Shown here: positions 1 to 64,000 of the stretch, one piece after another | Layout: each line of letters opens with the position of its first letter | Numbering within the stretch: the stretch's first letter is position 1 | From: a virus | IMG/VR virus record: IMGVR_UViG_3300010430_000003 | Coordinates: 126,001 to 190,000 of that record | DNA: 64,000 nt | Direction: 5' to 3' (one strand) | Translations under genes and position numbers: made by a program | Notes under the pieces: generated by a model | What the model saw: only the letters and a program-made list of their open reading frames with translations | Database searches by the model: none | Told to the model about the DNA's origin: nothing

Positions 1-657
1 TTTAATGAACAAGGTTATAAAGTCACTGTGATTGGCAGAGAAATCCAGTCAGTAGATAAAACTGTCTTTGCAAACCCACAACATGTAAAATACATTCAAG
101 TTAACTTCTTAAAAGAAGACCAAGTAAAAACCTTCATTGATTGGGTATCAAAACAAGATTTTGATGTTATAGTTAATAACGCGGCAATCAATGCAGTATC
201 TAACGTATCGGATAAGAGCTTTATAGCTGAGTCTGAAGCTATCATGAAAGTTAACTATCAAATACCGTTAAGAATTTTGAATGCTTGTTCATATAAAGAC
301 GATATGAAGATTGTTAATATATCTTCCATATCCGGGATTTTAGGTTTAGCAGGTAGAACGAACTATTGTGCATCTAAGCACGCGCTCAACGCCTTAACTA
401 AAACCCTCGCTCTGGAGCATCCAGAGATATGTATAAACTCTGTTTGTCCAGGTGTAATTGAAACTAAGCTTACAAAACAAATCTTGAAAGAAGAGGACAT
501 TGAAAATATAATAAAACAGATCCCGAAAGGGAGATTAGGTACTCCAAAAGAAGTGGCTAACTTAGTATACTTTCTATGTTCTGATATGAATACATATATA
601 ACTGGGCAGAATATTATTATTGATGGTGGTTTAACTTCTACTTGGTGGAATCAATGA
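1..657 (+). CDS. Short-chain dehydrogenase/reductase (SDR), 5' end outside window
   Basis: NAD(P)-dependent oxidoreductase of the classical SDR fold. The frame is open from base 1, so the N-terminal glycine-rich nucleotide motif is cut off by the window edge. Seen: the N-N-A-A motif near 175-186, the catalytic serine in V-N-I-S-S-I-S-G, the Y-C-A-S-K catalytic pair near 364-378, and the C-P-G-V-I-E-T loop. The C-terminal segment ([10 protein letters not shown], ending I-I-D-G-G) resembles FabG-type reductases. It overlaps the next gene by 4 nt (ATGA), so it is probably co-translated with the cyclase-like enzyme. A role in making an unusual sugar or cyclitol is inference; the substrate cannot be read from sequence. 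Confidence 0.9.
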
Positions 658-1700
658 ATTTTACTATTGAATATATTTCATCAAATTATCACTCTTATCA
701 AAACTTAAACATAAGATATGATTATATCTTCTACGATAAAAATTTATCTCGCTCTAGTCTTACTCGAAAAGCAATTCCGATTGACGCTGGAGAAAGTCTT
801 AAGGCTTGGGAAGGTGTGTCTGACATAATTAATACCTTTCAAAGCCTCGGCATCACTAGACAAGACAGAGTTTTAGTTATTGGTGGTGGAACAATGCAAG
901 ATGCATTTGGTTTTGTGTGTTCAATTTATAGTCGTGGGGTAGGATGGTCCTACCTCCCCACTACACTAGGCGCTATGTGCGATAGTTGTATTGGTGGTAA
1001 AACCTCTATCAACGTTGGGGGGTCTAAGAACATTGTTGGGACATTTTCAGACCCCGAAAAGATCTATATTGATTTCTCTTGGCTTATGACAGCGAGCAAG
1101 AATTCTATCTTGTCAGGTCTTGGGGAAATGAATCATATTTTTGCAGTTGCGCAGCGATATGATTTAATGATTAAGCTAGAAAAAGAGTATAAGAAAGATA
1201 CTCCCAACTGGTCGCACTTAGTTAGAGCGTGCTTGGAAATCAAGTCTTCTTTCATTGAGGAGGATAAGTTTGATAAAGGGAAGAGACTCCTTCTTAATTA
1301 CGGTCATACTTTTGGCCATGCGTTGGAGTCTGCCGCTTTCACACCCCATGGCATTGCTGTAGCTTGGGGTGCTATGCTTTCTAATAGATTAAGTTATGAA
1401 AGTGGTTTGATGTCAGAAGAATTAACTAATTATTTAAACAACAGGTTTCAATGGATTGTTTCTGAAGCAGAAGCCCAGCAACTTGAGTGGGCAGATGTCC
1501 AAGAGGATTTCTTTGAATCTTTGTTGAAAGATAAAAAGAATAAAAAAGGAGCAAAAGGTAAAACCAAAATTGGTTGCATCTTGATGAAAGAAGGGCAGGC
1601 TGTCCTAGATCATATTTACTTCGAAAACCTCAAAGGGAGAATTAACAATGTTTGTTCCAACTGGGAAGATTCTAACACCACTGACTCGGAAAACGGATAA
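654..1700 (+). CDS. 3-dehydroquinate synthase-like sugar phosphate cyclase
   Basis: Member of the AroB/sugar-phosphate cyclase superfamily (348 aa, normal length), which cyclises sugar phosphates using NAD and a metal. Seen: G-G-G-T at 77-80, P-T-T-L at 102-105, G-G-K-T-S-I-N at 114-120, the metal-site block [12 protein letters not shown] at 214-225 and P-H-G at 231-233. The usual G-x-x-E-x-x-K helix reads G-L-G-E-M-N-H (155-161), so the lysine of true dehydroquinate synthases is a histidine. That makes another product (for example a valiolone- or inosose-type cyclitol) possible, but this is inference. ATG 654 overlaps the SDR stop; an in-frame GTG at 642 is less likely. The last 53 nt overlap the next gene. 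Confidence 0.88.
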
Positions 1701-1965
1701 CCCTGCACCTCCCCCAACACCCCCTGATAAGAATGAATTTTGGAAACAAATCGCAGTCAGTCTTGGATTAAGTGTTGTTTCTACCGCACTCACCCAGATG
1801 ACACAAATTGCTATCTCTGAAATTTATGGTAAGTATCGTGGTAGAGGACAAAGGATGGAAGAGGAACTTCCTCAACCCCCACAGCAATGTAATTGTTCTC
1901 AGTATCAGGAAGATGATACGGAAGAGATGACAAGGGAAGAAATTGACTCAATTATTTCCTCTTAA
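1648..1965 (+). CDS. Small protein with hydrophobic segment, unknown function
   Basis: 105 aa, not recognised. It has a strong ribosome site (AGGGAGA) 7 nt before the ATG, inside the end of the cyclase gene in another frame. Residues about 20-30 are proline-rich (P-A-P-P-P-T-P-P), followed by a mostly apolar stretch at about 37-57 that could be one membrane helix. The tail is glutamate-rich with a C-x-C pair. The order suggests a short anchored protein with a charged tail. Confidence 0.6.
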   Translation: MFVPTGKILTPLTRKTDNPAPPPTPPDKNEFWKQIAVSLGLSVVSTALTQMTQIAISEIYGKYRGRGQRMEEELPQPPQQCNCSQYQEDDTEEMTREEIDSIISS

Positions 1966-2164
1966 TGTCACCATTGCTTTTAAGTTTCTTATTAATGCTG
2001 TCCCTGAAGTCTACTCTGCCAATAATCAGTTATCAGATTATTGGTTGGATAAGAGAACTTTACTCATGGAATTGGAAGATCGCAAGATAGGATATAATTC
2101 TATTATTAATTTAATAGTTAACGGGCCAAATTCTTTATTAAGACGATTTAATGAATTTAAATGA
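1943..2164 (+). CDS. MNIN-family mini-protein (first member in window)
   Basis: Defines the family used below: small proteins of about 45-85 aa with an N-terminal block close to M-N-I-N-x-I-I-A-x-x-F and often a C-terminal block close to W-I-x-x-Y-L-x-x-x-R, with a variable aromatic and basic middle. Function is unknown. Here the block reads L-N-V-T-I-A-F-K-F-L and is preceded by a TTG start (1943) with GGGAAG 5 nt upstream. There is no better ATG in frame. The gene overlaps the preceding stop by 23 nt and the next start by 14 nt. Middle: S-D-Y-W-L-D-K. Confidence 0.65.
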   Translation: MTQLFPLNVTIAFKFLINAVPEVYSANNQLSDYWLDKRTLLMELEDRKIGYNSIINLIVNGPNSLLRRFNEFK

Positions 2165-2336
2165 ACTCATTCGTGCTGATTTCTTGTGGGAAGTAGATTA
2201 CTCTATTATTCTTAATAAGGAACTCAAAAAAACAGTCTCGACGTCTGAAGGGTTTGTCTGGTTTTTACGCATATGGCAAACACAAACGTTAAATCACGTT
2301 ACCTTTATTAAGGGGAAGTTATTATCATTAACTTAA
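2151..2336 (+). CDS. MNIN-family mini-protein
   Basis: 61 aa beginning M-N-L-N-E-L-I-R-A-D-F-L; the central part holds F-V-W-F-L-R-I-W, matching the second family block. ATG lies inside the end of the previous mini-gene. Lysine-rich, no transmembrane segment or signal peptide. Confidence 0.7.
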   Translation: MNLNELIRADFLWEVDYSIILNKELKKTVSTSEGFVWFLRIWQTQTLNHVTFIKGKLLSLT

Positions 2337-2533
2337 TAATGGCCGCTGAATACATGTATAGCGTTTCTAATCTTAGAGATAGAGATGAAAACTTTATAAA
2401 GGGAACCTTCTCTTACATAAGAGGAGGAGAACAACAAGAATTGGCTTCTGAATTGACAGATTTGGCCGCTTCTTGGCTGGATTATATCGCAGAAACTGAA
2501 GATTCTAGTTTGTTTTTCTCGGCCTCTCCTTAA
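2321..2533 (+). CDS. MNIN-family mini-protein with probable AUU start
   Basis: The family N-block (I-I-I-N-L-I-M-A-A-E-Y-M) is encoded upstream of the first ATG (2339), so initiation at that ATG would delete it. In-frame ATT codons at 2321 and 2327 follow an AGGGGAAG ribosome site at 2311-2318. The start given is the ATT at 2321 (70 aa). The C-block is A-A-S-W-L-D-Y-I. It overlaps the preceding gene by 16 nt. The exact start is uncertain. Confidence 0.55.
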   Translation: MIINLIMAAEYMYSVSNLRDRDENFIKGTFSYIRGGEQQELASELTDLAASWLDYIAETEDSSLFFSASP

Positions 2534-2543
2534 AAAATTACTG

Positions 2544-2571
2544 TTGTTTTTTTGTCCAAAATAAATATAAT
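2544..2571 (+). promoter_or_regulatory. Sigma-70-type promoter, leaderless
   Basis: TTGTTT (2544-2549), 16-nt spacer, TATAAT (2566-2571). The expected start site, about 7 nt downstream, coincides with the ATG at 2578, and no ribosome site precedes that ATG. The same architecture recurs at 9554, 28041, 32437, 32975, 36173, 41053 and 54019. Confidence 0.7.
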
Positions 2572-2577
2572 TAAATT

Positions 2578-3282
2578 ATGAAGAGTTTTGTTTGTATAAG
2601 CGACACTCACTCAAAGCATAGAGAGTTAGAAATGCCATTTGGCAATGTTCTATTGCATTCTGGTGATATCTCATATGCTCGTAAGGGTGACTTGTTGGAA
2701 GAGAGAAAACAGCTTATTGATTTCTCTGAATGGCTTGGGGAACTTCCCTATGACCATATTGTTGTGATTGCTGGCAATCACGATTTCCTCTTTGAGAAAG
2801 AAGAAGAGGAAGCGGTGGAGATCTTAACGCAACATAATCCCAATGTTCATTATCTAAATCAAACATCAATCACAATTGATGATATTAAGATTTATGGTGA
2901 GCCAAGACAGCCTGAGTTTTATAACTGGGCGTTTAATGTCTCAAGAAACAGTATGAAGCATGTATGGGATATGGTTCCCGATGATGTTGATATTATTGTT
3001 ACTCATGGTCCTCCGCATGGTTATGGAGATGTTGTTGAAAACAACGCAAGCATGGATATCTTTTCAAATCACAATCAATTTGAAAGAGTGGGTTGCAAAC
3101 ATGCTAGGAGACTTATTGATTCAAGAATAGAACACCCTTTAAAGCTTGTAACCTTTGGGCATATTCATGAGGGATATGGTCAGTGGTATAAGCCCCAAGC
3201 AGGAACACACTTGGTAAACGCATCAGTTGTTAATCGTCGTTATAATGTTGTTAATAAACCAGTTGTAATTGAAATTGATTAA
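2578..3282 (+). CDS. Calcineurin-like metallophosphoesterase
   Basis: Two-metal phosphoesterase, 234 aa, of the MPPED-like subgroup by overall motif order. Seen: D9-x-H11, G-D30-I-S, G-N67-H-D, V-T-H-G-P-P-H-G near 140-147 and G-H-I-H near 193-197. All metal ligands appear intact, so an active phosphodiesterase or phosphatase is likely; the substrate is unknown. The relatives act on cyclic nucleotides or RNA/nucleotide phosphodiesters. It appears to be transcribed from its own promoter as a leaderless message. The stop overlaps the start of the next mini-gene. Confidence 0.9.
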   Translation: MKSFVCISDTHSKHRELEMPFGNVLLHSGDISYARKGDLLEERKQLIDFSEWLGELPYDHIVVIAGNHDFLFEKEEEEAVEILTQHNPNVHYLNQTSITIDDIKIYGEPRQPEFYNWAFNVSRNSMKHVWDMVPDDVDIIVTHGPPHGYGDVVENNASMDIFSNHNQFERVGCKHARRLIDSRIEHPLKLVTFGHIHEGYGQWYKPQAGTHLVNASVVNRRYNVVNKPVVIEID

Positions 3283-3484
3283 TCTAATCATAGCTGAAAC
3301 TCTTATTAATAACATTCTCTGGTTTGAGAGGGATTGGCTCGCCTGCGACCATTTCTGGTATTGGGATAGTACTCGCGACAATGATGGTGATGGAGACTAT
3401 TACACTTCTCGGCGCTATTCACCATTGGAAGATTCAATAGACTGTGCAAGACATTGTTTGCATAATGTGGCACTTATTTATTAA
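3278..3484 (+). CDS. MNIN-family mini-protein with non-ATG start
   Basis: The reading frame gives I-N-L-I-I-A-E-T-L-I directly at an ATT (3278) that overlaps the TAA of the phosphoesterase gene by 1 nt; a TTG at 3275 is the alternative. No ATG lies near the block. The middle is acidic (D-N-D-G-D-G-D) and the end is Cys/His-containing (D-C-A-R-H-C-L-H). 68 aa. Confidence 0.6.
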   Translation: MNLIIAETLINNILWFERDWLACDHFWYWDSTRDNDGDGDYYTSRRYSPLEDSIDCARHCLHNVALIY

Positions 3485-3490
3485 GAGTGT

Positions 3491-3565
3491 GCTCCTATAG
3501 CTCAAAGCGGTGAGAGCACTTGCCTTATAAGCGAGAGGTTTCGGGTTCGACCCCCGATGGGAGTA
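3491..3565 (+). tRNA. tRNA-Ile (anticodon UAU)
   Basis: Full cloverleaf: acceptor GCTCCTA/TGGGAGT, D-stem GCTC/GAGC, anticodon stem CTTGC/GCGAG with loop CTTATAA, T-arm TCGGG TTCGACC CCCGA, discriminator A, no encoded CCA. Anticodon TAT reads AUA, a codon common in this AT-rich genome. Confidence 0.92.
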
Positions 3566-3585
3566 TTGTAAAATTAAGGAATAAT

Positions 3586-3846
3586 ATGAATATTAATTTA
3601 ACAATGGCATGGAAGGTCTTTATAAGCAAGGGGCTTAATTGGAGTTATGTTGATGCTTCAAGCTCTTTGATTTATTATCTTGAACGTAGTGTTGAATATA
3701 AAAAAGATTTTGATCTCTATGTCGGACAACATAATAAATTATTAAAAGACCTTGATGGGTGGAATAGGTCACAGTTTGATCATGCTATGGAATATAGACA
3801 CAACCCGTCTATCTTTAGATTTTGGACATTCAAGGGAGAACAATGA
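3586..3846 (+). CDS. MNIN-family mini-protein
   Basis: 86 aa starting M-N-I-N-L-T-M-A-W-K-V-F with AAGGA before the ATG, 20 nt after the tRNA. It is a longer member with several aromatic clusters (N-W-S-Y, L-I-Y-Y-L) and an extra tail ending F-R-F-W-T-F. It overlaps the next gene by 4 nt. Confidence 0.75.
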   Translation: MNINLTMAWKVFISKGLNWSYVDASSSLIYYLERSVEYKKDFDLYVGQHNKLLKDLDGWNRSQFDHAMEYRHNPSIFRFWTFKGEQ

Positions 3847-4721
3847 AAATCAAAGTAGCGAAGGAACTATTTGTTGGTATTCGCAACAGTGATGCTGTTG
3901 GTTGGGCAGTCGGGTATAACAATACCACTAAGAAGGGAAAGGCGGACCAAGATAAAGTTGAAAGATGGTGTGGCAAAGGGATGACAAAAGTCATTGTCAA
4001 TGAACCAATTGATGGCTTTGAAATTGATAAGAGTGTTTCTCGCTATTCAACCTCCAATAAGGTGTGGAGGATTAAAGATCCTCGCGGCTTTATTCTTGAA
4101 ATCTCAACTTCCAATATGGAAATGTTGTTGAACAACTGTACTATGGAAAATGGAGTAGTTAAAGGGAAGTGTGTTTGGGGTGTCTCAAACAAGATGGCAC
4201 TCCTTCCAGAAAGCCACCCTGAGTTTGACAATATTGTCAACGAACAATCAACAACATCAAAGTTCCTTACACCTAGCAAGCTCAAAAGCGGGATGATTCT
4301 CCGTAAGAATACTGGGGAGAAGATTCAGTATATCGGAAAAGTTTGTTACTATGGAGTAACTGCCACAACTAGAGCAAGCGGCGGAAGAAATAAGTGGGGT
4401 GGCATTGGTTATAATTGGCATATTAAGAGTATTAATAAGAGCCCTGCAATAGTTCACCTATACAAGTTTATTAAAGAAGATTCAAGGCTAGAAACCTATG
4501 GCTTTCAAAAGACTTTGAAAGCACATTTAATTGAGGAAGGCAAAGAGGTAGAGTTTACACAAGAAGAACTTGACAATGCACATAAAACCCGCCGCATATA
4601 TTGCAATGGAAACTTTAGAGAGTATCGTTTCTTTTTGAGGAAAGAAGAAACTGAATTTACTCACGATGATAAAAAGGCATTCACTCCATCGGGTGAAGAA
4701 ATTTATGAGGTTACAAGATGA
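3843..4721 (+). CDS. Conserved-looking hypothetical protein
   Basis: 292 aa, no family recognised. The ATG (3843) overlaps the preceding stop (ATGA), with GGGAGA upstream. The protein is basic in the first third, rich in G-N-W-Y in the middle (G-G-I-G-Y-N-W-H near 190), with no signal peptide or membrane helix. Codon use matches its neighbours. It overlaps the next small gene by 4 nt. Confidence 0.75.
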   Translation: MKIKVAKELFVGIRNSDAVGWAVGYNNTTKKGKADQDKVERWCGKGMTKVIVNEPIDGFEIDKSVSRYSTSNKVWRIKDPRGFILEISTSNMEMLLNNCTMENGVVKGKCVWGVSNKMALLPESHPEFDNIVNEQSTTSKFLTPSKLKSGMILRKNTGEKIQYIGKVCYYGVTATTRASGGRNKWGGIGYNWHIKSINKSPAIVHLYKFIKEDSRLETYGFQKTLKAHLIEEGKEVEFTQEELDNAHKTRRIYCNGNFREYRFFLRKEETEFTHDDKKAFTPSGEEIYEVTR

Positions 4722-4918
4722 CTGGTCAAGAGATTGCTCATATCATGAGTAAAATGATCTTGTGGAAATATCAGAAAGATATCTTTTATCCACACATGAC
4801 GGGGGTGCAATGCAGCGGGGGCCCCGAGCACCGAATGTCTTTTAATGATAGGGTTAGAATAAACAAGAAGAGTTGGGTTCGTTGGTACCAAGAAGAATTG
4901 GGTTCGTTGGTGGCATAG
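4718..4918 (+). CDS. Small hypothetical protein, possibly a divergent MNIN member
   Basis: 66 aa, M-T-G-Q-E-I-A-H-I-M-S-K-M-I-L-W; the spacing of I-A and the later R-W-Y-Q-E-E-L vaguely match the family blocks. A GC-rich patch (4800-4835, runs of G and C) is unlike flanking sequence. Overlaps the 292-aa gene by 4 nt and lies just upstream of a tRNA. Confidence 0.45.
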   Translation: MTGQEIAHIMSKMILWKYQKDIFYPHMTGVQCSGGPEHRMSFNDRVRINKKSWVRWYQEELGSLVA

Positions 4919-4930
4919 ATTCTCCTTTAT

Positions 4931-5002
4931 GCGCCTATAGCTCAATGGAGAGAGCACGGGATTTCTAATCCCATGATCTAGGTTCGATTCCTAGTAGGCG
5001 TT
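4931..5002 (+). tRNA. tRNA-Arg (anticodon UCU)
   Basis: Acceptor GCGCCTA/TAGGCGT, D-arm GCTC AATGGAGA GAGC, anticodon stem CGGGA/TCCCA (one C-A mismatch) with loop TTTCTAA, T-arm CTAGG TTCGATT CCTAG. Anticodon TCT reads AGA. No encoded CCA. Confidence 0.9.
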
Positions 5003-5013
5003 TGATTAAACAG

Positions 5014-5076
5014 TGTTAGAGCTTAATTTAGTACTAATCACTATGATGAATTACAGGTTCGAATCCGGGTATAACG
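5014..5076 (+). tRNA. Truncated tRNA-like sequence
   Basis: 63 nt with acceptor TGTTAGA/TATAACG (6 of 7 pairs counting G-U) and a T-loop TTCGAAT flanked by AGG/CCG, but no convincing anticodon arm. It follows the tRNA-Arg directly. Most likely a decayed tRNA; no anticodon can be assigned. Confidence 0.35.
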
Positions 5077-5084
5077 AGGATTGC

Positions 5085-5345
5085 ATGAATACCAATAATC
5101 TCATTAGGAAGTTTATTCTGCTTAGTACTTATTATACGCACCTGCGCCGGCATCGGTCGCCTTGCGTGGGTCTTCCAAGTCGTGAAAACGTTTTCGAGGT
5201 TCAAGCGACTAGAGGGCGGAGTCTTTATCTTTTTATGCAATGGACAAAATACCAAGAAAAACCCTCGGAAAACTCTGGTGATTTAGGTTTCGCAGAAAAT
5301 ATTTGTTTTGCAACCATACAAGACTTCCGGCGGCATCAGAAGTGA
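5085..5345 (+). CDS. MNIN-family mini-protein
   Basis: M-N-T-N-N-L-I-R-K-F-I-L at the start, GAGG 6-7 nt before the ATG, 86 aa; the C-block is weak (L-F-M-Q-W-T-K-Y). The middle is encoded by unusually GC-rich DNA (5140-5175) in which GGTCGC and GCGACT can pair. The stop overlaps the next start as GTGA. Confidence 0.6.
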   Translation: MNTNNLIRKFILLSTYYTHLRRHRSPCVGLPSRENVFEVQATRGRSLYLFMQWTKYQEKPSENSGDLGFAENICFATIQDFRRHQK

Positions 5346-5551
5346 ATCAAGATATTAATAATGTTGTTTACAAACAGTACTTGATAAGCGGATATTTATT
5401 TTGTAATGCTAAATTTTATGGAACTCTGTACAAATATCTTTCTCCATTAGATAGAGTTTCTTGGTTAACCCTTGATGAGTGGGCACATGAGGTAAAATTA
5501 TCAAGGATTATTAAAAACATGCCTGTATGGAAGAATGGTAAATATGTCTAA
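5342..5551 (+). CDS. MNIN-family mini-protein, GTG start
   Basis: 69 aa from GTG 5342: M-N-Q-D-I-N-N-V-V-Y-K-Q-Y-L, tyrosine-rich middle, then D-E-W-A-H-E-V-K-L-S-R. GTGA overlap with the upstream member. An earlier in-frame ATG (5303) would add residues unlike any relative. Confidence 0.65.
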   Translation: MNQDINNVVYKQYLISGYLFCNAKFYGTLYKYLSPLDRVSWLTLDEWAHEVKLSRIIKNMPVWKNGKYV

Positions 5552-5566
5552 TCAACGGAGGTACCT

Positions 5567-5950
5567 ATTACCAGCTTAAGGCTGGCTAACAAGAATACTA
5601 ATAATAAATGGAATGTATGTGCAGTTTGTTTTGCGGGCTCAAGAGTTCTTGCTTTTGGCTTTAATAAACCCAAAACTGAAGCATCCATTCTTTATCATGC
5701 AGAAAACATTAATTCAATGTATGAGAGTTCCAAAACAGATTATGTTTCTCATTGTCGCCATGCCGAAGTTGATGCTATCAAAAAGGTAAGTGATGTAACA
5801 AAGATAGAGTGCATTGTTATTGTTCGTAAGACTAAAGATGGCACTCCGTCAATGGCAAGACCATGTAACATTTGTCAACAGGTGATAGAAGAAGCGGGAA
5901 TAGACAATGTTTATTACTCGGATGAGGAAGGTAAGTTAAGGAGGTTTTAA
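5567..5950 (+). CDS. Cytidine/deoxycytidylate deaminase-like protein with AUU start
   Basis: Zinc deaminase fold: H-A-E at 65-67 and P-C-N-I-C at 99-103 supply the Zn ligands and catalytic glutamate. The first strand of the fold (W-N-V-C-A-V-C-F-A, 15-23) is needed but lies upstream of the only ATG (5717). The open frame runs back to an ATT at 5567 that sits 5 nt after a perfect GGAGG (5557-5561); no ATG, GTG or TTG lies in a suitable place. I therefore take ATT as the start (127 aa). Likely role in pyrimidine nucleotide metabolism or base modification; substrate unproven. Ends overlapping the next ATG by 1 nt. Confidence 0.75.
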   Translation: MTSLRLANKNTNNKWNVCAVCFAGSRVLAFGFNKPKTEASILYHAENINSMYESSKTDYVSHCRHAEVDAIKKVSDVTKIECIVIVRKTKDGTPSMARPCNICQQVIEEAGIDNVYYSDEEGKLRRF

Positions 5951-6153
5951 TGAATCTATTAATTTCTAGGAAAATTCTTGATGCTTATGGTAGAGAATAT
6001 ATATTCTTTGGAGATGATGATTTTACTCCCATGTCTGCCTCTGATAGATGGTTAAAAGCAACTCTTAGAATGAGATGGAAATATTGGTCTTCGACTCGTT
6101 GCTCAAGAACTCTTAAAGCTGAATTTAGTTATTTAACCTTCAAAATTAATTAA
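5950..6153 (+). CDS. MNIN-family mini-protein
   Basis: 67 aa, M-N-L-L-I-S-R-K-I-L. Strong AAGGAGG ribosome site 5 nt before the ATG. The mid-segment has F-F-G-D-D-D-F, then S-D-R-W-L-K-A-T-L-R-M-R-W as the C-block: a clear example of both family blocks. Confidence 0.72.
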   Translation: MNLLISRKILDAYGREYIFFGDDDFTPMSASDRWLKATLRMRWKYWSSTRCSRTLKAEFSYLTFKIN

Positions 6154-6251
6154 TAATAGGAAGAAAACGACTTGCAACCCCGTTATATAGGGTGACAATT
6201 CGCCGGTGTCAAGTGGGGCACCACCACATTACCATCATTGGAGATCAGAAA

Positions 6252-7736
6252 ATGCCAGTGTGGAGCAAAGAACAAGAAGAAATCTTTTCGTTTTTCGAAA
6301 CGATTCACGAGCAATCCCAAGACCTCGTTATCGAGGCATATGCAGGGTGTGCTAAAACAACAACAGCCATTCAGGCCATTAAGCACTACCATGCAAAGTA
6401 TCCCAAAAAACGAATACTCATGGCTGCATTCAATAAGAAGAATGCAGATGAGCTTACTGAAAAAATCAATGCTCTTGGCATTGAATGGAAACAGGCTCAT
6501 GCAAAGACACTGAATAGTGTTGGGCTTGCCTGTCACCGAAAGAACAGCAAGGGCAAAATTAATGTCGAGCCCCGAAAGGGTCGAATAATTGCAAAAGCCC
6601 TTGCTGATGCATACAATGGCACACGGGGCGAAGACGATCAAATTTCCGGTCTTGCTGGGAAGGTTCGTCGTCTTGTTGAATTGGCTAAGGCCACTTTAAC
6701 TTGGTCTAACAACGACTATGAAATGCGCTCTTTGTGTTGGGAACACATGATTAGTTGTGATGTGGATGAGGTTAATGTAGTTATTGATCTTGCCCGGAAA
6801 GCTATGGATGAATCAACATATGATCCCTTCAATGTTGACTTCACTGATATGATTTGGTTCCCATACCGATTCAAGCAGTGGCCTTGGCAATATGACTTGG
6901 TCATTATTGATGAGGCACAGGACCAGAACGCCGCAATGCTTTCTCTTGCTCAAAAGAGCAAAAAGCGAAACGGCAAACTTGTCATCATTGGAGATAGGCA
7001 CCAAGCAATTTATGGTTGGCGCGGTGCTGATTCTGAATTCATGCAACGAGCAACTGAGGAAATGGGAGCTAAGGTTCTCACGCTCTCCCAGACCTTTCGG
7101 TGTGGCAAGGCAATTGTTGCTGAAGTCGCAGAAGAGCATAAATTGGTTCCCGGCTTTACTGCTCACAAGGATAACTGTGAGGGGCTTGTTCGCCATGAAC
7201 GAATAGATACAATGATTGAGGAAGCTGTAGCAGGAGATTTCATTATCTCTCGCAAGAATGCTGACCTTATGCAACTCTGCATTGAGTTTCTTAAGGATGG
7301 TCGGGCAGCTACTATTCAAGGTCGCGATATCATGGGAGCCCTTATCGGAATTATCAATGATTCCGAAGCTGTTACCACTCCTGAGTTCCTGTCATGGTTG
7401 GAAGATTATAGGGTAGTTGAGGCACAAAAGCTGGAACTTCTTGATGCGGAGGAAAAACAAATCGATGCACATTATGATCGATGCGAATGTCTCCGCGTTC
7501 TCTCTGTTGAATGTGATACAACGCAGTGCTTGATTGATAAGCTTGAAGAGCTTTTCAGTGATGATGATGATGAGAACAAAATTGTTCTTACCACTGCTCA
7601 TCGCTCGAAAGGTTTGGAGCGAGATAGGGTGTGGTTGCTTATTGATTCTTTCCGCGCTGATCGTGGAGGACAAGAGGCAAACTGTCTCTATGTGGCAATT
7701 ACTCGTGCAAAGGAAGAGGTGGTTTATGTCGGTTAA
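6252..7736 (+). CDS. UvrD/Rep-family DNA helicase (SF1A)
   Basis: ATP-driven 3'-5' DNA helicase, 494 aa, compact compared with UvrD, likely in phage replication or recombination. Motifs in order: Walker A-like A-Y-A-G-C-A-K-T-T-T (29-38), I-I-D-E-A-Q-D (about 217-223), Q-A-I-Y-G-W-R-G-A (about 252-260), L-S-Q-T-F-R-C, T-T-A-H-R-S-K-G-L-E (motif V) and Y-V-A-I-T-R-A-K (motif VI near the C-terminus). ATG 6252 is chosen because GGAG lies 8 nt upstream. The 98-nt gap before it (6154-6251) has CCCCGTTATATAG, possibly promoter-like, and GGTG/CACC pairing. Confidence 0.93.
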   Translation: MPVWSKEQEEIFSFFETIHEQSQDLVIEAYAGCAKTTTAIQAIKHYHAKYPKKRILMAAFNKKNADELTEKINALGIEWKQAHAKTLNSVGLACHRKNSKGKINVEPRKGRIIAKALADAYNGTRGEDDQISGLAGKVRRLVELAKATLTWSNNDYEMRSLCWEHMISCDVDEVNVVIDLARKAMDESTYDPFNVDFTDMIWFPYRFKQWPWQYDLVIIDEAQDQNAAMLSLAQKSKKRNGKLVIIGDRHQAIYGWRGADSEFMQRATEEMGAKVLTLSQTFRCGKAIVAEVAEEHKLVPGFTAHKDNCEGLVRHERIDTMIEEAVAGDFIISRKNADLMQLCIEFLKDGRAATIQGRDIMGALIGIINDSEAVTTPEFLSWLEDYRVVEAQKLELLDAEEKQIDAHYDRCECLRVLSVECDTTQCLIDKLEELFSDDDDENKIVLTTAHRSKGLERDRVWLLIDSFRADRGGQEANCLYVAITRAKEEVVYVG

Positions 7737-7821
7737 CATAAACCTCAAAGGCTTTCTCAAGAAAGTTAAGTCTCGGCAGGTAAGACACGAAATCAAACGC
7801 GCTATTAGGTGGAATCCTTAG
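7726..7821 (+). CDS. Short basic peptide
   Basis: 31 aa, M-S-V-N-I-N-L-K-G-F-L-K-K-V, very basic, beginning 11 nt before the helicase stop. It resembles a free-standing MNIN N-block without the rest. Supported by AAGAGG upstream and position only. Confidence 0.4.
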   Translation: MSVNINLKGFLKKVKSRQVRHEIKRAIRWNP

Positions 7822-7826
7822 TAAGT

Positions 7827-8159
7827 ATGAGTCTTAAAAGCGCAATATGGAGAGTCATTAGAAAACGCATGCATATAAATAGGAAACATTCATTACCCAA
7901 CTTGATACAATCATATAAATTTTTAATAAAGGGGGGAAGACTAGGAAACGTTGGGGGAGAGATTCATATTTTTAATGGCTTGGAAGATATCAACCGCCGA
8001 ATTGCTTGCAGGTTTCTCTCAAGAGTGTTGTTCTCTGTTAAAGAACCTGATGGATCTTGCTATTCTAGTTTTCATCAAGAATATGGTCTTTGGGAAAGTG
8101 GGTCCGTACACTCTCTTTATCTAATGAAGAAAGTCTATCTTGCGCAATCAAATAACTGA
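7827..8159 (+). CDS. Basic hypothetical protein, MNIN-like head
   Basis: 110 aa starting M-S-L-K-S-A-I-W-R-V-I; the first 20 residues resemble the family head, the rest (G-L-W-E-S-G-S-V, 90s) is unlike it. pI clearly high. An in-frame ATG at 7809 overlaps the preceding stop and is possible. Lies directly before a tRNA. Confidence 0.55.
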   Translation: MSLKSAIWRVIRKRMHINRKHSLPNLIQSYKFLIKGGRLGNVGGEIHIFNGLEDINRRIACRFLSRVLFSVKEPDGSCYSSFHQEYGLWESGSVHSLYLMKKVYLAQSNN

Positions 8160-8165
8160 TAAACA

Positions 8166-8238
8166 GGATCTCTAGCTTAAGTGGTAGAGCTACTGGCTCA
8201 TAACCGGTAAGGTCTCGGTTCAAACCCGAGGAGATCCA
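8166..8238 (+). tRNA. tRNA with CAU anticodon (Met or lysidine-Ile)
   Basis: Acceptor GGATCTC/GAGATCC, D-arm GCTT AAGTGGTA GAGC, anticodon stem ACTGG/CCGGT with loop CTCATAA, T-arm CTCGG TTCAAAC CCGAG, discriminator A. Whether it is elongator tRNA-Met or tRNA-Ile2 cannot be settled by eye. Confidence 0.9.
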
Positions 8239-8257
8239 TAGGAAATAAGAGAATAGT

Positions 8258-8449
8258 ATGAACATTAATCAAATGGTAATGTCAGTTTTTATATATGATT
8301 TTGAAGGGGATCAATTTGATTCTCCTCTTTTTAGGGTTAAATTTATCTATCTTCGTCATCCTCAACACGGCAATGAAAGTATAACTAAATATTTATGGGA
8401 CATAGAGGACGCTTTGCGATGCTTAAAAAGAGTGAGAGACGCCCAATGA
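8258..8449 (+). CDS. MNIN-family mini-protein
   Basis: 63 aa, M-N-I-N-Q-M-V-M-S-V-F-I; C-part K-Y-L-W-D-I-E-D-A-L-R-C-L-K-R is a good second block. 19 nt after the tRNA; overlaps the next start as ATGA. Confidence 0.75.
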   Translation: MNINQMVMSVFIYDFEGDQFDSPLFRVKFIYLRHPQHGNESITKYLWDIEDALRCLKRVRDAQ

Positions 8450-8934
8450 AATATATACTAATCGCCACTGCCCTTCTTGCCTCTTGTGGCTCCTTACCGG
8501 GTAAGACCTTGGTTGAAAAGCATCTCTTAATGTCTGTTGAAGACTTTGAAGGGTATATGGGGGTTGAAGTTAACGCTGACATCTCTGTGCGACGTTCTAA
8601 GTTTTTTCAATTATATAAAGAAGAAAAGTATAGAAATAAAAATGTCAGTGTGGTTGCGTTGTGTTTATTTGAAGAGAATAAAATTATCTTCAATGAAGAT
8701 GTGATTGAAGAACTAATAGCAAAAGCAGAAAAGCCTCAATATGAACTGCAACCAATAGTATATCATGAATTGGGTCATTGCATGTTTGATCTTAAACATG
8801 ATGTTGCCGAAGTATTTGAAGGTGTTCCAGCTTCATGGATGCACCCTGTTTATCAGGAAAAGCGAAAGTGGGATGTGTTGGGACATGACCATTACAAACG
8901 AGAATTTAAGTCCAGAGCTTTGAATGAATATTAA
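8446..8934 (+). CDS. Lipoprotein zinc metallopeptidase
   Basis: 162 aa. Signal peptide with lipobox L-L-A-S-C at 11-15, so an exported, lipid-anchored protein. Zincin motif H-E-L-G-H (107-111) followed by F-D-L-K-H-D, whose H118 may be the third zinc ligand, one residue further than in classical metzincins. ATG 8446 is chosen because it starts the signal peptide and overlaps the upstream stop (ATGA). Could act on host envelope proteins or peptidoglycan during infection or lysis; the target is unknown. It overlaps the next gene by 11 nt. Confidence 0.82.
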   Translation: MKYILIATALLASCGSLPGKTLVEKHLLMSVEDFEGYMGVEVNADISVRRSKFFQLYKEEKYRNKNVSVVALCLFEENKIIFNEDVIEELIAKAEKPQYELQPIVYHELGHCMFDLKHDVAEVFEGVPASWMHPVYQEKRKWDVLGHDHYKREFKSRALNEY

Positions 8935-9550
8935 AATTGCCTTCACTCTTTTAAAGAGCCACGCTTTGCGTGGTATTCTTGGTGAAGAGTATAGACCTGT
9001 TTATTCTGAAGAGGAAGATCCTAATTTCTTCATTAGGAAATATGCTAGAGCTACCTTATCTGCCCTCGCTCTTCATGGTGAGGAGAATGTTGTGTCAAAA
9101 CAATTCAAAAGAACAGTGAGTATATCTGAATTGTTCAATGGTAAATATGTTGCCATGCGTCTTCCAACAGATGAAGACATGCAAGTGTGGAGTGTTAAGA
9201 AGAAAAGTGAAGAGACTATCGATTATTTGCTCTTTGAAGACAAAGACGGAACTTTCAAAATGATCCCCGGCGGGGAGGTTATCGCTGAAATTCAATTGAA
9301 GTGTTGTGTTGGAGCAGTGGAAGGGTTTGTAGCCTGTCCAGACTTTCATGGTGGAATTACTGATCAAATTCTTCTTTCTTATACAACAAAACTCCCACAA
9401 GATTTTGAAGTTAGTGATAAAAAAGTAACCTATTTGAAGAAAACTGTTAGTTTTAAAGGTGTGTTTTCAGCGGCATGGTTTCTCTATTCTGTTGTTGCTG
9501 TTGTGTATATCATCGCAATCTTGATTGACATGCTTGGGTATAATATATAA
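8924..9550 (+). CDS. Membrane-anchored hypothetical protein with MNIN-like head
   Basis: 208 aa. Begins M-N-I-K-I-A-F-T-L-L-K, like the mini-protein family, then continues into an unrelated domain (about 60-170) and a C-terminal transmembrane helix (about 181-203). It may be a family head joined to a larger protein, or convergence. The next promoter begins right after the stop. Confidence 0.7.
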   Translation: MNIKIAFTLLKSHALRGILGEEYRPVYSEEEDPNFFIRKYARATLSALALHGEENVVSKQFKRTVSISELFNGKYVAMRLPTDEDMQVWSVKKKSEETIDYLLFEDKDGTFKMIPGGEVIAEIQLKCCVGAVEGFVACPDFHGGITDQILLSYTTKLPQDFEVSDKKVTYLKKTVSFKGVFSAAWFLYSVVAVVYIIAILIDMLGYNI

Positions 9551-9553
9551 ATG

Positions 9554-9581
9554 TTGAAAAAACCGTCAGAAAAACTATAAT
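9554..9581 (+). promoter_or_regulatory. Sigma-70-type promoter, leaderless
   Basis: TTGAAA (9554-9559), 16-nt spacer, TATAAT (9576-9581). Expected start site at about 9588 is the ATG of the next gene; no ribosome site lies between. Confidence 0.75.
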
Positions 9582-9587
9582 AAAAGC

Positions 9588-9827
9588 ATGAATAGTTCTT
9601 TGTGCAACCTTTCTATAGCCTCTTCTTTTTTGTGGGCTTGGCCTCGAAAAATGGCACATGGTGAAACAGTGGCAAAACGAACTATTTTTAATAAAGGTTT
9701 AAGAAAAGCACCTTCTCATTCTTTTGTCCATAGCAATTTACAAGTTTCCCCTTCGTGGGTTTATGGTACTGTAGTAGGGGATATCATAGGAGAAATAAAT
9801 AACAAGGATTATGGACGAAGAAGATAA
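9588..9827 (+). CDS. MNIN-family mini-protein, leaderless
   Basis: 79 aa, M-N-S-S-L-C-N-L-S-I-A-S-S-F-L-W; C-part S-W-V-Y-G-T-V-V-G-D-I-I. First gene after the promoter, so this operon starts with a family member. Overlaps the following gene by 17 nt. Confidence 0.65.
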   Translation: MNSSLCNLSIASSFLWAWPRKMAHGETVAKRTIFNKGLRKAPSHSFVHSNLQVSPSWVYGTVVGDIIGEINNKDYGRRR

Positions 9828-10098
9828 TATCATCCCATTCCCAATCAAGGAAGAAGAAAAGATTACAACACCCTTTGTTCTTCAAGATATTGATGCTCTG
9901 AATGGTATTCAGTTTGCTCTCATGTCTCTTCTTACCATGTTGGGAATATTCATAGTAAATGCTAAAACCTTATCAGATAAGATTGCTGAAAGAGATGAAG
10001 AGCTTGCTGTTAGTTTAAAAGAATTAACAATAAGCTTGGTTAAGGTTCAAATGAAATTAAGAAAACTGCTTACTAATGCAGCTAATGAACCAAAATAA
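9811..10098 (+). CDS. Small membrane protein with coiled coil
   Basis: 95 aa, not recognised. Acidic N-terminus, hydrophobic segment at about 31-50 (F-A-L-M-S-L-L-T-M-L-G), then a leucine/lysine heptad-like helix (about 55-88). AAGGA precedes the ATG. Confidence 0.6.
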   Translation: MDEEDNIIPFPIKEEEKITTPFVLQDIDALNGIQFALMSLLTMLGIFIVNAKTLSDKIAERDEELAVSLKELTISLVKVQMKLRKLLTNAANEPK

Positions 10099-10120
10099 TA
10101 TTTATTTATAGGAGAAATAA

Positions 10121-10459
10121 ATGAAAGCAACATCATCACAACTGAAGTCATTTTTACGAACATGCAAGAACGCTTATGTAACTATTGATCTGGGTAATGG
10201 ACCCATGATGGTTAAAGTTATCAAGAGTGCCTTATCAGAATCTATTTCAAGCCCCGAATATGCAGAATCAATGTGGCACTATGAGTTTGTACAAACAGAC
10301 GCTGGTGTTGATTTGAAGTTGGGAGAAACTGTGGAAGTAGAAGAAGAGAATCTTCCATTTACATCAATTGATGTAATGCCTGATGATGACTATGGCCGAG
10401 AAGATTTCTCGAATAGTCTCAATGACGACGCAGAAGATTCCTCAATGTACCACGAGTGA
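10121..10459 (+). CDS. Acidic hypothetical protein
   Basis: 112 aa with AGGAGAAATAA before the ATG. Basic first 20 residues, strongly acidic end (D-D-D-Y-G-R-E-D, N-D-D-A-E-D). No recognised domain. Confidence 0.65.
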   Translation: MKATSSQLKSFLRTCKNAYVTIDLGNGPMMVKVIKSALSESISSPEYAESMWHYEFVQTDAGVDLKLGETVEVEEENLPFTSIDVMPDDDYGREDFSNSLNDDAEDSSMYHE

Positions 10460-10516
10460 TTAATGATTAATTAATTCTTGGAACAAAAGTAGTCTCCGGG
10501 GCGTTATATATGTGTC

Positions 10517-10542
10517 CGATTGGGACGAGGAGAGCCCGATCG
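10517..10542 (+). promoter_or_regulatory. Hairpin in 5' leader with purine-rich loop
   Basis: CGATTGGG (10517-10524) pairs with CCCGATCG (10535-10542), 8 bp with one G-U; the 10-nt loop ACGAGGAGAG contains an anti-16S-like sequence. Lies 18 nt before the GTG start of the next gene. GTTATATATG just upstream (10503-10512) is promoter-like. Confidence 0.4.
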
Positions 10543-10560
10543 CAGCGCAAGAGGAAGCAA

Positions 10561-11166
10561 GTGGACTTTAAAAAAGAACTCAAAGAAATCGTTGAAGATA
10601 TTTTCGGTAGTCGGGCATATGGCTATGAAACCTTTGAAGATGACACCATAGCGTGTGTCCGCCTTCGCTCGGAGATTCTTACCCAAGATTGGGAACGTCT
10701 CTATGGTGAAGTTTCTTCACTGGTAACTATGAACATGGTGGACTCTGAAAAGGGTTTTGTTCTGAGGTTTGTAAAAAACCAAGATAGTATGCTGGAAATT
10801 GCAAAACGCTTGCTTGCAACGGCAGATAAGAATAAAATGAATATGATTCAATCCTTCAATGAGGCAACTAAAGAGGAGCTTAAAAGGAATTATGCAGAAA
10901 GGGTTAAGCAGTATGAGGCCGAACCCTTTGCTAAAGTGGATAACGTTGTTATTCTTAATGAGCTTCCCACGGAGTTCTACATCGGAGATAAAGTGGAATA
11001 CGTTGGAGCTAACTCAAAAGAGAAGAGTCTAGAAGGTGTAATTGGCACTGTTATTGCCTATGACGTTGACAACTCTTGCGTGGTTTCTTTCAAGAGGGAT
11101 GGTGAAGTAAAGGTGTTCACGGTTAAAACCGAGTATCTTTCACCCGCTTGGATTAATTGTAACTAA
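10561..11166 (+). CDS. Hypothetical protein
   Basis: 201 aa from GTG 10561, preceded by AAGAGGAAG. An upstream in-frame ATG (10510) would add an arginine-rich sequence encoded by the hairpin and is judged unlikely. The N-terminal half is helical and charged. The C-terminal part (about 135-190: Y-I-G-D-K-V-E-Y-V-G, V-V-S-F-K-R-D-G) resembles a small beta-barrel such as an SH3/KOW-like fold, an impression only. It ends before an RNA-rich gap. Confidence 0.65.
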   Translation: MDFKKELKEIVEDIFGSRAYGYETFEDDTIACVRLRSEILTQDWERLYGEVSSLVTMNMVDSEKGFVLRFVKNQDSMLEIAKRLLATADKNKMNMIQSFNEATKEELKRNYAERVKQYEAEPFAKVDNVVILNELPTEFYIGDKVEYVGANSKEKSLEGVIGTVIAYDVDNSCVVSFKRDGEVKVFTVKTEYLSPAWINCN

Positions 11167-11660
11167 CAATCTCTATAGCCGGCATAAGCCCCAAGGAGTC
11201 TGTTTTGATTGTTTAGAGTGCCGCGCGGCGTAACTATTAACCTTGTGATATAAAACTAGAATAGTTCGTTAGCAAACTTGTAGACAATAAAGAGGAAAGA
11301 ACATGAAATATTGACATCTAAATATAACATGCTATGTAGAAGGGCTCCCACGCTATTGTGATAGCGGGAATGACTTAGGGAGGGATGAGCAGGGGTAACT
11401 CATCATATCTGTTGTGGCGAAACGGTAAACGCAAGGCTCTACTGCCAATAAACGGCTCGTTGAGGAATAAGAGGCACCCAATAGGGAACACAGGAATACT
11501 CAATAATTGCAGGTTCGAATCCTGTCAACAGATATTATAGGGAAGCGGTGAAGGAGGATATGGTTCCGAGGGCTACCAAAAGAATTAACTACTCTTTAGT
11601 TTGCGACAGCTAGCCGTCGTCAGTGGGGTTCGAACCACCACCGCCGCCATAGAGGGAAAG
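11167..11660 (+). other. Gene-free RNA-rich gap
   Basis: No credible protein gene over 494 nt. It contains GCCGCGCGGC (palindrome near 11220), a hairpin CGCTAT-TGTG-ATAGCG (11351-11366), a tRNA-like gene (11408-11533), and near 11622-11648 a T-loop-like TTCGAAC with TGGGG/CACCA arms followed by CCGCCGCC but no matching 5' half nearby. Composition is richer in G than the flanks. Probably a processed transcript of several structured RNAs. Confidence 0.6.
11408..11533 (+). tRNA. tRNA-like gene with about 50-nt extra sequence
   Basis: Perfect acceptor TCTGTTG/CAACAGA, D-stem GCG/CGC with AAACGGTAAA loop, and T-arm GCAGG TTCGAAT CCTGT. Between D-arm and T-arm lie 76 nt instead of the usual 25-45, and no standard 5-bp anticodon stem is found, so the anticodon is not assigned. 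Either an anticodon-loop insertion, an enlarged variable arm, or a specialised tRNA-like RNA. Confidence 0.6.
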
Positions 11661-11927
11661 ATGAAAAATTTTAATAAAGAATTATATGATGAACTTAGGT
11701 GGGAAGTGAAAGAACCACTTCAAGTTCAAAAAGAGCTTGATAATTATATTTTCTATGATTTTGATGATGAGCGGGTACCATCAGTAACAAAGGATTATAT
11801 CTATATTGGAGAATATTCTAAGGAAGAGATTATCACAACACTTGTTGTAGTTGTGATGGACAAACTTGCAGAACAAGTAGAAGAATTCAACAATCTAAAG
11901 GAACTATTCCGAGGTAAACATGACTAG
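11661..11927 (+). CDS. Acidic hypothetical protein
   Basis: 88 aa, strong AGAGGGAAAG before ATG 11661. Rich in Asp/Glu and Tyr (Y-I-F-Y-D-F-D-D-E near 30-38); helical C-terminus. First protein gene after the RNA-rich gap; overlaps the next by 8 nt. Confidence 0.7.
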   Translation: MKNFNKELYDELRWEVKEPLQVQKELDNYIFYDFDDERVPSVTKDYIYIGEYSKEEIITTLVVVVMDKLAEQVEEFNNLKELFRGKHD

Positions 11928-12129
11928 TAAAGATTATGAAAAGTTCGCTGGTATTCTCAAAGAGCGTAAGAACATCGCCGAGGTAAACGTTCAGCATGGC
12001 GGTGATTCGGTGATTTATGAATCCCATCTTGAAGTAATTGATGCCCTTGTCGAAGAATTCTGTGTTATCTTTGAAGAAGATAATCCAAACTTCGATGAAG
12101 ACCTTTTCCGCGATGCTTGCGGAACCTGA
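11920..12129 (+). CDS. Small acidic hypothetical protein
   Basis: 69 aa, acidic C-terminus (F-E-E-D-N-P-N-F-D-E-D). Coupled to the previous gene. Its stop lies 6 nt before the three-way-junction RNA. Confidence 0.65.
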   Translation: MTSKDYEKFAGILKERKNIAEVNVQHGGDSVIYESHLEVIDALVEEFCVIFEEDNPNFDEDLFRDACGT

Positions 12130-12135
12130 TTAATT

Positions 12136-12251
12136 TCTGTTCATCGTGGAGTGTGTTGATAAAGAGTTAAACTTACGCTAGCTTCTTTATCAATTACCTG
12201 TGTTGTTGTTCGCGGCTGCAACGTGAAACAGGACACTCCACGATGAACAGA
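12136..12251 (+). ncRNA. Predicted three-way-junction RNA element
   Basis: Three stems meet with almost no unpaired linkers. P1: 12136-12154 with 12233-12251, a perfect 19 bp. P2: TTGATAAAGA 12156-12165 with TCTTTATCAA 12184-12193. P3: CCTGT 12197-12201 with ACAGG 12228-12232, plus inner GTTG/CAAC. The 3' strand of P1 contains an ATG (12243) of the following frame. It could be a riboregulator, a processing signal or a free small RNA; no match to a known class is claimed. Confidence 0.7.
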
Positions 12252-12272
12252 TATATAAAAAAGGTATTAACC

Positions 12273-12443
12273 ATGGAAGCTTGGAAAAGAAATGCCCGAA
12301 AGTTCATTGATGAACTTGAAGAGTTTGAACAAAATCCCGTCACAGAAGATGACTGCGATGATTCTTATTGTGATGAGCAGGAACCAGACATCCTTATAGC
12401 TCGCGAAACGATTGATTTGGAACGTATATCCAAGGAGAAGTGA
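12273..12443 (+). CDS. Small acidic protein
   Basis: 56 aa from ATG 12273, with AAGG 7 nt upstream. A longer version from ATG 12243 (66 aa) would start inside the P1 stem and lacks a ribosome site. Acidic, with D-D-C-D-D-S-Y-C-D-E. Overlaps the next ATG. Confidence 0.55.
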   Translation: MEAWKRNARKFIDELEEFEQNPVTEDDCDDSYCDEQEPDILIARETIDLERISKEK

Positions 12444-12697
12444 TGGAGGCAAATACACGACATGCAATTGTTAGTGTGATGACTGTTTTGGTTGGTATCT
12501 CTATCATACTTTCAAATTGGTCTTCATTCTCTGAACTCTTTAAAGAAGAAATTGAGTGTGAACAAAAGAAATATGAAGAGCATACCGCCGCTTGCATCAA
12601 AAGGGAAAAAGCACACCTTTCTGATGAACCCGGTGAACTTCGAAACCGTTGTAAACGGTGGGCGGCCTCTCGGTATTGTTGGATAGCAGATAATTAA
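12443..12697 (+). CDS. Small membrane protein, Cys-rich tail
   Basis: 84 aa. One transmembrane segment (about 9-27) and a charged tail with five cysteines (E-C-E-Q-K, A-A-C-I-K, R-N-R-C, S-R-Y-C) that may be disulfide-bonded if exported. TGATG overlap with the upstream gene. Confidence 0.6.
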   Translation: MEANTRHAIVSVMTVLVGISIILSNWSSFSELFKEEIECEQKKYEEHTAACIKREKAHLSDEPGELRNRCKRWAASRYCWIADN

Positions 12698-12757
12698 TTC
12701 AAGGAATGAAAACCCTGACTCGCATGTTATACAATATGAGAACAAGAGGGTGGTGCG

Positions 12758-12961
12758 ATGGCAAAGGTTAATGGTAAAATCACAAAAGCTCTTAATGCTC
12801 TTCAAGATGATTTGAAGAAGCATAGAGCAACTCTTGATGAGTTGGCTAACCAAGTTAACGATGACGATAGGTTGGATTCTCTTATGGAGGATCTGTTTTG
12901 TGAAAACCATAAACTGCAATGCCGAGTCAAAAGGGTGTTGCGCGAGCTTGGGAGACGATAA
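12758..12961 (+). CDS. Small helical protein
   Basis: 67 aa, basic at both ends with a heptad-like helix (L-Q-D-D-L-K-K-H-R-A-T-L). GAGGGTGGTGCG precedes the ATG. ATGAAA-N16-TATACA at about 12705-12732 is a weak promoter candidate. TAATG overlap with the next gene. Confidence 0.6.
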   Translation: MAKVNGKITKALNALQDDLKKHRATLDELANQVNDDDRLDSLMEDLFCENHKLQCRVKRVLRELGRR

Positions 12962-13290
12962 TGTCAAACTTTAGAAGAAAGTGGGCAGCTTCGGAATATC
13001 ATGATGGGTCTCTTGAAGAGCATTTGCTTGCTCGGCAAGATATGCATCTTGAAAACATTTCAAGAGAACTCCAACAGCAGAACGGTGGGAGTTATTCTGG
13101 AAATGTGCGGGGAGTTGGGAATTATCCAGGACTTCGTGTAAGCCTTTGTTATCTGTTTTCAATCTTTGCAATCTTTGCAGGTCTGACGATAACGTTGGGT
13201 TTGCCCAATGCTGTTGTTATGACCATGACTCCTATCTTTTGGGCACCCGCCGTAGTGATTGGTGCTGGATTTGATGCCTTGACGAGATGA
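12961..13290 (+). CDS. Membrane protein, unknown
   Basis: 109 aa, soluble glutamine-rich N-terminal half, then two hydrophobic helices (about 58-78 and 84-103). Start at ATG 12961, overlapping the previous stop by 1 nt. Confidence 0.65.
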   Translation: MSNFRRKWAASEYHDGSLEEHLLARQDMHLENISRELQQQNGGSYSGNVRGVGNYPGLRVSLCYLFSIFAIFAGLTITLGLPNAVVMTMTPIFWAPAVVIGAGFDALTR

Positions 13291-13339
13291 ATTTTGACCA
13301 CATTAAGTTCATGTTCAGTTAAAACAACAAAGGAAAAGC

Positions 13340-13930
13340 ATGTCACAACCTAACATCAATGATCTCTATACCAAACTTCGAAAGATTGAAGCTCTTTCTA
13401 AGTCAACAACATTTGCTGGTGAGCAAAGCACAGCCCAACAAAGGGCGCGAGAGTTACGTGATAAGATCAACGATCTTGAACAAGATCATCTGCCCAATCT
13501 TCTTAAAAAGTTGAAAACGTTACAAGAAACTGTTCAAACGCTTGCAATAGCAGGGATTGAAGTTCCTATACAACTCAAAGAACAAATTCAAGAGTTGAAC
13601 GAAAAGATTGAGGTTGCTAGATATCGTGCTATTGAGCGAGAGAACAAACAACCATTTAAGTTTTCAATTCATGATCCATGGCAGCGCAGGCTCTTTATGG
13701 CAATGTGTCGTGCAAGGGGTTATGAACCATATCGTTTGAAGTTTCAACGAAATCAGACATTAATGGTGTATGTTGAACCATCAATGCAAGAATTGATTTG
13801 GAATGAATTCAACGAAGCTGCTAACGTTCTTGTGTCTTACTTGTCCGATGTGACTGCTTCTGCTGTTCGTGACGTGTATAATCAAGAAGATCGAGAAGCT
13901 AATGAGATTGTTGGAGAGCTTCCACGCTGA
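13340..13930 (+). CDS. Coiled-coil hypothetical protein
   Basis: 196 aa, AAAGGAAAAGC before the ATG. Residues about 5-105 form a long heptad-repeat helix. A compact C-terminal domain follows with I-H-D-P-W-Q-R-R-L-F and G-Y-E-P-Y-R-L-K-F. The gene is well conserved in style (normal codon use, clean start). Function not recognised. Confidence 0.75.
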   Translation: MSQPNINDLYTKLRKIEALSKSTTFAGEQSTAQQRARELRDKINDLEQDHLPNLLKKLKTLQETVQTLAIAGIEVPIQLKEQIQELNEKIEVARYRAIERENKQPFKFSIHDPWQRRLFMAMCRARGYEPYRLKFQRNQTLMVYVEPSMQELIWNEFNEAANVLVSYLSDVTASAVRDVYNQEDREANEIVGELPR

Positions 13931-13977
13931 TTCACTAAATTACTTGATGCTCAAGCTTCGAATTGAAGGTAAAGACC

Positions 13978-14340
13978 ATGGATGAAAAAAGCTCTTCATA
14001 TATTCTCTTGCCTGCCGAAAAGGTAATTGATATGGCCACTGTCATCATTGAAAGAATTAATGAGATTCGTGAAGATGATAATAAGCGGATGATTATGAAC
14101 AGGAAAAAGAATATGGTTTCCACATTTTGGAACACCATCTTTAATCGTTCATATGCTCCAACAGATGAAGAGGCACACAAATCCCTGATGAGTGATAAAT
14201 GGTACTTCCATTATCCATCCACGAAACATAGTCATCAAATGACTATCGCAAAGCGCCTTCGCATTGCCGCCAAGATGATAGACCCAGACGCAGAAATGCT
14301 TATCTCCACAAACGATTTATTTTACATAGTGCCATCATGA
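13978..14340 (+). CDS. Hypothetical protein
   Basis: 120 aa from ATG 13978 with GAAGG 7-8 nt upstream. Contains a central basic stretch (N-R-K-K-N) and histidine-rich Y-P-S-T-K-H-S-H-Q. No known domain. ATGA overlap with the following mini-gene. Confidence 0.65.
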   Translation: MDEKSSSYILLPAEKVIDMATVIIERINEIREDDNKRMIMNRKKNMVSTFWNTIFNRSYAPTDEEAHKSLMSDKWYFHYPSTKHSHQMTIAKRLRIAAKMIDPDAEMLISTNDLFYIVPS

Positions 14341-14522
14341 ATGTTATCATTGCTCGCTCTTGGCTGTTATCTAGGTGGGGAGAGATTGTGCCAGTAGCAG
14401 AAGAGAATCGTCGGGAGACATATGTTAAAAACAAAGAATATATGTCCTATGAAGACTTTCAAGAAGCTGCCTTTACTAACCACTTTTTCCTTTTTCGACA
14501 TTATACACAGGAGAAGACATGA
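14337..14522 (+). CDS. MNIN-family mini-protein
   Basis: 61 aa, M-N-V-I-I-A-R-S-W-L-L (short head lacking the second N-x). Middle K-E-Y-M-S-Y-E-D-F, end F-L-F-R-H-Y. ATGA overlaps on both sides. Confidence 0.7.
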   Translation: MNVIIARSWLLSRWGEIVPVAEENRRETYVKNKEYMSYEDFQEAAFTNHFFLFRHYTQEKT

Positions 14523-14617
14523 AATATCGACTGATTAACCTTTTTTTCACCATCATGGGGATCAGCATTTGGCTGTTTATCTTTGGTGCCCGTTCCGTTA
14601 AAGCAACTCTTCTTTAA
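14519..14617 (+). CDS. Tiny transmembrane peptide
   Basis: 32 aa, almost entirely one membrane helix (L-F-F-T-I-M-G-I-S-I-W-L-F-I-F) after M-K-Y-R. AGGAGAAGAC precedes the ATG. Could be a holin-like or inner-membrane regulator peptide; no family recognised. Confidence 0.55.
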   Translation: MKYRLINLFFTIMGISIWLFIFGARSVKATLL

Positions 14618-14625
14618 GGAATTTA

Positions 14626-14841
14626 ATGAAAGCCTTCATTAATGGATTTCGACACTATCATTTGTTCATTGGGGTAGCACTAGTTGTGCTCTCTCTCACT
14701 TCCGAGAATTGGGTACAACAGGTTATATTTGGTGTGATTGGTATTTGGTATCTGCACGATATTCATAAAGAACATAATAGGGTGTTGGATTGGATCAATG
14801 CCTTTTATCAGACTCCACAAACATCGGAAGAGGAAGAGTGA
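14626..14841 (+). CDS. Small two-helix membrane protein
   Basis: 71 aa with hydrophobic segments at about 12-26 and 31-46, then a charged tail ending in four glutamates. AAGGA lies upstream. Overlaps the next gene as GTGA. Confidence 0.65.
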   Translation: MKAFINGFRHYHLFIGVALVVLSLTSENWVQQVIFGVIGIWYLHDIHKEHNRVLDWINAFYQTPQTSEEEE

Positions 14842-14975
14842 TTTATAAACATATCGCCCTCTCCCTATTGCTTGCAGATAAACGTTCTATGAGCAATAGG
14901 GAAGTTATGAGAGGTTTCATAAAAGGTAGAACGGAAAATCTTCTTAACCTCTTCAAATTAGGTTGGCTCTGGTGA
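14838..14975 (+). CDS. MNIN-like mini-protein, GTG start
   Basis: 45 aa from GTG 14838: M-I-Y-K-H-I-A-L-S-L-L-L, very basic end (R-T-E-N-L-L-N-L-F-K). One of the shortest members; GTGA coupling on both sides. Confidence 0.55.
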   Translation: MIYKHIALSLLLADKRSMSNREVMRGFIKGRTENLLNLFKLGWLW

Positions 14976-15223
14976 AAGTATTTCTTGTATTCTATGATTC
15001 TGATAGGGGCGACCGTGAAGATTGGAACGTCTTTTATGCCCAACCAGAAGTCTTCTTTGATGAAAATATAGCTAAAGAGAGAGTTCAATGGCTTATGGAT
15101 AATGGGCCAAAGGGTTGGGATACTCACATGATTGAAGCAGATCTTCATAAGAGTTGTCCTCAAACTCTTATAGAAAGAGCAGCAGACGCACTTCATTATC
15201 AGGAGAATCCAGAGGAGTATTAA
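14972..15223 (+). CDS. Small acidic protein
   Basis: 83 aa from GTG 14972 (overlaps the previous stop). Starts M-K-V-F-L-V-F-Y-D-S-D-R-G and contains E-D-W-N-V-F-Y-A; a small alpha/beta fold is likely. Not recognised. Confidence 0.6.
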   Translation: MKVFLVFYDSDRGDREDWNVFYAQPEVFFDENIAKERVQWLMDNGPKGWDTHMIEADLHKSCPQTLIERAADALHYQENPEEY

Positions 15224-15478
15224 ATGGGAACCGCAACTGAAATTCTCGAAGATGAAATCTTTGCCAACTTTAATGTCCGCGCTGTATGGGGATGTGATAC
15301 AAGGACAGGGCGGGTTGAATTATCTAATAAAGACCAAGGGGAAGATTCTGTTGTCATCTCTCTTACAAAAGAGATTGATAATCAAGAAGATCTCCTTGAT
15401 GTTTTTGGGGTAATTTGCGAGGGGTTTGAATCAGTATCAACTTTGGGCTATTATTTGGAGGTGACAAACTTAGCTTAA
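15224..15478 (+). CDS. Small acidic protein
   Basis: 84 aa, AGAGGAG before the ATG, alternating charged strands and a C-terminal helix. Follows the previous gene without a gap and precedes a tRNA. Confidence 0.6.
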   Translation: MGTATEILEDEIFANFNVRAVWGCDTRTGRVELSNKDQGEDSVVISLTKEIDNQEDLLDVFGVICEGFESVSTLGYYLEVTNLA

Positions 15479-15493
15479 GTTGTTAAGTTGTTT

Positions 15494-15566
15494 GGCCCCG
15501 TAGCCCAACGGCAGAGGCAGAGGACTTAAAATCCTTCCAGTGTGGGTTCGAATCCCACCGGGGCTA
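15494..15566 (+). tRNA. tRNA-Leu (anticodon UAA), class I shape
   Basis: Acceptor GGCCCCG/CGGGGCT, D-arm GCCC AACGGCAGA GGC, anticodon stem GAGGA/TCCTT with loop CTTAAAA, T-arm GTGGG TTCGAAT CCCAC. Anticodon TAA reads UUA. Bacterial tRNA-Leu normally has a long variable arm; here it is only about 5 nt. Confidence 0.88.
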
Positions 15567-15568
15567 TT

Positions 15569-15763
15569 ATGAAAGATATCAATAAATTCATCGCAATGCA
15601 ATTTTATGAAACACACGGAGCACTCATTACAAAACAAATTAAATGTGGCATTCGAGAGCCTTTCTATCTCATGGAAAGAGAAGAAACGTTAAATGAAATA
15701 TTGTCGGAAATTTCTAACACGTTGCTTCGTTATCCAAAAGTCTCTCTTCTTCTTGTAAAATGA
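15569..15763 (+). CDS. MNIN-family mini-protein
   Basis: 64 aa, M-K-D-I-N-K-F-I-A-M-Q-F-Y, start 3 nt after the tRNA, so its message is probably exposed when the tRNA is processed. End: L-L-R-Y-P-K-V-S-L-L. ATGA overlap downstream. Confidence 0.68.
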   Translation: MKDINKFIAMQFYETHGALITKQIKCGIREPFYLMEREETLNEILSEISNTLLRYPKVSLLLVK

Positions 15764-15936
15764 ATATTAAAATTACATTTCATTTTATTTCCTCGTTCGA
15801 TTATGTCGAAGACATGCTTGAAAGTAGTGGGGTGATATTTGGTAATCGAGTGTCATATAGTAAAAGGAACACGGGCTTTCACAATTGGATTTATGAAGAT
15901 TTGGAAGCACTTAGAAGAATTTTAAATGAACATTAA
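15760..15936 (+). CDS. MNIN-family mini-protein
   Basis: 58 aa, M-N-I-K-I-T-F-H-F-I; C-block H-N-W-I-Y-E-D-L-E-A-L-R-R is textbook. Overlaps neighbours by 4 and 11 nt. Confidence 0.75.
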   Translation: MNIKITFHFISSFDYVEDMLESSGVIFGNRVSYSKRNTGFHNWIYEDLEALRRILNEH

Positions 15937-16132
15937 TCACAGGATATTAATACTATTTCTTACATCATTTACGTCTCCTTTAGATTGGAGTCGTGATGGT
16001 GTCGTGATGTATTATAGAAGAGATCCCTTTTCAGAAAGGTTTGCGGCCCCCACCATGCTTGCGGCTTGGATTAAAAGTGACCTTCAGGGCTTAGAAGTAT
16101 TCAATTCATACAAAAGGAAGAAAAATGACTAA
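15926..16132 (+). CDS. MNIN-family mini-protein
   Basis: 68 aa, M-N-I-N-H-R-I-L-I-L-F-L; later A-A-W-I-K-S-D-L. Starts inside the preceding member and runs into the next gene by 8 nt. Confidence 0.72.
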   Translation: MNINHRILILFLTSFTSPLDWSRDGVVMYYRRDPFSERFAAPTMLAAWIKSDLQGLEVFNSYKRKKND

Positions 16133-16358
16133 ACCACCAACAGTAGAAAAACTCTCTGATGAAGAGATCAAAGAACAGACTGAAGAAATCATGTCTCAAT
16201 TTGAAGACGATGAAGAAGTGGACTTCGATGAAGAAGCAGAGTTTAATAAACCCAATCCTCGTATGATAAAGATTTTGGCTCAAGGCGGAAATGCCCGTAT
16301 TATTCGAACCCTCGACGAATATTATTCGACAGGGAATAAGGAGGGAGATAATCAATGA
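16125..16358 (+). CDS. Acidic small protein upstream of sigma factor
   Basis: 77 aa, AAAGGAAG before the ATG. Long acidic run (E-D-D-E-E-V-D-F-D-E-E-A-E) followed by a more hydrophobic C-terminus. Coupled to the sigma gene by ATGA; a sigma-regulating partner is conceivable but only from position. Confidence 0.65.
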   Translation: MTKPPTVEKLSDEEIKEQTEEIMSQFEDDEEVDFDEEAEFNKPNPRMIKILAQGGNARIIRTLDEYYSTGNKEGDNQ

Positions 16359-17200
16359 AAGAGGTTAAAAAGGCTTATACAAAAGAATATCAAGATGAAC
16401 TCATTCAACGCTTTCGAGATAACGAAGACGTTAAGGCGAGGGATGAACTTGTTTTCTCGAACGATAAGTTTATTCATAAGGTAGCACGACAGATCTTTAA
16501 GAAGATTGGATCGATTGTATCATATGAAGACGTATATCAAGAGAGTGTTGTTGGCTTTCTGGTTGCTCTGAATTCTTATGATATGGATCGAGGTGTCAAG
16601 TTCCTTACTTATGCATATTATCAAATGAGAAATCATTGCAACAAAGTAATGTATGATAACATGCATGTTGTCCGCCTTCCTACCACCCCACTTAAAAAGA
16701 AAGTGATATGGTCAGCAGGCACCATCGGGAAGAGGCTTAGAAAAGAAGGAAAAGAATTCACTCTTGAAAATGTTGCAGAAGAACTCAATGTTAAGCCCGA
16801 AGACATTAAGGAGACATTCAAGCTTCTGCGCTCCATTAATTATCGCATCTCCACACCTACGGAGAACAACGGAGATGAAGAAGATGCTGCAGCAGATGCA
16901 ACCTTCTATTCATTGTATAACAACTCTCCGTTTCGGACTGATGACTTCTCAAGCCCCTTCCAGAAAACCTATATCAAAGAAGTATATGAACTGACTCAAG
17001 TATTCAAGAATCGATTGGATCACAGAGAGCAGGAAATTTTCGATTATCGAGTTCTTGAGCTTACTGAAAGTAAAACTCTTCAAGAGCTTGCTGATAAGTG
17101 GGATGTATCTGTGGAAAGGATTAGACAAGTTCAGACTGATCTTGAAAAGTCCTTTCGTCTATATTCTCTAAACCATATCATTAATCGAAGGTTGGGATGA
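16355..17200 (+). CDS. RNA polymerase sigma factor, sigma-70 family
   Basis: 281 aa, group 3-like sigma factor that would direct host RNA polymerase to phage promoters. Region 2 spans about 28-105, with the promoter-melting and -10 block F-L-T-Y-A-Y-Y-Q-M-R-N near 84-94 and V-V-R-L-P at its end. A region 3-like helix-turn-helix lies at about 128-155 (E-N-V-A-E-E-L-N-V). Region 4 lies at about 225-270 (R-E-Q-E-I-F-D-Y-R, then L-A-D-K-W-D-V-S-V-E-R-I-R). A negatively charged linker (E-E-D-A-A-A-D) separates regions 3 and 4. It overlaps the tiny frame that opens the mini-gene array. Confidence 0.93.
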   Translation: MKEVKKAYTKEYQDELIQRFRDNEDVKARDELVFSNDKFIHKVARQIFKKIGSIVSYEDVYQESVVGFLVALNSYDMDRGVKFLTYAYYQMRNHCNKVMYDNMHVVRLPTTPLKKKVIWSAGTIGKRLRKEGKEFTLENVAEELNVKPEDIKETFKLLRSINYRISTPTENNGDEEDAAADATFYSLYNNSPFRTDDFSSPFQKTYIKEVYELTQVFKNRLDHREQEIFDYRVLELTESKTLQELADKWDVSVERIRQVQTDLEKSFRLYSLNHIINRRLG

Positions 17201-17292
17201 GCAATAGCTCTCTCTACAATAATCGATTGATTGCTTATATGATTCTCACCAATGTGAAGAGGGTACGCAAAGTCGGCAGTTTGCTTCTATGA
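17197..17292 (+). CDS. Short MNIN-like peptide
   Basis: 31 aa, M-S-N-S-S-L-Y-N-N-R-L-I-A-Y-M-I-L; keeps a family-like head and a basic tail but stops early. ATGA overlap with the sigma gene. Probably a truncated member or remnant. Confidence 0.4.
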   Translation: MSNSSLYNNRLIAYMILTNVKRVRKVGSLLL

Positions 17293-17338
17293 GGATTTTT
17301 ATTCATATCCATGTTAATACACTAAATAAATTAACTCA

Positions 17339-17518
17339 ATGACCATTAATATCATTATCGCTTGGAAGACTATATATGGCAACTCCCCCACTTTAGATAA
17401 ACCACTGTGGCTTGGCAATTCAATTGTACAACTTAATTCGCACGACAAGTATTTAACGTGGATTCACAGAATGTCATATTTTAGGAAAAAAAGATTTGAC
17501 GAGGCAACATATACTTGA
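17339..17518 (+). CDS. MNIN-family mini-protein (array member 1)
   Basis: 59 aa, M-T-I-N-I-I-I-A-W-K-T-I; C-block L-T-W-I-H-R-M-S-Y-F-R. Opens the tandem array that runs to about 22.9 kb. Ends with TTGA overlap. Confidence 0.75.
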   Translation: MTINIIIAWKTIYGNSPTLDKPLWLGNSIVQLNSHDKYLTWIHRMSYFRKKRFDEATYT

Positions 17519-17715
17519 AATCTTCAAACGTTAATTTAGAAGTAGCAAGGGCTTGGGTACAATCTTCTCACGGTTGGAAGGTTGGAAAGAGAAGAAGCTA
17601 TAATTATTTTGAAGGCGGTTATTTTTCTATCGGAAGTTTAGAGTTTTTTATTAGAACAGCAATTTCATATACGAAACATGTGTATACGAAACACATATTA
17701 CGATTACATAAATGA
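17515..17715 (+). CDS. MNIN-family mini-protein (array 2), TTG start
   Basis: 66 aa from TTG 17515: M-K-S-S-N-V-N-L-E-V-A-R-A-W-V. Very basic and tyrosine-rich; second block replaced by S-L-E-F-F-I-R-T-A-I. TTGA stop-start overlap upstream, ATGA downstream. Confidence 0.65.
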   Translation: MKSSNVNLEVARAWVQSSHGWKVGKRRSYNYFEGGYFSIGSLEFFIRTAISYTKHVYTKHILRLHK

Positions 17716-17912
17716 ATATCAACTTGATCATTCGAAATATGATTACATCAGAAATTATTTTCTTATATACTCATCATGATAAAGCAAATGATATTATGTT
17801 ATGGGGGAAAAGATACCTTCACGTTCTTGAAAAAATGAAAATGGATAGTCTGATCCACTATTATATTCATAAGTCCCTTAAGGAAGTATGCAAAAGACTT
17901 CTCAACAGATAA
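17712..17912 (+). CDS. MNIN-family mini-protein (array 3)
   Basis: 66 aa, M-N-I-N-L-I-I-R-N-M-I. Mid W-G-K-R-Y-L-H-V-L-E-K matches the second block. Basic C-terminal helix (L-K-E-V-C-K-R-L-L). Confidence 0.75.
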   Translation: MNINLIIRNMITSEIIFLYTHHDKANDIMLWGKRYLHVLEKMKMDSLIHYYIHKSLKEVCKRLLNR

Positions 17913-18121
17913 ACCTCTTCGTTGCTTTTATGTGGTTTAACTCTCATAGACTTGATAGGATACCAAGGAGAAGATCTTCTTTTAGGAGATGGCCTTGCGT
18001 GTATCCTGGAATACTACAGAAAGAACTCAGACATGAAGCGTTAGACTTTAAGGCGAGAGTTGGCCATGAATATCAATATATTAATTGCGAAGTCTTATGT
18101 GTGGAATTTCAATGCTTTTGA
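17888..18121 (+). CDS. MNIN-family mini-protein (array 4)
   Basis: 77 aa, M-Q-K-T-S-Q-Q-I-N-L-F-V-A-F-M-W-F; an arginine cluster (R-I-P-R-R-R-S-S-F-R-R-W) makes it one of the most basic members. Overlaps the neighbours by 25 and 56 nt. Confidence 0.62.
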   Translation: MQKTSQQINLFVAFMWFNSHRLDRIPRRRSSFRRWPCVYPGILQKELRHEALDFKARVGHEYQYINCEVLCVEFQCF

Positions 18122-18257
18122 CGTGACATGTGAAAGATATAATATACTTCACAATCCGATAGATAGTTATTTCAATAATTTGATTATGTCCGACATTTCT
18201 GCGATGATGTATACTAGGACTCATTATATGAGAATCGCAGCATATATAGCAAAATGA
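18066..18257 (+). CDS. MNIN-family mini-protein (array 5)
   Basis: 63 aa, M-N-I-N-I-L-I-A-K-S-Y-V-W. Starts 56 nt inside member 4, so the two compete for ribosomes. C-part T-H-Y-M-R-I-A-A-Y. Confidence 0.72.
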   Translation: MNINILIAKSYVWNFNAFDVTCERYNILHNPIDSYFNNLIMSDISAMMYTRTHYMRIAAYIAK

Positions 18258-18433
18258 AAGACAATATCAATCTTCAAGTGATGTCATTTTTCCTTTATTC
18301 AGAAATAGAGGTGCTTTTCTGTAAGGCCATAAATGAAAGAAGATATAAGTATAGTAGGGACATCGCCACCTATTATCCATATGATATAGAATTTTCTTTG
18401 TCTTCTCTTAAAAAAAGGGAAAAGAATGAATGA
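18254..18433 (+). CDS. MNIN-family mini-protein (array 6)
   Basis: 59 aa, M-K-D-N-I-N-L-Q-V-M-S-F-F-L-Y; lysine/glutamate-rich end, no tryptophan block. ATGA coupling upstream, 8-nt overlap downstream. Confidence 0.68.
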   Translation: MKDNINLQVMSFFLYSEIEVLFCKAINERRYKYSRDIATYYPYDIEFSLSSLKKREKNE

Positions 18434-18608
18434 AATGATAGCATCATTCTTAATAAACTCTGGATATTCTTTAGTCTTGTCCAAAGCCACGGGTTTCTCT
18501 AGGAGAGGGACATACCCAGATTGGAAGTTCTATACTCACAATTCAATAGTGCGTCTTATGCTAAGAATGAACAACAGTCCGCTTAAATGTAGAGATTGGA
18601 ATGATTGA
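18426..18608 (+). CDS. MNIN-family mini-protein (array 7)
   Basis: 60 aa, shortened head M-N-E-M-I-A-S-F-L-I. Mid Y-P-D-W-K-F-Y-T-H-N-S-I-V-R-L-M-L-R carries the second block. Confidence 0.7.
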   Translation: MNEMIASFLINSGYSLVLSKATGFSRRGTYPDWKFYTHNSIVRLMLRMNNSPLKCRDWND

Positions 18609-18795
18609 TACAGCCATTAACATTGCGATTGCAGGGTCAATCTTCACAGAAGTGAATATATTCATGGTAAGATCATCCCTAAAGAGGGAGAGAGTAGAAA
18701 GACATTGGGTCTTTTACCACATCAGGAAGGGTAATTATCGACGAGATGAATATATCGTTGTGAAAACTCGTGCTTTTGTGGGGCGCAACCCTTGA
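18601..18795 (+). CDS. MNIN-family mini-protein (array 8)
   Basis: 64 aa, M-I-D-T-A-I-N-I-A-I-A-G-S-I-F. Strongly basic (R-S-S-L-K-R-E-R-V-E-R). TTGA overlap with the next member. Confidence 0.68.
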   Translation: MIDTAINIAIAGSIFTEVNIFMVRSSLKRERVERHWVFYHIRKGNYRRDEYIVVKTRAFVGRNP

Positions 18796-19019
18796 ATTAT
18801 ATCAACAACATATCAGATATCAATATAATGATTGCCACAATTATATTGGATAGAATTCCTTATGGTACGAGGCGATATTTTATAGAAAAGAGAATTAAGA
18901 GATATATGTCATATGCTCAATGGGATTCTCGTTTCGTGCTTGGTGAACCTAAACGCAGAGAAGATTATGTTTTGGGAAAAACAAGACGGGTTCGATATAT
19001 CCTTAAACGTAGACAATAA
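18792..19019 (+). CDS. MNIN-family mini-protein (array 9), TTG start
   Basis: 75 aa from TTG 18792: M-N-Y-I-N-N-I-S-D-I-N-I-M-I-A-T. Head extended by about 6 residues. Arg/Lys-rich C-terminus (K-T-R-R-V-R-Y-I-L-K-R). Confidence 0.65.
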   Translation: MNYINNISDINIMIATIILDRIPYGTRRYFIEKRIKRYMSYAQWDSRFVLGEPKRREDYVLGKTRRVRYILKRRQ

Positions 19020-19212
19020 TATCAATATCATAATTGCATCTCGTTTTTTGCATGCGTGGACTCAGCAGAGCTGTACATTCTCAGCCTCTGAGAGTAGATC
19101 ATATTCTACATGGTCTCTAGCCCATGTTAAAGGTTCACAAAAATACAGAGCAGATTATTTATATAAATTAAGTTTGTTTAGATTAAACAGAGTGCAAGAA
19201 TGTGAATCATAA
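18967..19212 (+). CDS. MNIN-family mini-protein (array 10), start uncertain
   Basis: The block N-N-I-N-I-I-I-A-S-R-F-L begins at about 19015, overlapping the previous stop. The only nearby ATG (18967) adds 16 residues; a non-AUG start close to 19015 is the alternative. Second part Y-S-T-W-S-L-A-H-V-K-G-S is shared with array 12. Confidence 0.6.
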   Translation: MFWEKQDGFDISLNVDNNINIIIASRFLHAWTQQSCTFSASESRSYSTWSLAHVKGSQKYRADYLYKLSLFRLNRVQECES

Positions 19213-19435
19213 TTTAATTATTGCAACTCGCTGTCTCCATTATATTAAATGGAGTCATGATGAATACAGAACATGGCCACTCATCACTTCATATTCTAAT
19301 TGGGTTCACGAGTTTATTCATGGAACTGATGAATATCGAATTGGCTATAACATAGAATACGTTCGGGTTTTGAAAACAAGAATGAGAGAAAACCATGGGA
19401 ATAATAAATGGGCTAGGTGGTGGAATGAATATTAA
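19202..19435 (+). CDS. MNIN-family mini-protein (array 11), GTG start
   Basis: 77 aa, M-N-H-N-L-I-I-A-T-R-C-L-H; S-N-W-V-H-E-F-I-H-G-T is the second block. C-terminus has W-A-R-W-W. Starts 11 nt inside member 10. Confidence 0.7.
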   Translation: MNHNLIIATRCLHYIKWSHDEYRTWPLITSYSNWVHEFIHGTDEYRIGYNIEYVRVLKTRMRENHGNNKWARWWNEY

Positions 19436-19628
19436 CGTCATTATTGCTTCAAAGTTTTTCAACACTTTTGGAGCAAAAGCAGGGGATATGCAACCAATGT
19501 CAAAGAGTTCATATTCTATATGGTCACTCCTCTTTGTTAAAGGTTCAGAAAAGTATAGAAAAACTTATCTTTCCAATCAAAGTCCAAAGATGCGAAGATG
19601 GATGTCATTGGAGATATTTGATAAATGA
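19425..19628 (+). CDS. MNIN-family mini-protein (array 12)
   Basis: 67 aa from ATG 19425: M-N-I-N-V-I-I-A-S-K-F-F. Y-S-I-W-S-L-L-F-V-K-G-S-E-K-Y-R is near-identical in layout to array 10, indicating a recent pair of paralogs. Confidence 0.74.
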   Translation: MNINVIIASKFFNTFGAKAGDMQPMSKSSYSIWSLLFVKGSEKYRKTYLSNQSPKMRRWMSLEIFDK

Positions 19629-19837
19629 ACATCAATTTAATCATAGCGGGCCATGTCTTCAAAGAGATAAATATGTATATGTTCATGTTGGAACCAGAAC
19701 ATCTTACTTATATTCGAGGAGAAAGAACAGAAAGTGATTTCATGGTTAGGCATATAGTTTGGCAAGGAATCATGTCAAGGTATATTAAGGGAAGAGTGAG
19801 GATTTTCCATGTTTCATATCCACCAACCAGATTATGA
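19625..19837 (+). CDS. MNIN-family mini-protein (array 13)
   Basis: 70 aa, M-N-I-N-L-I-I-A-G-H-V-F-K-E-I-N; D-F-M-V-R-H-I-V-W-Q-G-I-M in the second half. Methionine-rich middle. ATGA overlaps on both sides. Confidence 0.75.
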   Translation: MNINLIIAGHVFKEINMYMFMLEPEHLTYIRGERTESDFMVRHIVWQGIMSRYIKGRVRIFHVSYPPTRL

Positions 19838-20022
19838 ACAATTCAAATGTTAACGGAATATTGGCTTGTTGTTATGTTGGAGATATTGGCCTCAACCTTG
19901 TTGAGCCTAAGCTGATAAGTTATAGATCTCGCATAAGAATGTTTGGTGCATATGCCAGAGATGAATATATCAGGAAAAGAACAGAGCACTTCAAAATAAG
20001 ATATTCCAAATATGAACATTAA
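19834..20022 (+). CDS. MNIN-family mini-protein (array 14)
   Basis: 62 aa, M-N-N-S-N-V-N-G-I-L-A-C-C-Y-V. End Y-A-R-D-E-Y-I-R-K-R-T-E-H-F resembles the Y-x-x-Y-x-R-x-F ending of arrays 15-19. Confidence 0.7.
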   Translation: MNNSNVNGILACCYVGDIGLNLVEPKLISYRSRIRMFGAYARDEYIRKRTEHFKIRYSKYEH

Positions 20023-20194
20023 TATCATCATTGCAACTCATATCTTTACGGAAGTGAGCATATATTATTCTCCAACCGTTAATAATTTTGTGTATCCCAG
20101 ATCTCAGCTTGCACTACACCCTGATCTTGTTGCATATACAAGATATATGAAAAGAGCAGCAAGAAGATTCTTGGAAGAATATCCAATAACATGA
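20012..20194 (+). CDS. MNIN-family mini-protein (array 15)
   Basis: 60 aa, M-N-I-N-I-I-I-A-T-H-I-F. Subfamily with F-V-Y-P-R-S in the middle and Y-T-R-Y-M-K-R-A-A-R-R-F-L-E-E-Y-P at the end. Confidence 0.75.
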   Translation: MNINIIIATHIFTEVSIYYSPTVNNFVYPRSQLALHPDLVAYTRYMKRAARRFLEEYPIT

Positions 20195-20373
20195 ATAGTT
20201 CAAATATCAATATCATCATTGCTCTTCTTATCTTCGATGAAACAGGTGTCAATTTCATTCCGTCTTGTTATAGTAGGTCCAGAAGTCAAATGAAACCAAC
20301 AAAATTATTGCACTACAAAGATTATATAGGAATACAAATGCACCGATTCCATGAGAGATATCCAATACCATGA
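20191..20373 (+). CDS. MNIN-family mini-protein (array 16)
   Basis: 60 aa, M-N-S-S-N-I-N-I-I-I-A-L-L-I-F. Same ending type as array 15 (Y-K-D-Y-I-G-I-Q-M-H-R-F, then E-R-Y-P-I-P). Confidence 0.75.
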   Translation: MNSSNINIIIALLIFDETGVNFIPSCYSRSRSQMKPTKLLHYKDYIGIQMHRFHERYPIP

Positions 20374-20573
20374 ATAACAATAGATTGAATATCAATATGG
20401 TGATTGCAATCAATATCTGCGCATCAGCAGACATTATGTATTTGAGAGAAAGAAAAGAAAAAGAAGTAAAGCTTAAAGGAAGACTTACAGTGATCAAAGC
20501 CCGCATTGCTTCTTTATTGTTATGGAATCGCTGTCGCTATTTCCATAGGCAATTCCCAGTTGATCATGAATAA
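20370..20573 (+). CDS. MNIN-family mini-protein (array 17)
   Basis: 67 aa, M-N-N-N-R-L-N-I-N-M-V-I-A-I-N-I. Lysine-rich middle (R-E-R-K-E-K-E-V-K-L-K) and end R-Y-F-H-R-Q-F-P-V, a diverged version of its neighbours. Confidence 0.72.
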   Translation: MNNNRLNINMVIAINICASADIMYLRERKEKEVKLKGRLTVIKARIASLLLWNRCRYFHRQFPVDHE

Positions 20574-20793
20574 CAATTCAATCAACATGTTCATTGCCGC
20601 TCATATCATTTCAAGCATTGATATATATTACATTAAGCAGATAGGAGAGTTTATATACCCCAGAGGACATATCAACTCACAGAGATTCATATATTATAGA
20701 GAATATATACATCAAACTTGTCGAGCCTTCGCCAAAATATATCCAATGGACTCAGAAAGGTCTAACATGTTCGACGAAGTAACAGTGCAATGA
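20566..20793 (+). CDS. MNIN-family mini-protein (array 18)
   Basis: 75 aa from ATG 20566: M-N-N-N-S-I-N-M-F-I-A-A-H-I. G-E-F-I-Y-P-R-G mid and Y-R-E-Y-I-H-Q-T-C-R-A-F-A-K-I-Y-P end; closest paralog is array 19. Confidence 0.75.
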   Translation: MNNNSINMFIAAHIISSIDIYYIKQIGEFIYPRGHINSQRFIYYREYIHQTCRAFAKIYPMDSERSNMFDEVTVQ

Positions 20794-20987
20794 ATGATTC
20801 AAATATCAATATGTTCATCGGTTTTCATGTCTTTTCAGACACAAATATATATCACGTTGTTCGGATGGGGGAGTTTATCTATCCTAGAAGAAAAGCATAC
20901 TCATATAGATTCTCATTTTATAAAGAATATGTATGGCAAGCAACGCGACGCTTCGCATCATCATATCCAATACAATGCCATGAATAA
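20790..20987 (+). CDS. MNIN-family mini-protein (array 19)
   Basis: 65 aa, M-N-D-S-N-I-N-M-F-I-G-F-H-V-F. Shares G-E-F-I-Y-P-R and Y-K-E-Y-V-W-Q-A-T-R-R-F with array 18, clearly a recent duplicate. Confidence 0.75.
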   Translation: MNDSNINMFIGFHVFSDTNIYHVVRMGEFIYPRRKAYSYRFSFYKEYVWQATRRFASSYPIQCHE

Positions 20988-21276
20988 TTCAGAAATCAAT
21001 ATTGAAATATGCAACAACTTCGTTTCAAGAGCAAGCAATGGTTCTATAAGATTCTATATGCATAGAAGTTCAATGTATTATAGATTATATGGGTATCAGG
21101 TAAGAACGAACAAAATAACTATCTATACAAGAATATTCTTTCAACCAATAATGAAGTATATGATGGAAGAGCATCCAACGGTTATTAAGCAGGATGCGGA
21201 ATCACAGTATATACGGTGGAAGATGTGGAAACTGACAGAGCGAGCAGAGAGGATTCTAAGAAAGTCATTCATTTAG
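20980..21276 (+). CDS. MNIN-family mini-protein (array 20), long
   Basis: 98 aa from ATG 20980, M-N-N-S-E-I-N-I-E-I-C-N-N-F; a family core followed by an added basic helix (Y-I-R-W-K-M-W-K-L-T-E-R). Last before a 135-nt gap (21277-21411), where I see only a G/T-rich stretch and no gene. Confidence 0.68.
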   Translation: MNNSEINIEICNNFVSRASNGSIRFYMHRSSMYYRLYGYQVRTNKITIYTRIFFQPIMKYMMEEHPTVIKQDAESQYIRWKMWKLTERAERILRKSFI

Positions 21277-21411
21277 ATAAGGGTTTATCTATAAGGTAGT
21301 GTGGAATGGATTGTGTGGGTGTGTGCTTGGTTAGAAGGGAACGACCGGAGGGAGTGTAGTAGTTGATTCTAGCACTGTAACTCAGGAACAAAGTAACTAG
21401 GAATAACAGAG

Positions 21412-21609
21412 ATGAAAAGAGACATAATTAATCAAATAATAGCACAAACATTATTCGTAACCCACATTCAAGAAGTGTGGAAATATAGACTAACTTATCA
21501 TAGAGGAACATATAAATATTATGAAGGGTTAGGTGATATCCTTCCTTTACCAAGAATAGCAGAAACAGTGTTAATTGATAAAGCCTCACACCTCAGAAGA
21601 AAACCATGA
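21412..21609 (+). CDS. MNIN-family mini-protein (array 21)
   Basis: 65 aa, M-K-R-D-I-I-N-Q-I-I-A-Q-T-L-F. Mid Y-Y-E-G-L-G-D-I-L-P. Restarts the array after the gap. Confidence 0.7.
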   Translation: MKRDIINQIIAQTLFVTHIQEVWKYRLTYHRGTYKYYEGLGDILPLPRIAETVLIDKASHLRRKP

Positions 21610-21776
21610 TTGATACAATTGTAAACTGTCATATTGGGGCATTGATATCATATCAGTTTTCGAGATCGCACATATTGCATGGCGATCTCCCCAGACCCAG
21701 ATTAACACTATCCAGTTATTTTAATGTTAAGAGCAGAAGAAGCATGGGGTATCAATGGTTAGTGAGAGAATTATGA
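21606..21776 (+). CDS. MNIN-family mini-protein (array 22)
   Basis: 56 aa, M-I-D-T-I-V-N-C-H-I-G-A-L-I; weak head, but Y-Q-W-L-V-R-E-L at the end and ATGA overlaps on both sides place it in the array. Confidence 0.62.
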   Translation: MIDTIVNCHIGALISYQFSRSHILHGDLPRPRLTLSSYFNVKSRRSMGYQWLVREL

Positions 21777-21937
21777 ACATTAATATCCAGATAATGAGTT
21801 TTATGGTTAGAGAGTTCTTCTTCTATCCAAACACTGTGGTCTTTGAAAGATATGTATATTATGACTATGCAGATGTATTGGCATTCTATCAAATAGATAT
21901 TAAAGATACTTTGATTAAGTATAGGAAATTAATGTGA
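21773..21937 (+). CDS. MNIN-family mini-protein (array 23)
   Basis: 54 aa from ATG 21773: M-N-I-N-I-Q-I-M-S-F-M-V. Unusually acidic and tyrosine-rich (Y-V-Y-Y-D-Y-A-D). GTGA overlap downstream. Confidence 0.72.
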   Translation: MNINIQIMSFMVREFFFYPNTVVFERYVYYDYADVLAFYQIDIKDTLIKYRKLM

Positions 21938-22107
21938 ATGTTGAGATAGCAATACGGTTTCTTGAACCACTAACAGATGCTACCATGTTTTTGAATAGTG
22001 CTAGCACACGATATTCATTATCAGAGCCTTGCCACTCAATAAGATCAGAGGAGGTGAGATTTTTTAAGAAAAGCTTGAAATATTACTATGAAGTGCAACA
22101 ACAATGA
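21934..22107 (+). CDS. MNIN-family mini-protein (array 24), GTG start
   Basis: 57 aa, M-N-V-E-I-A-I-R-F-L. Mid S-T-R-Y-S-L-S; basic helix F-F-K-K-S-L-K-Y-Y-Y at the end. Confidence 0.68.
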   Translation: MNVEIAIRFLEPLTDATMFLNSASTRYSLSEPCHSIRSEEVRFFKKSLKYYYEVQQQ

Positions 22108-22280
22108 ATATTAACATTATGATAGCAAACTGTTGGTTGGGGCCATTCACATATTCCAGTATGTATTTGAACAATTGTTATAAGAAATATAGCATTATTC
22201 GTTATGGATCTGCCATCGCTGGACGCTTCTTAAGAGAGGTTAGATATCATTTAAATAACCTTTTGATAGCTGATAAATGA
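22104..22280 (+). CDS. MNIN-family mini-protein (array 25)
   Basis: 58 aa, M-N-I-N-I-M-I-A-N-C-W-L. C-half R-Y-G-S-A-I-A-G-R-F-L-R-E-V-R-Y. ATGA overlaps on both sides. Confidence 0.72.
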   Translation: MNINIMIANCWLGPFTYSSMYLNNCYKKYSIIRYGSAIAGRFLREVRYHLNNLLIADK

Positions 22281-22462
22281 ATATCAATCAAATGGTGGCA
22301 TATGCATATATTCGATCTTATTGGTGGAGAAACATCAGACCTATCACTGATAGGTCGAGTTTACAATGGCAAATAGAATGGATAAATATAACTGACTACA
22401 TCGAGGAAGTTGAGTACCATATTTCCTCATTACCTGATACCACTTACCCAGTACCCAGGTAG
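22277..22462 (+). CDS. MNIN-family mini-protein (array 26)
   Basis: 61 aa, M-N-I-N-Q-M-V-A-Y-A-Y-I; second block I-E-W-I-N-I-T-D-Y-I-E-E-V. Ends just before a CA-rich stretch. Confidence 0.74.
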   Translation: MNINQMVAYAYIRSYWWRNIRPITDRSSLQWQIEWINITDYIEEVEYHISSLPDTTYPVPR

Positions 22463-22468
22463 GGCTCG

Positions 22469-22515
22469 CCCACATGCGCACACGCATAACACACACACAT
22501 ACGCACATATGTGCA
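22469..22515. repeat. CA-rich alternating purine-pyrimidine tract
   Basis: About 47 nt of mostly alternating C/A and G/T (CACACGCATAACACACACAC and flanking), a low-complexity run that could adopt left-handed DNA. Lies between two family genes. Confidence 0.6.
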
Positions 22516-22526
22516 ATAGGTGAACA

Positions 22527-22883
22527 ATGAAAAAGATATTAAAGAGCAAACAGAAAGGCGTTCATTATTCCAATCATAAGAGCACATATGAAGAAATCAT
22601 AACATTAGTGGCCATTGATGTAAGCCATGCAAACATTAATCTATTGATAACAGAGAAGTTCTTTAAATCAATGATCAATAATGGATCACTGTTTACTTCA
22701 AAGTTATTTCGTCCGCCCTATCCAAGATATAATCCAGCTGCTATCATGAGACATCATAGTTATGCTTGGGCTTGGCAAACAATTATTAATGAGAATGTGC
22801 TACTTAATGTGCATTCCTGCGCCAGAACAAATATTAACTATTTGCATAGGTTAGGAATTAATCAGAATTTATCTCATTGTTAA
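22527..22883 (+). CDS. Larger protein containing an internal MNIN block (array end)
   Basis: 118 aa; about 35 basic residues precede A-N-I-N-L-L-I-T-E-K-F-F-K-S-M. Either a member with an N-terminal extension or two frames fused. Y-A-W-A-W-Q-T-I-I-N-E near 85-95 fits the second block. Last gene of the + array. Confidence 0.62.
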   Translation: MKKILKSKQKGVHYSNHKSTYEEIITLVAIDVSHANINLLITEKFFKSMINNGSLFTSKLFRPPYPRYNPAAIMRHHSYAWAWQTIINENVLLNVHSCARTNINYLHRLGINQNLSHC

Positions 22884-23239
22884 AAATCCATAGTTCCAAA
22901 TGATATTGATATTCATTATCAAAATGTTTTTTCAGAAACCTCGAATCCTTTTTGAATTCCGCGCATCTTGCGCGCTCCTTAGATCACCCGAATCAAAACT
23001 GTGGCATTGATACCACGCAAATAAAATGAGAATGACCGAAACCTTTTTGAGTTTCGAGACTCTTAACCTTGAAGCCGCGAAACACCGCACAAACACTGAC
23101 CGAAACGGAGTGCAGAAAAAACGGAGAAAGTTAGAAACCTTTTCGAGTTTCGAGCACCTTAACACTGAGACCGAGGGAACACGTTCCGAGGCTCAACAAC
23201 CGCACAGGCTGCCAAGCCTACCAAACAACGAGGTAAATC
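22884..23239 (+). repeat. Gene-free region with two 35-bp direct repeats
   Basis: Repeat copies at 23038-23072 and 23134-23168 match at about 29 of 35 positions, 96 bp apart. Each contains a short inverted repeat, GAAAC...GTTTC, around an 8-nt centre. A third, partial GAAACC occurs at about 22936. No credible protein start. Likely the control region of the GC-rich gene that follows (operators or RNA hairpins). Confidence 0.6.
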
Positions 23240-23887
23240 ATGGGAAAGAAGAACGAAGAGACGACCGAAGAGACGCCGAGCAACATGGAGCGCATTTCTT
23301 CTGCGCTGGCCCTGCTGGAGAACGTACAGCCTCCTGCGACGTCAGACGAAGTCAAGTCGATCAAGGCCGAGTCCGATAAGCTGAGCAAGGCGCGTGAGGC
23401 GCTGAGCGCTGCTGGTCTCGACACTGACGCGGTCGATGCGAAGATCGCGGAACTCGGCGAAGCGGAAGCGAAAGCGGACGCGGGTCGCTCGGAACTGGTT
23501 GTTGCGCTTGCTCATGTTGAGCGCTTCACCAAGATTCTGGGTCAACGGTGCTCCGGTGCTAGGGTGGAGAGTGTCCGGGAGAAGTTCGCCGGAATCATCG
23601 AGGCCGGAATTCCTGAGTTTCCGGGACCGTGTGAAATGAAGACCCTCGCAAGCGGTAAGAAGCGGGCTGTCCACGGTGGACGGGCAACGCAGATCGTTAC
23701 CGCTCTCCTCTCGATGTCGGAGAATGGTCGGCTGCGCGTCAGCATCGAAGCCATGGCGGAAGCCCTGCTGGACGTCGACGATACTTTCGGCGACCTCGAA
23801 GGTGCTGCCCAGCAGTGTCGCACGGTACTTCAGAACTATGCCGACGTGTGGACGTCTGATAGTTCCTTCGTGTTCTCGCAGAATTAG
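23240..23887 (+). CDS. GC-rich hypothetical protein of foreign composition
   Basis: 215 aa, acidic and alanine-rich. The ATG follows AACGAGGTAAATC. Third codon positions are mostly G or C (GCG, CTG, GAG, ACC), quite unlike the surrounding AT-rich genes, which points to recent acquisition or to selection for expression. Residues about 35-85 form a charged, Ala/Glu-rich helical stretch; the rest may be a compact helical domain. No homolog recognised. It has its own upstream repeats and ends at the convergent junction. Confidence 0.75.
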   Translation: MGKKNEETTEETPSNMERISSALALLENVQPPATSDEVKSIKAESDKLSKAREALSAAGLDTDAVDAKIAELGEAEAKADAGRSELVVALAHVERFTKILGQRCSGARVESVREKFAGIIEAGIPEFPGPCEMKTLASGKKRAVHGGRATQIVTALLSMSENGRLRVSIEAMAEALLDVDDTFGDLEGAAQQCRTVLQNYADVWTSDSSFVFSQN

Positions 23888-23918
23888 CGAGGACATACCC
23901 ACCACGGGCATAGGGTAT

Positions 23919-23940
23919 CGGGAGTTAATCAAATCTCCCG
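23919..23940 (+). terminator. Hairpin after GC-rich gene, terminator candidate
   Basis: CGGGAG (23919-23924) pairs with CTCCCG (23935-23940), 10-nt loop. No U-run follows, so it may be a factor-dependent terminator or mRNA stabiliser. Confidence 0.4.
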
Positions 23941-23985
23941 GCCCTTTGCCAAACATTCCAAACAAAACAAAAAGATCCATTAACA

Positions 23986-24101
23986 GGGGGGAGGGGTATC
24001 CCCCGGAATGTAAGTCGCCGTTATCCAAAATCGGCTTGTTCCTCCAACTAAGACCATTCAAAAAACTGCGCACATTATTTCTCAAAATAAGGGGGGAGGG
24101 G
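23986..24101. repeat. Duplicated G-tract at convergent junction
   Basis: GGGGGGAGGGG occurs at 23986-23996 and again at 24091-24101. The first copy is followed by TAT and CCCC, so it can also form GGGG/CCCC. The second abuts the stop of the opposing gene. Possible bidirectional termination element or G-quadruplex. Confidence 0.5.
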
Positions 24102-24839
24102 TTAATTGAGAGGTTTGAACAATAGGGGTTTGAGCTTCTTTAAACTCCTGCGAATTTGTTTCGTGGAGAGTCCTGTAATGTCACGGAGGTTTGCAAGCAT
24201 TTCCTTTTTATGAGAAAAATCGCATTCAATGGGGTCATTGAGCCATGATATCAATGTTTTAAGGACTTTTACATGATTTCTCTTATAAGAGGTTATTAAC
24301 AACGGAGACGACAGCAGGCGAGCTGCATTCTGCTTGATGAGCTTCCCCACCTCGGCATTATATACTTGAGTGTGTTGAATGGGCTCTGTTTCAAAGGTAT
24401 CCACGGATTGATATACAAGACGCTTGCCCTCCTTAAGCAGCTTTCTGTTCGCTGCCCAAAAGAAATAAATTGCGGATTGTTCAAAATACCGATACATCCT
24501 CTTATTCATTTTAATGGTTTGAAATGCCATAAATAGTTGGGATTTGCAATCTTGCCGATATTCGAATAATTCATTTGATGACGGCTTTATATTCCATCGC
24601 ACATGTTCTTTTAACACTTGATCAATGATTATATCAAAATATTCTTCCAATTGGAAATATAGTTTATTGCGCTTTGAATTTGATGATCTCAAAAATTCAA
24701 TCACCAATTCATTAAAATTTTGATGATCAAGAAACATAACAACTCGTGGACCACCAGTTACTTTAAGAACTGTGTGTTCTGTAAACAATCTTTCTGCTTC
24801 ATCTGATGAAATAATGCAAAATTTATCTTTTGATGGCAT
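24102..24839 (-). CDS. DNA-binding or sigma-like protein, uncertain
   Basis: 245 aa, start with AAGGAGATGTA before the ATG. The C-terminus (about 222-240) has a helix-turn-helix-like L-R-D-I-T-G-L-S-T-K-Q-I-R-R-S-L. The middle (about 80-140) is helical with F-W-A-A-N-R-K-L and resembles in layout the region 2 of divergent phage late sigma factors, but similarity is weak. First gene of the leftward side of the junction, transcribed last in its direction. Confidence 0.55.
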   Translation of the reverse strand: MPSKDKFCIISSDEAERLFTEHTVLKVTGGPRVVMFLDHQNFNELVIEFLRSSNSKRNKLYFQLEEYFDIIIDQVLKEHVRWNIKPSSNELFEYRQDCKSQLFMAFQTIKMNKRMYRYFEQSAIYFFWAANRKLLKEGKRLVYQSVDTFETEPIQHTQVYNAEVGKLIKQNAARLLSSPLLITSYKRNHVKVLKTLISWLNDPIECDFSHKKEMLANLRDITGLSTKQIRRSLKKLKPLLFKPLN

Positions 24840-24848
24840 TACATCTCC

Positions 24849-25157
24849 TTAAATTGCTGCAATGGATTTAATTGCAATATCCCATTCAACATGGGCGTCT
24901 TTAACTTGACCGTTTTCAATTATGAAAACACGAATATCGAATGATTCGGTCTCCCAAGCAGAAAGTTTATCTCCGAAACAATTGCGGACATCATTCGTAT
25001 CCCCAAATCCATAATCACTTCCATGACCCCAATAACAAAAAATGAAATAAGGTTTGGTTGCAAGATTTAATTCCCAATCTGCAACCACTTGTTTTAAGTT
25101 GGCTTCGTCTTCAACGTCGATAAAGTTGTTAATCAGTTGATCAAAGATTGATTTCAT
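24849..25157 (-). CDS. Acidic hypothetical protein
   Basis: 102 aa from ATG 25157, which has TGGAGG 7-8 nt upstream; a longer frame to 25352 overlaps a mini-gene completely and lacks a ribosome site. Contains F-C-Y-W-G-H-G-S-D-Y-G-F and a beta-rich C-terminus. Confidence 0.62.
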   Translation of the reverse strand: MKSIFDQLINNFIDVEDEANLKQVVADWELNLATKPYFIFCYWGHGSDYGFGDTNDVRNCFGDKLSAWETESFDIRVFIIENGQVKDAHVEWDIAIKSIAAI

Positions 25158-25356
25158 AAATGAACCTCCATCTCCGCAAGCTTGACAAATAAGATTCAAT
25201 CCAAATGCGTTGAATCGACTCATGTCGATGCATTGGATTCCATATTTCATTGCGTCCCAAACTAGTCTTGGTTTGAAAATGAAAAGATTGACGGCTTTCA
25301 TTCCGCACCAAGCTTCTGACAAAAGCATAATAAACAATCGGGGTGAGATCATTCAT
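25141..25356 (-). CDS. MNIN-family mini-protein
   Basis: 71 aa, M-N-D-L-T-P-I-V-Y-Y-A-F-V-R-S-L; C-block R-I-W-I-E-S-Y-L-S-S-L-R-R-W. Close paralog of the upstream neighbour (25353-25559). Confidence 0.74.
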   Translation of the reverse strand: MNDLTPIVYYAFVRSLVRNESRQSFHFQTKTSLGRNEIWNPMHRHESIQRIWIESYLSSLRRWRFIYEINL

Positions 25357-25559
25357 AACTGATACCATGTTCGGACGCTTTTCAAATAGCTATTGATCCA
25401 AGTGTGTTGAATATGACTTGAATAAATAAGCGGATTAAATCTATCATTGCCAGGAACAAGAGTTCTTTTTTGAGAAATAATGAAAGTTCGATGAGCGGGA
25501 TACCTCAACAAACTTCTCACGAAGGAATAATAAATGAGCGTGTTGAGATTACCAGTCAA
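25353..25559 (-). CDS. MNIN-family mini-protein
   Basis: 68 aa, M-T-G-N-L-N-T-L-I-Y-Y-S-F-V-R-S-L; C-block H-T-W-I-N-S-Y-L-K-S-V-R-T-W. Shares Y-Y-x-F-V-R-S-L with its downstream neighbour, a recent tandem duplication. Confidence 0.74.
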   Translation of the reverse strand: MTGNLNTLIYYSFVRSLLRYPAHRTFIISQKRTLVPGNDRFNPLIYSSHIQHTWINSYLKSVRTWYQL

Positions 25560-25905
25560 TGACGGAAGCCTTCAAATACGGCGAATCAAGATTTGAATCC
25601 GCCCAATCCGTATTATCCTCCCACCATTTCAAGCCCCTAAATGTCCCCGTGTTCATATGGGGATCTCCAGCTTGTCTAAGAATGACTTCCATGATTGCTT
25701 CATCAACCTCCGTCATATCTTTGTGATTGAGGATATACTGAAAATGCAAGGCCATCTCTCTGAACTCCTCATAAGATTGCACATCCCAGTCGGGGAAGGT
25801 TTTTGAAGAATGATGGGTTATTTCATCATAAATGTTTTCGGGATCAAATGCGCGGTATGGGAATGCGATCGTTTTGACTCGCTTCGCGAGATCATCATAA
25901 TTCAT
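25549..25905 (-). CDS. Acidic hypothetical protein
   Basis: 118 aa, not a family member. Helical, with E-V-D-E-A-I-M-E-V-I-L near 70 and W-W-E-D-N-T-D-W near 95. Overlaps neighbours by 11 and 4 nt. Confidence 0.65.
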   Translation of the reverse strand: MNYDDLAKRVKTIAFPYRAFDPENIYDEITHHSSKTFPDWDVQSYEEFREMALHFQYILNHKDMTEVDEAIMEVILRQAGDPHMNTGTFRGLKWWEDNTDWADSNLDSPYLKASVIDW

Positions 25906-26090
25906 TGCTGCTCCAATCTTCGTTGTTCTCTTAACAATGTCTTAAGAGAATGAATATTATTGGTATTGAAAAGCCTCATATTTATGTGGTAATATGAATG
26001 TGGAAAAATAAAATTATCAACCCAGAAAGGGTTGAGGAAAAATCCAAGCCTTCGCAACATTGCACAATGTATTTTTTGATTGATATTCAT
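25902..26090 (-). CDS. MNIN-family mini-protein
   Basis: 62 aa, M-N-I-N-Q-K-I-H-C-A-M-L-R-R. No tryptophan block; ends in a basic helix (S-L-K-T-L-L-R-E-Q-R-R). Confidence 0.7.
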   Translation of the reverse strand: MNINQKIHCAMLRRLGFFLNPFWVDNFIFPHSYYHINMRLFNTNNIHSLKTLLREQRRLEQQ

Positions 26091-26332
26091 TAGTAAGGGT
26101 AACGTGAAAAGGTTCTATAATTATCAAAATCAATCTTTTCTTCCATATTCCGCCACCGGGCATCATTCTCATTTCTCATTAATGTTAAATATGAATCCAT
26201 CCAACCATTTGTGTATCTTGCATTCGGTTTAATATCATAATATGGTTTTATATAATATAAAGAATCAAAGTGACAACAAATCTGTGCCATCTTTTGTATC
26301 ATTGCATATTTTATTATAAGATTGATATTCAT
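26090..26332 (-). CDS. MNIN-family mini-protein
   Basis: 80 aa, M-N-I-N-L-I-I-K-Y-A-M-I-Q-K; C-block N-G-W-M-D-S-Y-L-T-L-M-R-N, then a 25-residue charged extension. Confidence 0.75.
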   Translation of the reverse strand: MNINLIIKYAMIQKMAQICCHFDSLYYIKPYYDIKPNARYTNGWMDSYLTLMRNENDARWRNMEEKIDFDNYRTFSRYPY

Positions 26333-26338
26333 GTTGGG

Positions 26339-26638
26339 TTATTCATCTGGAATCTGATAACGCGAGAACTGCAATTCTGATGGGGAATCTTCAAAAGGGT
26401 AAGCATCATGGATAACCTTCACATGCCACCCTGCTTTCGTAAAGTCCTCAACAAGTCGATCAATATATAAGGTTAACTTGTATACATTAAAGGTCGAACA
26501 TCCGCTCATGAGCCGTTGATTGACTTCCTTGACCACCTCTTCATAAGATGGTGCCAAATGTCGTTCCACTTCATCAGGAGTAACAGGTATGGGTTGGTTT
26601 TCTCGCTTTTGCGGTCGTTTTATGGGTTTGTTAAACAT
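26339..26638 (-). CDS. Hypothetical protein
   Basis: 99 aa from ATG 26638, with GGGAAAACAAGC upstream. Basic N-terminus (K-P-I-K-R-P-Q-K-R), helical middle, F-T-K-A-G-W-H-V-K-V-I-H-D near 75. Overlaps the upstream gene by 8 nt. Confidence 0.62.
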   Translation of the reverse strand: MFNKPIKRPQKRENQPIPVTPDEVERHLAPSYEEVVKEVNQRLMSGCSTFNVYKLTLYIDRLVEDFTKAGWHVKVIHDAYPFEDSPSELQFSRYQIPDE

Positions 26639-26969
26639 GCTTGTTTTCCCATGGCAGAGACCATCCGTAATCATCGCCTTCTTCAAACATGCGTTCTGGA
26701 TCGAGATTTAGAACTTTGCATAACTCTTCTTCAATTCTTTCGGGATCTGGATCATGAACAACGTGTTCACTGACAGCATCTGCAATCCGTTCAACCAATT
26801 TGCGTGCTTCGTCGCGTTCTTCTTTTAATTGCGTCATATTGGCTTCATATTCTTTATGAAGTTCTTCGATATGATCGGCAACAACATCACCAACCCATCC
26901 CTCAACATAATTGCCAGCAAGCTCTCTTACCCAATCCGCATTCTGTTTATGTCGCTTGTTATCGCTCAT
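26631..26969 (-). CDS. Acidic coiled-coil protein
   Basis: 112 aa. W-V-R-E-L-A-G-N-Y-V-E-G-W near 13-25 resembles the E-W-V-x-x-L-W motif of two proteins at 30 kb. Heptad helix at about 33-65; acidic C-terminus. Confidence 0.65.
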   Translation of the reverse strand: MSDNKRHKQNADWVRELAGNYVEGWVGDVVADHIEELHKEYEANMTQLKEERDEARKLVERIADAVSEHVVHDPDPERIEEELCKVLNLDPERMFEEGDDYGWSLPWENKHV

Positions 26970-26977
26970 TGAATGTC

Positions 26978-27190
26978 CTAGACTTGCATTCCCAAAGGAT
27001 TCATGATGGTTAAAATTGTGGTTGTGATCGCAAGCATTAGAATAAAAAGAAATACTGGTTTTGCCAAATTGGGTGCTTTCTTTGTGAAAAATTCATCGAG
27101 ATATGCCACTATAATAAGAATTAGGGATAACGAACAGATCACAGTGATGACAATCACAAAATACATAAAGAACATTAAAAGATCAATCAT
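26978..27190 (-). CDS. Two-helix membrane protein
   Basis: 70 aa from ATG 27190. Hydrophobic segments about 4-30 and 45-62, K-K-A-P-N in the loop. The start overlaps the preceding stop region by 8 nt. Confidence 0.62.
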   Translation of the reverse strand: MIDLLMFFMYFVIVITVICSLSLILIIVAYLDEFFTKKAPNLAKPVFLFILMLAITTTILTIMNPLGMQV

Positions 27191-27536
27191 CACCACCTCT
27201 TTTTTCAAGACATCTGTGAGCACATTCAAGTTCATCTTTCAATCGATCAATCTCCATGACGCACTCTCCATACTCATTTGATAGATAGATAAATGCTTCA
27301 TCAAGCAGTGCGATAGACGCAGATTGCTCCGCAATGATCTTATCTTTCTCATTGGATTCAAATAGCTTTGGATTCATTGCTTTCACACCTTCCCCGAAAC
27401 AATCCAAACATAATTGAGTGGAGTATGATGTAATCAAATATCGTGGCATCACATCTTCTCGATATTCTTTGCAGGACCTGCATGTTTTGAATTTGATTCG
27501 GTCAATCTCAAGACTCATTTTGATTCTAGAAATCAT
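27183..27536 (-). CDS. Hypothetical protein with CxxC zinc-binding pairs
   Basis: 117 aa. C-R-S-C near 19-22 and C-L-D-C near 42-45 suggest a small zinc ribbon, followed by a coiled-coil (about 65-112). ATG 27536 overlaps the upstream stop (TGATG). Confidence 0.62.
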   Translation of the reverse strand: MISRIKMSLEIDRIKFKTCRSCKEYREDVMPRYLITSYSTQLCLDCFGEGVKAMNPKLFESNEKDKIIAEQSASIALLDEAFIYLSNEYGECVMEIDRLKDELECAHRCLEKRGGDD

Positions 27537-27847
27537 CAATAATCCGCGTTGTCGTTAAACCATTTCCAAAAGGAATCGGTTTTCAAACCATAAACTGCAA
27601 ACACAAGAGCTTCAAAAGCATACTGGACATGATCTCTGCCGGGATATCCATCATCAAGAATTGATTCATTCATCTCTTTAATGAATGATTTAAGACTCTT
27701 AACATTAACGTCTTTATCATCAACCATTGTTGGTGGCCCATTTTCATTTCGCTTTTCTTTGAATGTGGCAATTTCCCGTAATTCTTCCGGAGTTAATTCA
27801 TCTAAACTCTTTCTCAATAAAGTGTTGTATTCAAAAATGTCAGTCAT
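27536..27847 (-). CDS. Hypothetical protein
   Basis: 103 aa, charged, with E-E-L-R-E-I-A-T-F-K-E-K near 20 and F-W-K-W-F-N at the end. Overlaps upstream by 8 nt. Confidence 0.6.
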   Translation of the reverse strand: MTDIFEYNTLLRKSLDELTPEELREIATFKEKRNENGPPTMVDDKDVNVKSLKSFIKEMNESILDDGYPGRDHVQYAFEALVFAVYGLKTDSFWKWFNDNADY

Positions 27848-28034
27848 CGTTTTCCTCCGGCAATAACACGCCCCAATATAGTGCGCACCATCCTTCCATT
27901 AACACCAACTCAATATCCTCACCGTATTCATCAGCAAGCTGTTCGGCAATGTTTGCAAGCTCTTTGATGGTGATTCTATCCCACTCACTATCAGGAAGGT
28001 TTTTGTAAATTCGTTTCCATTTCGTTTTCTTCAT
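27840..28034 (-). CDS. Small acidic protein, leaderless
   Basis: 64 aa, basic first ten residues then acidic helix (L-A-D-E-Y-G-E-D-I-E). First gene behind the promoter at 28041-28068; ATG coincides with the predicted transcription start, and no ribosome site is present. Confidence 0.65.
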   Translation of the reverse strand: MKKTKWKRIYKNLPDSEWDRITIKELANIAEQLADEYGEDIELVLMEGWCALYWGVLLPEENDD

Positions 28035-28040
28035 ATAAAT

Positions 28041-28068
28041 ATTATATCAAAAATCTGTGCAGATTCAA
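28041..28068 (-). promoter_or_regulatory. Sigma-70-type promoter, leaderless
   Basis: On the minus strand: TTGAAT (28068-28063), 16-nt spacer, TATAAT (28046-28041). ATG of the next gene begins 6 nt later. The spacer (C-T-G-C-A-C-A-G-A) is similar to the promoter at 32975. Confidence 0.78.
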
Positions 28069-28089
28069 GAATAATTAAATATCGAATGT

Positions 28090-28299
28090 TTATGAGGTCG
28101 ACGTTCGCCGGGCATTCGCGTCTGCAGCCCTTACACGACATGACAAAATATAGATAGTTCTTTCTAATTCTTGAAATTTAAAATTTTTAATATAATCAGT
28201 TCTATCTGCACACAACCTTTTGTGACTTATAAAAGAACGAACCCAATTATTATCGATTGATGCAAGAAACATGTGAGTTAAAATCAAATTATGATTCAT
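28090..28299 (-). CDS. MNIN-family mini-protein
   Basis: 69 aa from ATG 28299: M-N-H-N-L-I-L-T-H-M-F-L. Later N-N-W-V-R-S-F-I-S-H and an Arg-rich C-terminus (R-V-R-A-A-D-A-N-A-R-R). Confidence 0.7.
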   Translation of the reverse strand: MNHNLILTHMFLASIDNNWVRSFISHKRLCADRTDYIKNFKFQELERTIYILSCRVRAADANARRTSTS

Positions 28300-28444
28300 A
28301 TAAAATCTCGCATGCAACAGCGTTATAATAAAGTTGAAGAGGTTGCTGTTTATGAAATCTATTATAGCTTCTTCTTAAGAGAAGATAATCTTGCGTTAAT
28401 GCATATGAATCATTTATATACGCATATGCCACAATTAAATTCAC
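28289..28444 (-). CDS. MNIN-family mini-protein, GTG start
   Basis: 51 aa from GTG 28444: M-N-L-I-V-A-Y-A-Y-I-N. Basic Y-L-L-L-R-R-S-Y-N-R-F in the middle. Overlaps the following member by 11 nt. Confidence 0.6.
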   Translation of the reverse strand: MNLIVAYAYINDSYALTQDYLLLRRSYNRFHKQQPLQLYYNAVACEILYES

Positions 28445-28513
28445 ATTAGTGTTCACATTCTTTCACGGTGTATGTTAAAGTTGTTTCTCGTGTTTTGGGA
28501 TCATCTCATCTCC

Positions 28514-28873
28514 TTAAAAAATTTCATCATAATGATTGATTACAGGAAATCCTGCATCTGCTATCCTTCCTCGTATTTCAGCATAGAACAATATATCTTC
28601 TTTATTCCGTGCATTGCAGCCACCGCTATGATCGAGACCATCAGAAACCATTACAGCGGAGACATCCATATCAGCTTTCATCTTCCCATAATCACCATTC
28701 CAAGTCCCTTTTATGGGTTCAAATCCCATTACATAGATTGCGTAATCAGAATCAGGTGATTTTGTGATATATAGATTTTCTGTATCGTAATCTCCTCCGG
28801 GTGAATTGATTTCAATGTTGCAATCAAAATCATCAAAGAGATCAATAACTTCTTGTGTTTTCCATCGTTTCAT
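28514..28873 (-). CDS. Hypothetical protein
   Basis: 119 aa, acidic, with N-S-P-G-G-D-Y-D-T-E-N-L-Y near 23-35 and H-S-G-G-C-N-A near 82. Overlaps the upstream membrane protein by 4 nt. Not recognised. Confidence 0.65.
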   Translation of the reverse strand: MKRWKTQEVIDLFDDFDCNIEINSPGGDYDTENLYITKSPDSDYAIYVMGFEPIKGTWNGDYGKMKADMDVSAVMVSDGLDHSGGCNARNKEDILFYAEIRGRIADAGFPVINHYDEIF

Positions 28874-29052
28874 TTTCTTCTCATACTTGAAATTAAAAAA
28901 GGCACCCCTGTTCCGGCCATAAGTACAACTGTTAAAGCTGTGCGTTCACCAAAAGTGATTGCAAAGTCTGCAAAAAGAGCAATGATTGAAACCCCAATTA
29001 TGCATGAAATAAGCGTTGTGAATAAACCATCATTCTCATTTTCTTTTTTCAT
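28870..29052 (-). CDS. Small two-helix membrane protein
   Basis: 60 aa, hydrophobic segments about 10-33 and 37-54 around F-G-E-R-T; positively charged end (S-S-M-R-R-K). Confidence 0.6.
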   Translation of the reverse strand: MKKENENDGLFTTLISCIIGVSIIALFADFAITFGERTALTVVLMAGTGVPFLISSMRRK

Positions 29053-29053
29053 C

Positions 29054-29263
29054 TCAAAGTCCCATGAAGATTTGCAATCTTGATCGTTTATTATGAAGAA
29101 TCATAGAACAAAAATCACGATAAGCATATTTTATTCTAATCTCACGATATGAATGATATTTCTGATAGAAATCCATTTCAACTTGAGTCTTCCATATTAC
29201 AGGAACTCCTTGAATAACCATATTATACCCAACACACAAATTTATCATTGTATCTTTACACAT
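29054..29263 (-). CDS. MNIN-family mini-protein
   Basis: 69 aa; the block is M-I-N-L-C-V-G-Y-N-M-V, which would be N-terminal if ATG 29248 is used instead of 29263. Ends basic (L-H-N-K-R-S-R-L-Q). Confidence 0.62.
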   Translation of the reverse strand: MCKDTMINLCVGYNMVIQGVPVIWKTQVEMDFYQKYHSYREIRIKYAYRDFCSMILHNKRSRLQIFMGL

Positions 29264-29441
29264 TTATATTTTTCAATGTTCGCAAATAAGAAGTGAGCCA
29301 ATTCTCAACTTTATTGTGATAAAAGAAGCTAGAACAAAAATATTTTGGCCAATAAAAACTATCCCATGATGTGAATCCGAGCACTTCTATTGTTGTCGTT
29401 CTTCTAAGAAAACGATCACGCACAACTTTATTAATATCCAT
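29256..29441 (-). CDS. MNIN-family mini-protein
   Basis: 61 aa from ATG 29441: M-D-I-N-K-V-V-R-D-R-F-L-R-R; C-block E-N-W-L-T-S-Y-L-R-T-L-K. Middle F-Y-W-P-K-Y-F. Confidence 0.74.
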   Translation of the reverse strand: MDINKVVRDRFLRRTTTIEVLGFTSWDSFYWPKYFCSSFFYHNKVENWLTSYLRTLKNINV

Positions 29442-29628
29442 ATTTTTTAAAATGCCTAAAGAAGATTTGAGGACGAAAGCAATTATATTTAAGCATGGAT
29501 TGATAATTATCATATGAACAGTAAACATCTTTCATTGAATAACATTCCAACGGTTCAAAGGGATAGGTAGGATGCCACCAATACCATATTAATCGGTTAG
29601 CAAGAATAGTATTAATATTTGAATTCAT
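29431..29628 (-). CDS. MNIN-family mini-protein
   Basis: 65 aa, M-N-S-N-I-N-T-I-L-A-N-R-L-I-W-Y. Tyr/Trp-rich; end F-F-R-H-F-K-K-Y. Head matches the next upstream member (M-N-S-N-I-N). Confidence 0.73.
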   Translation of the reverse strand: MNSNINTILANRLIWYWWHPTYPFEPLECYSMKDVYCSYDNYQSMLKYNCFRPQIFFRHFKKYGY

Positions 29629-29860
29629 TGATTTTCAACATATAATGTTCATACCATCTTTTTAACCACCGTTCACCACAATTAATAGGATCAGTATATT
29701 CTCTAAAAAATATCAAGAAGTGACTTCTACCTTTTCTTGGGTGACTTTCATAACCGACACCGGGAAAATTTCTATCACCTAAATTAAAATTGGGATTGCT
29801 AGGTGAATATAATTCCAAATATATTCGGCAGGCTAGAAGTTGATTGATGTTGGAATTCAT
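29612..29860 (-). CDS. MNIN-family mini-protein
   Basis: 82 aa, M-N-S-N-I-N-Q-L-L-A-C-R-I-Y. C-block E-R-W-L-K-R-W-Y-E-H-Y-M. Middle glycine- and arginine-rich (G-Y-E-S-H-P-R-K-G-R). Confidence 0.73.
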   Translation of the reverse strand: MNSNINQLLACRIYLELYSPSNPNFNLGDRNFPGVGYESHPRKGRSHFLIFFREYTDPINCGERWLKRWYEHYMLKINEFKY

Positions 29861-29866
29861 CGAATT

Positions 29867-30088
29867 TCAATTAGGGGAATGAAAAACAAAACAATAGTTA
29901 GGAATTGACCATATTGGTCCATCTTCATAAACCCACGCATATGTTTCATTCCCTTCCATTATAAAGGAATCATATTGATATGTGATTTTAAAATCATGCC
30001 ATGAAAACCATGTAGTTAAAAACTTTGCGGCAATGGCATAATTAATTTCTTGCGAGGTTGGATTATACTTTGGAAAGATGTTATACAT
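29867..30088 (-). CDS. MNIN-family mini-protein with extended head
   Basis: 73 aa; the block S-Q-E-I-N-Y-A-I-A-A-K-F-L-T-T-W lies at residues 12-27. Acidic middle. The ATG is inside the stop region of the 27-aa peptide gene. Confidence 0.65.
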   Translation of the reverse strand: MYNIFPKYNPTSQEINYAIAAKFLTTWFSWHDFKITYQYDSFIMEGNETYAWVYEDGPIWSIPNYCFVFHSPN

Positions 30089-30164
30089 CTGAACAAATCA
30101 GAATGATATAACAATTCCACAATTCTTTAACCCACTCATGTTCTTGAGGTGTTAAATCTTTCAT
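30081..30164 (-). CDS. 27-aa peptide matching the C-terminus of a neighbour
   Basis: M-K-D-L-T-P-Q-E-H-E-W-V-K-E-L-W-N-C. The E-x-E-W-V-x-x-L-W-x-C motif equals that at the end of the protein encoded at 30718-31107. Overlaps genes on both sides by 1 and 8 nt, as expected for a real reading frame. Confidence 0.5.
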   Translation of the reverse strand: MKDLTPQEHEWVKELWNCYIILICSDV

Positions 30165-30535
30165 TATACTTCCGTAAGATTGCACATAATATCTTCTGCG
30201 AATCGCTTGTTGGAAATTACACTACAAATTTCAGTAATCTCATCACAAAAAACATCAAAAGCCTCTTCTCCTTCTTCCCAAAGATTGAGGAGAAGTTGGC
30301 TTGCTTCATTCCCAACAGATCGTGTGGGCCAAGCAATATCGTATGCTTCTAGGTGATCATGACCTTCATTCGCCGCATCAACAATAATTCGAGCAATGAG
30401 TTTAACATCGTCGAGCGATTTAATTCCAAATTCAAACGCTTCTACAGAACTTTTGTCTTGAATAGAATACGTTCCAAACTCCATATAAATGGGGAAAATA
30501 TAATCAAGATATTCTTGTGTAGTTTTGATTTTCAC
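30164..30535 (-). CDS. Acidic hypothetical protein
   Basis: 123 aa, all-helical appearance, D-A-A-N-E-G-H-D-H-L-E near 53 and L-W-E-E-G-E-E-A-F near 86. Not recognised; overlaps a mini-gene by 32 nt at its start. Confidence 0.65.
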   Translation of the reverse strand: MKIKTTQEYLDYIFPIYMEFGTYSIQDKSSVEAFEFGIKSLDDVKLIARIIVDAANEGHDHLEAYDIAWPTRSVGNEASQLLLNLWEEGEEAFDVFCDEITEICSVISNKRFAEDIMCNLTEV

Positions 30536-30716
30536 TTATTATTCCTCGCAGTTTCGTTTTGAGAAAATTAATCCAATTTGAATGCCAATTAATAGTTTCT
30601 ATTGCTTGATAATATTCCCATGCGCAATAACGCCGAGATTTCAGGTCAATATCATAATACTCTCCATCTCTAAAAAGCATAATAGCAATATATTGATTAA
30701 TCATGGTGTCATTCAT
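30504..30716 (-). CDS. MNIN-family mini-protein
   Basis: 70 aa, M-N-D-T-M-I-N-Q-Y-I-A-I-M-L-F; C-block S-N-W-I-N-F-L-K-T-K-L-R. W-E-Y-Y-Q-A-I in the middle. Confidence 0.73.
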   Translation of the reverse strand: MNDTMINQYIAIMLFRDGEYYDIDLKSRRYCAWEYYQAIETINWHSNWINFLKTKLRGIISENQNYTRIS

Positions 30717-30717
30717 G

Positions 30718-31107
30718 CTAACTTGCTGATTCTAATGCCCAATAAACACACCGCCATAAATCTTCAACCCATTCTCGCTCATCTGCAGAAATGGCTTCAT
30801 TGTCAGGATCAATTGCCATTCGGAACCATTCGGGTTCAATATCTCCCCAACCTCTTTCTTCGAGCGTTTCATAAAAGGTTTGCAAGAAGATGTTTGTCTT
30901 TTCATTCATGTCAGGCTTAGGAACATACATCACCCATCGCTCTTTGGCAAAGAAAGCGAGTTTATCATTATCATTTCTTTTGCAATTAAAACCATTGGTT
31001 TCATGAACTTTTGTAAATTCAATTAACATTGAACCTGATTCACCTTCATCAAGGGCAATAGAGAAAACATCACCAACTTCGAGATTTTCAAACTTTACTT
31101 TTTCCAT
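30718..31107 (-). CDS. Acidic hypothetical protein
   Basis: 129 aa from ATG 31107 (AAAAAGG lies 6 nt upstream; ATG 31113 is an alternative). Beta-rich N-half (F-E-N-L-E-V-G-D-V-F-S), helical C-half ending E-R-E-W-V-E-D-L-W-R-C-V-Y, the motif also found as a free peptide at 30.1 kb. First gene after the tRNA locus. Confidence 0.65.
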   Translation of the reverse strand: MEKVKFENLEVGDVFSIALDEGESGSMLIEFTKVHETNGFNCKRNDNDKLAFFAKERWVMYVPKPDMNEKTNIFLQTFYETLEERGWGDIEPEWFRMAIDPDNEAISADEREWVEDLWRCVYWALESAS

Positions 31108-31174
31108 TATCATCCTTTTTCATAAGATTTAAAATTACTTCTTCTTTTTTCATTTTAAAGCTCGCAAAGATTGG

Positions 31175-31245
31175 ATATCAACTGAGGGTTTCGAACCTTC
31201 ATCCTCCCCATCACAGGGCACTTTACCACTTAAGTTAAGTTGATA
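31175..31245 (-). tRNA. tRNA-like gene, possibly degenerate tRNA-His
   Basis: 71 nt: perfect acceptor TATCAAC/GTTGATA, D-stem ACTT/AAGT with AAGTGGTA loop, T-arm GAAGG TTCGAAA CCCTC with one mismatch. The anticodon stem is poor; with loop CTGTGAT the anticodon would be GTG (His), but only two or three stem pairs form. Lies just downstream of a strong hairpin. Confidence 0.55.
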
Positions 31246-31248
31246 GAC

Positions 31249-31282
31249 GGCAGGCAATCTTGTATCCTAGACAACGCCTGCC
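31249..31282 (-). other. Strong hairpin between tRNA-like genes
   Basis: GGCAGGC/GCCTGCC (7 bp) with an inner TTGT/ACAA helix, 3 nt upstream of the tRNA at 31245. Likely a processing or stabilising structure. Confidence 0.5.
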
Positions 31283-31289
31283 TAAGTTT

Positions 31290-31449
31290 AGTGTCTTTCA
31301 GCACTTCGCCACGTTTAAGTTGCATCATTAGATTAAAATCGTGCGTCCTTCCTTTAGACGACAGGAACATAAGAAAGAAAGTTCCCGGTGGGATTCGAAC
31401 CCACATACATTGATTATTTTGATGAAACATTTGATGCGAAGATAACACT
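31290..31449 (-). tRNA. Permuted tRNA-like gene B
   Basis: Reading the minus strand, the 3' half comes first: T-arm GTGGG TTCGAAT CCCAC (31404-31388) and acceptor CGGGAAC (31387-31381). A 12-nt linker follows, then the 5' half: acceptor GTTCCTG (31368-31362), TC, and D-arm GTC TAAAGGAAG GAC. The acceptor strands pair over all 7 positions. Flanks are complementary: AGTGT/ACACT, CTTCGC/GCGAAG and GCATCA/TGATGC would bring the broken anticodon ends together. The anticodon is not certain. Confidence 0.6.
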
Positions 31450-31454
31450 TGGTT

Positions 31455-31595
31455 GCTCAATTTTGGAGTAAGAATTTCATGTTAATAAAGAACTGACTGC
31501 TGCCTCTACCAATTGGGCTACCCGCCCCCAATTTATGGGCGGAGATGGATTCGAACCACCACTGACACAATCTTTAGTTGACAAGAAACTTGAGC
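31455..31595 (-). tRNA. Permuted tRNA-like gene A
   Basis: Same layout as B. T-arm GGTGG TTCGAAT CCATC (31560-31544) and acceptor TCCGCCC (31543-31537), a 9-nt linker, then acceptor GGGCGGG (31527-31521), TA, and D-arm GCC CAATTGGTAGA GGC. Acceptor strands pair 7 of 7 with one G-U. Leader and trailer segments pair as GCTCAA/TTGAGC, GTTTC/GAAAT and TAAAG/CTTTA, in antiparallel order. GCAGT and ATTGT could form the anticodon stem. Anticodon not assigned. Confidence 0.6.
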
Positions 31596-31601
31596 TTGCT
31601 A

Positions 31602-31637
31602 TGTGCCTGCACCGATCTTTCGGTGGTCTTAGGCACA
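31602..31637 (-). terminator. Hairpin after DUF7873 gene
   Basis: TGTGCC/GGCACA outer stem with a tight inner ACCGA-AAGA-TCGGT hairpin, starting 7 nt after the stop codon. May end or process the upstream message before the tRNA locus; no U-run follows. Confidence 0.45.
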
Positions 31638-31643
31638 CTCCAT

Positions 31644-32384
31644 TTATTGTCCGAAGACAAAGTTGAAAAGTTTATCACCAATCTTCTTGGTTTCCACTTC
31701 TGTTTCATTTGCATTGCAGCGAGCTTCTTTAACTGCAATTCGCAGTTTTGCAATCTTTTCAGTCCATGCTCGCTTTTGATTTTGTGTAATCCCTCCATGT
31801 TGCTGAATGGCAGTCCATACACCTTGGATCACATCTTCAGTGATAAGTTGTGTTTGCGCCGGATGTTCGGGAGTTGCATCGTAAAGGACAATTGCTCTCT
31901 GTACCTTTTTGGTGGAGTTTCGATGTTCCGGGTTGGAAACAAAGATCTTTTCATTGCTTGAGGATGGTGTCCATTCTCGATCTGTTCCCAACACAGGTGC
32001 GTGTCGAACAAATGTTTCAAGGTCTTCAAATTGCTTCTCAAGGAATAGCAATAGAGATACAGGACAATCGTGTACCAACGTCTCGCCTTCTACAACGATA
32101 TCAGAAGAAGCCTTTACGTTACCATAGTCCTTAGACGCTGTGAGGTCAATAAGGCGCACTGTTGCCTCTTGAAAGTCTTCTACGGCGTCTTGCACCGTCA
32201 TTTGAACCCTTGCTACTTCATCTGGCAATTGTTCGCCTTCTTCGTCCTTTGGTTCATATTTCCGAACCATGCCAGTGAACAGGGCTTCCTTTTGGAGTTT
32301 CTTATACAGTTCAGTCCTTGTCCTTTCAAGGCGTTTCTTTTCTGAACTTTCGACGGCTACAATTTGATGCAGTTTGCTTGACAT
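31644..32384 (-). CDS. DUF7873-family protein
   Basis: 246 aa, matching from memory a family of unknown function seen in actinobacteria and phages. Characteristic segments: N-terminal K-L-H-Q-I-V-A-V-E, P-K-D-E-E-G-E-Q-L-P near 45-55, V-V-V-E-G-E-T-L, L-L-F-L-E-K-Q near 112, and the C-terminal E-A-R-C-N-A-N-E-T-E-V. Full length and intact. It has its own promoter (32437-32464), a 40-nt leader and a GAGAGG ribosome site, and is followed by the tRNA locus. Function unknown. Confidence 0.85.
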   Translation of the reverse strand: MSSKLHQIVAVESSEKKRLERTRTELYKKLQKEALFTGMVRKYEPKDEEGEQLPDEVARVQMTVQDAVEDFQEATVRLIDLTASKDYGNVKASSDIVVEGETLVHDCPVSLLLFLEKQFEDLETFVRHAPVLGTDREWTPSSSNEKIFVSNPEHRNSTKKVQRAIVLYDATPEHPAQTQLITEDVIQGVWTAIQQHGGITQNQKRAWTEKIAKLRIAVKEARCNANETEVETKKIGDKLFNFVFGQ

Positions 32385-32436
32385 TTCAAACCTCTCTTGT
32401 TTTGATAAGTTTCAGTTTCATAATCTTGATAATAAA

Positions 32437-32464
32437 ATTATATTATTTTTTGAGCAAATTTCAA
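32437..32464 (-). promoter_or_regulatory. Sigma-70-type promoter
   Basis: Minus strand TTGAAA (32464-32459), 16-nt spacer, TATAAT (32442-32437), driving the DUF7873 gene and probably the tRNA locus. Confidence 0.75.
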
Positions 32465-32474
32465 TGACAATATA

Positions 32475-32735
32475 TTAATATCTTCTATTGGCATTGGCAA
32501 TAATGATAGGACATGAGATCATTTCTGAATATGAAGAGGACTTGAAAAAAATTAGGTGATAATACCAGAAAATATCTCTTTTTTGAAATTTAGCCCAACC
32601 AGTTAAATTTCTTAATAAGAAGAAGTCATGATTTAAAGGTCGCAAACAAAAAATACTATAAATACTATATGATGATAAAACGGTGTTTTGCAATACACAA
32701 TGAGCAATATATTTATTCACATAATGGTTATTCAT
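32475..32735 (-). CDS. MNIN-family mini-protein
   Basis: 86 aa, M-N-N-H-Y-V-N-K-Y-I-A-H-C-V-L. Phe/Tyr-rich; L-T-G-W-A-K-F-Q-K-R in the middle. Overlaps the upstream member by 8 nt. Confidence 0.68.
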   Translation of the reverse strand: MNNHYVNKYIAHCVLQNTVLSSYSIYSIFCLRPLNHDFFLLRNLTGWAKFQKRDIFWYYHLIFFKSSSYSEMISCPIIIANANRRY

Positions 32736-32955
32736 AATTAACAGTTTTTATTTCACCATCCTTTGTGTCAAGCCAGTCCCACAGTCGATCATCACCACGC
32801 ATTATTACCAAATACGGATCAATCCAACCACATGTTAATTCTCCATATGTTCTAGCAACACAATAAGAATGAGTGTATTCCATGATTTTAAAAGTAAACA
32901 TGGAACGAATCATTCTTGTAAGAAACATTTTATATATTTCTTTATTTAAGTTCAT
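32728..32955 (-). CDS. MNIN-family mini-protein
   Basis: 75 aa, M-N-L-N-K-E-I-Y-K-M-F-L; C-block C-G-W-I-D-P-Y-L-V-I-M-R. First gene after the 32975 promoter, 19 nt from the -10 box, so a short leader. Confidence 0.75.
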   Translation of the reverse strand: MNLNKEIYKMFLTRMIRSMFTFKIMEYTHSYCVARTYGELTCGWIDPYLVIMRGDDRLWDWLDTKDGEIKTVNYE

Positions 32956-32974
32956 GTCTTCATCTCTTAAATAA

Positions 32975-33002
32975 ATTATACTGTTTTCTGTACAGAATTC
33001 AA
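32975..33002 (-). promoter_or_regulatory. Sigma-70-type promoter
   Basis: Minus strand TTGAAT (33002-32997), 16-nt spacer, TATAAT (32980-32975). The spacer begins TCTGTACAGA, palindromic, like the CTGCACAGA in the 28041 promoter, a possible shared operator. Confidence 0.75.
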
Positions 33003-33217
33003 GAACAGTATTTTATCAAACGGTGTAATGTATCGTCTTTAATAATTCTCGCCCACTCGTTTTGGTCTTTAATGTGAATTGAGGCGAACTTAAATCTTGT
33101 GTAAGGTCTTACCTTATCACTTTCGAGATGGGAGAAAATTCCGTAGAACTGGAAGACTTCGGAATAATAAAAATCTGCAAGAATATATCCTCTTGCTATT
33201 TGATTGACATTCATCAT
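32999..33217 (-). CDS. MNIN-family mini-protein
   Basis: 72 aa, M-M-N-V-N-Q-I-A-R-G-Y-I-L. C-part N-E-W-A-R-I-I-K-D-D. ATGA overlap with the upstream gene; its end overlaps the -35 box of the promoter at 32975. Confidence 0.72.
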   Translation of the reverse strand: MMNVNQIARGYILADFYYSEVFQFYGIFSHLESDKVRPYTRFKFASIHIKDQNEWARIIKDDTLHRLIKYCS

Positions 33218-33420
33218 CTTCTCTTTACAATGGTGAGGTCTTTCGAATCAAAGAAAGGTATGGTTCCATATAATCTTTTAATCATTTCTTCATAATCTAC
33301 ACTGCGAACTGAAAAGGAAATTCTATCACAGTTTAGATGATTTGTAAAACTATATAAAATTTGAGGTTCTGCCATAAGAATAAATCTGGCGATTTGCACG
33401 TTAATTTTAACAGCATTCAT
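33214..33420 (-). CDS. MNIN-family mini-protein
   Basis: 68 aa, M-N-A-V-K-I-N-V-Q-I-A-R-F-I-L. Y-E-E-M-I-K-R-L-Y-G replaces the tryptophan block. ATGA overlaps on both sides. Confidence 0.7.
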   Translation of the reverse strand: MNAVKINVQIARFILMAEPQILYSFTNHLNCDRISFSVRSVDYEEMIKRLYGTIPFFDSKDLTIVKRR

Positions 33421-33854
33421 ACTTTAATCTTTTCTGCTGCTCTATGAATTCTCTCCTCAAGATGATCATGGTCTTCATCTAAATCAAGAATAATTCCTTC
33501 TAATTCCTTCTTCTTTGTTCTCAACCTCTTTATTTCTTTTGCCCTTCGATCAAGAAGAATTGTGCGATACCACATATCCCTTTTTGGAACATAAACTTCT
33601 TTTTCTTCACCATCAATGAATCTTATTGTATGGGTATGAGGAATGACTTCTTCGATTTTTTCCCATTTGTAATAATTACATGTTTTTTGTTTCTTTGTTT
33701 GCTGAATATCCCAAACAGGCGAATCATGATCAAGATCAGCTATAGCAACTTCCATATCTTTTTGCCAAAGATATTCAATTATGGAGTAATTGAATAAAAT
33801 AGATAATCCAAGCGCAGCGGCGAAAACTGCAATTATGGCTATAATGAATAACAT
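33417..33854 (-). CDS. Membrane-anchored coiled-coil protein
   Basis: 145 aa. N-terminal membrane helix (about 2-25), periplasm- or cytosol-facing middle, and a strong coiled coil at about 100-142 (R-L-R-T-K-K-K-E-L-E). Resembles Rz-type or spanin-like layout only superficially; no function assigned. Confidence 0.65.
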   Translation of the reverse strand: MLFIIAIIAVFAAALGLSILFNYSIIEYLWQKDMEVAIADLDHDSPVWDIQQTKKQKTCNYYKWEKIEEVIPHTHTIRFIDGEEKEVYVPKRDMWYRTILLDRRAKEIKRLRTKKKELEGIILDLDEDHDHLEERIHRAAEKIKV

Positions 33855-33862
33855 TTATACCC

Positions 33863-34282
33863 TTAATGGTTTGGGAAATCATTTAAATTGAAATCTTTAA
33901 AATCAACTAAATCTAAAGAAGAAATAGACACTTTTTTATTCAATGGTTTTCTCATTCGATTTCCACGTTTATCATATAAAACACGAACTTCCACAATTTG
34001 TTCTTTATCATTTGTACAGGTATACCACCAATGCTGATTTTGTCTTACATAAGCTTCCCCAAACCATCTTGCTTTATGGTTACTTCTAACCTCTTGACCC
34101 CACACTAAAGGTTTGTGTGGAATCCTTTTCAGAGAGGAAACAGCATAACTTAATTCAGATTCTATATCATGTGATATGAGAGTGTATTGGAATTCGCATG
34201 ACCGATTATTTGAAACCCACCTTTCTCCAAGAAATCCTCTTTCATACATTAAAAATGTATACGCAACCTTTTTATTAATCAT
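33863..34282 (-). CDS. Hypothetical protein with MNIN-like head
   Basis: 139 aa, M-I-N-K-K-V-A-Y-T-F-L-M-Y. The first half looks like a family member (head, E-L-S-Y-A-V-S-S-L-K-R), followed by a 60-residue basic domain (R-W-F-G-E-A-Y-V, H-W-W-Y). ATGA overlap upstream. Confidence 0.6.
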   Translation of the reverse strand: MINKKVAYTFLMYERGFLGERWVSNNRSCEFQYTLISHDIESELSYAVSSLKRIPHKPLVWGQEVRSNHKARWFGEAYVRQNQHWWYTCTNDKEQIVEVRVLYDKRGNRMRKPLNKKVSISSLDLVDFKDFNLNDFPNH

Positions 34283-34473
34283 TTAAATTTAATCAATTTT
34301 GAAGAACTGTGTGTTAAAAATGTATGTACATTTTTATACATAATGTCAGACATATACTTACGAGTAAGAGTTGTATGACTAATTGTCAATCTACCGGGAC
34401 TTGGAGTTGACGACCAAATATATTCCCACTCTGATGAGATCATCATGAAAGCCACTTGAAAATTAATTTTCAT
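34279..34473 (-). CDS. MNIN-family mini-protein
   Basis: 64 aa, M-K-I-N-F-Q-V-A-F-M-M-I. Thr/Ser-rich middle, basic end. Overlaps its upstream neighbour by 11 nt. Confidence 0.68.
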   Translation of the reverse strand: MKINFQVAFMMISSEWEYIWSSTPSPGRLTISHTTLTRKYMSDIMYKNVHTFLTHSSSKLIKFK

Positions 34474-34672
34474 TTTGAGTCAATCTCAAATTATTTGTAT
34501 ATTCTTGCATAAAATGCATCATATATATCTCGAAAAAGGTAGAGGAATGATTAGTGTAGAGAAAAGAAATAGAGTGCTCCAAAAAGAGCTTTGAACCAGC
34601 CATCGCTACATTATGATGATTCGAATGAAATGTTATAGAATACATTACTTTTATTCGAATTATCTTATTCAT
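34463..34672 (-). CDS. MNIN-family mini-protein, weak match
   Basis: 69 aa, M-N-K-I-I-R-I-K-V-M-Y-S-I-T-F. Histidine-rich (F-H-S-N-H-H-N-V). End F-M-Q-E-Y-T-N-N-L-R fits the second block. Confidence 0.6.
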   Translation of the reverse strand: MNKIIRIKVMYSITFHSNHHNVAMAGSKLFLEHSISFLYTNHSSTFFEIYMMHFMQEYTNNLRLTQNEN

Positions 34673-34678
34673 CTGAAT

Positions 34679-35746
34679 TCACACCCACGCAGAGGTATAT
34701 AGAGAACTTGCATAGCCTCTTCGTGTGAAGGTAACCTTTACACCCTCTTCAGAAAGATAGGTATATGTGTATTTGTCATCATTGATATCAGAAAGATTGG
34801 AAGGATATAGAATGACTGACTCACTGTGACCCCAATAACCTTCTCGAACATCTTCAGCTTTTTCATTCCATTGAAGAAAGATATCTATCTCTCCATTAAA
34901 AATATCTCCGTAATGTGATGTCTCACGGTAAACTCGCCCGTCTTTCTCAGCAAGAATTTTGTAACTATATTCTTGATTGCCAAAGGAAACGTTCAACATG
35001 TCCAAAACTTCTTTGGCAGTTTCATTATATCGGTTCATTTCTTCAACCATTGCTTGAAGCATATCAAAGTTGAATTTCCCGTTAATTTTTGCAAGGCGAA
35101 GAATTGATTTAATTTCATTCTTATCATTAAGGCGTTCATTGCAATATTCGAGAATCGCATCTTCTTCCAAACCTTTATAGTCAAGGTTATAAAACAAGCG
35201 ACCGGGGCGATTATTCATATTTTTATCAATGCCCCATTTATCATTGGCAGTCAAAAGAAACAGTCTTTTTCCTGTGAAAACTCCATCAAGAAGAGTTAGC
35301 ATTGCTTCCTGTTCTTCCTTGTTATAAACCTTTTCAAATTCATCAAATAGAACAACAGCAGGTTCATCAATTGACGCAATGAAAGAGTTAAAGATCTCTC
35401 CGTGAAGAGCACCATTAACAACAATTGTTGATACCCCTTCTTGAGCCAATGCCACACTAATTTTCTTGGCAAGGAGGCTTTTGCCAGATCCCTTTTCACC
35501 AACCATTAATACTCCTGTACTTTCTGTACGAGAGTTAAATGTATTGATAATTCTGTCAGAGCGATCACAAATATTGCCATAAAACTTTTCAGGGAGTATG
35601 AAATCACTCATCTCTTCCAGATAGTATTCACCTGAAATTGGATTAAACTTAACTAGATAGTTCCCGACGGGCAGCTTCTTGCGGATATCAATTGCACTAT
35701 CAGGAGTTACTATAAAAGTGTTACCATTCTTGATGTAATTTGTCAT
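34679..35746 (-). CDS. AAA+ ATPase
   Basis: 355 aa P-loop ATPase. Walker A G-E-K-G-S-G-K-S (83-90), Walker B V-V-L-F-D-E-F (131-137), sensor-1 T-A-N-D (166-169), arginine fingers in N-N-R-P-G-R (178-183). Layout is that of small unfoldase or remodelling ATPases. The C-terminal about 130 residues are a phage-specific domain. ATG 35746 has AAGGA upstream. Paired with the 130-aa gene just before it, probably one two-gene operon from the 36173 promoter. Substrate unknown. Confidence 0.88.
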   Translation of the reverse strand: MTNYIKNGNTFIVTPDSAIDIRKKLPVGNYLVKFNPISGEYYLEEMSDFILPEKFYGNICDRSDRIINTFNSRTESTGVLMVGEKGSGKSLLAKKISVALAQEGVSTIVVNGALHGEIFNSFIASIDEPAVVLFDEFEKVYNKEEQEAMLTLLDGVFTGKRLFLLTANDKWGIDKNMNNRPGRLFYNLDYKGLEEDAILEYCNERLNDKNEIKSILRLAKINGKFNFDMLQAMVEEMNRYNETAKEVLDMLNVSFGNQEYSYKILAEKDGRVYRETSHYGDIFNGEIDIFLQWNEKAEDVREGYWGHSESVILYPSNLSDINDDKYTYTYLSEEGVKVTFTRRGYASSLYTSAWV

Positions 35747-35759
35747 TGTTTGTCCTTTT

Positions 35760-36152
35760 TTATAAACAATATACTTGTGATTCTTGGTTAGAAGCTGTTG
35801 AGTCAAAAATGAATGTCTCGCCATTATCCCAACGAGTATCTCTCAAATACCGATCCACTTCTTCATCAATAAGCAAATCGTTAGGCACAACAGAGAGGTA
35901 TTTTGCGATATCCACAACCTCTTTATTCTTTAAGGCTCCTTCCTCAATTTTCTCTAATCCATTATAGGACCAATGATTTTGATGTAAAAGATAGTGTGTT
36001 GGAATCATCGCGTTGATTAATTCACAAAGCTTAACTTTATTGCTTGTTAGGGCACTATTGCCATTATTAGAAGCATATTGAATGCTCCGAAGAATTCCAT
36101 TCCAAGTATAATAAAAATCATTGTCGCCGGTTACGATTGCAAGCTTTTTCAT
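35760..36152 (-). CDS. Hypothetical protein, partner of AAA+ ATPase
   Basis: 130 aa, AAGGAGATAT before the ATG. Starts K-K-L-A-I-V-T-G-D-N-D-F-Y-Y, an alpha/beta opening with a D-N-D pattern. 13 nt before the ATPase gene. Not recognised. Confidence 0.68.
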   Translation of the reverse strand: MKKLAIVTGDNDFYYTWNGILRSIQYASNNGNSALTSNKVKLCELINAMIPTHYLLHQNHWSYNGLEKIEEGALKNKEVVDIAKYLSVVPNDLLIDEEVDRYLRDTRWDNGETFIFDSTASNQESQVYCL

Positions 36153-36172
36153 ATATCTCCTTTGTTGGAAAT

Positions 36173-36200
36173 ATTATATTAAAATTTGAACGAAAAACAA
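36173..36200 (-). promoter_or_regulatory. Sigma-70-type promoter
   Basis: Minus strand TTGTTT (36200-36195), 16-nt spacer, TATAAT (36178-36173); same -35 as the 2544 promoter. Drives the 130-aa gene and AAA+ ATPase. Confidence 0.75.
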
Positions 36201-36210
36201 CAAAACAATA

Positions 36211-36441
36211 TTAATGAAAAGCTTTATAAGAAAGCTCGCAGAAAAGACCTTTATGAGTACAATGATACATGGTGGGTTTTTTAAGTTTATTCATCATCTT
36301 TATTCTTGAAGATCTGTCACATAGATACTTGGAATGAATTTCAAATGAATGATGTTTGATCAATCCGAAGTGCGTGAAATGGTTCCAATCAAAATCGTCA
36401 TGCATGAAAAACCCTGCAATCATTAAATTAATGTAATTCAT
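36211..36441 (-). CDS. MNIN-family mini-protein
   Basis: 76 aa from ATG 36441: M-N-Y-I-N-L-M-I-A-G-F-F-M. D-F-D-W-N-H-F is also found in the third gene of this triplet (36628-36834). Cys- and His-containing end. Confidence 0.7.
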   Translation of the reverse strand: MNYINLMIAGFFMHDDFDWNHFTHFGLIKHHSFEIHSKYLCDRSSRIKMMNKLKKPTMYHCTHKGLFCELSYKAFH

Positions 36442-36631
36442 TATCAAACTGTCTCATTGCATGGATGCAAACTCTAATTGAACTGTGCAAATATCCCTCA
36501 TACCATTCAATAAATGTTGTATATCGATGATCTGATATACAAGAACCTTCTCTAGCAGAGTTGTTCTTAATATCAGGAAGTTCGTAATCTAATACAAAAC
36601 AATTGGAGACCAACAAGTTAATGTGATTCAT
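36428..36631 (-). CDS. MNIN-family mini-protein
   Basis: 67 aa, M-N-H-I-N-L-L-V-S-N-C-F-V. C-block I-E-W-Y-E-G-Y-L-H-S-S-I-R. Overlaps its neighbours by 14 and 4 nt. Confidence 0.74.
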   Translation of the reverse strand: MNHINLLVSNCFVLDYELPDIKNNSAREGSCISDHRYTTFIEWYEGYLHSSIRVCIHAMRQFDNELH

Positions 36632-36834
36632 AACCCTTTAAATAAAACTTCATGTTTTGGATATTTATCTTTTATAAAGGAATACATTGAGAACTTTTCA
36701 GGCATTAGATACAAGCTTTCTCTTTGAGAAAAAGGTATAACCTCCTTATTGACACGGAAGTGAATCCAATCAAAATCATAATTTATAAAATATATACTTA
36801 TCATTAAATTGATATTATCAATCTTGGCTTTCAT
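36628..36834 (-). CDS. MNIN-family mini-protein
   Basis: 68 aa from ATG 36834: M-K-A-K-I-D-N-I-N-L-M-I-S-I-Y-F. D-F-D-W-I-H-F-R pairs it with the 36211 gene. Starts 17 nt inside the upstream gene. Confidence 0.7.
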   Translation of the reverse strand: MKAKIDNINLMISIYFINYDFDWIHFRVNKEVIPFSQRESLYLMPEKFSMYSFIKDKYPKHEVLFKGL

Positions 36835-37141
36835 TGTCCCTCCATGGCAAAGGGTCAAATGTAGCCCAAGGTCTTTCCGCTTTAAGCAGCTCGTGAAGTT
36901 CTTCAGTATTTTGTTCAGCAATTTCCCTTGCCACCTTTAAGTCTTTTTCCAAGACCTTGATTCTGATTCCAGAAGATTGTTTATATTTGTTGTAATCATT
37001 TTCAATTTCATTGTGAACTCGAATCATTTCATGCCAATTAACGACGGCAGCAACAAAATGCCCTCTCAATTCATCCTCAGACATATTATTAGCATCATTT
37101 TGAGTTTCTTTTAATAACTTGTCATATTCTTCATCAGTCAT
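36818..37141 (-). CDS. Acidic coiled-coil protein
   Basis: 107 aa, long heptad helix (about 40-95), tail P-W-A-T-F-D-P-L-P-W. Not recognised. Confidence 0.65.
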   Translation of the reverse strand: MTDEEYDKLLKETQNDANNMSEDELRGHFVAAVVNWHEMIRVHNEIENDYNKYKQSSGIRIKVLEKDLKVAREIAEQNTEELHELLKAERPWATFDPLPWRDNESQD

Positions 37142-37210
37142 GCTTTTCTCTTAGTAAAATTCTTACTTTCATATACACAATTGCCATATTTAGAATAATC
37201 AAATGCCATT
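37139..37210 (-). CDS. 23-aa peptide
   Basis: M-A-F-D-Y-S-K-Y-G-N-C-V-Y-E-S-K, GAGG 9 nt upstream of the ATG, stop overlapping the next ATG (ATGA). Supported mainly by ribosome site and coupling. Confidence 0.4.
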
Positions 37211-37252
37211 CTAAACCACCTCAAATAACCGCAATTTGTTCGAATTGTTCTC

Positions 37253-37429
37253 TCATTTAAAAAATGAAAGCGACGGCCTCTCCCCAACAAAAAATTCACG
37301 GAAAGCAGTAATGTATGTACTATACAAATATATTCTTATAAATTCAAGATTATGGTCAAGGCCGAACTCCTCAACTGTATTGCTAATTTTTGTTATGATT
37401 ATTATATTAAAAAGTGCGGGATATTCAAT
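37253..37429 (-). CDS. MNIN-family mini-protein with probable AUU start
   Basis: 58 aa from ATT 37429: I-E-Y-P-A-L-F-N-I-I-I-I-T-K-I. The ATT overlaps the upstream TGA as ATTGA, the same geometry as the ATGA overlaps; the frame lacks ATG, GTG or TTG before the block except far upstream inside the neighbour. End Y-I-T-A-F-R-E-F-F. Confidence 0.5.
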   Translation of the reverse strand: MEYPALFNIIIITKISNTVEEFGLDHNLEFIRIYLYSTYITAFREFFVGERPSLSFFK

Positions 37430-37652
37430 AAAGAATAAAAGGTCGGGTGTTAAGCGTTTCGTTCGAAACACCTGTAAGCATGACATCAATATTATTCCGT
37501 GGATATAAATCAATCCAACTAAATCTTATTTCTTTGTAAATTCGTTCGAAGGTGTAGAATATATTAACAGAATCATGAAGCAAATAGGCATAGTTATGTC
37601 CTCTCAAGGCGCTTCTATGAAAAAAGAAAGAAATCTGTTTATTTATATTCAT
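37425..37652 (-). CDS. MNIN-family mini-protein
   Basis: 75 aa, M-N-I-N-K-Q-I-S-F-F-F-H. C-block F-S-W-I-D-L-Y-P-R. ATGA overlap with the lipoprotein gene upstream. Confidence 0.73.
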   Translation of the reverse strand: MNINKQISFFFHRSALRGHNYAYLLHDSVNIFYTFERIYKEIRFSWIDLYPRNNIDVMLTGVSNETLNTRPFILY

Positions 37653-38170
37653 TTGATAAGTTGCTTATAATTTGCGGCGACCAAGTCGGAATTTTCTCCG
37701 CAAAGCCAAACTTCAGCCGTTGCTTGAATTGTTTCTTCACCAGCAGGTTTCCAACCCTTAACTCGAATTTTAGCTTCAAAGCTCAGTCTACCATTTTCAT
37801 GACTTACAATAACATCCGATAAATCAAGTCTTGGGGAAGTCGTCCAGTGACCTTCATCATATGATGCAATTGTTAAATCACCAATTATAAGCCAAGCTTT
37901 TGAGACCCAGTCTAAATTCCATGTAAGTGAAGCTAAATGTATGCTGCCATCAAACTCATCCCAATGCTCAGGTGCATCTGTCCACATCTTTGTCTCAAAT
38001 CTATTTTCAATAGGGAGTTTTATTGGAGTTTGTTGTGTGGTTGTTGTTAGAGTTTCAACAATAAGATCACAATATTCAAAATCGGGAGGATCGGGAGGAT
38101 ATTCAATAAAAGTAGAACCACAACTTGTTAGAAACAGTATTAATACAAATAACAATAATTTCCGAAACAA
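37649..38170 (-). CDS. Lipoprotein, unknown function
   Basis: 173 aa. Signal peptide and lipobox L-T-S-C (14-17). The mature part is beta-rich with repeated tryptophans (W-T-D-A-P-E-H-W, L-T-W-N-L-D-W) and a single late C-G-E. Likely anchored in the host outer or inner membrane during infection. One of three lipoproteins in the window. Confidence 0.75.
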   Translation of the reverse strand: MFRKLLLFVLILFLTSCGSTFIEYPPDPPDFEYCDLIVETLTTTTQQTPIKLPIENRFETKMWTDAPEHWDEFDGSIHLASLTWNLDWVSKAWLIIGDLTIASYDEGHWTTSPRLDLSDVIVSHENGRLSFEAKIRVKGWKPAGEETIQATAEVWLCGENSDLVAANYKQLIK

Positions 38171-38251
38171 ATGGTAAGCCTCTTATATATCCTTTTTAAA
38201 TAGGATTTTTAAAAGACTTATATCGAATATTTGTTTTACAATACCTTTAAA

Positions 38252-38497
38252 TCAACATGTATTGCAACCCTTTTTCATAAAATCGAGAACTTCGATTAAA
38301 TAGGTATCAAAATGATTAAAATATCTATCTCTTACCAAGTCTAAAGTTATACAAGATTCATGATGGCTATAATTATCAAGAAAAACAGCGTATGGGAAAG
38401 AATAGTATGCATTCATATGAACGTTCCATGATTCGCGAAATAATCTACCCTTAGTTCCACCTAAAAATCTCTTGCAAATTAAAAAATTTATATTCAT
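38252..38497 (-). CDS. MNIN-family mini-protein
   Basis: 81 aa, M-N-I-N-F-L-I-C-K-R-F-L. Acidic mid, H-F-D-T-Y-L-I-E-V-L as second block without Trp. Ends with two Cys. Confidence 0.7.
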   Translation of the reverse strand: MNINFLICKRFLGGTKGRLFRESWNVHMNAYYSFPYAVFLDNYSHHESCITLDLVRDRYFNHFDTYLIEVLDFMKKGCNTC

Positions 38498-38838
38498 TTA
38501 TAACCTTTAAACCATCTTTCAAACCATGTTGGTTGACGATCATGCCAACGAACCTCTATTTTAGAGATCTCATTAGGTTCCCACAATGTTTTATATATTT
38601 CTTTATAAGTCAAATTAACAGAATCAACTCTCCACACAGGAATCTTAAGATAAGCCCCAAGAATTTCAAACATCTCTTCTTTGGAAAAGATTAGAATAGA
38701 TTTCTGTTTAACCAAATAATATTTCTGTGGCAACTGAGAAGTCGGTCTGGGATCAAGAAATTTGAGTTTCTCGTGAGGGCCAAACATTGTTTTAAAATCA
38801 CTTGTGCTTAGATATTCTTTTTGTAAAGTAACCATCAT
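38494..38838 (-). CDS. Basic hypothetical protein
   Basis: 114 aa, no family recognised. I-L-I-F-S-K-E-E-M-F-E-I near 50 and a basic, Trp-rich end (W-F-E-R-W-F-K-G). Overlaps the next mini-gene as ATGA. Confidence 0.62.
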   Translation of the reverse strand: MMVTLQKEYLSTSDFKTMFGPHEKLKFLDPRPTSQLPQKYYLVKQKSILIFSKEEMFEILGAYLKIPVWRVDSVNLTYKEIYKTLWEPNEISKIEVRWHDRQPTWFERWFKGYK

Positions 38839-39054
38839 TCACCGATATTCAGAATCATGCCAGAACAGTTCAATATATTCCTCGTATTTATCTTTGTGAA
38901 GATATTTGCGAAGATTGGCTTTTCCTTTAGCCCTATCCCTCTTCACCCTTCCCCGCTTGTAACATTTTATGGATTTGCGTGTATGAGGACTCACTAATCG
39001 CTGCCCCCACCACCTACAAAGAACAGTAAGAGTGATAAAATTCCAAACCACCAA
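38839..39054 (-). CDS. MNIN-like basic mini-protein, TTG or GTG start
   Basis: 71 aa, V-V-W-N-F-I-T-L-T-V-L-C-R-W-W, then K-R-G-R-V-K-R-D-R-A-K-G-K, the most basic segment in the region. Start TTG 39054 or GTG 39051; overlaps the membrane-protein gene by 61 nt. Confidence 0.55.
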   Translation of the reverse strand: MVVWNFITLTVLCRWWGQRLVSPHTRKSIKCYKRGRVKRDRAKGKANLRKYLHKDKYEEYIELFWHDSEYR

Positions 39055-39272
39055 GACAATTCAATATTAAAGAAAACGATTGGTTCTCCATATAACCACA
39101 TAATCATCCATCCAATGGCAAATCCGATGGCAAATCTAATGGCGTACATTACAGCGGCAAAAAGGAGAACCGTAAGAAAAGCACCAACCCCGAAAAGTAC
39201 TGCAAGAACAGGTGTGAAGTAAGGCTTCAGAAAATCATAACTGCGTTGATACCAAGTTCTAATGTGGTGCAT
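38994..39272 (-). CDS. Membrane protein
   Basis: 92 aa from ATG 39272. Three apolar segments (about 19-38, 40-57, 65-86), glycine-rich end. Small multi-span protein; function unknown. Confidence 0.65.
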   Translation of the reverse strand: MHHIRTWYQRSYDFLKPYFTPVLAVLFGVGAFLTVLLFAAVMYAIRFAIGFAIGWMIMWLYGEPIVFFNIELSWWFGILSLLLFFVGGGGSD

Positions 39273-39483
39273 AATTGTTATTCCTTTGAAAGAAGAATAT
39301 AAGGTTTTCATAGTAAGTATTTCCACTCGCCGTAAAGTTTTTAACTATTGTTTCATAATAAATTGCAGAGTTTCTAAACTTATCATTTGATACGAACATT
39401 TTATCTGCTGTCAGGCGATGCCAGTTGCAAATGTAAAGGACATAGGTTCGTGCTATGATGATATTAATATCGTTTGATTCCAT
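39259..39483 (-). CDS. MNIN-family mini-protein
   Basis: 74 aa, M-E-S-N-D-I-N-I-I-I-A-R-T-Y-V. Tyr/Asn-rich, end F-F-F-Q-R-N-N-N-Y. Overlaps neighbours by 14 and 20 nt. Confidence 0.72.
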   Translation of the reverse strand: MESNDINIIIARTYVLYICNWHRLTADKMFVSNDKFRNSAIYYETIVKNFTASGNTYYENLIFFFQRNNNYAPH

Positions 39484-39679
39484 TTAATTTAGCCAGCAGT
39501 GATTTGTTTTTATTTCTCAATAACAGTGAAATATTGTGCTTTATATATTGAGGATATCTTTGGAGTTTCTTCAAAGCGGGACATGTCTTTCTTGAAAAGC
39601 CATGGGAACCATTTTTGTAAATCTTATGACAACCGCTATATAGAAAAATATGAGCAACAAAAATATTAATATTATTCAT
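39464..39679 (-). CDS. MNIN-family mini-protein
   Basis: 71 aa, M-N-N-I-N-I-F-V-A-H-I-F-L. Very basic (L-L-R-N-K-N-K-S-L-L-A-K). Y-P-Q-Y-I-K-H-N-I in place of the Trp block. Confidence 0.7.
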   Translation of the reverse strand: MNNINIFVAHIFLYSGCHKIYKNGSHGFSRKTCPALKKLQRYPQYIKHNISLLLRNKNKSLLAKLNGIKRY

Positions 39680-39923
39680 AATATAATCTAAAATCTAAAC
39701 AATTTGTTGAAATCAATTCAATTTCAAATTTAGGAATATAAGAAATGAATTGTTCTTGTCGCAATTCAATTAATTCTTTTTCAACAATTGTTCGCAATTC
39801 ATAAATACCTTTAGTATTTGCTTGAAGCGCAGTACCATTTTTCCTCTTAAAGAGGAGATATTTGTTTAAAATTTGAACGAGTTGTGCATAAAGCTGTTTA
39901 TAAGTTAAGAATGGACTTTTCAT
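39672..39923 (-). CDS. Hypothetical protein
   Basis: 83 aa from ATG 39923. Helical N-half (L-V-Q-I-L-N-K-Y-L-L-F-K-R-K), beta end. An earlier ATG (39947) overlaps the neighbour and has no ribosome site. Confidence 0.58.
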   Translation of the reverse strand: MKSPFLTYKQLYAQLVQILNKYLLFKRKNGTALQANTKGIYELRTIVEKELIELRQEQFISYIPKFEIELISTNCLDFRLYYE

Positions 39924-39924
39924 C

Positions 39925-40137
39925 CTAAAAAGAACCCGAAAAATCAAATATATTTGAGACCCACTCTTTACTATAATATATCAGTTGTTGATTTTCAAAC
40001 AGTTGTTGATTATAACTTCCATTTTTATCAAGCCACCACACCACACAATTTCCCGCATTATCAACTTCTTTGACATACATACAAATATCACGGTATTCTC
40101 TAAGACATACTTTATCTTTTTTATGAAAAATAATCAC
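39925..40137 (-). CDS. Small hypothetical protein
   Basis: 70 aa, beta-rich (K-D-K-V-C-L-R-E-Y-R, C-V-V-W-W-L-D) and overlapping the next gene upstream as ATGA. Possible SH3-like barrel. Confidence 0.6.
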   Translation of the reverse strand: MIIFHKKDKVCLREYRDICMYVKEVDNAGNCVVWWLDKNGSYNQQLFENQQLIYYSKEWVSNIFDFSGSF

Positions 40138-40454
40138 TCTTCGTTCTTCTTTTCAAAATATTTACTTAAGTATTTTCTAATATTTGTAGCCCCAACAGGA
40201 TTAGCAGAATGAACACACCAAGTCAAATCAGTTATGTCCAACTTTTTATCCATATCCTGTTTTACAAGCCATTTAGCGCAATCATAACCAGTTTTAGAAT
40301 AACGACCAGTACCACCCAAATCATGATCAAAGGAAATTCCAAGAGGAACACCATGTTCAGTGATGTAATCACAAAATTCCTCATATGAACGCACTGTCAC
40401 CCAGTGTTCATATGGAGATTCTCTAATATCATCAAGAAATAAATGGTAAGACAT
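40134..40454 (-). CDS. Cyclic-phosphate-processing receiver-like (cREC) domain protein
   Basis: 106 aa, single domain. L-F-L-D-D-I-R (5-11), I-S-F-D-H-D-L-G-G near 41-49, T-G-Y-D-C-A-K-W-L and V-H-S-A-N-P-V-G-A-x-N-I near 81-92 are the signature residues of the cREC family, a REC-like fold predicted (by comparative genomics, as I recall it) to act on cyclic phosphate ends in RNA repair or signalling. All signature residues are intact. Neighbours are small unknowns. Confidence 0.8.
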   Translation of the reverse strand: MSYHLFLDDIRESPYEHWVTVRSYEEFCDYITEHGVPLGISFDHDLGGTGRYSKTGYDCAKWLVKQDMDKKLDITDLTWCVHSANPVGATNIRKYLSKYFEKKNEE

Positions 40455-40709
40455 TTAAACCAAACCTCTAAGTCTTGAATTATCTTGACCCATTTCATTA
40501 ACCAGTGATTCAAGAAGAATAGACCACTCTTTAAGATTAGATTTTGCAGGGAAACATGAGCGGAGAGCACCAACCCTCATAATTTGAGGGTGAATACTAT
40601 TATTTAGCCTCTTAAGAAGGAAATCAACTCTCTCCCACCTTTTGAGCCGACATTCAAAATGAAGAATTGTAAAAAGAGTTTCCATCCGCTTTTGAAGGTT
40701 GGGGTCCAT
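40455..40709 (-). CDS. Hypothetical helical protein
   Basis: 84 aa, basic-helical N-half (R-L-K-R-W-E-R-V-D-F-L-L-K-R), L-R-S-C-F-P near 50. Directly abuts the cREC gene. Confidence 0.6.
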   Translation of the reverse strand: MDPNLQKRMETLFTILHFECRLKRWERVDFLLKRLNNSIHPQIMRVGALRSCFPAKSNLKEWSILLESLVNEMGQDNSRLRGLV

Positions 40710-41026
40710 TATTCCTCCAGCGCTTTAATTACTTCAGCTTCAAACTCTAGAGATAGGGAGTCCAGTTCTCCCTTGAATGAGTCTTGCTGTTTGAGGTTCT
40801 TATCAAGACGCTCCAAGAGTAATTTAATGTTGAATTTAGGTTGTTTCTTTTCGAACACCCAAACAGTCACAGCACTTTTTGTACTCTGTCCAGAGGCATT
40901 CACATAAATTTCAGACTGGAACGAATTTTTGAATTCACATCTCTTTGTGAGTTCGCTAGATGGTGGCTCAAATTGTTTTGTGGTGATTGTAAGGAAACGA
41001 TCATTCTCTCTAACATAGATAGCCAA
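40709..41026 (-). CDS. Hypothetical protein, TTG start
   Basis: 105 aa. TTG 41026 lies 7 nt after AGGAG; no ATG nearby. Beta-rich first half, coiled-coil end. First gene from the 41053 promoter, so the operon leading to cREC likely starts here. Confidence 0.62.
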   Translation of the reverse strand: MAIYVRENDRFLTITTKQFEPPSSELTKRCEFKNSFQSEIYVNASGQSTKSAVTVWVFEKKQPKFNIKLLLERLDKNLKQQDSFKGELDSLSLEFEAEVIKALEE

Positions 41027-41052
41027 AATGCACTCCTGATATGTACAGTTTT

Positions 41053-41080
41053 ATTGTAGTTTTTCTTGGAAAAATCTCAA
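41053..41080 (-). promoter_or_regulatory. Sigma-70-type promoter
   Basis: Minus strand TTGAGA (41080-41075), 16-nt spacer, TACAAT (41058-41053). Precedes the 105-aa gene and the cREC operon. Confidence 0.68.
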
Positions 41081-41157
41081 TACTAAAATATTACGAAGAA
41101 TTGGGAGGAATTCGAAAAAAGACGTGAGTGCGAGAAACTCTAAATGACAAAAATGCA

Positions 41158-41766
41158 TTATGTCCTCAAGAAGATACCATGGTTGGTAGTAGAAAAGTCA
41201 AGTGAATAGTTTTTAATGTCAACTAATCGACAGTAATCATCTATTTCTTCAAGAGTGAGACTTGTAAACCCACGTTTAACAGAACCAACCTGATTATCAC
41301 ATGGTAAGTGGATACACATTTTACCAGTTTCATTAAGAACTCTTTGAGTCTCTTCCATATAGGAGAGAATGATTCCTTTGTCGGCTCTCATTAAGGAATC
41401 AAGGCTAAATACAAAATCAACAGAATTGTCTTCAATACCTTTAAGTTCGTCACCTTCTGTAAGATAGGTTTTGATTGGAGCGTCCGGCCATCTTTCAAGT
41501 AACCTTGAAAAACCCCCTTCATGGAGGTCAACACATATAATCTCTTTTGCTTCTAAACAGAATTGCGTCCACTTACCGTCTAAGGAGCCAATTTCAAGAA
41601 CAACATTATTGTTGATGTTCGGAGTGATAAACTCATTTTTGATTTTAAGATAATTCCCAAGCGGATCGTCTTCTCTGTTGGGGTCACCCCAACTATACCC
41701 ATAGATGTCCTCTACAGGCATCTTATTCATTTCATTGATCCAGCGCTGTGTAAACTCTTTACTCAC
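41158..41766 (-). CDS. SAM-dependent methyltransferase (class I)
   Basis: 202 aa from GTG 41766. Motif I V-L-E-I-G-S-L-D-G (56-64), acidic D80 closing strand 2, V-D-F-V-F-S-L-D-S-L near 120-130 and V-L-N-E-T-G-K-M-C-I-H-L-P (post-motif II loop). Similar in shape to small-molecule or sugar methyltransferases. GGAG lies 8 nt before the GTG. The frame stays open to TTG 41829, and AGGAGG followed by ATT (41811) offers another possible start. Could work with the glycosyltransferases at 59-64 kb, inference only. Confidence 0.82.
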   Translation of the reverse strand: MSKEFTQRWINEMNKMPVEDIYGYSWGDPNREDDPLGNYLKIKNEFITPNINNNVVLEIGSLDGKWTQFCLEAKEIICVDLHEGGFSRLLERWPDAPIKTYLTEGDELKGIEDNSVDFVFSLDSLMRADKGIILSYMEETQRVLNETGKMCIHLPCDNQVGSVKRGFTSLTLEEIDDYCRLVDIKNYSLDFSTTNHGIFLRT

Positions 41767-41906
41767 AGTAAAATCTCCAACGACACATATTGTTCTGACA
41801 GCCAGAATAATAGGTAGAGCCCTCCTCAAATCAAGATTATTATTATATTTCTTTTTAATGATACTAGCTAATAATTACATTGACAGTTTATAAGAGTTAA
41901 TAAAGC

Positions 41907-42176
41907 ATGAAAATTACCAATAAGAGAATGATGGAAATTATCAAAGAAGAAACTGATCGATTTCTACGAGAAGTGGAACTTGGAGATTCAAACGAAACTC
42001 GACAAAAACTTGACTTGTTTGTTAATTCTCTTGAAGAGCAAATTGAACTAATTGGTGATGCAATACTCATGGCAGCACAAGAAAACCCCGATGAATCAGA
42101 AAAACTAACAAGAATTATAACTGTTCACAATGCTTATATTAAATCCCTTAAAGAGTTATCAACTATTTTAAGATGA
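41907..42176 (+). CDS. Helical protein upstream of virion-gene block
   Basis: 89 aa, basic start then acidic helices (E-E-T-D-R-F-L-R-E-V). Opens the rightward block 41.9-52.8 kb. ATGA overlap with the zincin gene. May be a scaffold- or core-type protein by position. Confidence 0.62.
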   Translation: MKITNKRMMEIIKEETDRFLREVELGDSNETRQKLDLFVNSLEEQIELIGDAILMAAQENPDESEKLTRIITVHNAYIKSLKELSTILR

Positions 42177-43426
42177 AGTTATTTAAAATTAAAAATGAAA
42201 CAAGTCTTGACACTTCTGACTTTGAAGAGTTGGCAAATGTCTTTATTCCATACCATCAACAAGAGTTGCAGTGGAGAAAACCTGTTAATATTAATCTGAT
42301 TTCAGATGAGGAGAACAGTTCTAATCCTCTCGGTAAAACTGCTTATTATGATCCCAATGAACAACTAATTGTCTTATATCTTGATAATCGTCACGTAAAA
42401 GACATTCTTCGTTCGTTAAGCCATGAGCTTGTTCATCACTTTCAAAATGGCAAGGGGATGTTAACACCAATACAAGGTGAAGATCCTAAATACGCCCAGA
42501 ATGATGATAACCTTCGTAAATGTGAAGAAGAAGCTTATTTGGTTGGAAACATGCTTTTCCGTGATTGGGAAGATGATTATAAAAATTCAGAAAAGTTAAA
42601 TGAGGGATTTGATTCTCCACGAATTGATGATTATCGATTTCTTATAACATGGAATCATCCAAACGGAGATGAACTCATTGTTGTTGATTATCCCTCACAT
42701 GCAGAGATTCCAGATGAGAATAACTTTCGATCAGGTGCTAAAGTATATCTGCGAAAATGGCTCCGTCGATTTCCTCATCGGGGTTCTTTAACTTTCTGGG
42801 AACTTGACAAAAGTGTGGACGACATCACTGATATTTATCAACCTGGTGATGTTATTCCTGCTGCCGCGATTGATTTTTCTGTCGCTGGTGATTATAAGGT
42901 CCGTGCGACACAGGATACCATTTCCCAAAAAGATATGTTTAAAATTGTACAAGAAAGTGTAATGTCCTTTAAGGAAATGATGCCCGATAAATTAGAAACT
43001 GAAATAATTGGAAGTATTAATCTAAATAAAACAACAACAAACCGAAAATGGATCGGAACGGTTATATATGGCAAGAATGAAATTACTGTTTCGTATTTTT
43101 GGACAACTTTGGGAACTAAGTTCTTTGTTGTTTCGAATTCGTCCTTATATGGCCCAGAAGTAATTGATTCTACTTTTGAAAATAAAAAGCAAGCACGTTC
43201 TTTTGCTCTTTTGAATATGAAAGAAACTTCATATGAAACAGACGTTTTTCAAATGAGAACATATAAAGATTACAACAAAGAAAAACGAGATGACAAAGGA
43301 TATACTAAAAAGCTTAAAAGTTATCAATATGAATCAATTTCTACTCGGAAAGAAGAGCATAGAATTAAATTGGAAGAAAGGCTGTATAAACGATTCAATA
43401 TTCATCATAAAATTGGAGAAGAATAA
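42173..43426 (+). CDS. Zincin-type metallopeptidase-like protein
   Basis: 417 aa. H84-E85-L-V-H88 (S-H-E-L-V-H-H-F) is a zincin site, with the following E-E-E-A-Y near 121 a candidate third ligand. The C-terminal two-thirds is a separate region (about 160-417) with no recognised fold, rich in W, Y and D. It lies at the head of the virion-type block, so it may be packaged or process head proteins. Enzymatic activity is inferred from the motif alone. Confidence 0.7.
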   Translation: MKLFKIKNETSLDTSDFEELANVFIPYHQQELQWRKPVNINLISDEENSSNPLGKTAYYDPNEQLIVLYLDNRHVKDILRSLSHELVHHFQNGKGMLTPIQGEDPKYAQNDDNLRKCEEEAYLVGNMLFRDWEDDYKNSEKLNEGFDSPRIDDYRFLITWNHPNGDELIVVDYPSHAEIPDENNFRSGAKVYLRKWLRRFPHRGSLTFWELDKSVDDITDIYQPGDVIPAAAIDFSVAGDYKVRATQDTISQKDMFKIVQESVMSFKEMMPDKLETEIIGSINLNKTTTNRKWIGTVIYGKNEITVSYFWTTLGTKFFVVSNSSLYGPEVIDSTFENKKQARSFALLNMKETSYETDVFQMRTYKDYNKEKRDDKGYTKKLKSYQYESISTRKEEHRIKLEERLYKRFNIHHKIGEE

Positions 43427-43606
43427 ATGTCACGATTAAGAGTTAAACGAAGAAATATGGCCATTGAAGAGGCCGCTAAAAGCCCTGTAGTTGAAGATGA
43501 GGTTGTTGATGACACTCCCACTGCAGAAACTGTTGAAGAGGTTGAGGAGGCTCCTGCGTCTGTTGAGGAAGCCCCTAAGAAGAAGACAATCAAAAATAAG
43601 AAGTAA
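43427..43606 (+). CDS. Small two-part charged protein
   Basis: 59 aa. Basic start (S-R-L-R-V-K-R-R), long acidic/Val/Ala middle, lysine-rich tail (P-K-K-K-T-I-K-N-K-K). GGAGAAGAATAA precedes the ATG. Looks like an internal or scaffold-associated peptide; between the zincin and the 1943-aa gene. Confidence 0.6.
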   Translation: MSRLRVKRRNMAIEEAAKSPVVEDEVVDDTPTAETVEEVEEAPASVEEAPKKKTIKNKK

Positions 43607-43612
43607 TAAAAT

Positions 43613-46600
43613 ATGGGTGGTCTCGCTGGTCGTATCAAATATCTTTATGAAGGTGATTTAACCTTCAAAGAACTTAAAACTATTCTTGAAAATATTTCAT
43701 TAAGTCACCTTCCTCTTTATGAAAAAGTGGATGGATTTAATTGCTATTTTTCTTGCAGAAGAGGTATGCCTGTAATGGCTCGAAATCTGACCGAAGCACG
43801 GTCAGGTGGTTTATCCATCATTGAACTATCAAATCGAGAATTTAAAGGTGGCAAGAAAGTAAAGAAGGTTTTTATTGAAGCCCTCAAAAATTTCTCCAAA
43901 GATTTCAGACTCTTAGATAAGAAAATTTTTGAAAGCGATGGGAATCAAGTTTTTTATAATTTTGAAATCGTTGACAAAAATACGAATCGTTTGTTTGAAT
44001 ATGATAGTAACGGTCTTGTCTTGCACAACTCTGGTCATTTCTGCATTGTTGAAAATAATAAACATTTTGTCAATGGCGATGGTTTTAGAACAGGAACTAT
44101 CGGAACCAAATATATTAAGCATAATTTCAAAACCTCTCTTAGAGAAAATTCATATTTTGATGGAAGTTCATTCATACAAAGAATTGATGAAGTAATGCAA
44201 TCAGTTGGATTGTCTGAACTCAATTCAATTTCAGAATTGAAAGAGCAAGAGAGACTCAAAAAGATTCTTAATGAGTTTTCTAATAATTTAATAAACTCTC
44301 TTAAAAGTAATTTTGTTGACAGTCAAGAAGAAAAAGTAACTCAATTCAAAGATCGAGTCAAAGAAGCTGTTGATTGTCTCCTTGAATATTCAGGTCCAAA
44401 TCGAGCACAGGTCGTTGAAAAAACTATTCATTATTTAAATCAATTCCCTGCCATTGACTCAATCAACTCATGCATTGAAGGGGTTGTTTTTGAACATAAT
44501 GGCGAAATGTATAAAATGACTGGTTATTATAGACCAATAAATCAACTTTATGGCTTTTATCAAAAGACGCTAAAGGAATTCGATTCAGGTCGAATGTATC
44601 CCATTGAGCCAAGCTCTTATAATGTTGACGGTGTTTTGACACATCCTCAAGAAAAAACCATTGCAATCTTTCCTGGAAGTTTTAAACCGCCTCATGCGGG
44701 ACATTATCGAATCATTGAGGAATTGAAAAAACTCAAAACTCCTGATGGTTTTCATATTTGTAATAAGATAATCATTTTAATTTCTAATAAGGCTAGAATG
44801 GCTCAATCTGATTCGAAAACGACATATGTCACCGCTGAGATTGCTAAGGAGCTTTGGGATCTCTATGTGTCAAATGAAGATGCTCAAACTCGAATTGAAG
44901 TCCGAGTTGCAGATCACGACACTCCAATTAAGTGTGTTTATGATATCATGCTTAATGAAATGTCTCCCGGCGAAACTTTGATGTTGGTCAAATCAGATAA
45001 AGACGCAAATTCAGATCGATTTAATGCTTTTTCAGATTTCTCGGATGAATATGACCTCGGTGTTAAGGTTATTGCAAAAGAAATGAATATCTTCTCTGCG
45101 GGAATTTCAGCTTCAAATATGCGAAACTGGATTGCTGATGGAGATGAGGATAGGTTCAAGGGCTTCCTCCCAGATCACTTATCGTCAGAAGACCGCGCTC
45201 GTGGTTGGGAAATTGTTACCGGCGAACAAGACGTTTCGTTATCGGAAGACGACTCTTTTTTTTTAAGTGAAGGGTATGACGCTCTTCTTGAAGGAGAAGG
45301 TGATAAACGTCTAAAGAGTGCCCTCCGGAAGAACCCAGATTATAAAGAACAAATTGAAGCTCTTGCTGCAGCTGATCCTTCCGGCAAAGGAAGGAAGCTT
45401 TTGCCTTGGATGGTTCGTGAGCTTGTGAAGTTTGATGGCGGGCGAACAAATGATATTATTGCTGTGATATCATTGTTTTGGCAATATCGGCAACGCTTTA
45501 AAGCAGCTTCCTATTCAACCGATGTTTTTTCATATTCCTTTGAAGAAATGTTGACTCTCCTTAAGAAATTAAGACTCACTCCTCGTTTTGATAAAATTAA
45601 GTCTCCTCTTCGAACATCCAATTATCCCGGTTCTTCTGTTGTGTATGAGGAAGAAGACTTTGCTGTGATCCGACCATATACCTTTGAAGCTTCATGCTAT
45701 TTTGGAGAAGAGGGAAATTGGTGCATCTCCACTGATGAGGGTCATTGGAATGACTATGTCGGAAATGAATCTGTTCATTATATCTTAATTAATGATTCAA
45801 TTAAATTTGAAGAAGATGCTGATTCAAAAATTGATTTTGTTGTAAGACATGGTACAGTCATGGAGCTGTGGGATAAAGAAAATACTTCTCTTGATGAAGA
45901 TTATGTGGAAGAGCTTCTTGGAGAAGAACTCTATAACAAAATTGAACAAGCAATTTTAACAGATTATGAACGTGATCCTGATAATGAAGAAACAGGTAAT
46001 CGCAAAGAGTGGATTGAACTTCAATCTGAAATCGAAGCTGATTGGGATGATCGAAAATATATCACATGTGAGATATATGAATATGATTCGAATCAATTCC
46101 AGCTTCAAGCTTGGATTAATATTGACTTCGATGAAACGAATATAAAATTAAAACCGCAAGAACGCTCTTGGCAAGCGTCTCAAAAATTTTCTCATGCAAT
46201 TGAAGCAATTATTGATTATACAATCGAAGATGTTGAAGTTGATGGGAATACAATTCGTGGTAGAATATACCTTGATGATGTATTTACCCCTGATGACGCA
46301 CAATATAGTTGGGAGCAATTAACAGAAAAAGATGATTATCTTCAAGGTGATGATCCCGATGACAACATTCGAGCCGTTGTTTATTCACTGTGGGAATATG
46401 ATTTAATTGAAGGTGAAACAGAAAGTAAAATAGAAATCATCAAAAAGATTGATGAGCATGAGTTCAGATATCTTTTCGCCGATTTTGATGAAGATGAAGG
46501 GTTATCGGTTCAATTTACTCTCCACGATTTAATGCTTCCCATTTTTCCAGAACAATATGTTGTTTACGAAGATAAAGGGGTGGATTCAATGCGTCCAAAT

Positions 46601-49444
46601 CTTAGTACACAAAGTTTTCAAAATAGAGCAATTCGAAGGCAAACTTTCGAAGGTGCAGACATTAAAATGCACACTCAAGATTTCTTTAAAAAGTTTGGAA
46701 TTCCCACTTCTCTTGTAACAGCATCAGAACATGAAGTTATTCTTGGAGAAAAAGCTTATGGAATTGTTAATAAGAATTTAGAAATGGAAACGTTTGCTAT
46801 TAGAGATAATTCTGGTGTTGAAAACTATAGAGATGTCGATGAAAAAGTAAGTTCTGTTGTTAAACAGGCCGGGAAGGATCCTGATTTCTTAGATGGTGGA
46901 ATAATTGTTGAATATTTCTCGAAGGATGGGAAACTTGTAAATTCTGTTCATTGCTTGATTAAATTCTATCTTTGGATTGGAATAGCAGATCTTTTATATA
47001 TTGATGATGATGACATGGCTGGCTTATTGGAAAAGCTTATTGAATTAGATTCAAGCGGTAAAATTGAAGATTTCCGAAACCAAATTAAAGATCTCATGCT
47101 CGGTAAAAGAAAGTCAATTATGCAAAACGATCTCGGAAAGATTAAAGATAATATAGGCAGGAAGTTTATCAATAAATATTATCTATCTAACTTTTCCGTA
47201 ACAGAATCCTTTACTGATCAAATTCTCGAAAAATGTGGTCCTGATAAAACTGTGATTGTTTGGAATTCTCCTAGATCCCAAAACACAGATCGATATTTCC
47301 TTGAGGCAAAGCTTGAAGCTATGAATAGGGGGATTGATACGTCTGGACTATATTACGCTCCAGTTAATGAACTGTTCATGACCGAACATGGATTGATAGA
47401 AGAAGAGATTAACGGTGGCTCTTCTGATCAGTTTGCTGTTGTTCCAAAGATGAATACAAAGGCTCATTGGTATTTTAATAATTTAAAATCAGAAAATCAA
47501 TTGGCTTCTCATTCATTGGGACAGTTTCATCTGTTAATGGAAAATCGGGTTGATTTCTTGCAAAAGACATATCGTGAGAAAATCTTCAATAAACTGATCA
47601 ATAGTCTTTCAACACTCTATATGGCAGAAATAGACCACTTAAATTGGAAGTGGCTTGGACCTCACATTGTTGCCGCTTATAATAAGGTAATGGAAGACCC
47701 AGCCGTCGGGAAAGAATTCCTTTCAAGTATTGAAGAAGACGACATTGAAAGACTTAAAGACCAAGCATTTGAATTCTTTATTGAAACTGATCCTTCTAAA
47801 AAGAAAAAGTTTAGCCAATGGTTGATCTTTAAGTTCATTAAAGATGACGAACGCATTGAAGATATCTGGAGTTCGGCGGGTGATCTTGAGCTTTTCGAAC
47901 AGCTTGTTGAACGAAGAATTATTATAGGTGTTGATATCAACAAACTTTCATTAAAAGAACTTAAGGAAATTGTTGATGAACATGAAGGTCAGTTATCTGC
48001 TCGACAGAAGGCTGGTAAAGGAAATGAAAAAGAGCAAATCATCAAGAATGAAATGGACGTTCTCTTTCAAGAGGGTGAATATGTGATGGCTCTCCCAAAA
48101 ACACAAAGAGCTTCATGTCTTCTTGGTACAGAAACACATTGGTGCACCGCTTCTCGTGGTGATCGCAACATGTTCGACATGTATTACGAAGACGGCCCGT
48201 TGATTGTGTTTATTACTCCTGCCGGAAAGTGGCAGCTTCACATTGAATCAAAACAATTTATGGATAAGAATGATTCTCCTATTGATTTATTACCTTGGAT
48301 TGATTCCAATGAAATTTTCAAGGAACCATTTTTGAAATTCTTGCTCGATAATGAATGGGATAAAAAGCTCGATCAAACCGATATATATAGCCAATATTTT
48401 TCAAATTCGGGAATGTTGAGAGATCTCTCCATTTTTATATTCCAAGAAACATTAACAGAAGAAAAAGCATTGGATATCATTGAGAAAGGCTCCCGACCAA
48501 AGAATGCTACTCACGTTGATTTTGGAACCAAAAACTCATTTGGTGGGGAAATCAAGAATAAAATGTTATTCGATATCTTATGGAATTCAGAACATAAGAA
48601 GTGGTGGAAGCTTAAGAGACGTTGGGTTAGAAAACTTGTAGAAGCTTATGAAAATGGGGTCGTTCCCGTGGGTCAAATAAGAAAAGATATGGTGAATAAC
48701 TTTATCAATCTAATGCCTCCCAACGATTTCAAAGAAATCTTCATGCCAACTTTTATAAGTGAAAATTATCCAACATCCAGAGAGATGTTTTTGAAAACAA
48801 TTGCTATTGATGCGCTCGGTTTGAAAATTGGATTCAATACAGAGAAAGGAGCACAGAATTTTCTAACAATCCTCGAAAGAATAATTAAAAATGAGGGTGA
48901 GTCTAATCTTGCATGGAAATCATATCAAAATTCCATCGAACCAAAAGGTTGGGTGTTAGAGATGCTTAAAAGACCAAATCTTAAAGAATGGTATTCTCAA
49001 AAATTTGAAGAATTAGATTATGCTCAAAGAACCGCCGTAGCCTTCGATATGCTTAAAACAGGTAAGAAAAACAATGATCAAATGTCAGGCTCCTCAAATG
49101 TTGAATTCGTTGACGATAACTCCCCAATTACCAAGTTCTTCATTCCAAGACTCAAAAAAGGAATTTCGGGATCAAAAAAATATAATGACTTCCCAAAATT
49201 GGGAGGTTATTTATCGCAATGGGAAGAGATTAACAAACTTGATCCAGAGATTACCGATATTTGGGTTGATACATTCTTAAATGCAGTGGAAAATGGAAAG
49301 GATAGTGATTCAAAAGAAAGGCAAATGTCATGGATGTACGGTAACATTACTGATAAACATGGGAATCCTATTAGATATGGACCACCTCAATTCAAACAGT
49401 TGATTGAACCATTGAAAAAAGCACTTGGGCGAGATCATGATTGA
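43613..49444 (+). CDS. Giant multidomain virion or core-type protein with ligase-like, HxGH and paired WC domains
   Basis: 1943 aa. Residues about 3-330 resemble a covalent nucleotidyltransferase: E-K-V-D-G at 37-41 (ligase motif I K-x-D-G), R-N-L-T-E-A-R-S-G-G at 57-66, F-E-I-V near 125, E-G-V-V-F near 289 and Y-K-M-T-G near 301. Residues about 350-530 resemble an HxGH nucleotidylyltransferase (F-P-G-S-F-K-P-P-H-A-G-H near 353-364, S-A-S-N-M-R near 499). Two domains share a W-C signature: N-W-C-I-S near 702 and H-W-C-T-A-S near 1509, about 800 residues apart. The opening G-G-L-A-G-R-I-K-Y-L-Y recalls large proteins of T4-like marine phages. Role in virion or RNA/NAD metabolism is inference. 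Confidence 0.8.
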   Translation: MGGLAGRIKYLYEGDLTFKELKTILENISLSHLPLYEKVDGFNCYFSCRRGMPVMARNLTEARSGGLSIIELSNREFKGGKKVKKVFIEALKNFSKDFRLLDKKIFESDGNQVFYNFEIVDKNTNRLFEYDSNGLVLHNSGHFCIVENNKHFVNGDGFRTGTIGTKYIKHNFKTSLRENSYFDGSSFIQRIDEVMQSVGLSELNSISELKEQERLKKILNEFSNNLINSLKSNFVDSQEEKVTQFKDRVKEAVDCLLEYSGPNRAQVVEKTIHYLNQFPAIDSINSCIEGVVFEHNGEMYKMTGYYRPINQLYGFYQKTLKEFDSGRMYPIEPSSYNVDGVLTHPQEKTIAIFPGSFKPPHAGHYRIIEELKKLKTPDGFHICNKIIILISNKARMAQSDSKTTYVTAEIAKELWDLYVSNEDAQTRIEVRVADHDTPIKCVYDIMLNEMSPGETLMLVKSDKDANSDRFNAFSDFSDEYDLGVKVIAKEMNIFSAGISASNMRNWIADGDEDRFKGFLPDHLSSEDRARGWEIVTGEQDVSLSEDDSFFLSEGYDALLEGEGDKRLKSALRKNPDYKEQIEALAAADPSGKGRKLLPWMVRELVKFDGGRTNDIIAVISLFWQYRQRFKAASYSTDVFSYSFEEMLTLLKKLRLTPRFDKIKSPLRTSNYPGSSVVYEEEDFAVIRPYTFEASCYFGEEGNWCISTDEGHWNDYVGNESVHYILINDSIKFEEDADSKIDFVVRHGTVMELWDKENTSLDEDYVEELLGEELYNKIEQAILTDYERDPDNEETGNRKEWIELQSEIEADWDDRKYITCEIYEYDSNQFQLQAWINIDFDETNIKLKPQERSWQASQKFSHAIEAIIDYTIEDVEVDGNTIRGRIYLDDVFTPDDAQYSWEQLTEKDDYLQGDDPDDNIRAVVYSLWEYDLIEGETESKIEIIKKIDEHEFRYLFADFDEDEGLSVQFTLHDLMLPIFPEQYVVYEDKGVDSMRPNLSTQSFQNRAIRRQTFEGADIKMHTQDFFKKFGIPTSLVTASEHEVILGEKAYGIVNKNLEMETFAIRDNSGVENYRDVDEKVSSVVKQAGKDPDFLDGGIIVEYFSKDGKLVNSVHCLIKFYLWIGIADLLYIDDDDMAGLLEKLIELDSSGKIEDFRNQIKDLMLGKRKSIMQNDLGKIKDNIGRKFINKYYLSNFSVTESFTDQILEKCGPDKTVIVWNSPRSQNTDRYFLEAKLEAMNRGIDTSGLYYAPVNELFMTEHGLIEEEINGGSSDQFAVVPKMNTKAHWYFNNLKSENQLASHSLGQFHLLMENRVDFLQKTYREKIFNKLINSLSTLYMAEIDHLNWKWLGPHIVAAYNKVMEDPAVGKEFLSSIEEDDIERLKDQAFEFFIETDPSKKKKFSQWLIFKFIKDDERIEDIWSSAGDLELFEQLVERRIIIGVDINKLSLKELKEIVDEHEGQLSARQKAGKGNEKEQIIKNEMDVLFQEGEYVMALPKTQRASCLLGTETHWCTASRGDRNMFDMYYEDGPLIVFITPAGKWQLHIESKQFMDKNDSPIDLLPWIDSNEIFKEPFLKFLLDNEWDKKLDQTDIYSQYFSNSGMLRDLSIFIFQETLTEEKALDIIEKGSRPKNATHVDFGTKNSFGGEIKNKMLFDILWNSEHKKWWKLKRRWVRKLVEAYENGVVPVGQIRKDMVNNFINLMPPNDFKEIFMPTFISENYPTSREMFLKTIAIDALGLKIGFNTEKGAQNFLTILERIIKNEGESNLAWKSYQNSIEPKGWVLEMLKRPNLKEWYSQKFEELDYAQRTAVAFDMLKTGKKNNDQMSGSSNVEFVDDNSPITKFFIPRLKKGISGSKKYNDFPKLGGYLSQWEEINKLDPEITDIWVDTFLNAVENGKDSDSKERQMSWMYGNITDKHGNPIRYGPPQFKQLIEPLKKALGRDHD

Positions 49445-51902
49445 TTTAAAAGAAATAGAGCTAGCGCTCGAAAAGTATTATGATAAAGAAACAACTTTAG
49501 AGAACAATCTCTCTTCTTTTTATGAAAATTTGAGAGAAAATCCGAAGTTTTATTCTTATTCTGTCGCGAGAGAACAAAAAAGAGACCAATTATGCCCTGT
49601 GCGTGATCAAAATGACTGGCTTAGAGAGGAATTCACTCACAGTTCCCCCAATAGCTATTCAGAAGCCATAGAAACCACTGTAAGGTCATTAAAAGAGATT
49701 TTGGAGGCACTCTTCCTTGCCTCGCAAGAAGACTTTAGAGTGGATTCTGTTCGGTCTGACATAATGCGTAATCTTTCGATAATTTTAAAGACAGTTTTGC
49801 GGTCAGCGAAGCTCCAAAATACTGCAAATGACCCTGATATCGTAAATATTGCGAAAAAGCTGCTCAAAATGTCTGATGAACGTATCGGCACCCTTGAGTC
49901 TTATGAGCCAGAGATGCCAGAACTTTTTTATGACACCGCAAAACTCGTATATCAAACAATATATGTGTTAACTGCAGAGATAATCAATAACCCAACTGAT
50001 TCTAATGTTTTTGATTCTCGAAACTTATCAAAGATGCTTGATAAACTTGCAACGGCTGTTCGCCATGGATTTTATGAAGAGGCCTTCAGTGAATTCAGTG
50101 AAGGAAGGAATATTCTTAATCCCCAACCAGAAATCTCTCCAACTTTGATTGACAAAGCAATTAAATACGAGAAAGACCGTTCGCGAACCACAGATATGGA
50201 AGGTCTTTATAATATTGTGCTTGCAAACCTTGAAGAAGACCCCGATCATTATAATTTTCTTTTGAAGGGCAATCTTGATGAAATGTCTTCAATGGGAGGT
50301 GGTGCAGTTGCCGGCGCCATGGGTGTGGGTTTCGATCCCGATCCAAAAAAAAAGAAAAGATATGAAAAGTCTTTAATTGGTGAAAATAAAAAGAAGCTTG
50401 GGCAATTTTCTGATTGGTTGAAGACTCCTTTTTTTGGGGGCACTATTTTTTCTGATAATCTCCTTCGACGGCCCGAGGAGTGGGTTGCTGTTCATCCTGA
50501 TGGGGATCATTTTGTTGATTATCAAGATAACGAAGTTAAAATAACAGATGAAAAGTTAAGCATAGTTAGACCTTGGATGTTAGATCCTTCAAAATCCCGA
50601 GAAAATTGGGATCCTCATGGTGTTTGGTCAGAATGGCTATCTGATTATGAAATTATTTATAATGATAAAATTAATAAATTTGAGATTATTGAAAATCTTA
50701 AAAATATAAAAGCAAATATTGAAAACTTAAGAGCAATTTTTTTCATTAATGAGGAAGACTACAATTTATATTCTAATATACTCAAACCGAATGAATCTCT
50801 TCCAAAAGAAGTTTGGGACTCATGTTTGATTGAACCATACGCTATGAATTATTCAGGTTATCTTGAACGAGATTTTATGCTTGATGGGATTGGGAAAGAA
50901 AGTAATGATATCTATTCTTCAAAAAAGTATTCGGTGGAGCCATGGGCAGAAAAGCATGGTTTGGGCTCTGTTGCTCAATCACATATGTTAACACAAGTTT
51001 ATTGTAAAGGAGAAATGACAGACTTAAAAAGAGAGTTATGTAAAAAACTTATTAATTTAAAACAAACTCTAAATAAAAATTTATCAGAACAACAAGAACA
51101 TGATTTGAAAATCTTTGAAGATTATGAAGACTATTTTCGAAATATCCATAAAGAGATTTCAGGAGAAGGAAAGGCTCCCGCAAAATTCTGGAAAGACCCG
51201 TTTTGGGTGGGGGCGGTGTTCAGCAATTCAAATGGCGATGAATTTATGCTCGAACCAGAATTTGATTTCATCAACATAAATTATGACACCATTGAAGTGC
51301 CTGATGATGAGATTTTGGAAATCAATCCATATCTTAACATCGATAATAAATATAGCGAAATTCGGTCAGATTATGAAATCACAATGGTCAACACTTTTGT
51401 TCACTATGGAGGTTCAGGATATTCCATCTTTCATAATGGTCAGGAAAGATACTTAAAAAGCTGGCATGGGGCATATGAGTATTTCATGAATGACAACGAA
51501 GAATATCATCATGATACCCACCCAGCCAAAATGTATTATATGACCCCCTCTTTTGATTTGAGCGAGCTTCAAGATCATGAATGGTTCAATCATGGAAAGA
51601 GTGTTTGTTTGGTTGATTTTCATCATGAAACTGAAATTTGGTTTTATTTAACAAAAGACAAGTTCATTGATTATCTAATAGATTATAATTCAACTAATAA
51701 AAGAATCTCTTATTATGTCCCGAATGGCACAATAGTAGGTGGGTTGAGAGTGAGATATGATAAATCAGGAATTCCTGATGGAATCTTCAAAGGAAACAAA
51801 AAACATAAAGTTCCATTAAATGTCTATGTTGAAAAACATGGACCCGTTCCGCAATATAGTGATCTCAAACAAATCGTGAACAAATACTTTTATAGAAAGT
51901 AA
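49437..51902 (+). CDS. Large virion or core-type protein with internal duplication
   Basis: 821 aa from ATG 49437 (8 nt inside the previous gene; TTG 49425 is less likely). N-terminal 270 residues are helical. A glycine-rich linker E-M-S-S-M-G-G-G-A-V (about 280-290) and basic run follow, a pattern recalled from prohead or core proteins of T4-like aquatic phages. Two related units then occur: K-T-P-F-F-G-G-T-I-F-S at about 325 and D-P-F-W-V-G-A-V-F-S at about 583. Each is followed by a similar I-x-x-x-x-L stretch and D-Y-E-I. Function unknown. Confidence 0.75.
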   Translation: MIDLKEIELALEKYYDKETTLENNLSSFYENLRENPKFYSYSVAREQKRDQLCPVRDQNDWLREEFTHSSPNSYSEAIETTVRSLKEILEALFLASQEDFRVDSVRSDIMRNLSIILKTVLRSAKLQNTANDPDIVNIAKKLLKMSDERIGTLESYEPEMPELFYDTAKLVYQTIYVLTAEIINNPTDSNVFDSRNLSKMLDKLATAVRHGFYEEAFSEFSEGRNILNPQPEISPTLIDKAIKYEKDRSRTTDMEGLYNIVLANLEEDPDHYNFLLKGNLDEMSSMGGGAVAGAMGVGFDPDPKKKKRYEKSLIGENKKKLGQFSDWLKTPFFGGTIFSDNLLRRPEEWVAVHPDGDHFVDYQDNEVKITDEKLSIVRPWMLDPSKSRENWDPHGVWSEWLSDYEIIYNDKINKFEIIENLKNIKANIENLRAIFFINEEDYNLYSNILKPNESLPKEVWDSCLIEPYAMNYSGYLERDFMLDGIGKESNDIYSSKKYSVEPWAEKHGLGSVAQSHMLTQVYCKGEMTDLKRELCKKLINLKQTLNKNLSEQQEHDLKIFEDYEDYFRNIHKEISGEGKAPAKFWKDPFWVGAVFSNSNGDEFMLEPEFDFININYDTIEVPDDEILEINPYLNIDNKYSEIRSDYEITMVNTFVHYGGSGYSIFHNGQERYLKSWHGAYEYFMNDNEEYHHDTHPAKMYYMTPSFDLSELQDHEWFNHGKSVCLVDFHHETEIWFYLTKDKFIDYLIDYNSTNKRISYYVPNGTIVGGLRVRYDKSGIPDGIFKGNKKHKVPLNVYVEKHGPVPQYSDLKQIVNKYFYRK

Positions 51903-51930
51903 TTATAGCATAACAACTGGGTTAAAACAA

Positions 51931-52752
51931 ATGATCGATAGAGAAAAACTTTTAACAGAAATCAAATTCAGAAAATTCGTTCGAGATCTTCTTGAAGAAA
52001 AAGATAAGAAGGAATCTTTCAAAGAAAAAATGCAAGAAGAGGTGAGGTTTCGAAACTTTGTTCGGCAAGTTTTAACAAAAGAACGAGACACCCAAAAACT
52101 CACTGAAGCGAAGACCAAAATCATTCCTTATGATTCCACTGGCATTGCCATTCTTGCAGATGTGATCAAAAAAGTTATCCCAATTATTAAAGATGATTAT
52201 TTCTCTCTGACCACAGATATCAAACAAAGAAAATCATTTCGTGCACACATTGTGAATGCTGTTCGAAATTCCCTCGCTCCAATTAGGAACATCCAAGGGT
52301 ATCCAGTTGATAACAGTGGTGGAGATGGACAATTGCTATCAGCACCAGATATGGTTTCTTCGCCGCATCATCATTATGCTCAATCCGGAAATGGTGCAAA
52401 TGGACCACATGATACTGGATCAGTCAATGAACAGACCGATCTTGAAGACGTTGATCAAGATGGAATCGCTGATAAGGATGATCGGTATATCGATACCGAT
52501 GATAAGCCGGCAAAAAAAGTTAAATCCTCTGATGAGGAGGATACTTTCTCTCTTCCGGGTGAAGATGGAACAGGCAGAAACCTTGCCCTCTTAACTTATC
52601 GACGAATTGAAAAGGTTATTATTGACGGATATCAAACTCTTGATCGCAGAGAAGATCAAGAGGATTTCTACGACTATATTGTGGCAAACTTAAAGATCTA
52701 TTTTGATCGGTGGGAAGAGGAACTTCAAAAGGAATTATCAGAACGGTATTAA
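51931..52752 (+). CDS. Scaffold- or core-like protein with repeated basic helices and Ca-binding-like loop
   Basis: 273 aa. K-F-R-K-F-V-R-D-L-L (12-21) and R-F-R-N-F-V-R-Q-V-L (39-48) are a repeated amphipathic segment like capsid-targeting helices of phage scaffolding and internal proteins. D-V-D-Q-D-G-I-A-D-K-D-D near 173-184 matches D-x-D-x-D-G calcium loops. Low-complexity His/Gly/Asn region near 135-160. Ends the block; convergent with a minus-strand mini-gene (4-nt overlap). Confidence 0.72.
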   Translation: MIDREKLLTEIKFRKFVRDLLEEKDKKESFKEKMQEEVRFRNFVRQVLTKERDTQKLTEAKTKIIPYDSTGIAILADVIKKVIPIIKDDYFSLTTDIKQRKSFRAHIVNAVRNSLAPIRNIQGYPVDNSGGDGQLLSAPDMVSSPHHHYAQSGNGANGPHDTGSVNEQTDLEDVDQDGIADKDDRYIDTDDKPAKKVKSSDEEDTFSLPGEDGTGRNLALLTYRRIEKVIIDGYQTLDRREDQEDFYDYIVANLKIYFDRWEEELQKELSERY

Positions 52753-52943
52753 GACAATTTTACTGATCTGTTAAATGTTCTCCGTAATCCAAATATTAGT
52801 TCGTAATGGGTATAGTTGGCGTGGAAAAAACTACATTTCCAACTATGAACCGATATGTTCGTCGACAGTTTATCTGATTTAGCATGTATCATTATACAAT
52901 TACTAATCAATAAATTGATAAATTGATTATCATTAGGATCAAT
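52749..52943 (-). CDS. MNIN-family mini-protein with probable AUU start
   Basis: 64 aa from ATT 52943: I-D-P-N-D-N-Q-F-I-N-L-L-I-S-N-C. AGAGG lies 7 nt upstream of the ATT. An ATG at 52985 would add 14 residues without family resemblance. Overlaps the end of the scaffold-like gene on the other strand. Confidence 0.5.
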   Translation of the reverse strand: MDPNDNQFINLLISNCIMIHAKSDKLSTNISVHSWKCSFFHANYTHYELIFGLRRTFNRSVKLS

Positions 52944-52990
52944 TACATATCCTCTAATTTTGGTCTTCAAATGATAATGGTACATGGTAT

Positions 52991-53137
52991 TTAACGAAGC
53001 ATTGAATTCCAAAGCAGTTCAAATTCTTCAACAAGAAGATCAACAATTCGTGAAATTTCATCAGGAAGGGAAGCTCCCGGTGTGATTATCAAGTCTATAT
53101 CATAGACTTCAAAAGTACGCTCATATAAATCTTTCAT
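52991..53137 (-). CDS. Small acidic protein
   Basis: 48 aa, M-K-D-L-Y-E-R-T-F-E-V-Y-D-I-D-L; GAGGAGCGGG immediately upstream of the ATG. Overlaps the previous member by 4 nt. Confidence 0.6.
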   Translation of the reverse strand: MKDLYERTFEVYDIDLIITPGASLPDEISRIVDLLVEEFELLWNSMLR

Positions 53138-53364
53138 CCCGCTCCTCTTTTAATTTCTCTTAAATCCAAAAGACACACCCACAAAAGAAAATTCTCTATA
53201 CAATATTCTCCAAAAACAATCAATTCTTCATGTTCGTAAGATTCTATCACAGATTGTTTGGGGTCTATTTCCCATATTTTGGGGTTATTAATATCAACAG
53301 TGAAGTTTTGATTATATTGAAGAACAAAACTAGCCTTCACCATTTTATTAACAAATGAATTCAT
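53134..53364 (-). CDS. MNIN-family mini-protein
   Basis: 76 aa, M-N-S-F-V-N-K-M-V-K-A-S-F-V-L-Q-Y. Ends L-R-E-I-K-R-G-A-G. Head M-V-K-A-S-F-V parallels L-I-K-A-G-F-V of the next member. Confidence 0.7.
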   Translation of the reverse strand: MNSFVNKMVKASFVLQYNQNFTVDINNPKIWEIDPKQSVIESYEHEELIVFGEYCIENFLLWVCLLDLREIKRGAG

Positions 53365-53573
53365 TTATGTTCATTGGAGAATGATAAGTAGTAGTAGTTT
53401 ACATCTTCTATACATCCAGAAATAACATGTTTTGAATATTCAAGTATAGATGCCATACTTGAATATAGCGCTACGGAATAGTGCTTTCCTGGTATGGACG
53501 TCCATAAGAACCGACCATGTTGACGAACAAAGCCAGCTTTAATCAGATTATTTATTGTTGAATGTGAATTCAT
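53361..53573 (-). CDS. MNIN-family mini-protein
   Basis: 70 aa, M-N-S-H-S-T-I-N-N-L-I-K-A-G-F-V-R-Q. Ser/Tyr-rich end. Its ATG (53573) abuts the tRNA 3' end, so tRNA processing would expose it. Confidence 0.7.
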   Translation of the reverse strand: MNSHSTINNLIKAGFVRQHGRFLWTSIPGKHYSVALYSSMASILEYSKHVISGCIEDVNYYYLSFSNEHK

Positions 53574-53655
53574 AGCGGGAGAGGGATTCGAACCCTCGAA
53601 GCCTTAACGGCAAAAGGTTATGAGCCTTTTCACTTTAACCACTTGTATATCCCGC
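53574..53655 (-). tRNA. tRNA with long variable arm and CAU anticodon
   Basis: Acceptor GCGGGA/TCCCGC (6 bp sure), anticodon stem AAAGG/CCTTT with loop CTCATAA, variable arm with GCC/GGC helix, T-arm GAGGG TTCGAAT CCCTC. The class II shape belongs to Leu, Ser or bacterial Tyr, while the CAT anticodon belongs to Met or Ile2, so identity is unclear. Confidence 0.8.
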
Positions 53656-53659
53656 AGCA

Positions 53660-54012
53660 AATTTATGATTAAATGCTCCGATTCTTCAACCACCACTTAT
53701 GCCAATCTCCATCCTTGCGGGGAGGAGCAACCTTTAAGGTTGAGACAATCAGCTTAAGTCTTCTAACGGTACCTATCCCCAAGGTTCAGGCCGATCACTC
53801 GATCTGCACGCACCTCACTTAATCATAAAAGCAAATCCTACCCCGAAGTCTCTCACCAATTAATAATCAACCGCACGAAAATTATTAATGACTTCGATCT
53901 CTCAACCTATGGAGTATCATAGGTCACCAGCTTTGTATCATTCAAGAGCGAAAGGACAACGACATGAATGAATGAATTTTGTCTGATTGTTTGAACACCC
54001 GCAGCACAAGTT
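53660..54012 (-). ncRNA. Predicted structured RNA upstream of tRNA
   Basis: No protein gene in about 350 nt. Several stems are visible: ACCTATG/CATAGGT (about 53905-53923), GAAGTC/GACTTC enclosing ATTAATAAT/ATTATTAAT (about 53844-53895), CAACCTT/AAGGTTG (about 53728-53743) and GATC-based pairing near 53793. It begins about 7 nt after the -10 box of the promoter at 54019-54046 and runs into the tRNA. Class not identified. Confidence 0.6.
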
Positions 54013-54018
54013 ATTAAC

Positions 54019-54046
54019 ATTATAGTATATGTTGCAATTTTCTCAA
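54019..54046 (-). promoter_or_regulatory. Sigma-70-type promoter for structured RNA and tRNA
   Basis: Minus strand TTGAGA (54046-54041), 16-nt spacer, TATAAT (54024-54019). No start codon with ribosome site follows, consistent with an RNA gene. Confidence 0.78.
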
Positions 54047-54053
54047 GAGAAAT

Positions 54054-54254
54054 TTATTCATCAATCCAACCTGCTTGTGAAGCACACCATGTCTTGACCA
54101 TTTCTCTTTCTCGATAACCTAATCTATCCCAAATAGCATCAAGTTCATCAAGCAACTTTTCTACTTTAGGACGATGCGTAGCTGATAGCGGTTTCTCTTT
54201 GCACAACTCTTGTGCCTGTAAGAAACGCTCTTTGTAAATCTCAATTGTTTCCAT
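54054..54254 (-). CDS. Small helical protein
   Basis: 66 aa, E-I-Y-K-E-R-F-L-Q-A-Q-E-L and W-D-R-L-G-Y-R-E-R. GGAGGGAATCC precedes the ATG. Its end overlaps no gene but runs up to the RNA promoter. Confidence 0.65.
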   Translation of the reverse strand: METIEIYKERFLQAQELCKEKPLSATHRPKVEKLLDELDAIWDRLGYREREMVKTWCASQAGWIDE

Positions 54255-54297
54255 GGATTCCCTCCGCTATGAAATCATATAAACTTTAGTCAGAAAA

Positions 54298-54585
54298 TTA
54301 AGCTAAATATAAAAAGTAGTATGCGATATTGGCACAATGGTATATCGCAAGAATCCCATACAAGAAATTCAAAAAGAAAAGTGTTTTCTTAGCATCACGG
54401 AAATGTTTCCACAAGATTCCGCACAGGATTGCCATTACAATTAACTTGAATGGTAAAAAGATACCAATATCGTATGCGAATTTCATTAAGGGGTTTAATT
54501 CCATACCAGAACCGAACTTAGTCAGGATCCAGTACGTAACAAATGCATCGAAAGCGTTAAGAATATATAACAGAATTATGGACAT
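54298..54585 (-). CDS. DUF5658-like membrane protein
   Basis: 95 aa, three to four membrane helices. L-N-A-F-D-A-F-V-T-Y (9-18) and E-L-N-P-L-M near 29-34 are the conserved features of the DUF5658 family (recalled). Function unknown; phage membrane protein. Confidence 0.68.
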   Translation of the reverse strand: MSIILLYILNAFDAFVTYWILTKFGSGMELNPLMKFAYDIGIFLPFKLIVMAILCGILWKHFRDAKKTLFFLNFLYGILAIYHCANIAYYFLYLA

Positions 54586-54691
54586 TTAAAAAAAACCTTG
54601 AAATTTTGGAGTTTTTACCCCTTAATAATCCCCCGGAGGGAGAGTCACTGTGAACTGTGATTCAATAATAGTTAGTATAAAGGAAATAGTA

Positions 54692-55057
54692 ATGATTAAA
54701 AAGAAATTCTATAGACAGAACAAATATAAGTACTATAATAACAGTTACATTAAACACTTAGAAGAACAGAATATTCTTACTAATGATTTAAAGAACTTAA
54801 TAAGAAAACTTACTTTAGAAGACTTAATAGTGATTAAATTAGAATTAAGTAATGAAATACTGAAAGGTAGGAATTACAGTTTACCATTATGGTCTTCCAT
54901 GACATCAATTGTACAGGAATCTCTATTGAGATATAGTTTATCTTTTGCAGCATATTCTAGAGAGGTATATTCCTTCCTTGGAATGTCCAAAAATAGATAC
55001 TGGGATATGATGAGAAAATATAACCTGTTCCGTCAGGATGATGAATCAGGTATTTGA
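54692..55057 (+). CDS. Small protein with Fis-type helix-turn-helix
   Basis: 121 aa from ATG 54692, AAAGGA upstream. Basic, Tyr-rich N-terminus; L-T-L-E-D-L-I-V-I-K-L near 46-56. The C-terminal about 30 residues (S-R-E-V-Y-S-F-L-G-M-S-K-N-R) look like a Fis-family HTH, so DNA binding is likely. A similar layout is known to me from small proteins of T4-like phages. Convergent with the protease gene (12-nt overlap). Confidence 0.65.
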   Translation: MIKKKFYRQNKYKYYNNSYIKHLEEQNILTNDLKNLIRKLTLEDLIVIKLELSNEILKGRNYSLPLWSSMTSIVQESLLRYSLSFAAYSREVYSFLGMSKNRYWDMMRKYNLFRQDDESGI

Positions 55058-55828
55058 AAGAAAACTTTGAAGATCTCTGAGGGAAGTACCCATGCAGAAT
55101 TCTTGAAATAGTCCTAATCTCCCAGAATTCAATGCGACAACAGAGTGAATTACTCCAACAACTTGGTATGTATTGTTTCGTTTTACAAAAACAGGAGAAC
55201 CAGATGAACCGGGAGCAATTCTAGCAGAATATAAATATCCAACCGTGTTTCCTAGTCTTCCAATCTTTACACGACCGTTAAACAAACCTCTGATGATTGG
55301 AACCGTTTCGAAGTGATCGTCAAATTGTTCCCAACCAACCGGAGTGCCAATTATCCAGATTTCTTCACTGACAGCAGGCTCATTCTTTGATACCTGTGCA
55401 ACAGTAAGATAAATATCTTCAATAATAAAAGAGGCGAGATCTGTTCGAGGATCTTTCTTTAAAACCTTAACTTTAAAAGTTTCATTAGTTGGAAGCTTGA
55501 CTTTATAGATTAATTTAGTATCTTTACTAAACATGAGTTCCATGGCAACCATTGGATTTGTATCAACACAGTGAAAATTTGTTACCCCGATGGTTCCTTT
55601 TCTTGAATGCTTTGCACTAAAAGCAGAACATGAAGAAACGACTTTAGACTCTGTGGGGGAGACTAAGTGAGTTTCAAATTTTAAGAAAGTTTCTGTTGGG
55701 ATTGTGGATTTGTGCAGTCTTGGTCCTTCAAATTCTTTTGGCTTAACATTGAAGTTAATTCTCGTGCAAGAACATGAAGAAAAAATTAGAATAAAGAGTA
55801 GAAGAGCAAACTTAAGTTTTGTAATCAC
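55046..55828 (-). CDS. Trypsin-like serine protease, lipoprotein
   Basis: 260 aa. Lipoprotein signal F-S-S-C (16-19). Catalytic triad visible: H86 in T-N-F-H-C, D130 in R-T-D-L-A-S, S209 in A-P-G-S-S-G-S-P. S1/DegP-like fold without PDZ. Intact, so an envelope-located protease acting on host or superinfecting-phage proteins is likely; target unknown. TTGCCA and TATTTA upstream (17-nt spacing) may be its promoter. Confidence 0.85.
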   Translation of the reverse strand: MITKLKFALLLFILIFSSCSCTRINFNVKPKEFEGPRLHKSTIPTETFLKFETHLVSPTESKVVSSCSAFSAKHSRKGTIGVTNFHCVDTNPMVAMELMFSKDTKLIYKVKLPTNETFKVKVLKKDPRTDLASFIIEDIYLTVAQVSKNEPAVSEEIWIIGTPVGWEQFDDHFETVPIIRGLFNGRVKIGRLGNTVGYLYSARIAPGSSGSPVFVKRNNTYQVVGVIHSVVALNSGRLGLFQEFCMGTSLRDLQSFLSNT

Positions 55829-55992
55829 ATATTAGCCTCATAAATACTGGTTCATATTAAGTATGGCAAAAAAAAGTGCTTAAGAAAATTTAAAATTAAA
55901 AATGTGACATTTTGTGAAAAACGTAAGATACTTAATTTGAATGCTATATCTATTCACACCATCACTACATTCCTTTTTGAGAGGTCCATTAC

Positions 55993-57258
55993 TTGAATAA
56001 TTCTAATCGAGTAGTTTTAGACACTAGTGCAATTTTATTTGATCCCGAAATCCTATTTACAGACGAATATGAAACAATTTTTATGCCATATGAAGTCATT
56101 CAAGAGCTTGATAGAATCAAGTCGAAGAGTGATTTTTTGGGAGCTAAAGCTAGGAAAGCAATTAGAATTCTTTATAACAATTTAAACGACAAGGTTGAGT
56201 TTTTAGACCCAATATCGTTATCATTAAACGATGACTCGATTATTGAGGCTGCTCGTCAAACAGATTCTTTGTTGTTGACAAATGATTTCAACATTGTGCT
56301 GAAATGCCGAGGTCTTGGAGTTAAAGCAGAAATTTTAGATTCTGAAATGACAAACGAGTTCTCTGCTTCTGGAGATTTATTCACAGGACTCCAAGACGTC
56401 ATGGTGGATGATGATGTTATTGATGATCTTTATGCCGAAGAATCTGACTATATTGATAATATTGAATTTCAAGATCATGAAATCCACATGAATCAGTTTG
56501 TTCGATTAACTTCATTGACAAATCCCAAGAAGAAGATTTTCATGATGAAAAAGGGTGAATATCTTTTCAAGATTATTGATCTGAGCAAATCAATACAGGT
56601 TTGGGGTTTAGAGGCAAGAAATATTGAACAAAGGTTAGCTCTCGAATTGCTTATGGATCCAGATATTCAGTTAGTTTCGCTTATTGGTCTTGCTGGGTCT
56701 GGGAAAAGTTTGATGGCAACTGCAGCAGGTTTGCAACAAATCTTCACAAGAAAATTGTCAAACGGTGAAAAGGCAAAGAGATTTAAGAAAATGGTTATAT
56801 CTCGTCCCATTCAAGTTATGGGTAAAGATATTGGTTATTTGCCCGGTTCTATGGAGGAAAAACTTGCACCATGGATTGCACCAATTATGGATTGTTTAGA
56901 TTTTTTGGAAAACAGCAATAGTGTGAAGATTGGAAAGTGGTTTGAAGACGGTAAAATTCAAATTGAAGCCCCAACCTACATCAGAGGTAGATCAATCCCG
57001 GATTCCTTTATTATCATTGATGAATGTCAGAACTTGTCCATGCACGAGATCAAAACGATCCTGACACGAGCAGGCGAGAATTCCAAAATCGTTCTAACTG
57101 GTGACGTTGAACAAATTGATAATTCTAAGTTGAATAAATTCACAAATGGACTAACATATGCTATAGAACGATTGAAGGGGTATAATATCTCTGGTCACTT
57201 AACATTGCAAAAATCAGAGCGGTCAAAGCTTGCTGAAATTTGTGCAAAAGAATTGTAG
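55993..57258 (+). CDS. phoH: PIN-PhoH fusion protein
   Basis: 421 aa, TTG start with GAGAGG upstream. N-terminal PIN-type RNase domain (V-V-L-D-T-S-A-I-L near 7-15, acidic residues through about 110). C-terminal PhoH ATPase: Walker A G-L-A-G-S-G-K-S (about 233-240), Y-L-P-G-S near 278, I-I-D-E-C-Q-N (about 341-347) and L-T-G-D near 370. This is the PhoH2-like arrangement, an RNA helicase/RNase. Phage PhoH proteins are common in marine phages. Likely in RNA handling. Confidence 0.92.
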   Translation: MNNSNRVVLDTSAILFDPEILFTDEYETIFMPYEVIQELDRIKSKSDFLGAKARKAIRILYNNLNDKVEFLDPISLSLNDDSIIEAARQTDSLLLTNDFNIVLKCRGLGVKAEILDSEMTNEFSASGDLFTGLQDVMVDDDVIDDLYAEESDYIDNIEFQDHEIHMNQFVRLTSLTNPKKKIFMMKKGEYLFKIIDLSKSIQVWGLEARNIEQRLALELLMDPDIQLVSLIGLAGSGKSLMATAAGLQQIFTRKLSNGEKAKRFKKMVISRPIQVMGKDIGYLPGSMEEKLAPWIAPIMDCLDFLENSNSVKIGKWFEDGKIQIEAPTYIRGRSIPDSFIIIDECQNLSMHEIKTILTRAGENSKIVLTGDVEQIDNSKLNKFTNGLTYAIERLKGYNISGHLTLQKSERSKLAEICAKEL

Positions 57259-57267
57259 GCAAAGTTG

Positions 57268-57891
57268 ATGAATTTTAAGACATACAAAGGTTGGTTTATT
57301 TCACAGACAGTGCCATTCACAAACAATGAAATAGACTTATATGATGTCTTGGATAAAGTGAATGCCTCAATCCCTCGCCAATTCATTCTTGACATCGATG
57401 GAGTTTATGTTGTCAAAACAAAAGAAATGGAGAGACGAAATATAAATGCTATTTTTGCCGACGGCATGATTTACGTATCACCAGAGCAAAGTAGCAATCA
57501 GGATTTATTGGATGATATCATTCATGAAATTGCTCACTCAATTGAGTCAAAGTATAAAGCTGATATTTATTATGATAATTGCATTGAAGATGAATTCATA
57601 ACCAAGAGAACAATGTTGTCAAGATTGCTAACTAATCTTGGTTATGAAATTCCTGTTGAATTTACACACAATATTGACTATAATGAAGAATTAGATTATT
57701 TTCTTCACAATGAGGTTGGATATAATATTTTAGAAAAAGTAGTTAATGGCATATTTATAAATGCATATTCAGTGACATCGGTACAGGAATATTGGGCGGT
57801 AGCTTTTGAAAAATATTACCTCGGAGATTACCGGGAGGTTAAGAGACTTTCTCCAAGAACCTTCGAAAAAATTGAGTCACTAATTTATTAG
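57268..57891 (+). CDS. Zincin-type metallopeptidase-like protein
   Basis: 207 aa. H86-E87-I-A-H90-S-I-E with more acidic residues downstream; the third ligand may be E143 or H147 in the E-L-D-Y-F-L-H-N-E segment. No signal peptide. Follows phoH by 9 nt. Third zincin in the window. Confidence 0.75.
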   Translation: MNFKTYKGWFISQTVPFTNNEIDLYDVLDKVNASIPRQFILDIDGVYVVKTKEMERRNINAIFADGMIYVSPEQSSNQDLLDDIIHEIAHSIESKYKADIYYDNCIEDEFITKRTMLSRLLTNLGYEIPVEFTHNIDYNEELDYFLHNEVGYNILEKVVNGIFINAYSVTSVQEYWAVAFEKYYLGDYREVKRLSPRTFEKIESLIY

Positions 57892-57901
57892 CGGGATAAA
57901 A

Positions 57902-58171
57902 ATGAAAATTGATAAAAATGCAAAAGGAAGTATCTTAACAGTTAAGATAACTTTGGCAAAAAATCCGAAAGGTACCCCTCCCCGAAAAATTACTACTTCT
58001 AATGTTATCAACCTCCCGCAGTTGGGAAGATATAATATATTATCAGTAATAACACAAGATGTTATTGTTTCATCTGAAGAATCAGAGGTGATTGGTGAGT
58101 GGACCTTCGAACTCAAAAGACAACCCAAACCGAAAAAAGTATCAAGAAAAGTGGCTAAGAAAGTGGAGTGA
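57902..58171 (+). CDS. Small basic protein
   Basis: 89 aa, beta-rich, ending in a lysine/arginine tail (R-K-V-A-K-K-V-E). GCGGG before the ATG. Overlaps the nuclease gene by 77 nt. Confidence 0.62.
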   Translation: MKIDKNAKGSILTVKITLAKNPKGTPPRKITTSNVINLPQLGRYNILSVITQDVIVSSEESEVIGEWTFELKRQPKPKKVSRKVAKKVE

Positions 58172-58982
58172 TTATCTCTATTCCATTGATAGAAAACTAA
58201 CTAAAAGAATATCTTATTCACAACTCTATAATTGGTGTAAGTGTCCGCATTTACATTGGTTAATTTCCGTATCAAAGCAGATACCGTATAGTAGCAATAC
58301 TTATACGGTTTTCGGCTATGCCATTCATGAATCCCTAGAGTACCAGCTTCTCCAAAAAGCGGTAAGGGGTAATATTGACTTCTCAAGTACAAAACAATAC
58401 TACATAAAAGCTCTTAGAAAAGAGGTTGATAGGAACATCGACAATGTTGACCTTTCAATTTTGCAAGAATTAAACAAAAAGATCAACATTATTCACAATA
58501 ATGTAGAAAAGTTCTTGAAAGATAAATACGGTGATTATACAATCATATCGATTGAGGACAAGATTGAAAGAGATGTTGTCTATGAATCTGACAAGTGGGA
58601 GTATAAGTTCATTGGATATATTGATTTGGTTTTGCGGGACGATGAAGGGAAATATCATTTAATTGATTTCAAGACATCCAAGAGTGGATGGACAAAATGG
58701 GACCGCCGAGATAAATCAAAGTATTATCAACTTATTTTGTATAAATATTTTTGGTTGATGGATAAGAACATTCCAATCAAGGATGTTAAGGTTTCTTATG
58801 TCTTTCTGAAGAGAAACGGAAAAGTATCATCATTCGATCCAACTTCTGGCAAGAAAAGAATGCAAAATTCCTTCGAGCTTTTGAAGAAGATGATCTGGAA
58901 TGCTTATGAACGAGAATTTTACATTAAGAAAAAAGGCGAATGTAAATTTTGTGACTGTAAAGAATTTTATGGAAAAGTATGA
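58095..58982 (+). CDS. PD-(D/E)XK nuclease, RecB/Cas4-like
   Basis: 295 aa from GTG 58095 (AGAGG 6 nt upstream). Nuclease motifs: G-Y-A-I-H-E-S-L-E near 75, I-G-Y-I-D-L-V near 175 and L-I-D-F-K-T-S-K near 190, followed by Q-L-I-L-Y-K. Cysteines in C-K-C-P near 48 and C-K-F-C-D-C near the C-terminus suggest a Cas4/AddB-type iron-sulfur cluster. Likely a recombination or end-processing nuclease. No CRISPR array is seen nearby. Confidence 0.85.
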   Translation: MSGPSNSKDNPNRKKYQEKWLRKWSDYLYSIDRKLTKRISYSQLYNWCKCPHLHWLISVSKQIPYSSNTYTVFGYAIHESLEYQLLQKAVRGNIDFSSTKQYYIKALRKEVDRNIDNVDLSILQELNKKINIIHNNVEKFLKDKYGDYTIISIEDKIERDVVYESDKWEYKFIGYIDLVLRDDEGKYHLIDFKTSKSGWTKWDRRDKSKYYQLILYKYFWLMDKNIPIKDVKVSYVFLKRNGKVSSFDPTSGKKRMQNSFELLKKMIWNAYEREFYIKKKGECKFCDCKEFYGKV

Positions 58983-60277
58983 AAAAAATAACTAAGAAGA
59001 AACAGAACAAGACTGACAAGAAGATTAAAATTCTTACTTTAGGTGATTCACCCCTCTTGCCATCTGGTGTGGGAATCCAATCGAAATATATTTTTCAAGC
59101 ACTCTTGGAATCTGGAAAATATCAAATTTATTCTTTGGCTGGCGCTAGAGAACATAAGGATTACAATCCCGTTAAAACGGAGGAGTTTGGTGACGACTGG
59201 ATTATCCATCCTGTTAAGGAATATGGAAACGCCGCTATCATGAGAGGGCTCTTAGCAGGATTCAAACCTGATGTAATCTGGTTCATGACAGATCCTCGTT
59301 TTTATGAATGGCTTTGGGATATTGAAGATGAAATTCGTGCAAATGTTCCTATGGTTTATTATCATGTTTGGGATAACTTTCCAGTCCCAGTGTTCAATAA
59401 AGGATATTATGAATCTACTGATGTCATTCACAGTATTTCAAAAGTGACGAGAGATGTCGTCAATGAAATAATGGGTGAAGAATATGATCACAAACATGTC
59501 CCGCATTGCATCGACCAAGAGGTCTTCAGGAAATATCCCGCAGCAGATGTGGAAAAATTTCAGGAAGAGTTTATTACATCAAAATTAGGAGACCCTGATC
59601 GATTGGTTTATTTTTGGAACAACCGAAATGGTCGAAGAAAACAACCAGGTTCATTAATTTTCTGGTTTAAAGAATACCTTGACAAAGTGGGACATGATAA
59701 AGCAACGTTGATTATGCACACTGAACCAAAAGATCAGTATGGGCAGGATTTATATAAGATTGTTGATCACCTTGGTTTGTCAAATGGGCAGGTTGTATTT
59801 TCAACTAACAAATATGAATCAAGAGTTCTTGCGTTAATTTATAACGCTGTTGATTGTACAATTAATATTTCTGACGCTGAGGGATTTGGTCTTTCTGTTT
59901 CTGAAAGCTTGAATTGTGGAACGCCTGTCATTGTAAATCTTACTGGTGGAATGACTGAACAAGTTTTTGATGGCGAAGAGTATTGTGGAATTGGAATCGA
60001 ACCATCTTCGAAGGCAGTAATCGGAAGTCAAATTTGCCCTTGGATTTATGAAGACCGAATTTCAAAAGAAGATTTTGTTGATGCATTATTGAAATTCCAT
60101 AATATGAGTCCTGAAGAAAGACAAGAACTTGGTGAACGTGGAATTCGTCATATGGATAAGAATTTCAATTTCAAAGAGTTTAAGAAATTTTGGCCTAAAG
60201 AAATGCAAAGAATTCATAATAAATATGGTTCGTGGCCGAATAAGAAATATAAGTCATGGGAGCTTAGAGAAGTATGA
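58979..60277 (+). CDS. Glycosyltransferase, GT4-like (GT-B fold)
   Basis: 432 aa. Lysine-rich start, then L-G-D-S-P-L-L-P-S-G-V-G, a GT-B acceptor-domain opening. D-A-E-G-F-G-L-S-V-S-E-S near 299-310 is the donor-binding E-x-x-x-x-x-x-E motif. Transfers a sugar from an activated donor. Adjacent to three further glycosyltransferases. Acceptor unknown: virion protein, modified DNA base or host surface glycan. Confidence 0.88.
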   Translation: MKKITKKKQNKTDKKIKILTLGDSPLLPSGVGIQSKYIFQALLESGKYQIYSLAGAREHKDYNPVKTEEFGDDWIIHPVKEYGNAAIMRGLLAGFKPDVIWFMTDPRFYEWLWDIEDEIRANVPMVYYHVWDNFPVPVFNKGYYESTDVIHSISKVTRDVVNEIMGEEYDHKHVPHCIDQEVFRKYPAADVEKFQEEFITSKLGDPDRLVYFWNNRNGRRKQPGSLIFWFKEYLDKVGHDKATLIMHTEPKDQYGQDLYKIVDHLGLSNGQVVFSTNKYESRVLALIYNAVDCTINISDAEGFGLSVSESLNCGTPVIVNLTGGMTEQVFDGEEYCGIGIEPSSKAVIGSQICPWIYEDRISKEDFVDALLKFHNMSPEERQELGERGIRHMDKNFNFKEFKKFWPKEMQRIHNKYGSWPNKKYKSWELREV

Positions 60278-61506
60278 AGAAACGAGTTCTAATAAGAGGG
60301 CCTCTGCTCTCTCAATCAGGTTATGGAGAGCAGGCAAGATATTTATATGATGCTTTAAAAGAATTTGATGATGTTGATTTGTTTGTTGAGAATACCAACT
60401 GGGGTTCGACTTCTTGGATTTCCGATCAGCAGATTGAAGCATATATCAAGAAAACACAACATTATACAAACACCGGTGGCACATTTGATTTATTTGTGCA
60501 AGTTTCTATTCCAAATGAGATTGTAAAAAAGGCACCAATTAATATTCTATATACTGCCGGAATCGAAACTACAAAGATTGCTCCTGAGTGGCTTGAGAAA
60601 GTTAATGAAATTGACAAAGTTATTGTCGTGTCTGAGCATGCCAAATGGGGTTTTGATAACACAGAATATAAGATGCTTGAAAAAGAAAGCAATCGAGAGC
60701 TTGGAATGCTTCAATGCAATGTCCCTGTTGAAGTTCAAAACTATCCATGGCCCGGTCCAATTAAGTCAAAAAAGGTTGATTTGAAACTTGATTATGATTT
60801 CAATTTTCTATGTGTTGGGCAATGGAGTCCGAGAAAGAATCTTGGTGCGCTCATTTCATGGTTTATGGATGAGTTCAATGATGAAGAGGTTGGTCTTGTT
60901 TTAAAGACAAGCACACGGAAGCAATGTATTCTTGATAGAAATTATACCGAAAAGAAACTTCATAACTTGATTAAGAAGCATACAAACGATGAAACAAAAT
61001 GTAAGGTTTATCTTCTTCATGGAAATATGACTCGTGCAGAAATGTATGGTTTATATAAACATAAAAAGATCAAAGCTCTTGTTTCAACTGCTCATGGTGA
61101 AGGTGCCGGATTGCCAATTTTCGAAGCAGCGCAAGCACAACTCCCAGTTATCGCCCCTGCATGGTCTGGTTATCTTGACTTCATGACTCATGAAGAGGAG
61201 GTTTTCTTTAAAGAGGTTGAATACGAGGTGAATTATGTGCAGCCTGAAGCCGTCTGGAAGGGCATCATTTTGCAAGATGCCATGTGGTGCTACCCTGATG
61301 AAGAGTCAACCAAGAAAGCCATGAGAGAGCTTTACAGTGACTCTAGTGAAGCTGAGGGAAAGGCAAAAGAATTAAAGAAAATTCTTCGAACAAAATTTGC
61401 CAAGAAGAAAATGTATCAGGAATTCTATGATAAGACTGTTGGGATTCTTGAAGTTTCTAATGATGAGATTGAAGAGTGGTTGAATGATATTCAACTCTAT
61501 GATTAA
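60274..61506 (+). CDS. Glycosyltransferase, GT4-like
   Basis: 410 aa. N-terminal L-I-R-G-P-L-L-S-Q-S-G-Y-G-E-Q-A, W-S-P-R-K-N-L near 187-193 and A-H-G-E-G-A-G-L-P-I-F-E near 273-284. Full-length GT-B enzyme, ATGA overlap with the first transferase, likely same pathway. Confidence 0.88.
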   Translation: MKKRVLIRGPLLSQSGYGEQARYLYDALKEFDDVDLFVENTNWGSTSWISDQQIEAYIKKTQHYTNTGGTFDLFVQVSIPNEIVKKAPINILYTAGIETTKIAPEWLEKVNEIDKVIVVSEHAKWGFDNTEYKMLEKESNRELGMLQCNVPVEVQNYPWPGPIKSKKVDLKLDYDFNFLCVGQWSPRKNLGALISWFMDEFNDEEVGLVLKTSTRKQCILDRNYTEKKLHNLIKKHTNDETKCKVYLLHGNMTRAEMYGLYKHKKIKALVSTAHGEGAGLPIFEAAQAQLPVIAPAWSGYLDFMTHEEEVFFKEVEYEVNYVQPEAVWKGIILQDAMWCYPDEESTKKAMRELYSDSSEAEGKAKELKKILRTKFAKKKMYQEFYDKTVGILEVSNDEIEEWLNDIQLYD

Positions 61507-61517
61507 GGAGATTTATA

Positions 61518-61811
61518 ATGAGTGACGGAGATTGCATACACACATCCTCTTATGGTTATTGCCAACATAAAGATTGTACACATTATGGAATTCAGTGGTC
61601 AACAGGAACAACTTCAAACAATTGGCCTTTGACAATGGATAGTTCATATCTATATCCGTTTTATAATCCATATTATACGACCTTTAACTATAATGGAGTT
61701 CCAAATGAAATTGCAGATATGATTCAAAGAGTGGGAACAGAAAAAGTTAAACACTTTCTTGAGAAAGAACTTGAGAAGATTCAAAAAGAAATAGAGGAAG
61801 AAGATGAGTGA
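61518..61811 (+). CDS. Hypothetical protein, Tyr-rich
   Basis: 97 aa, AAGGAGATTTATA before the ATG. Cys/His pairs (C-Q-H-K-D-C-T-H) near 15-22 may bind a metal, tyrosine-rich middle, acidic coiled end (E-K-E-L-E-K-I-Q). Confidence 0.65.
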   Translation: MSDGDCIHTSSYGYCQHKDCTHYGIQWSTGTTSNNWPLTMDSSYLYPFYNPYYTTFNYNGVPNEIADMIQRVGTEKVKHFLEKELEKIQKEIEEEDE

Positions 61812-62208
61812 GCATGCTATAAATAACGTATTACAGATTTTCACGACAAATCAGGAAGGTGTTGTTGCAATGACAACTTTTGATGGTGGAGAAACTTCTG
61901 AAGAATTCATGAAGAATTATGATTATTCTCTCAAGAAACTTATTACGGTTGGAGAATTTGAAGTTTTAAAAGAAAACAAAGAAACATATTTACCACACGC
62001 AGTTTTTGGTCGAAGCAAAACTCCTGAAGTTTGGGAACCTTTTGTTGAGAAGGATTTGGAGCATTACAGCAATACAAAGATTGATCGTACTTATGTGATT
62101 GTGAGATGTTTCGAGAAGACTGACGAAGAAAAGTATCTTCCCATTCATGTTGACGTTGAAGATCATATTAAAATGCCTCAAATGGTTAAACATATTGAAG
62201 ACTCATGA
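61804..62208 (+). CDS. Hypothetical protein
   Basis: 134 aa, alternating strands and helices, V-F-G-R-S-K-T-P-E-V-W near 65. Lies inside the glycosyltransferase operon; overlaps on both sides. Confidence 0.65.
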   Translation: MSEHAINNVLQIFTTNQEGVVAMTTFDGGETSEEFMKNYDYSLKKLITVGEFEVLKENKETYLPHAVFGRSKTPEVWEPFVEKDLEHYSNTKIDRTYVIVRCFEKTDEEKYLPIHVDVEDHIKMPQMVKHIEDS

Positions 62209-63050
62209 AACTTTTATATATAGCTGACTTCTTTTATCCTGAATCATTGGGGGGTGCCGAACAGTCTGATTTTGAACTTTTGAACATTCTTGCTGATGAA
62301 GGTTTTTTGATCAATAAAATTCGTTCAACAGATTTATCAGAAGAACAAGTTGAAAAGCACAAAGACGAACTTTGGTTTATCTCGAATTTTATGGGTTTGA
62401 GAAAGGTGGTAAAAGATTCAATTGTTGAATTGGTCAAGGATTATGTTATTGTCGAACATGACCACAAGTATCTCTATCACCGAGATCCCTCACCCCATCC
62501 AGATTATACTGCTCCCAAGCATGAATTAGTTAATGTTGAATTATATCAGGGTGCAAAATATATTATAGTTCAGTCGAACCTTCATGACGAGATCATTCAC
62601 AAAAATCTTGACAATATAACAACATATAAGGTTGGTGGAAATCTTTGGACAGATGAATTACTGGAAAAAATAAAATCTCTGCCACCACCCCCCGATAATG
62701 GTGTAGCTTCCATTATGGTATCTGGCATTGATCACAAGAATACCAAAGGCGCAGTTAGATATTGTCAGCACAAAGATATCGATTATGAATTGATAAGTCC
62801 TTGTGCTCCTGAATTGTTTTTTGAGATGATTTCCAAAAATGAATATTTCTTGTTTTTGCCACAATGTGTTGAGACTCTTTCAAGGATTGTTGTCGAGGCA
62901 AAGATGCTTGGAGTTAAGGTTATAACCAACAATAAGATTGGAGCGGCCTCTGAATCTTGGTTTAAAGAACTTCGCGGTGATGATTTGATTGACTATATGA
63001 TGAATGATAAAAAGGAGGAGATTCGTGAATTCATCAGAGAGTTATATTAA
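62205..63050 (+). CDS. Glycosyltransferase-like protein
   Basis: 281 aa. S-L-G-G-A-E-Q-S near 14-21 (acceptor-binding G-G-A-E of GT4 enzymes) and E-T-L-S-R-I-V-V-E-A-K-M-L-G near 223-236 as the donor motif. Shorter than the two upstream transferases. Confidence 0.8.
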   Translation: MKLLYIADFFYPESLGGAEQSDFELLNILADEGFLINKIRSTDLSEEQVEKHKDELWFISNFMGLRKVVKDSIVELVKDYVIVEHDHKYLYHRDPSPHPDYTAPKHELVNVELYQGAKYIIVQSNLHDEIIHKNLDNITTYKVGGNLWTDELLEKIKSLPPPPDNGVASIMVSGIDHKNTKGAVRYCQHKDIDYELISPCAPELFFEMISKNEYFLFLPQCVETLSRIVVEAKMLGVKVITNNKIGAASESWFKELRGDDLIDYMMNDKKEEIREFIRELY

Positions 63051-63291
63051 TCTTTTTTTAATGAATAAGCTTTATAGTTGTTTTTCACGGAGTACAACAT
63101 ATGAACAAGTTCATTTCATAAGTATGAATGGCTGTCCCCATCTACTTGGGGTTCTCCCGAATCTTTACGCACGCCTTAGAGATTACGGAGTGAAGATAAA
63201 ATCCTCTTTTGCTCTTTTAAATATGAAAGGAAGTAATCTTCCACGGCATATTCAAAAATTCAAGGAAGAAATGAGGAGTTTATGTGATTAA
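63025..63291 (+). CDS. MNIN-family mini-protein, GTG start
   Basis: 88 aa from GTG 63025 (strong GGAGGAG 4-5 nt upstream): M-N-S-S-E-S-Y-I-N-L-F-L-M-N-K-L. Interrupts the glycosyltransferase operon; basic end. Overlaps the transferase by 26 nt. Confidence 0.65.
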   Translation: MNSSESYINLFLMNKLYSCFSRSTTYEQVHFISMNGCPHLLGVLPNLYARLRDYGVKIKSSFALLNMKGSNLPRHIQKFKEEMRSLCD

Positions 63292-63529
63292 CAATCTCGT
63301 TCGGAAAAAGATTTATTGGGAATTTAAATATGAAATGGCTCTTTTCCCAAGATTATCGGGGCCAATCCTTACAATACAAAATCAAACAGTTAAATATAGA
63401 TTTCAAACGTATAATATGAAAAAATCCCTTCCTTGGCCTGTGGTAAAGTTTCGATATTTATGTTTAAGTAAAGAGTTTTTAAATGAAAATAATTATAGTA
63501 GCTCCAAAATTCTACGCAAGAAATATTGA
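63284..63529 (+). CDS. MNIN-family mini-protein, GTG start
   Basis: 81 aa from GTG 63284: M-I-N-N-L-V-R-K-K-I-Y-W-E-F. P-W-P-V-V-K-F-R-Y-L in the second half. Overlaps the next transferase by 47 nt. Confidence 0.6.
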   Translation: MINNLVRKKIYWEFKYEMALFPRLSGPILTIQNQTVKYRFQTYNMKKSLPWPVVKFRYLCLSKEFLNENNYSSSKILRKKY

Positions 63530-64000
63530 TATTTCTTATTGGAACTTTTACTTCCCATTAAAAGATTTAGGGCATGATGTGTTGTTCTATGACACCTCTG
63601 TATATGGCAAAGAAGAAAGGTTTGATAAGGTTTTCGAATCATTCAAACCTGATTTGATTTTCTGCTTACCAACTGGTGACAACAATATCTGCTCGTATGA
63701 ACCATTTGAAGAAATCAGGAAAATTACTGAAAGTGGTGTGTGCAATACTCTTGCATGGTTTTCCGATGATGTTTGGAGACATGAATGGTCAACAGAACTT
63801 TGTCATAACTTCAAGTGGTGCTCAACAACAGAGCCACGAATGATTCAATCATATAAGGACGCGGGTTATGAGAACATTGTAGGCTGTCAGTGGCATTCAA
63901 ATCCCGATTTCTATTCAGTGTATAACGATGTTGCAAAGCTTTTTGATGTTACATTTGTTGGGTCAATTTATGGTGATAGAGAAGAGTCATTAAAATTTCT
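63483..64000 (+). CDS. Glycosyltransferase, CgeB-like, 3' end outside window
   Basis: First 172 residues of a protein running past the window. M-K-I-I-I-V-A-P-K-F-Y, P-D-L-I-F-C-L-P near 58-65 and L-A-W-F-S-D-D-V-W-R near 89-98 are typical of CgeB-type glycosyltransferases, with C-S-T-T-E-P-R near 113 and N-P-D-F-Y near 140. AAAGAG before the ATG. Confidence 0.78.
   Translation, partial: MKIIIVAPKFYARNIDISYWNFYFPLKDLGHDVLFYDTSVYGKEERFDKVFESFKPDLIFCLPTGDNNICSYEPFEEIRKITESGVCNTLAWFSDDVWRHEWSTELCHNFKWCSTTEPRMIQSYKDAGYENIVGCQWHSNPDFYSVYNDVAKLFDVTFVGSIYGDREESLKF

Follow-up and report, generated by a model that had tools for sequence, protein, structure and literature searches.

Duplexes as long as about 29 bp are a form cut by double-strand ribonucleases of the RNase III kind, and phage T7 uses several processing sites. 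Structured phage RNAs of other kinds include the packaging RNA (pRNA) of the phi29 type, which is about 120 nt long and folds into a three-way junction closed by a long helix, and the stable RNAs rnaC (species 1) and rnaD (species 2), which belong to the tRNA cluster of phage T4. RNase III has target sites in phages lambda, T7 and T3, and the processed messages are stabilised by hairpins that remain on their 3' or 5' side (PMC5371410). Three roles are open to such a duplex: cleavage by RNase III, protection of a 3' end against exonucleases, and shielding of a 5' end. RNase III also unmasks ribosome sites, as at adhE and lambda cIII (PMC5371410).

We analysed a 64-kb window of DNA, comprising positions 126001-190000 of a virus record that is 210,326 bases long; coordinates below are those of the window unless stated otherwise. 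The record, from a large uncultured phage, encodes a T4-like terminase whose best annotated relatives are those of the Flavobacterium immuto phages (36% identity) and Microcystis phage Mel-JY01 (35%), as well as a UvrD-type helicase (about 31% identity to its nearest relatives) and a sigma factor of its own. Terminase relatives in viral contigs are mostly at about 43% identity, apart from one short fragment (L055) that is identical across its 33 residues; searches of genome contigs with neighbour and marker proteins gave no relatives. No close relative of the region described here was found in the collections searched.

A predicted three-way junction between two co-oriented genes

The element occupies positions 12136-12251 and is predicted to fold, on the + strand, into a three-way junction of helices P1, P2 and P3 (Table 1). 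The original prediction had proposed a perfect 19-bp P1, a 10-bp P2 and a 5-bp P3 with inner pairs, all adjacent, and the computed fold agrees with it. P1 consists of 19 Watson-Crick pairs with zero mismatches, and its mean pair probability is 0.993 in contexts of up to 551 nt. The ten pairs of the P2 stem (12155-12164 with 12185-12194) begin with a G.U pair and are followed by one A-U pair, a one-base bulge and four inner pairs. P3 starts with five pairs (12197-12201 with 12228-12232), which lead through an internal loop (12202-12203/12224-12227) to an inner stem of six pairs, two of them G.U (12204-12209/12218-12223). No base is left unpaired at the P1-P2 and P3-P1 boundaries, and the junction as a whole contains only two unpaired bases.

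Table 1. Coordinates of the element and of its flanking features within the window
Feature	Positions	Strand	Basis
Upstream gene, 69-aa orphan protein	11920..12129	+	ORF list; SD-like GAGG
P1 5' arm (19 nt)	12136..12154	+	exact complement of 12233-12251
P2 hairpin: 10 bp, bulge, 4 bp, loop 12170-12178	12155..12194	+	fold
Sole unpaired junction bases (P2-P3 boundary)	12195..12196	+	fold
P3 hairpin: 5 bp, internal loop, 6 bp (two G.U), 8-base loop	12197..12232	+	fold
Buried AGGA (12230-12233) and ATG 12243-12245, both paired	12230..12245	+	pair probabilities
P1 3' arm	12233..12251	+	complement of 5' arm
A+U-rich leader; its AAGG (12261-12264) is probably the Shine-Dalgarno sequence of ATG 12273	12252..12272	+	sequence
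Downstream gene, orphan protein, 56 aa (66 aa from 12243)	12273..12443	+	ORF

The minimum free energy of the element is -57.7 kcal/mol, compared to a mean of -25.6 for shuffled sequences (z -10.8), and none of 200 shuffles reaches it. Among 120-nt windows on the + strand of the 210-kb record, the element ranks first by GC-corrected energy, and P1 is the longest exact inverted repeat of the record. Its 19-bp arm exceeds the longest arm in 40 of 40 first-order Markov genomes of equal length (maximum 17) and is also longer than the arms in most comparison phages. Most of the signal comes from P1, since without it the interior is unusual to a moderate degree only (z -2.9 on the + strand and -2.5 on the - strand). 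A good fold is also available to the - strand (-50.3, versus -56.9 on the + strand), and the advantage of the + fold comes through G.U pairs. Thermodynamics thus favours the + strand, without proving it.

Elsewhere in the record, an exact inverted repeat of 16 bp enclosing a 29-nt loop (record G000:C1:98986-99046; locus L029, 18986-19046), the second longest in the genome, sits inside a 270-aa coding ORF without a Pfam match. Long perfect arms are therefore not confined to the gap around 12136-12251. Inverted repeats of 13-19 bp are present in related phages, and some of these are likely by-products. An unrelated viral contig (L018, 29-168) carries two nested inverted repeats of 17 and 18 exact pairs.

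The stem begins 6 nt after the upstream stop codon (TGA, 12127-12129). The element lies wholly inside the 143-nt gap between this stop and ATG 12273, fills most of it, and ends 21 nt 5' of this likely start; the flanking genes are co-oriented. The upstream protein has no Pfam and no convincing PHROG match, and no relatives of the downstream protein were found. As no promoter-like site was detected within the gap and no terminator-like site after the structure on either strand, the element is most likely part of a longer transcript. P1 followed by TATATAAAAAAGG on the + strand was considered as an intrinsic terminator and rejected, as it does not combine a hairpin with a U run.

A tRNA-like element with a score of 37.9 bits, not called by ARAGORN, is located upstream at 11408-11533 (+); its D-arm and T-arm are 69 nt apart, far more than is usual. 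At approximately 11627-11650 there is a second tRNA-like 3' end (GGGTTCGAACC...GCCGCCA), which is possibly comparable to the tRNA-like end of T4 rnaC. About 28 small ORFs (54-101 aa) on both strands of the record also stand out, as their products begin with MNIN-like residues (MNINxxIA...); they apparently form a family of small proteins present in many copies. Their positions in the window include 8258, 17339, 17712, 20012, 22104 and 22277 (+) and 25902, 26090 and 38252 (-), among others.

Comparison with described RNAs and search for homologues

In scans with Rfam covariance models only tRNAs reach the gathering threshold, and no family fits the element, whose best sub-threshold match is to a plant microRNA model (19.5 of 119 bits). 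Inspection of the letters had revealed no known riboswitch core, and this impression holds, with no Rfam family at or meaningfully below its gathering threshold.

The phi29-type pRNA resembles the element in size and in being a three-way junction closed by a long helix. However, the phage studied here has a T4-like terminase, the element has no Rfam match, and complementarity between its two terminal loops amounts to 3 bp at most, too little for a pRNA ring. A phi29-like packaging RNA is therefore unlikely, given the terminase type and the short loop complementarity. The T4 stable RNAs share with the element a structured form of about 120-140 nt and proximity to tRNA-like elements, and the phage itself is large and T4-related. 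These RNAs differ from the element: the end of rnaC is like a tRNA T-arm, the fold of rnaD is weak (z -0.8), both lack a long closing stem, and the covariance model has no match in T4. With the RNase III processing or stabilising hairpins of T7, T3 and lambda, the element shares a long duplex between genes that are here putatively co-transcribed, and a position near a stop codon and just 5' of a ribosome site. Unlike them, it is a three-way junction that a perfect 19-bp stem closes, it has no repeated copies, and its cleavage is putative. Predicted P1 with P2 stacked on it gives a duplex of the length, about two helical turns or more, that characterises RNase III-type substrates.

No DNA homologues were found in phages and plasmids. 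An arm 15-mer occurs in 20 stretches of viral contigs with no partner arm longer than 9 nt nearby, and these matches were discarded as chance. The 16-mers of the P2 and P3 loops occur in 21 stretches of viral contigs, none of them structured, and the arm-gap-arm pattern does not occur in genome contigs. A covariance model built from the single sequence was run on 13 related viral contigs, the genomes of four related phages and T4, and returned only the element itself. The proteins encoded at 11920 and 13340, the helicase (6192) and the sigma factor (16355) likewise have no relatives in viral contigs. Absence from the related viral contigs is weak evidence because most are fragments and may not reach the region, and evolutionary evidence is absent rather than negative. 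We conclude that the element is a real structured RNA and an orphan.

In Flavobacterium phage immuto_13-6C (W01, 72053-72171), a 15-bp A+T-rich inverted repeat fills a gap between co-oriented genes, and its overall shape is also a three-way junction. It was rejected as a homologue, as it has no sequence similarity, is near chance length and contains a terminator-like hairpin.

Possible roles: processing, protection or a free RNA

The reading that we tentatively prefer, with confidence somewhat short of even, is that the element is an intercistronic double-stranded structure in a polycistronic + strand transcript, where it would be either cut by an RNase III-like enzyme or kept intact as a stabiliser. 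P1 and the stacked P2 would form a nearly continuous duplex of about 29 bp. If the gap is transcribed through, as we infer, a cut in this duplex would part the two messages, the upstream one being 11920-12129, and ATG 12273 would then follow a short open leader. Left uncut, the structure would be a barrier to exonucleases attacking the upstream message from its 3' end and would shield the 5' side of the downstream message, and either outcome may affect expression. Extreme stability in the longest exact inverted repeat of the genome, the location in the gap, a + fold better than the - fold, the ordinary accessibility of ATG 12273 (see below) and the phage precedents are all consistent with processing or protection. 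However, P2 and P3 exceed the needs of a simple processing hairpin, no other such structure is repeated in this genome, compared to several sites in T7, and the collections searched contain no homologue that would show selection on the pairing.

Alternatively, the transcript might release the element as a free-standing, stable RNA of about 116 nt that acts in trans as a decoy, sponge or antisense RNA. Such an RNA would be like the T4 stable RNAs in kind, and we consider this reading unlikely. The element is compact, fully closed by P1 and extremely stable, tRNA-like elements lie within 1 kb of it, and T4 provides a precedent in the presence of rnaC and rnaD in its tRNA cluster. Nevertheless, the element lacks a promoter-like or terminator-like site of its own and has no homologues in the collections searched, and the T4 RNAs fold differently, with nothing in T4 found by the covariance model. 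The small RNA suggested in the original prediction is thus not supported in a free-standing form, given that no promoter-like or terminator-like site is nearby. That the element is a new phage-specific RNA of about 116 nt, stable, trans-acting (for example on host ribonucleases or defence) and unrelated to described RNA families is distinctly unlikely.

Two candidate start codons and the remaining explanations

ATG 12243 and ATG 12273 share one frame and are 30 nt apart. The first lies inside P1 and the second outside the fold, as had been predicted. The AGGA upstream of ATG 12243, at a spacing of 9 nt, is paired in P3/P1, and unpaired probabilities are at most 0.053 for this AGGA and at most 0.001 for the ATG. 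The initiation region of 12243 costs 28.3 kcal/mol to open, compared to 10.1 kcal/mol for that of 12273. For 132 ATG-initiated ORFs of the genome, picked mechanically as longest ORFs so that some starts may be wrong, the median cost is 7.2, the 95th percentile 13.8 and the maximum 19.3 kcal/mol; the cost at 12243 exceeds that of every one of them. Pairing with the anti-Shine-Dalgarno sequence is weak and about equal for the two sites (-3.9 kcal/mol for the AAGG of 12273 and -4.0 for the AGGA of 12243). AUG 12273 is itself paired in some local folds, and its accessibility stays within the ordinary range. Since it lies outside the fold, has its own AAGG and shows an ordinary opening cost, ATG 12273 is probably the real start. 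The buried ATG 12243 is probably incidental; an in-frame ATG within a 19-nt arm is not improbable.

These measurements bear on a translational riboregulator, in which P1 and P3 would close the AGGA and ATG 12243 until a factor, cleavage or strand exchange opened them, and the 66-aa form would be made instead of the 56-aa form. Pairing of both signals, the highest opening cost among the starts tested and the RNase III unmasking of adhE and lambda cIII (PMC5371410) all speak for such a device. Yet a second in-frame start with its own Shine-Dalgarno sequence follows just outside the fold, and the search for an alternative fold that frees 12243 turned up no more than a weak pairing between the P1 3' arm and 12304-12311, in the downstream codons. 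The protein, moreover, is an orphan without relatives in which the 10 extra residues could be compared. We therefore regard this reading as quite improbable. Of the riboregulator originally proposed, the sequestered Shine-Dalgarno sequence and start codon stand, for 12243 only; regulation through them is not supported, with no stable alternative fold and with 12273 accessible behind its own AAGG. Nothing indicates a ligand or a switch.

A DNA-level origin of the repeat, as the terminal inverted repeats of a small mobile element or as a cruciform or origin-like site without an RNA role, is decidedly improbable. Its perfect arms could be the trace of a recent insertion or template-switch event, and the - strand folds well too, but the element is present in a single copy in the genome and in none of the collections scanned, has no evident target-site duplication, and contains an interior that pairs on its own as well. 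It is very improbable that the element is a functionless product of recent chance mutation, such as quasipalindrome correction. While the lack of a homologue or of detectable conservation would fit this explanation, as would the 13-19 bp inverted repeats of related phages, some of them likely by-products, the arm exceeds those of all 40 simulated genomes and of most comparison phages, and the interior is structured too. Recoding, whether by readthrough, by frameshift or by a bypass of the T4 gene 60 type, is extremely improbable: only 6 nt separate TGA 12127 from the stem, and the ACC codon before this stop recurs directly 5' of ATG 12273, but readthrough adds nine residues only, a frameshift meets TAA 12166-12168 ahead of the next gene, that gene has its own Shine-Dalgarno sequence and ATG, and chance alone would probably place a matching triplet somewhere in the region.

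Structured RNAs outside family libraries occur in large uncultured phages. By thermodynamics, the element at 12136-12251 is among the clearest of them; it is flanked by two genes, and there are two candidate start codons. Simple predictions follow from it, namely one processed transcript end and one used start codon. Should the element prove to be a stable RNA acting in trans, it would represent an additional class; as a knot for processing or protection, the reading that we tentatively prefer, it would extend a known theme to an unexplored phage group.
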